13,846 bases of DNA. It comes from Patescibacteria group bacterium. GTDB lineage: Bacteria; Patescibacteriota; Patescibacteriia; UBA2591; UBA6264. The notes under the pieces were generated by a model. It ran no database searches. It was given only the letters and a program-made list of their open reading frames with translations, and was not told where the DNA came from. Position 1 is the first letter of the stretch, and each line of letters starts with the position of its first letter. Below are positions 1 through 13,846 of this stretch, piece by piece. The stretch is taken from the NCBI GenBank assembly GCA_022572625.1, contig JACZVN010000003.1, positions 1 through 13,846 on the forward strand. Direction: 5' to 3'. A program made the translations under genes and the position numbers.

Positions 1-1373
1 CTTAAGAGAAGACAAGAATGTTTTTTTTGATCCTTTTGATAGCTTCGATATTGGTAAACTAGAGCCAGAGTAGTTAATCCAAGGATTAAAATAATAATCA
101 ATAGAATCTTTTTGGAACGAATTCTATCCTTAGATAAAGTCGCCGGCACGTCAATTAATCGAGAAATACTTTTTTCCTCAGCCGTACCCTGAGTTAAATT
201 AGACTCTGAGGTTGAAGCCGCAGATTCTTTAGAATCCAGTGTTTCTAAACTTTCTTGTTCTTTGCTCTCAATCTGTTTAAACTTTTTAATTTTAATCACG
301 GGATGACTTTTATCCCATTTTTTAATTAACCCGCGCAAGGCTAATCCAATTGCTTCGATATAAAAAAGTGAATTTATTGATTTTTTTTCATCAATAAAAA
401 TAGTTGGCTGGCCAATTTTTACTGGTAAACCAATTTCTTGAGCAAAATAATCAACCAATCCTTTTAATTGGGCCGTCCCGCCAACTAAAATAACCTCATT
501 AATTTTAAGCTTGGTTTTATTTTCAAAATGATCAAATGATTCTTTTATTTCTTTTAAAACTGGTTCTAAAGTCTTTTTTAAAACAGCCGCTAAATCCGGC
601 TTTTCACCGGCTAAACCATATTTAATTTTTAACTCTTCCGCTTCTTCTGGTTTTACCTTTAAGGTCTCAACAATTTTGCGGTTTAAAACATCGCCGGCTA
701 TTTTAATCGAATAAGAATAGCGCAAATCACCCCGGTCAAAAATAGCGACATTGGTCGTTACTGCCCCCATATCAATCACACAAATCGGTTCCTTAGGAGG
801 CTTAATAAATAAACCTCTTAAAATCGCTAGAGTTTCAATATCAAAAAATTCTACTTCTATTTTCAAGGCTTGAAAAAATTCCCGCCACTCTAGGGCCACG
901 GTCCGACTAGCGGCGATTAATAAATTCTCCATTCTAATTCTTTGCTGATCTAAAACCGTCACCTTTAATATTTTATCAGTAAATAATAAATCCTCTTGAT
1001 TAAGCGGGATATTTTTTTTAGCTTCCTGCCAAATTAAATTTTTTCTTTCAGTGACGGCAAAATTAGGCGTGATATTCCGGCCCTTAAAAATTATATCAAA
1101 AACATGGGTATAAATTTGACTTTCGGGTAGACTAAAAATCAACTTTTTAGCGGTAATACGGTGAGGTTGGGCCTTGGAAAACGCTTCTTTAACGGCTTTA
1201 ATTAATTTTTCTTGATTTTTAATTCTCCCCTTTTCTATAATGCCAGGCTCTAATTTTAGTCTACTTAAACTAAATACTTTAATCTTTCGTCCAGTTTTTA
1301 TCAATTCAACCACTTCAAGACTATGGTCAGCAATATCCAGCCCAATTGATTTTTTTTGAAAAAAATTAAACAT
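1..1373 (-). CDS. pilM: PilM-like actin-fold ATPase with C-terminal membrane helix (partial, runs off left edge)
   Basis: The reading frame opens at an ATG at 1373 and stays open for 457 codons to the left edge, so the C-terminus is missing. Actin/FtsA-fold signatures are visible: a phosphate-1-like segment near residue 11 (GLDIADHSLEVVEL), a phosphate-2-like segment at about 199-208 (VIDMGAVTTN) and an adenosine-type segment at about 294-303 (VILVGGTAQL), followed by EAIGLALRG near 345. PilM proteins bind ATP on the cytoplasmic face of type IV pilus machines and recruit PilN. The PilM fold should end near residue 355. Here a Lys/Glu/Ser-rich linker follows, then a hydrophobic helix at about 422-441 (KKILLIIILILGLTTLALVY). 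This suggests a membrane-anchored PilM or a fusion to a PilN-like part. The gene starts 3 bases after the kinase stop, with no clear Shine-Dalgarno. Function is confident; the gene's true end is unknown. Confidence 0.88.
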   Translation of the reverse strand, partial: MFNFFQKKSIGLDIADHSLEVVELIKTGRKIKVFSLSRLKLEPGIIEKGRIKNQEKLIKAVKEAFSKAQPHRITAKKLIFSLPESQIYTHVFDIIFKGRNITPNFAVTERKNLIWQEAKKNIPLNQEDLLFTDKILKVTVLDQQRIRMENLLIAASRTVALEWREFFQALKIEVEFFDIETLAILRGLFIKPPKEPICVIDMGAVTTNVAIFDRGDLRYSYSIKIAGDVLNRKIVETLKVKPEEAEELKIKYGLAGEKPDLAAVLKKTLEPVLKEIKESFDHFENKTKLKINEVILVGGTAQLKGLVDYFAQEIGLPVKIGQPTIFIDEKKSINSLFYIEAIGLALRGLIKKWDKSHPVIKIKKFKQIESKEQESLETLDSKESAASTSESNLTQGTAEEKSISRLIDVPATLSKDRIRSKKILLIIILILGLTTLALVYQYRSYQKDQKKHSCLLL

Positions 1374-1376
1374 ATT

Positions 1377-2645
1377 TTACTTTTTACCTTGTTTTTTAGG
1401 AATGGTGATATAAAAAACTGATCCTTGGTTCATTATTGAATCAAACCATATTTTACCGCCGATAATTTCAATAATCACCTTGGCAATATAAAGGCCCAAT
1501 CCAGCCCCTTCAGTTTCCAATTTAACGGCATTATCCGCTCGAAAAAACTTTTCAAAAATATTTTTCTGGTCCTCCTCAGGAATACCAATGCCGTTATCCT
1601 TGATCGTAATTAAATACTCTTGAGCATTTTTCTCAGTTAAAAAAATAAAAACATTACATTTTTTATCACCCGGTGAATAACGAATTGCATTAACAATTAA
1701 ATTATTAATAACTTGTTTAATTAAAATTTTATCAACTAAAACTGGTGAAAATTTTTCTTTTGGTTTTTTAAAAATAACCTGGCATTTTTTAAACTTAGCT
1801 AGACTGATGGTATCATTAATAACTGATTGAATAATATCTTCCAGTTGAACTAGTTCTGGCTTGACCGCCAATTTTCCTGATTCAATTCGAGAAATATCAA
1901 GAAAATCATCAACTAACTGAAAAATTTCTCCGGCCGAATGATTAATATTATCTAAATATTCCCGGTGTTTATCACTTAATTTATCCTTAGTTTCACTGCG
2001 CAGCATTTCCACAAATAAACGAATAGAGGTGGTCGGGGTGCGGAGCTGATGAGAGGCAATGGAAATAAAGTCTGTTTTCATCTTATCTATTTCTTTTTGT
2101 CGGCTGGATAAAAAGCCACCTAAATAAGCGACAACAAAAAATATCAAGACGCGATTTAAAATAACCGAAAAAGCAATATATAAATTATTTGGCCGAGCCA
2201 AAATTTCCGCACCAATTTTAGAAACATGAGGAATCACTCCATAGAGTTCTAGAGTAGTTAAACCTAAATAGGCAAAACTAGAAAAAATAGCAATCCCTAA
2301 TCCAGCCTGCAAAGAAAATAAAATGGCTAAAGTGGTGATAGGAATTAAATAAAGAAAACTAAAAACACTGGCAAAACCTCCGGTGTAATAAATAATCAAA
2401 GTAATCAGCCAAACTTCACTTATTGGCCAAAGCCAGAGTGACAATTTAATAAATTTATTTTCTTTAATAAACCAGCTAAATAAAAAATTTAAACCGGCAG
2501 TGGCAATAAAAAAATAAATAACAATTTGCCAGCTAAAAACAATCCCCAAGGGAATTAAAAACAGCAATATTGCCAAAGAAAATAACAATATTAACCAAGT
2601 TATTTTAACGCGCTTTTCTAAATTAGCGATTAAATTATTTTGCAT
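1377..2645 (-). CDS. Membrane sensor histidine kinase in pilus operon
   Basis: A 422-residue protein. The first 180 residues hold about six hydrophobic helices (roughly 13-33, 38-58, 66-87, 92-112, 114-134, 155-178) with short loops and no recognisable extracellular domain, so the signal is probably sensed in or near the membrane. There is no visible HAMP or PAS domain. The kinase core follows directly: H-box with phospho-accepting His199 (ASHQLRTP), N-box with Asn319 (NNLIVNAIRYS), G1 box at 350-355 (DNGIGI), F-box (FEKFF) near 364 and G2 box at 380-385 (GAGLGL). All catalytic boxes look intact. It lies between the PilX-like gene and pilM, 40 bases after the former. Its partner is not adjacent; the CheY-like protein at the head of the same cluster is the obvious candidate. 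Kinase identity is secure; a pilus role is inferred from context. Confidence 0.93.
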   Translation of the reverse strand: MQNNLIANLEKRVKITWLILLFSLAILLFLIPLGIVFSWQIVIYFFIATAGLNFLFSWFIKENKFIKLSLWLWPISEVWLITLIIYYTGGFASVFSFLYLIPITTLAILFSLQAGLGIAIFSSFAYLGLTTLELYGVIPHVSKIGAEILARPNNLYIAFSVILNRVLIFFVVAYLGGFLSSRQKEIDKMKTDFISIASHQLRTPTTSIRLFVEMLRSETKDKLSDKHREYLDNINHSAGEIFQLVDDFLDISRIESGKLAVKPELVQLEDIIQSVINDTISLAKFKKCQVIFKKPKEKFSPVLVDKILIKQVINNLIVNAIRYSPGDKKCNVFIFLTEKNAQEYLITIKDNGIGIPEEDQKNIFEKFFRADNAVKLETEGAGLGLYIAKVIIEIIGGKIWFDSIMNQGSVFYITIPKKQGKK

Positions 2646-2685
2646 TATTTTTTATCTAAATTAGAGTTTGACTTTCAAATTAATC

Positions 2686-3105
2686 CTATTTTTCCTCCCA
2701 ACTATCAATAATAATTGAATTATTATTTAGAGTCAAATCAACCTGAATTAGCTTATAATAATTATCACTATTACCGTTTACCACTACTCTTCTTTGATCA
2801 TTACCCAAGTCAGTTACCTCGATTACACAAAAACCATTACTGACTATTAAATCTAGTGTTCCCTCTCCTACTCCGTAATTAGTATTAAGTTGAATACGTC
2901 GCAAAGTCTCTTCCATACAACCATCAGCCACGGATAAAGACTCTGATCCGCGTTGAACTGTATAACCCATCTCTAATTCGCCTAAACCTAAAATAGAAGC
3001 GGTATAAGCCATAATTAAGGTCACGGCGCTAACAATAATAATTGTTAAAAGAGCGGCAATAGCCGAAGGTGATTTAAATTTAATCATTTTAATCCTATTA
3101 GACAT
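2686..3105 (-). CDS. PilX-like minor pilus component
   Basis: A 139-residue protein with a short basic N-terminus and one hydrophobic helix at about 14-40, followed by a segment with acidic residues (LGELEMGY) and then SLSVADGCMEETLRRI at 56-71. That last pattern resembles PilX-type minor pilins, in which a small residue, Cys and Glu precede an amphipathic helix. Cys63 and Cys93 could form a disulphide outside the cell. Unlike its neighbours it lacks a canonical prepilin cleavage box: no Gly-Phe-Thr-Leu-Ile-Glu run is present, and the helix begins SPSAIAALL without Glu at +5. It may be cut atypically or stay membrane-anchored. It starts 3 bases after the stop of the PilW-like gene, so the two are probably translationally coupled. 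The family call rests on context and the Cys/Glu pattern. Confidence 0.72.
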   Translation of the reverse strand: MSNRIKMIKFKSPSAIAALLTIIIVSAVTLIMAYTASILGLGELEMGYTVQRGSESLSVADGCMEETLRRIQLNTNYGVGEGTLDLIVSNGFCVIEVTDLGNDQRRVVVNGNSDNYYKLIQVDLTLNNNSIIIDSWEEK

Positions 3106-3108
3106 AAT

Positions 3109-3645
3109 TTATTGCCTTACGCTAACGGCCGTGCGCCAGCTTTGTGAATAAGTAAAATTTAAATCACTGGTTGAATTATTATATTCAATCGTCATTTCAA
3201 TTCTAATATTTTCTCGATTAGAACCGGCTGGGGTTAAATTAGTAAAAACTAAATTAGTTATTTTAGTTTGTCTACTAGTAAGCATAATTGGGTCACTTAA
3301 CCCTTGAATAATTTGCAAACGGCCGTCGTCTTGATCCAATTCAATAATCGTGGGATCCTTGGCTCCGTCAGCCAAGGAAAGAGATAAGATTCCAGGATCA
3401 ACCTCAAAAGAAGAGGATCCAATATTAATTCCAGTCGCCCCGCGTATTTGTTGGCTAATTAAATTTAAAGCCAAGCGAGCATTAGCCTGCACTTCTTGGG
3501 TGACGTAAGTCTTATTTTTAGAATTAGAAATAGAAATACTAAAAATGACAAAAGAAACAACTACCATACCAATAATAGTAATATAGATCAGAGTTTCAAT
3601 TAGGGTAAATCCATCTGGTTTAAACTTTAATTTTTGAGAATTCAT
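3109..3645 (-). CDS. Prepilin, PilW/GspJ-like minor pilin
   Basis: A 178-residue protein with a textbook type III signal: a 12-residue basic leader ending in Gly12, then FTLIETLIYITIIGMVVV with Glu17 at position +5 and a hydrophobic helix to about residue 39. Cleavage and N-methylation by a PilD peptidase are expected between Gly12 and Phe13. After the helix comes an amphipathic stretch (ARLALNLISQQIRGATG) like that of PilW/GspJ-type minor pilins, then a beta-rich globular domain. It lies 3 bases after the stop of the giant pilin-like gene and 3 bases before the PilX-like gene. This order (GspH-, large-, PilW- and PilX-like) matches a minor-pilin priming or tip complex. The prepilin call is firm; the subfamily is approximate. 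Confidence 0.88.
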   Translation of the reverse strand: MNSQKLKFKPDGFTLIETLIYITIIGMVVVSFVIFSISISNSKNKTYVTQEVQANARLALNLISQQIRGATGINIGSSSFEVDPGILSLSLADGAKDPTIIELDQDDGRLQIIQGLSDPIMLTSRQTKITNLVFTNLTPAGSNRENIRIEMTIEYNNSTSDLNFTYSQSWRTAVSVRQ

Positions 3646-3648
3646 AAA

Positions 3649-5697
3649 TTACCGATAATTTATTCTTGTTTCTTGTAAAATAGGGGTATCAAGATTATCA
3701 CCGATTAATTCAATCCGGTATTGTATCCATTGATTATCATTTAATTCTAATGGGATAATCGTCCCGTCCGCATTGATAAAATAAGTATCGGCTCCAGTTT
3801 CTCCGTACCAATCAGTCCAAATACCGGGTGATCCGCTAGAATCTGGAGCGGCCCTGATTTGCAATTTAATTTCACAAGTCGGAGAACAGGTCGGAATACT
3901 CTGGTCCCATTCTACCGTTTGAATAGGTGAGGTATTACCCATATCAAAGGCCGAGGAAATAAAATAGCCATTTTGTTTAAATAATCCTTCAATGATAAAA
4001 TGAAGTATAATTCCGCTATTGCCAATGGCCCAACTATCATTACTCGCTAACATTTGCACGGTTTTAAGTCTTTTATTGGTTGGTGAGGAAACACTGGTCC
4101 ATTCCACTCCGTCATATTTATAAATATCTCCGTTATTACCCACCACCTGACCGTCATCACTGGTAAATAAATATATACTTTGCCAGTTAGTGCTTCCCGT
4201 ATCAGTAAATTTTGACCAATCACTGCCGTCGTAATGCCATATTCGGCCGCTATCTCCAACTATCCAGCCGTCATTGGCGGAGACCATAAAAACATCACTC
4301 CAAACTTCATCGCCCGTATCAGTAAATTCTGACCAATCACTGCCGTCGTAATTAATAATAATTCCATCTTCTCCCACGGCCCATCCGTCACTGGCGGAAA
4401 CCATAAAAATACTGTTTAAATTTTTATTGGTCGGAGACGAAACCGATGACCAGCTGGTGCCGTCGTAGTGAAAAATTATTCCCAGTTCCCCCATTATCCA
4501 ACCGTCACTGGTGGAAACCATGCCAATGGCATAAAGTTCATCCCCACCTAAATCAACAAATTCTGACCAATCACTGCCGTCGTAGTGAAGAACTTTACCG
4601 CTATTGCCAATGACCCAAAGATCATTAGCTGAAATACTATCAAAGTCATTCAAATTTTTAGTAGTAACAGAATTATAAATAATGGTAATATCGGCTAAAT
4701 TGGGAGTGTCAAAATCAGCTTGATCACGGGTTAAAATAGCCCGATACTGTAAATATTGGCCGTCAGGCGAAGAAATATCAGAAGATTGAGATTTAGTTAA
4801 TTCACTGCTAAATGACGACCAGGTCTCATCAGGAGTAGGAGTATTGCCAGTCCTGGTGGCAATGGTTAAATCAGTTCTAGAAAGAAGCAATTCAGTCCAA
4901 TAAGTGGTATCCCAATGAGTACTGGAGTCGCTACTGTCAAAAACTCTTGATAAAAAAGTACCGGAAACTACTCCATCACTAAGGGCAATACTGGCCCCTT
5001 CGCCCGATCCGGCTACAACCGTGTCATTAAATATCCCACTATTAAAATCAGTCGCCGTGGTATCAATAAATTGATCTCCGCCAGCCGCCACCCAGGTGCC
5101 ATCAGCCGCGCTGTCTAATTTAATTTCTCCGGCCGTATTATAATCCACATTCTCATTATCAGAATCATATCTTGTTTGATCAGACCAAATACTTTGACCA
5201 GGACCGCCTGACCAGTCAGTCTGGACCCAATTAACAGAATCCCAATTACTTAAATAAGCCACTCTTTGAACTGAGTTAATCACCCCCTGCCTTACGTCCC
5301 AGGTAAGAATGACCGTCATTCTTTTAGTATTAACGTCAGTATAAGAACCAGGACAGCCGACGATTTCATCTAAAGCATCGCGACAGACATCTTCAATTGT
5401 AATTAAGCGGGTATATTTTCCATCAATTAACTCTGACTCTCCGCTACTTAAAACCCATTGACCGCCGCTAATTGAAATCACAGCCGGACTATAAATAAAT
5501 TCATTCCAGGAAGTGTCATGAATTGATCGTAAAGCTTCAATTCCCTCCTGAGCCAAAGCCTCAGCTTGCGTCTGCTCTCCTCCCTGCCTCATTGCGTTAA
5601 ATCCGCCGACGACTAAAGAAGCCATGGCCGCACCAATAAGAGCAAAAATAGCCATAGCAATTATGACTTCTAAGATAGATTGGGCTTTTTGATGCAT
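3649..5697 (-). CDS. Giant prepilin-like protein with beta-propeller-type repeats, candidate pilus-tip adhesin
   Basis: A 682-residue protein. The N-terminus (KAQSILEVIIAMAIFALIGA) is a prepilin-type signal with probable cleavage after Ala5 and Glu10 at +5, followed by a pilin helix to about residue 36 and an amphipathic segment with QAEALAQEGIEALRSI. Residues 60-150 look like a small pilin head with Cys105 and Cys114. Next come an aromatic linker (VQTDWSGGPGQ), a beta-rich module (247-341), about six repeats of 39 residues (349-567; core DGWxxGxxGxIxHYDGxxWS), and a second copy of the beta-rich module (578-681) with Cys604 and Cys608. The repeats resemble YCF48/BNR-type propeller blades. Ordinary pilins have 130-200 residues, so some 500 residues would be displayed outside the cell. 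It sits among minor pilins, which suggests a tip adhesin. Adhesion is inference; the prepilin and repeat structure are seen directly. Confidence 0.85.
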   Translation of the reverse strand: MHQKAQSILEVIIAMAIFALIGAAMASLVVGGFNAMRQGGEQTQAEALAQEGIEALRSIHDTSWNEFIYSPAVISISGGQWVLSSGESELIDGKYTRLITIEDVCRDALDEIVGCPGSYTDVNTKRMTVILTWDVRQGVINSVQRVAYLSNWDSVNWVQTDWSGGPGQSIWSDQTRYDSDNENVDYNTAGEIKLDSAADGTWVAAGGDQFIDTTATDFNSGIFNDTVVAGSGEGASIALSDGVVSGTFLSRVFDSSDSSTHWDTTYWTELLLSRTDLTIATRTGNTPTPDETWSSFSSELTKSQSSDISSPDGQYLQYRAILTRDQADFDTPNLADITIIYNSVTTKNLNDFDSISANDLWVIGNSGKVLHYDGSDWSEFVDLGGDELYAIGMVSTSDGWIMGELGIIFHYDGTSWSSVSSPTNKNLNSIFMVSASDGWAVGEDGIIINYDGSDWSEFTDTGDEVWSDVFMVSANDGWIVGDSGRIWHYDGSDWSKFTDTGSTNWQSIYLFTSDDGQVVGNNGDIYKYDGVEWTSVSSPTNKRLKTVQMLASNDSWAIGNSGIILHFIIEGLFKQNGYFISSAFDMGNTSPIQTVEWDQSIPTCSPTCEIKLQIRAAPDSSGSPGIWTDWYGETGADTYFINADGTIIPLELNDNQWIQYRIELIGDNLDTPILQETRINYR
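3655..3966 (-). repeat. Second copy of the duplicated beta-rich module (C-terminal)
   Basis: Residues 578-681 form the C-terminal end of the giant pilin-like protein and match residues 247-341. This copy has an inserted CSPTC motif (Cys604, Cys608) that could form a small disulphide loop; the first copy has no cysteine. The module ends at the stop codon, so the array is capped on both sides by the same type of domain. Confidence 0.65.
3997..4653 (-). repeat. Tandem array of about six 117-bp coding repeats
   Basis: Within the giant pilin-like gene, residues 349-567 form about six 39-residue units. At DNA level the 21-base string TGACCAATCACTGCCGTCGT plus A occurs exactly at 4213, 4330 and 4564, and a diverged copy lies at 4447. 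The starts are therefore spaced by 117 bases or a multiple. The segments around 4197-4235 and 4314-4352 differ at only one position in about 39. The last unit (about 544-567) lacks the tail after the HF/HY strand. Such near-identity points to recent duplication or gene conversion between blades. Confidence 0.9.
4675..4959 (-). repeat. First copy of a duplicated beta-rich module in the giant pilin-like protein
   Basis: Residues 247-341 share a skeleton with residues 578-681 of the same protein (bases 3655-3966). TFLSRVFD matches YFISSAFD at the start, a W and an arginine-containing strand sit in the middle, and GQYLQYRAIL...DTPNLADITIIY matches NQWIQYRIEL...DTPILQETRINY at the end. The two copies bracket the propeller-like array. 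They are diverged at DNA level, so this duplication is older than the blade duplication. The fold is not recognised with certainty; a jelly-roll or discoidin-like sandwich is possible. Confidence 0.65.
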
Positions 5698-5746
5698 TTG
5701 GCTTAATATTTAATTAAAAAAATAAATTTATCACCAATCAGATATG

Positions 5747-5766
5747 AATCACGGCCGGACTATAAA
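5747..5766 (-). repeat. Short intergenic copy of a segment of the giant pilin-like gene
   Basis: The 77-base gap between the GspH-like gene and the giant pilin-like gene contains a 20-base stretch that matches 5476-5495, inside the giant gene, at 19 of 20 positions and in the same orientation. On the minus strand it would read TAT AGT CCG GCC GTG ATT, encoding YSPAVI as in the gene, but it soon meets a TGA. It may be a scar of duplication or deletion of a pilin-like gene. A chance match cannot be excluded. No hairpin or Shine-Dalgarno is clear in the rest of the gap. Confidence 0.45.
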
Positions 5767-5774
5767 ATAATTAT

Positions 5775-6242
5775 TTATTCAGACGGCTGCTCTTGGATTA
5801 ATCCTAGAGCATTAATACTAATTACTTTATTTCCACTAGTATCATGGCTTAAAATTATTTCTCCAGTGTTATCAGGCACTCCTAATCCCTGAGAAAAATT
5901 AACTTCTTGACCGGTTAAAGAGGTGGTAATAGTTAAAACTTGATCAAGGGTTATTACCAGATCATAACTGCTGTCTCGACTCGCATAAGATGAACCTTGA
6001 TATAAAATATACTGATCATTAGTTTCAGGATTTATTTCAAAATAAACACCATGGGCTGAATTATTTAACCCGGCGACACTACGCACTTTAATAATGCGCA
6101 AATTTTGAACAAGCTGACTTGCATTTTCATTAAGTTGACTTTTAACTTGTAAATTTCCATAGATTGGTGCTCCAATTGCAACCAAAATTAACATGATCGC
6201 CATAACGATGATTAATTCAATTAAAGTAAATGATTTAATCAT
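5775..6242 (-). CDS. Prepilin, GspH/FimT-like
   Basis: A 155-residue protein beginning MIKSFTLIELIIVMAIMLIL. The FTLIE box with Glu9 at +5 and the hydrophobic helix at 5-27 mark a type IV prepilin. The residue before the expected cut is Ser4, not Gly, and the leader is only four residues. No better upstream start exists, because the pilC stop lies 2 bases ahead. After the helix, QLVQNLRIIKVRSVAGLNNSAHGVYF at about 43-68 follows the GspH/FimT plan of an amphipathic helix with Arg, then small residues, then a GVYF-like strand. The rest is a beta-rich head. It is the first pilin gene after pilB and pilC, and the only small prepilin here that could be a major or pseudopilin subunit, although GspH-like proteins are usually minor. 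Prepilin nature is firm; rank is uncertain. Confidence 0.88.
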   Translation of the reverse strand: MIKSFTLIELIIVMAIMLILVAIGAPIYGNLQVKSQLNENASQLVQNLRIIKVRSVAGLNNSAHGVYFEINPETNDQYILYQGSSYASRDSSYDLVITLDQVLTITTSLTGQEVNFSQGLGVPDNTGEIILSHDTSGNKVISINALGLIQEQPSE

Positions 6243-6244
6243 TT

Positions 6245-7342
6245 TTATCTGCTAATATTTCCAGTAATATCATAGATTGGGGTGATAATCGATAAAGCTA
6301 AAAAGCCAACCACTAAACCAATAAAAATAAGTAGAATTGGTTCAATCGCCGTTGATAAAGCTTTAGTTGAATTATCTACTTCTGTTTCATAAAAATCAGC
6401 TAAATAAAACAAAACCTCTTCTAACTTACCTGACTCTTCACCCACCTTAACCATTTTTATAAGTAAAGTCGGAAATAAATTTTCAAATTGATTCAAATTC
6501 TCTGAAAGTTTAGTTCCTTGAACAATTCGGCGACTAACTGAACCTAGTGCTTTTTGGTAATAATAATTTCCGACCGTATGCTTGGTAATCTTTAATGCTT
6601 CGTCAATATTTAATCCACTTTTTATCAGTGTGGCAAGGGTTCTTGAAAAACGAGCCAAATTAGCATATTTGACCAACCTTTTAATAACCGGTATTTTTAA
6701 GAAAAACCAATGGGTGATGGGCTTGGCAAATTTTTGTTTTACAGTCCAACTTGTTAAAATAATCAGTCCAATTATGGATAAAAATAAAAGCAAACTATTG
6801 GCTTGAATAAAATGAGAAAAAGCAATCATCATTCTGGTAGTAACGGGTAAATCTGCTTTTAACCCCTCAAATAAAGGAATGATTTTAGGTAAAATTACAA
6901 AAGAAAGCACCATAAATAAAACAAAGGCCGCCGATAAAACAACAATTGGGTACAGCATGGCCCCTTTTATTTTAGCTACTAATTCTCTTTCCTTTTCCAA
7001 TTGCGTGGCAATATTGTCTAAATTCTCTTCCATGGTGCCGGAACTTTCTCCGGCGTAGACCGCGTTAATAAATAATCCAGAAAAAACATTTTCATGCTGA
7101 CGTAATGAGGAAGATAATGAACGTCCAGCTCTGATAGATTTTAATATTTGCTTTAATATTTTCTTTAATTTACCCGTGGCTGAACTTTCAACAATACTCA
7201 AAGCCTCGGTAATCGTAATCCCTGCTTTTAACATCACTGACAAATGCCTGGCCAAAAGCGTCCTTTGAGTTAAATTTACACCGCCAATATTAATTTCTAT
7301 GTCTAATATCCCCCTTTTTTTTGTTTGATTTTTCTGAGCCAT
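6245..7342 (-). CDS. pilC: Type IV pilus inner-membrane platform protein PilC
   Basis: A 365-residue protein with the duplicated T2SSF/GspF architecture. Domain 1 covers about 28-152 and domain 2 about 230-352. Each carries a helical bundle with a conserved glycine/glutamate motif (YAGESSG at 96-102 and VGEESG at 300-305). Hydrophobic helices lie at about 132-152, 183-200 and 333-354. LARHLSVMLKAGITITEAL near 30-48 and FSRTLATLIKSGLNIDEAL near 232-250 are the matching starts of the two halves. PilC is the membrane platform on which the hexameric ATPase PilB acts to push pilins into the fibre. At 365 residues it is somewhat shorter than proteobacterial PilC (about 400), mainly at the N-terminus. 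It follows pilB after 26 bases and is followed 2 bases later by the GspH-like prepilin, so one transcript is likely. Confidence 0.95.
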   Translation of the reverse strand: MAQKNQTKKRGILDIEINIGGVNLTQRTLLARHLSVMLKAGITITEALSIVESSATGKLKKILKQILKSIRAGRSLSSSLRQHENVFSGLFINAVYAGESSGTMEENLDNIATQLEKERELVAKIKGAMLYPIVVLSAAFVLFMVLSFVILPKIIPLFEGLKADLPVTTRMMIAFSHFIQANSLLLFLSIIGLIILTSWTVKQKFAKPITHWFFLKIPVIKRLVKYANLARFSRTLATLIKSGLNIDEALKITKHTVGNYYYQKALGSVSRRIVQGTKLSENLNQFENLFPTLLIKMVKVGEESGKLEEVLFYLADFYETEVDNSTKALSTAIEPILLIFIGLVVGFLALSIITPIYDITGNISR

Positions 7343-7368
7343 AATCTTACTAATAAATTAAAAAATAT

Positions 7369-9060
7369 TTAATCTCTGGTTACCCGCAATATTTCTTGTA
7401 AAGTAGTAACCCCCTCAAAAATTTTTTCAATCCCATTTTCAAGCATAGTCGTCATACCACTCTCAATCGCCACTTTCATAATTTCATCACTTGAAGCGTT
7501 TCTTAATACCATCTCCTTAATTTTTTCATTCATTTCTAAAATCTCATAAATGCCAATTCTTCCGGCATAACCAGTCTGAGAACATACTTTACATCCTTTG
7601 CCCTTATAAAGGGTAATTTTAGCTAAATCTAGATATCCTTTCTTTTTTAAAATCCTTATTAAAGATTTTTCTTTTTCAATCATCTCTTTTTCTTCCTTGG
7701 TTAACTTATAAGAATACCGACATTTTTCACAAATTACTCTCACTAATCTTTGAGCAATAGCAATATTCACGGTTGAAGCAATTAAAAATGGTTCTACTTC
7801 CATGTCTAATAATCGTGGCAGGGTGGTAGCCGCATCATTTGTATGCAAGGTTGATAAGACTAAATGACCGGTTAAAGCAGAATTAACGGCAATACTAGCG
7901 GTTTCTTTATCCCTAATTTCTCCGACCATAATAATATCCGGGTCCTGGCGGACAATGGCCCGCAAACCATTGGCAAAAGTAAGATTAGTTTTAGTGTTAA
8001 CTTGAATTTGACTTATTCCCTCAATGTCATATTCAACTGGATCTTCAATGGTAGAAATATGAACATCCCTGACATTTAAAATTTGTAAAATTGCGTAAAG
8101 GGTGGTAGTTTTACCGCTGCCGGTTGGGCCGGTGACTAAAATCATGCCATGCGGATGTTTAATCGCCCGATTAACCTTTTCTAAATCTCCGGCAAAAAAA
8201 CCTAAATCTTTTAAAGTAAACTGCCGATTTTGAGCGGCTAAAATACGCATCACCACATTTTCACCCTCAGTAACCGGAACCACTGATACCCTAATGTCGA
8301 TAAATCCTTCTTTAGTATTAAAACGAAACTTACCATCTTGAGCCGCCCGATGCTCATCAGTACGCATTTTAGATAAAATTTTAATCCGGGTGACAATAAG
8401 ATCCAGTAATTCTTTAGATAGCTCTAAAACGTCATGCATGATCCCGTCAATTCTAAAACGAACAACTATTTTATTAAGGTACGGCTCAATGTGAATATCA
8501 GAAGCTTTATTTAAATAGCCGTACATAATCAACATATCAACTATTTTAACCGTGGCCTCATCTCTTTGTTCTCGGCCAATGGCCTTATCTTTTAACCGTT
8601 TTAAAACTTTATTAAATTCGTCTTTTAAAGAAGGTTTATATCCAAAGAGCGAGTTTTCTAAATCATTTTTGGTAATAAAATATGGTATCACCTGTTCGCC
8701 GGTCCGTTTTTCAATAAAATGTCTAATCTCTAAATCATTAGGATCAGTCATAGCCACTTTTATTCCCTGTTCAGACCGGGCAAAAGCGACTATTCCCTTA
8801 GAATGGGCGACTAATTCAGGAATCAAATGTAAAACTTGGTCATCTATTTTCTCTTTGCTAAGATTAATAAAGGGAAAACCGATACTATCAGCAATTAATC
8901 CTCCCAATTGTTCATCATTAATTAAATGTTTATCAACTAAAACTTCAATTAAATCCTTTTTTTTCTTTTTAGCGGTTTGGACGGCAGTTTCAAAATCCGC
9001 CTCAGAAATATGATTAGGCTTAATTAATAATTCTTTTAATTTTTCAATCTTAATTTTCAT
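7369..9060 (-). CDS. pilB: Type IV pilus assembly ATPase PilB (GspE family)
   Basis: A 563-residue secretion ATPase. An N-terminal MshEN/T2SSE_N-type domain covers about 1-150, including GLIADSIGFPFINL near 54-67. The ATPase core holds SDIHIEP at 187-193, Walker A GPTGSGKT at 311-318 (Lys317), the Asp box STIEDPVEY at 336-344, Walker B DPDIIMVGEIRD at 373-384 (Glu381) and the His box GHLVLSTLHTNDA at 398-410 (His406). A zinc-binding tetracysteine is present at Cys444, Cys447, Cys490 and Cys493. The N-domain and the cysteine module mark a PilB/GspE extension motor, not the retraction motor PilT. All catalytic residues look intact. It hydrolyses ATP in the cytoplasm and works through PilC. It lies 85 bases after the unknown membrane gene, the widest gap in the cluster. 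No Shine-Dalgarno is visible before its ATG. Confidence 0.96.
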   Translation of the reverse strand: MKIKIEKLKELLIKPNHISEADFETAVQTAKKKKKDLIEVLVDKHLINDEQLGGLIADSIGFPFINLSKEKIDDQVLHLIPELVAHSKGIVAFARSEQGIKVAMTDPNDLEIRHFIEKRTGEQVIPYFITKNDLENSLFGYKPSLKDEFNKVLKRLKDKAIGREQRDEATVKIVDMLIMYGYLNKASDIHIEPYLNKIVVRFRIDGIMHDVLELSKELLDLIVTRIKILSKMRTDEHRAAQDGKFRFNTKEGFIDIRVSVVPVTEGENVVMRILAAQNRQFTLKDLGFFAGDLEKVNRAIKHPHGMILVTGPTGSGKTTTLYAILQILNVRDVHISTIEDPVEYDIEGISQIQVNTKTNLTFANGLRAIVRQDPDIIMVGEIRDKETASIAVNSALTGHLVLSTLHTNDAATTLPRLLDMEVEPFLIASTVNIAIAQRLVRVICEKCRYSYKLTKEEKEMIEKEKSLIRILKKKGYLDLAKITLYKGKGCKVCSQTGYAGRIGIYEILEMNEKIKEMVLRNASSDEIMKVAIESGMTTMLENGIEKIFEGVTTLQEILRVTRD

Positions 9061-9097
9061 GCCGTAAATTTTTACTAATTTAAGTAATTCATTTATT

Positions 9098-9127
9098 ACC
9101 CAAGCTCCAATGACAACCAGTTTGGGT
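9098..9127 (-). other. Weak inverted repeat in the spacer before pilB
   Basis: The arms ACCCAA (9098-9103) and TTGGGT (9122-9127) face each other, with one mismatch and two further pairs inside, leaving a loop of about 12 bases. It lies in the 85-base spacer between the unknown membrane gene and pilB. No T-run follows in the direction of transcription, so it is not a convincing terminator. It could be a processing or attenuation site, or chance. Confidence 0.3.
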
Positions 9128-9145
9128 TAATCAAATTACTCTATA

Positions 9146-9484
9146 TTATTTTTTAGTCAGCTTAACGATATCGCGACAACCATATAATAGAAAAATGTTT
9201 CCTAAAAGCCATAAACTAGGACCAATGAAGGCAACCCAAACATTTTCTCGGAAATCAAATAAAGCAAAGGCGACCCAAAGGAAAGCGACGGTATAAATCA
9301 TCAGCACCAAGCTAGTGGCAATTCGAGAAAAAGCCCTTTCTAAAACTCCACCGGCCATCACTTTTGAAGCGTGGTAAAGATAATAAACGGCAATTATTGC
9401 CACAATGGCCGCAATAATGCTAATAATTAATCCGACTATATCGGCAACACTCAATTTTAAGCCAAAAATATAATAAAATTGCAT
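9146..9484 (-). CDS. Unknown small membrane protein with three helices
   Basis: I do not recognise this 112-residue protein. Three hydrophobic segments are visible at about 13-37, 55-77 and 83-102. Between the first two is a short polar loop (HASKVMAGGVLERAFSRI), and the basic tail ends KLTKK. With three helices the ends fall on opposite sides of the membrane; by the positive-inside rule the C-terminal tail is probably cytoplasmic. There is no signal peptide distinct from the first helix and no catalytic motif. It lies 24 bases after the CheY-like gene and before pilB, in the same direction, so co-transcription with the pilus genes is likely. A role in pilus assembly, or as a membrane partner of the receiver protein, is possible but rests on position alone. 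Confidence 0.75.
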   Translation of the reverse strand: MQFYYIFGLKLSVADIVGLIISIIAAIVAIIAVYYLYHASKVMAGGVLERAFSRIATSLVLMIYTVAFLWVAFALFDFRENVWVAFIGPSLWLLGNIFLLYGCRDIVKLTKK

Positions 9485-9508
9485 AATATTTTTTAAATTA
9501 TCTATTTA

Positions 9509-9880
9509 CTAAAATACTTTTTCTATTTGTTTAATTACCTCTTTCATTGAAAAGTTAGATTTAACAATGTAATCAACTGCTCCCAACTCTTTAGCTTTTT
9601 CAATATCTGAATCTTGACTTAAATTAGAAAGGATAATCACTGGCATTTTTAATGTCTGATCAGCTTTAATTTCTTCTAATACCTCAAATCCATTTTTTTT
9701 AGGCATAATTAAATCTAATAAGACTAGGTCAGGTTTTTCTGATTTTATCTTATCGATTGCCTCTTGGCCGTTAACGGCTGACACCACTTCGTAACCAGCC
9801 CTAGTTAGCCCATCCTGATAAGCGCGAGCAATAAATTTATCATCTTCGGCTAATAGGATCTTTTTCTTATTCTTTGGCAT
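9509..9880 (-). CDS. Single-domain response regulator (CheY-like receiver)
   Basis: A 123-residue protein that is only a receiver domain. The acidic pocket is at Asp13 and Asp14 (LLAEDDKF), the phospho-accepting residue is Asp56 (LVLLDLIMP), the switch residue is Ser85 (VIILSN) and the conserved Lys is Lys107 (YIVKSNF). There is no DNA-binding or enzymatic output domain, so it should act by protein contact, as CheY, PilG or PilH do. It is the first gene of the pilus cluster, directly behind a likely promoter, and may modulate PilB or another pilus motor component. The only histidine kinase in the window lies about 7 kb further along the same cluster and is the natural candidate partner. The family is certain; the partner and target are inferred. 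Confidence 0.94.
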   Translation of the reverse strand: MPKNKKKILLAEDDKFIARAYQDGLTRAGYEVVSAVNGQEAIDKIKSEKPDLVLLDLIMPKKNGFEVLEEIKADQTLKMPVIILSNLSQDSDIEKAKELGAVDYIVKSNFSMKEVIKQIEKVF

Positions 9881-9910
9881 AGTTAATTTATATTATTAAT
9901 TACTTTATAT

Positions 9911-9939
9911 ATTATATCACATTTCTTCTAAAATACGTA
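9911..9939 (-). promoter_or_regulatory. Likely extended -10 promoter for the pilus operon
   Basis: On the minus strand TGATATAAT occupies 9919-9911: a perfect TATAAT (9916-9911) preceded by the TG of an extended -10. The -35 position (9939-9934, TACGTA, 17-base spacer) is poor, as is usual for extended -10 promoters. The TGA of this motif is the argS stop codon. Transcription would start near 9904, about 24 bases before the ATG of the receiver gene. AT-rich sequence makes chance TATAAT common, but the position at the only housekeeping-to-pilus junction supports it. Confidence 0.6.
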
Positions 9940-11641
9940 TCCCTAATAAGTTTAAACTATTCTTAATTACTTGTCCCACCCCTGAGATTAAAGCTAGACG
10001 AGCATCTTTTAAATCAGATTTAGCTTGTAAAACTCGATGTTGATGATAAAACTCATTAAACTTTTGACTTAATTTTAAACAATAATTAGCTAAATAAGCC
10101 GGATTATAATGATCAACTGATTTTCTAATAATTTCCGGATACATAAAAAGTAATTTAAGAAGCTCAATTTCTTCAACTTGACCTAAAACACGATAATTAA
10201 TCTTTTTTAATGCCTGGTTATTTTTTCTCAAAATAGATTGAATTCGAGCATAGGTATACTGAATATAAGGTCCAGTATCTCCTTCAAAAGAAATTGATTC
10301 TTTAGGTTTAAAATGAATATTTTGAACTGGCGTAAATTTAAGCAAAAAAAACTTAAGGGCGCCTAAAGCAATAATCTCAGCCCGGCGAGAAACTTCAACT
10401 GGACTAAGGCTAGAATTACGGTTTAAAATTTCACTCTTAGCCAATTGTTCCATCTCACTGATGATATCATCGGCCTCAACCACTGTTCCTTCTCTTGATT
10501 TCATTTTCACTACGGGTAAAGAAATTAAACCATAGGAAAGATGATAACATGTTTTAGCCCATTTAAAGCCAAAAATTTCTAAAACCCTGAATAAAACTTT
10601 AAAGTGGTAATCCTGTTCTGAACCAACCACGTAAATTGATCGATCTGGTTTAAACTGTTTTTGTTTTAATTTAGCCAAACCAATATCTTGGGTAACATAA
10701 ACACTAGTTCCGTCTGACCTGATTAAAACCTTTTTATCTAAACCATCTTTAGTTAAATCTATTTCCACTGCCCCATCTTCACGCTGATAACAAAGCCCTT
10801 TTTTTAGCGCGGCCAGGATAATTTTTTTTCCTGAATTATAAATATCGCTTTCATAATAAACATGATCAAAATCAACGCCAATCTTCTGATATGTTTTTTC
10901 CAACCCTTTAATCGCCCATTGATTCATTTTTTGCCATAAAGCCAGCGTAGCTGGATCTCCCTGTTCCCATTTTTTTAATAAATCCCTGGCCTGATTGATT
11001 AAAGTCGGGTCTTGTTTAGCTTTTTTTTCAAATAAAACATAATATTTGCCCACTAAATGATCCCCTTTTAATTTTTCTGATTCTGGTGTCTGATCCTGGC
11101 CCCATTTTTGATAAGCTAACATTGACTTGCAAATATGAACGCCCCGATCATTAATTAAATTAACTTTATTAACTTTAAAACCGGCAAAGCTCAATAAATT
11201 ACTTAAAGACCAACCTAAAAAATCATTGCGCAAGTGCCCTAAATGCTGGGGTTTATTAGTATTAGGAGCAGAATATTCAATTAAAATCTTTTTTCCTTGA
11301 CCCAAGTCCAGTTGACCAAAATCTTGCTTTTGTTTTAAAATTTCTTCCAAAACTGATTTAAACCAAATATTTTGATCAAGGAAAAAATTAACATAAGGCC
11401 CTGTATTTTCCACCCGACTTAAAGGTCCAATCTTTGAGTCTTTTAATTTTGCCGCGATATCAGCCGCCACCTTTTCCGGTGATTGGTGTAAATACTGAGC
11501 CGCCTTAAAACTGGCGATAAATAAATGGCCCATTTTTGGATCAGGTGGGATATCTAATTCAAAATCAAAATCGGAAGGCAAATCAGAGACAGCCTTCCTT
11601 AGAAGCTTAATAATATTTAGCTTAAGCTCTATAATCTTCAT
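9917..11641 (-). CDS. argS: Arginyl-tRNA synthetase
   Basis: A 574-residue class I aminoacyl-tRNA synthetase that charges tRNA-Arg with arginine. I place the start at the ATG at 11641 (MKIIELKLNIIKLL). The frame extends upstream to 11722, but that would add 27 unrelated residues overlapping the end of gap, whereas 11641 lies just 4 bases after the gap stop. Numbering from 11641: an N-terminal Arg-tRNA-synthetase domain (about 1-85), the HIGH motif as HLGH at 133-136 within APNTNKPQHLGHLRND, the KMSKS-type loop as KMKSREGT at 379-386, and a C-terminal DALR anticodon-binding domain beginning near YTYARIQS at 462-469. Length is normal for ArgS. It ends in TGA, which overlaps the putative promoter of the next operon. 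Confidence 0.96.
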   Translation of the reverse strand: MKIIELKLNIIKLLRKAVSDLPSDFDFELDIPPDPKMGHLFIASFKAAQYLHQSPEKVAADIAAKLKDSKIGPLSRVENTGPYVNFFLDQNIWFKSVLEEILKQKQDFGQLDLGQGKKILIEYSAPNTNKPQHLGHLRNDFLGWSLSNLLSFAGFKVNKVNLINDRGVHICKSMLAYQKWGQDQTPESEKLKGDHLVGKYYVLFEKKAKQDPTLINQARDLLKKWEQGDPATLALWQKMNQWAIKGLEKTYQKIGVDFDHVYYESDIYNSGKKIILAALKKGLCYQREDGAVEIDLTKDGLDKKVLIRSDGTSVYVTQDIGLAKLKQKQFKPDRSIYVVGSEQDYHFKVLFRVLEIFGFKWAKTCYHLSYGLISLPVVKMKSREGTVVEADDIISEMEQLAKSEILNRNSSLSPVEVSRRAEIIALGALKFFLLKFTPVQNIHFKPKESISFEGDTGPYIQYTYARIQSILRKNNQALKKINYRVLGQVEEIELLKLLFMYPEIIRKSVDHYNPAYLANYCLKLSQKFNEFYHQHRVLQAKSDLKDARLALISGVGQVIKNSLNLLGIRILEEM

Positions 11642-11645
11642 CTTC

Positions 11646-12674
11646 TTATATTTTTCGGCTGATATATTCAGCCATTTCCAAATATCGGCAAGCGTAACCA
11701 TATTCATTGTCATACCAGGCAATGATTTTAATCAAATTACCTTTTTCTCCTATTTCACCGCCTTTTTTGGAAACCATGGTTAATAGAAGATCGACTATGG
11801 CTGAATGGGAGTTGCCAACAAAATCAGAAGAAACCATTGGTTGATCAACCACGTCAAGAATGCCTTTTAACTCACCTTTAGCTGCTTGTTTAAAACTATT
11901 ATTAACTTCTTTCACCGTTGTTGGTTTTTTAACTAAACAAACCAAATCAATTAAAGAAACAATTGCTGTTGGCACGCGGATGGCTAATCCATCAAGCTTA
12001 CCTTCTAATTCAGGAATTGTCACAATCACTGATTTAGTCGCTCCAGTAGTAGTCGGAATGATATTTTGAGCGGCCGCTCGGGCCCGACGTAAATCACGGT
12101 GAGGCAAATCAAGTAATTTTTGATCATTAGTATAAGAATGAATAGTGGTCATCAAATTATATTCAATCTCATATTGATCATGCAAAACCTTAACCAAGGG
12201 AGCCAAGGCATTGGTGGTGCAAGAACCATTGGAAATGATGAAATCTTTTTTTGGATCAAATTTTTGCTGATTAACCCCTAAAACAAAAATAGGGATATCT
12301 GAACTTTTGGGCGGAGCCGAAAGTAAAACTCTTTTTGCCCCGGCCGCCAAATGTTTTTTAGCTAATTCACTGGTGGTAAAATGGCCGGTGCATTCTAAAA
12401 CAATATCCACTTTTAAATCTTTCCAGGGTAAATTCGCTGGATCTTGTTCTTTATAAACGGGAAATTTTTGGCCGTCAATGATAATGTGTTTTTCATCTGA
12501 ATCAACTTGATGGTCAAACTCGCCGTAAATAGAATCATACTTTAATAAATGAGCTAAAGTTTTAGTGTCAGTTAAATCATTAATGGCTATTATTTCTAAT
12601 TCCGAAGAATTAAGTGCCAAGCGAAAAACTGGCCGGCCAATCCTCCCAAATCCGTTTATTGCTATTTTAGTCAT
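11646..12674 (-). CDS. gap: Glyceraldehyde-3-phosphate dehydrogenase, type I
   Basis: A 342-residue NAD-dependent dehydrogenase that oxidises glyceraldehyde 3-phosphate to 1,3-bisphosphoglycerate in glycolysis. The Rossmann motif INGFGRIGRP is at 6-15. Asp33 in AINDLTD fits NAD preference. The active site SNGSCTTNALAP contains catalytic Cys152, and His179 in TTIHSYTNDQ is the general base. GATKSV and WYDNEYGY near the C-end are further family signatures. Length is typical (330-340) and all key residues are present. It lies 27 bases after the DJ-1/PfpI gene and 4 bases before argS. For a reduced genome this is likely part of the core fermentative energy pathway; no other glycolytic gene is in the window. 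Confidence 0.98.
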   Translation of the reverse strand: MTKIAINGFGRIGRPVFRLALNSSELEIIAINDLTDTKTLAHLLKYDSIYGEFDHQVDSDEKHIIIDGQKFPVYKEQDPANLPWKDLKVDIVLECTGHFTTSELAKKHLAAGAKRVLLSAPPKSSDIPIFVLGVNQQKFDPKKDFIISNGSCTTNALAPLVKVLHDQYEIEYNLMTTIHSYTNDQKLLDLPHRDLRRARAAAQNIIPTTTGATKSVIVTIPELEGKLDGLAIRVPTAIVSLIDLVCLVKKPTTVKEVNNSFKQAAKGELKGILDVVDQPMVSSDFVGNSHSAIVDLLLTMVSKKGGEIGEKGNLIKIIAWYDNEYGYACRYLEMAEYISRKI

Positions 12675-12701
12675 AATTTTTAATTATTAATTGTTTATGG
12701 T

Positions 12702-13334
12702 CTATTTTAATAATTCAGCAATGGTTTGACCAAACTCTTCCGCCGCCGCCGGTCCATTAGCGGTAACTATTTTCCCATCAACCACCACTGACTGGTCTAC
12801 ATACTCAACCTCCTGATCTTTTAAAATTTTAATATTGCTTTGATCAAGATCACTGCTCCAAACCGTCGCTTTTTTATCTTTTAAAACCCCGGCTTGAGCT
12901 AAAATAGATGGAGCAATACAAATTGCTCCCAAAACCTTATCTTTCTCAATCGCCGCCTGGGCTAACTGCTGCGCCGCGGCATTATTTATATATTCTACCG
13001 CTCCCGGACCGCCAATAAAAACAATTGCCTCAAAATCATTGACTTCTATTTGGTCAATCGTCTGATCAATGTTTACTTCCTGGCCAAATTTACCAATCGC
13101 CTTACCCTTAATTGAACTGGCTACCGTAACTTTTATATTTTTTTCTTCCAAAGCCTTTCTGGTCCCTTGATATTCCAAATCTTGAAAACCTTCCGCGGCA
13201 ATAATTAAAAGGACGTTTGGCTGAGGGGCTAAAATTTCGTTTGACATTGTTTCTTGTTTTTCATTTTTAAGATAACTAAATAAAATAACCGCTATTGATA
13301 AAATTATTAATAAAGTGACCAATTTTAGCTTCAT
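12702..13334 (-). CDS. Membrane-anchored DJ-1/PfpI family protein
   Basis: A 210-residue protein. Residues 4-22 (KLVTLLIILSIAVILFSYL) form a hydrophobic helix after a short basic start, so the protein is either exported or anchored with its domain outside. A DJ-1/PfpI fold covers about 39-210. The conserved acidic residue is Glu48 (AAEGFQDLEY), followed by the FIGGPGA turn at 106-112, the nucleophile Cys139 in GAICIAPSILAQAGVL and the closing TANGPAAAEEFG at 191-202. The residue after the cysteine is Ile, not the His of PfpI proteases, so a classic Cys-His protease is unlikely. Family members act as glyoxalases, deglycases, chaperones or hydrolases; the activity here is not determined. Its start overlaps the stop of the PSP1 gene as ATGA, which indicates translational coupling, and gap follows. 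Confidence 0.9.
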   Translation of the reverse strand: MKLKLVTLLIILSIAVILFSYLKNEKQETMSNEILAPQPNVLLIIAAEGFQDLEYQGTRKALEEKNIKVTVASSIKGKAIGKFGQEVNIDQTIDQIEVNDFEAIVFIGGPGAVEYINNAAAQQLAQAAIEKDKVLGAICIAPSILAQAGVLKDKKATVWSSDLDQSNIKILKDQEVEYVDQSVVVDGKIVTANGPAAAEEFGQTIAELLK

Positions 13335-13846
13335 TTTGATAATTGTGATTCGATATCACTTAAACTCACTTCGACCCTAGTCACTCCTTCACCCTTTTTA
13401 CCCTTTTTTTTAATGACGACAGTTTGTTTTAAAATATGCCAATCAATCACTTGTCCTTGGCCCTGTTTAGTTTTAATTTTACTGCCGATGGGCGGCAAAT
13501 TTTGGGCCAACTCTTTATACATCTTTTCTTCAAAGGCTAAGCAACATCTCAATCGTCCGCAAGGACCAGTTAATCGTTCTGAACCGCGATGAGAAAGCTG
13601 CTGATCCAACATCATTTCAGTGGTCACATTGCCCAATTTTTCTAAAAAAGTAGTGCAACAAAGCTTTCGTCCGCAAGGACCAATCGTACCTTCTAGCCCA
13701 GCCTCTTGCCGCGCTCCTACGTGATACATTCTAATAGACTTATGAAATTCTTTAACTAATTCTTTAACTAATACCCTTGCTCCTGGAGCGGCGGGAACAG
13801 CCTCTTCAAACCCTCTTCTGATAGGTTTTTGGGGAAACTCCATGAA
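13331..13846 (-). CDS. PSP1-domain/RicT (YaaT)-like iron-sulfur protein, partial (N-terminus beyond right edge)
   Basis: Only the C-terminal part is present. The frame is open to the right edge; an ATG at 13843 is probably internal, because RicT-type proteins have about 260-300 residues and need an N-terminal half upstream. Counting from 13843, two matching cysteine clusters are seen: GPCGRKLCC at 55-63 and GPCGRLRCC at 93-101, each C-x4-CC. These are the hallmark of the PSP1 C-terminal family, whose Bacillus member YaaT/RicT forms an Fe-S-containing complex with YlbF and YmcA that affects RNase Y. RVLVKELVKEF at 23-33 aligns with the usual RVDFRELVK segment but lacks its Asp-Phe-Arg. A basic beta-rich tail follows. 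The gene ends in TGA, overlapping the DJ-1 start by four bases. The role here is unknown. Confidence 0.88.
   Translation of the reverse strand, partial: FMEFPQKPIRRGFEEAVPAAPGARVLVKELVKEFHKSIRMYHVGARQEAGLEGTIGPCGRKLCCTTFLEKLGNVTTEMMLDQQLSHRGSERLTGPCGRLRCCLAFEEKMYKELAQNLPPIGSKIKTKQGQGQVIDWHILKQTVVIKKKGKKGEGVTRVEVSLSDIESQLSK

Follow-up and report, generated by a model that had tools for sequence, protein, structure and literature searches.

A modular minor pilin with a predicted propeller head occupies a conserved slot in Patescibacteria pilus loci

Host recognition by uncultured Patescibacteria is largely an open question. Modular pilins are a recognized kind of protein, and the available part of one survey, whose drawn examples include Patescibacteria, counts more than 1,200 of them in 264 architectures (PMC8179133). 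In Streptococcus sanguinis, PilB and PilC each join a small pilin module to a grafted binding module and, according to the accessible portions of two papers, are thought to sit in the tip complex (PMC8179133, PMC9934059). PilX2 of Nanosynbacter lyticus TM7x (Saccharibacteria), a minor pilin whose RCC1 propeller has seven blades, is a proposed pilus adhesin; when it is deleted, binding falls from about 10.6% to 4.6% of host cells. In the sections available, PilX2 has no predicted PilD signal and the pilin letters are described as partly arbitrary (PMC12206443). As far as these sources were accessible, modular pilins have thus been published before, and so has a propeller pilin without which TM7x does not bind its host normally.

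We analyzed by computation a window of 13,846 nucleotides from a Patescibacteria group bacterium (assembly GCA_022572625.1, contig JACZVN010000003.1), a very small, probably uncultured bacterium. The gene at 3649..5697, on the minus strand like every window feature given below, encodes a modular minor pilin of 682 residues. The original prediction was of a pilin fused to a propeller, and the open reading frame and its AlphaFold2 model place both in one protein. From N- to C-terminus, the model comprises an I-type-like (GspI/PilV-like) pilin module (residues 1-155; 5233..5697) with a prepilin signal, a helix at 8-62 and a pilin beta-sheet at 72-150; a conserved neck (residues 156-199; 5101..5232) with the motif WxQTDWSGGxGQSIWSD, model confidence being low over residues 153-189; a first beta-sandwich (residues 200-343; 4669..5100); a six-bladed Ycf48-like propeller (residues 349-568; 3994..4653); and a C-terminal beta-sandwich (residues 576-682; 3652..3972) that ends in INYR/K and is retained in most relatives. 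The repeat region is thus modelled as a six-bladed propeller, and its 39-residue periodicity exceeds chance by far. An N-terminal pilin module followed by a C-terminal module without pilus specificity is the arrangement by which modular pilins are defined in the available part of PMC8179133. The window protein is a real, well-formed modular pilin and is probably functional.

For the propeller, the Ycf48 fold was recovered but not the Ycf48 profile. With the whole model as query, Foldseek ranks 1-12 are all Ycf48 chains or a Ycf48-holding complex (5ojr, E 1.6e-11), while neither PF14870 (Ycf48 / PSII_BNR) nor RCC1 matches the window protein at E<=1. PF14870 is carried by many homologs, and 2 of 36 relatives in our Pfam set match it. 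Only the fold and repeat type are common to Ycf48 and the window propeller, the Ycf48 propeller having seven blades and this one six. Searching the PDB by sequence with the full protein gave no convincing match, nor did a search with the pilin profile, in which the top two hits were 31-residue stretches of LigA, followed by geopilin. The whole protein had no match in the phage collection searched. The gene has a G+C content of 0.39-0.43 by domain (third positions 0.31-0.38), pilin module included; nine other genes of the window are lower (0.31-0.37, third positions 0.22-0.29).

A protein search returned 397 homologs among 7,994 scored candidates. Among the 120 homologs in the matches listed, to which the domain counts refer, 100 have the pilin module, 87 the pilin module and C-terminal sandwich, and 62 the pilin and propeller; 37 have pilin and C-terminal sandwich with no propeller match, and 20 are propeller-type without a pilin. 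An extra propeller, inserted in the first sandwich near residue 243, is seen in many relatives about 1000 residues long; P0008 and the window protein are among those with a single one. An alignment of 20 members, hand-chosen for differing architecture, has 37 invariant columns: 28 at residues 6-194, nine at 581-660 and none between.

A scan of genome contigs covered the best 80 of these 120 relatives, in 79 loci, with two peptide patterns biased towards proteins that have the neck or prepilin motif. The pilin module was present in 62 of the 79 fetched loci, as 63 ORFs, and 17 loci had no matching ORF. The window protein is therefore no isolated case: the pilin module and its slot recur in other pilus operons, and the middle of the protein varies. 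The nearest recognized upstream gene was pilC or an H-like pilin for 61 of the 63 ORFs and the nearest downstream gene a J-like pilin for 46, a measure that permits gaps (more than 300 bases upstream in four cases, and downstream in L031, L032 and L049). The other 17 downstream cases comprise eight contig-end cuts, six further family-matching ORFs, one pilM and two without a recognized gene, namely L044, close to its contig end, and L047, with 9 kb remaining. Thus the slot in the pilus locus is conserved; pilin and neck are kept, the C-terminal sandwich usually so, and the middle is variable. At L046 (8965-11747) and L061 (8577-11235), the family gene lies in two ORFs split within the variable head, which looks like a frameshift or assembly error and not like two genes.

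The predicted prepilin-type N-terminus held up. As in a class III signal peptide, a Glu at +5 is joined to a long hydrophobic helix; this Glu is invariant across 55 aligned rows, and the N_methyl profile scores the module alone at 21.5 bits, just above the cut-off of 21.2, and the full window protein at 18.7. The residue before the predicted cut is Ala5 in the window protein, and likewise in its kin L031 and L032, in place of the Gly found in at least 90% of the 55 rows; these figures come from the alignment, the cleavage-site pattern search having given false matches (e.g., L041 and L063). Three of the four minor pilins in the window (2686-3105, 5775-6242 and 5233-5697) have Ala or Ser at -1, where the aligned relatives almost always have Gly. 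An uncut signal, with Ala for Gly, would make the window protein a membrane-anchored surface protein outside the pilus, and the failure to find a PilD gene in the window's genome, which is 76% complete, would fit as well. We regard this as improbable, given the invariant Glu, the position of the gene after pilC or an H-like pilin almost throughout the family, and the PilD genes found in 54 of 57 other genomes searched. Gly at -1 of prepilins is usual but not absolute, so we still call the protein a pilin; Ala may be tolerated there. A prepilin peptidase, presumably PilD, would cut it after Ala5.

The gene was said to lie among minor-pilin genes, and it does: an H-like (FimT/GspH type) gene (5775..6242) stands on one side, and J-like (PilW/ComGF type; 3109..3645) and K-like (PilX/GspK type; 2686..3105) genes on the other, the K-like protein having neither a Glu at +5 nor, by itself, a match to any family. 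Further out are genes for the PilC platform protein (6245..7342; T2SSF, 203.1 bits), the PilB assembly ATPase (7369..9060; T2SSE, 424.8 bits) and PilM (3..1373, extending past the window end). This order, between H-like and J-like genes with a K-like gene next, fits an I subunit, where the J-like and K-like labels rest on weak matches. GspI, XpsI, ComGE and ComGF profiles belong to the nearest families, and the window module scores 17.2 bits with GspI, below the curated cut-off of 44.35; PilV gave no match to it at E<=0.01. Because curated family cut-offs were not reached, we name the module I-type-like and do not file it under GspI/PilV. Family-profile controls covered the window and, among proteins of fitting length, 30 of 53 H-like, 30 of 37 J-like and 32 of 37 K-like proteins. 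Fold matches are weakly consistent with an I-type subunit, and Foldseek with the pilin module alone found no significant match. These lines agree, though each is weak, and by them the module resembles the I subunit (GspI/PilV type) of the minor-pilin complex H-I-J-K found at filament tips. The tip position put forward in the original prediction thereby gains support from gene order, sub-threshold family scans and, weakly, fold matches, and the location itself we infer.

The same GspI, XpsI, ComGE and ComGF profiles, together with a competence pilin among the fold matches, would also suit a pseudopilus for secretion or a pilus for competence (DNA uptake), with DNA or a secreted substrate as the ligand of the head. 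We think this quite unlikely, as the matches to PilM, PilB and a PilS-like kinase domain are of pilus type, and lectin-like and propeller heads would seem better suited to surface ligands. That kinase domain is the membrane domain of a histidine kinase (1377..2645; PilS-like domain sub-threshold, 20.6 of 27 bits), and a single-domain response regulator (9509..9880) lies upstream of PilB. The two genes flank the pilin genes, and many related loci have such genes close by too, which makes two-component control of the pilus a possibility.

The tip subunit had been called non-retractable, a description that the rest of the genome does not support. Elsewhere in it, contig C59 encodes a PilT family ATPase (343.4 bits; cut-off 319.1), and contig C27 (L027) has a further pilus cluster with PilB-like, PilT-like and PilC-like genes in a row, the PilT-like gene scoring 254.1 bits, under the same cut-off. 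Since a PilT family gene is present, the window pilus may be able to retract. Two pilus clusters in one genome resemble the situation in TM7x, which has two pili.

The middle modules in the slot include Ycf48 propellers, LVIVD propellers, LamG domains and others. Pfam analysis of 36 of the 63 ORFs, a set mostly without Ycf48 heads, as nine Ycf48-headed ORFs, the cut ones and some short or near-duplicate ones were excluded, found LVIVD repeats in seven, LamG in five, Ycf48-type BNR in two and a CBM in one. Labelling the heads of the window and 59 loci (omitting L074, L100 and L102) gave 13 Ycf48-like, 11 LVIVD, 4 LamG, 21 other, a class that groups unlike heads together, 4 with none and 7 undetermined owing to contig-end cuts. 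The LVIVD group mostly lacks a recognizable C-terminal sandwich, and thus this domain is not universal. Clustering the heads by single linkage put 50 of 56 into one group and was discarded.

Two close Uhrbacteria loci, L043 and L048, are 81% identical in PilC, 80% in PilB, 70% in the pilin module and 54% in the C-terminal sandwich; their heads differ, being LamG in one and a double Ycf48-like propeller in the other, and BLASTP aligns the two ends only. A PilC-only tree of 47 rows requires 16 head changes, where the least possible is 4, and a PilB+PilC tree of 44 rows, which omits the long branches L088, L092 and L093, requires 12 across five classes. Over the 26 rows of the latter in three well-defined classes, there are 5 changes, where 2 would be the fewest possible and shuffled heads average 11.2; every one of 200 shuffles needed more than 5. 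On this basis we reject the strong form of fast head exchange. Because the tree needs fewer changes than any shuffle, we conclude that heads mostly follow descent, with a few exchanges, one of them between the close Uhrbacteria. The window row pairs with L032 in a set of 13 with ten Ycf48-like heads, one LamG and two unclassed.

At three loci, head and pilin seem to be encoded apart: next to an (almost) headless pilin comes a separate, probably secreted protein with a signal-like N-terminus (by eye) and the family's C-terminal sandwich at its end (L064: 8908-9573 and 10118-14857; L066: 7104-7745 and 7745-8839; L088: 8986-9663 and 9673-10530). If true, such splits would show head and pilin parts cooperating without fusion. 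The range of heads also bears on whether they bind anything specific. A head like PilY1 could serve pilus priming or contact sensing, with no specific ligand; an I-type position implies a priming role, according to the available text of PMC9934059, and the histidine kinase and response regulator in or beside the operon would accord with sensing. Yet the same slot holds unrelated folds (two propeller families, LamG and others) as well as four (almost) headless pilins, and because a priming role is unlikely to need such variety, we consider a structural or regulatory head unlikely.

The most likely reading of the window protein is a tip-displayed adhesin. More specifically, we favour, with some reserve, an I-type (GspI/PilV-like) minor pilin that belongs to a Patescibacteria type IV pilus and displays a ligand-binding propeller head at the tip. 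The N-terminal helix would pack inside the filament core, and the module, together with the H-, J- and K-like pilins from adjoining genes, would prime assembly and so come to lie at the pilus tip. There the neck would carry the beta-sandwich, six-bladed propeller and second beta-sandwich, and the propeller would bind its ligand on some target surface, which may well be that of a host cell. Both the architecture and, by analogy, the PilX2 deletion phenotype given in the accessible part of PMC12206443 fit the host or surface binding proposed in the original prediction, which we nonetheless infer. As related bacteria carry other, unrelated heads in the same gene position, a grafted-head pilin is probably a means for such cells to grip a surface or host. 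We suggest only tentatively that, in many Patescibacteria, the I-type tip subunit is a standard adaptor, in which pilin and neck stay constant, the C-terminal sandwich mostly so, and an exchangeable head decides the attachment target. One easily found slot with lineage-specific heads would yield a list of candidate host-binding domains that could be screened without culturing.

In the open-licence literature, we found nothing published that describes a Ycf48-type head in this slot, and an I-type-like carrier pilin in a conserved slot, with kept ends framing an exchangeable head, is apparently unpublished there. RCC1 repeats, of which the window's genome has no match, were found in 17 of 286 genomes and in none of 14 controls. 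They also occur on other pilin-like proteins of the same phylum, at L113, L125 and L116; by eye, the first is PilX-like without Glu at +5, the second has the prepilin start GFTIVELL and the third starts GSTLMEI. These proteins point to repeated grafting of propellers onto pilins. The PilY1 domain PF05567 does not match the window protein at E<=1; a search of 58 genomes, among them the window's own, gave no PilY1 match, but neither did any of its 14 controls, so that absence from the genomes is not established.

Like the PilY1/PilC tip adhesin, the window protein would be a propeller protein presented by a minor-pilin tip complex, but PilY1 is a separate protein and not a pilin, whereas here the two are fused; this suggests a simple alternative to PilY1, in which the nucleating pilin itself bears the tip effector. 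It resembles PilX2 of TM7x in being a Patescibacteria minor pilin with a beta-propeller. As PilX2 is described in the accessible text (PMC12206443), its propeller is C-terminal, and the window protein differs in its six Ycf48-like blades, Glu at +5, I-type-like module and two extra sandwiches. With S. sanguinis PilB and PilC, it shares a pilin module bearing a grafted module. As far as the available portions of those papers go, however, the S. sanguinis vWA or ConA-like modules are borne by PilB and PilC while the I-like PilA is ungrafted, whereas in the window it is the I-type-like pilin itself that is headed, with a kept C-terminal domain beyond the head.
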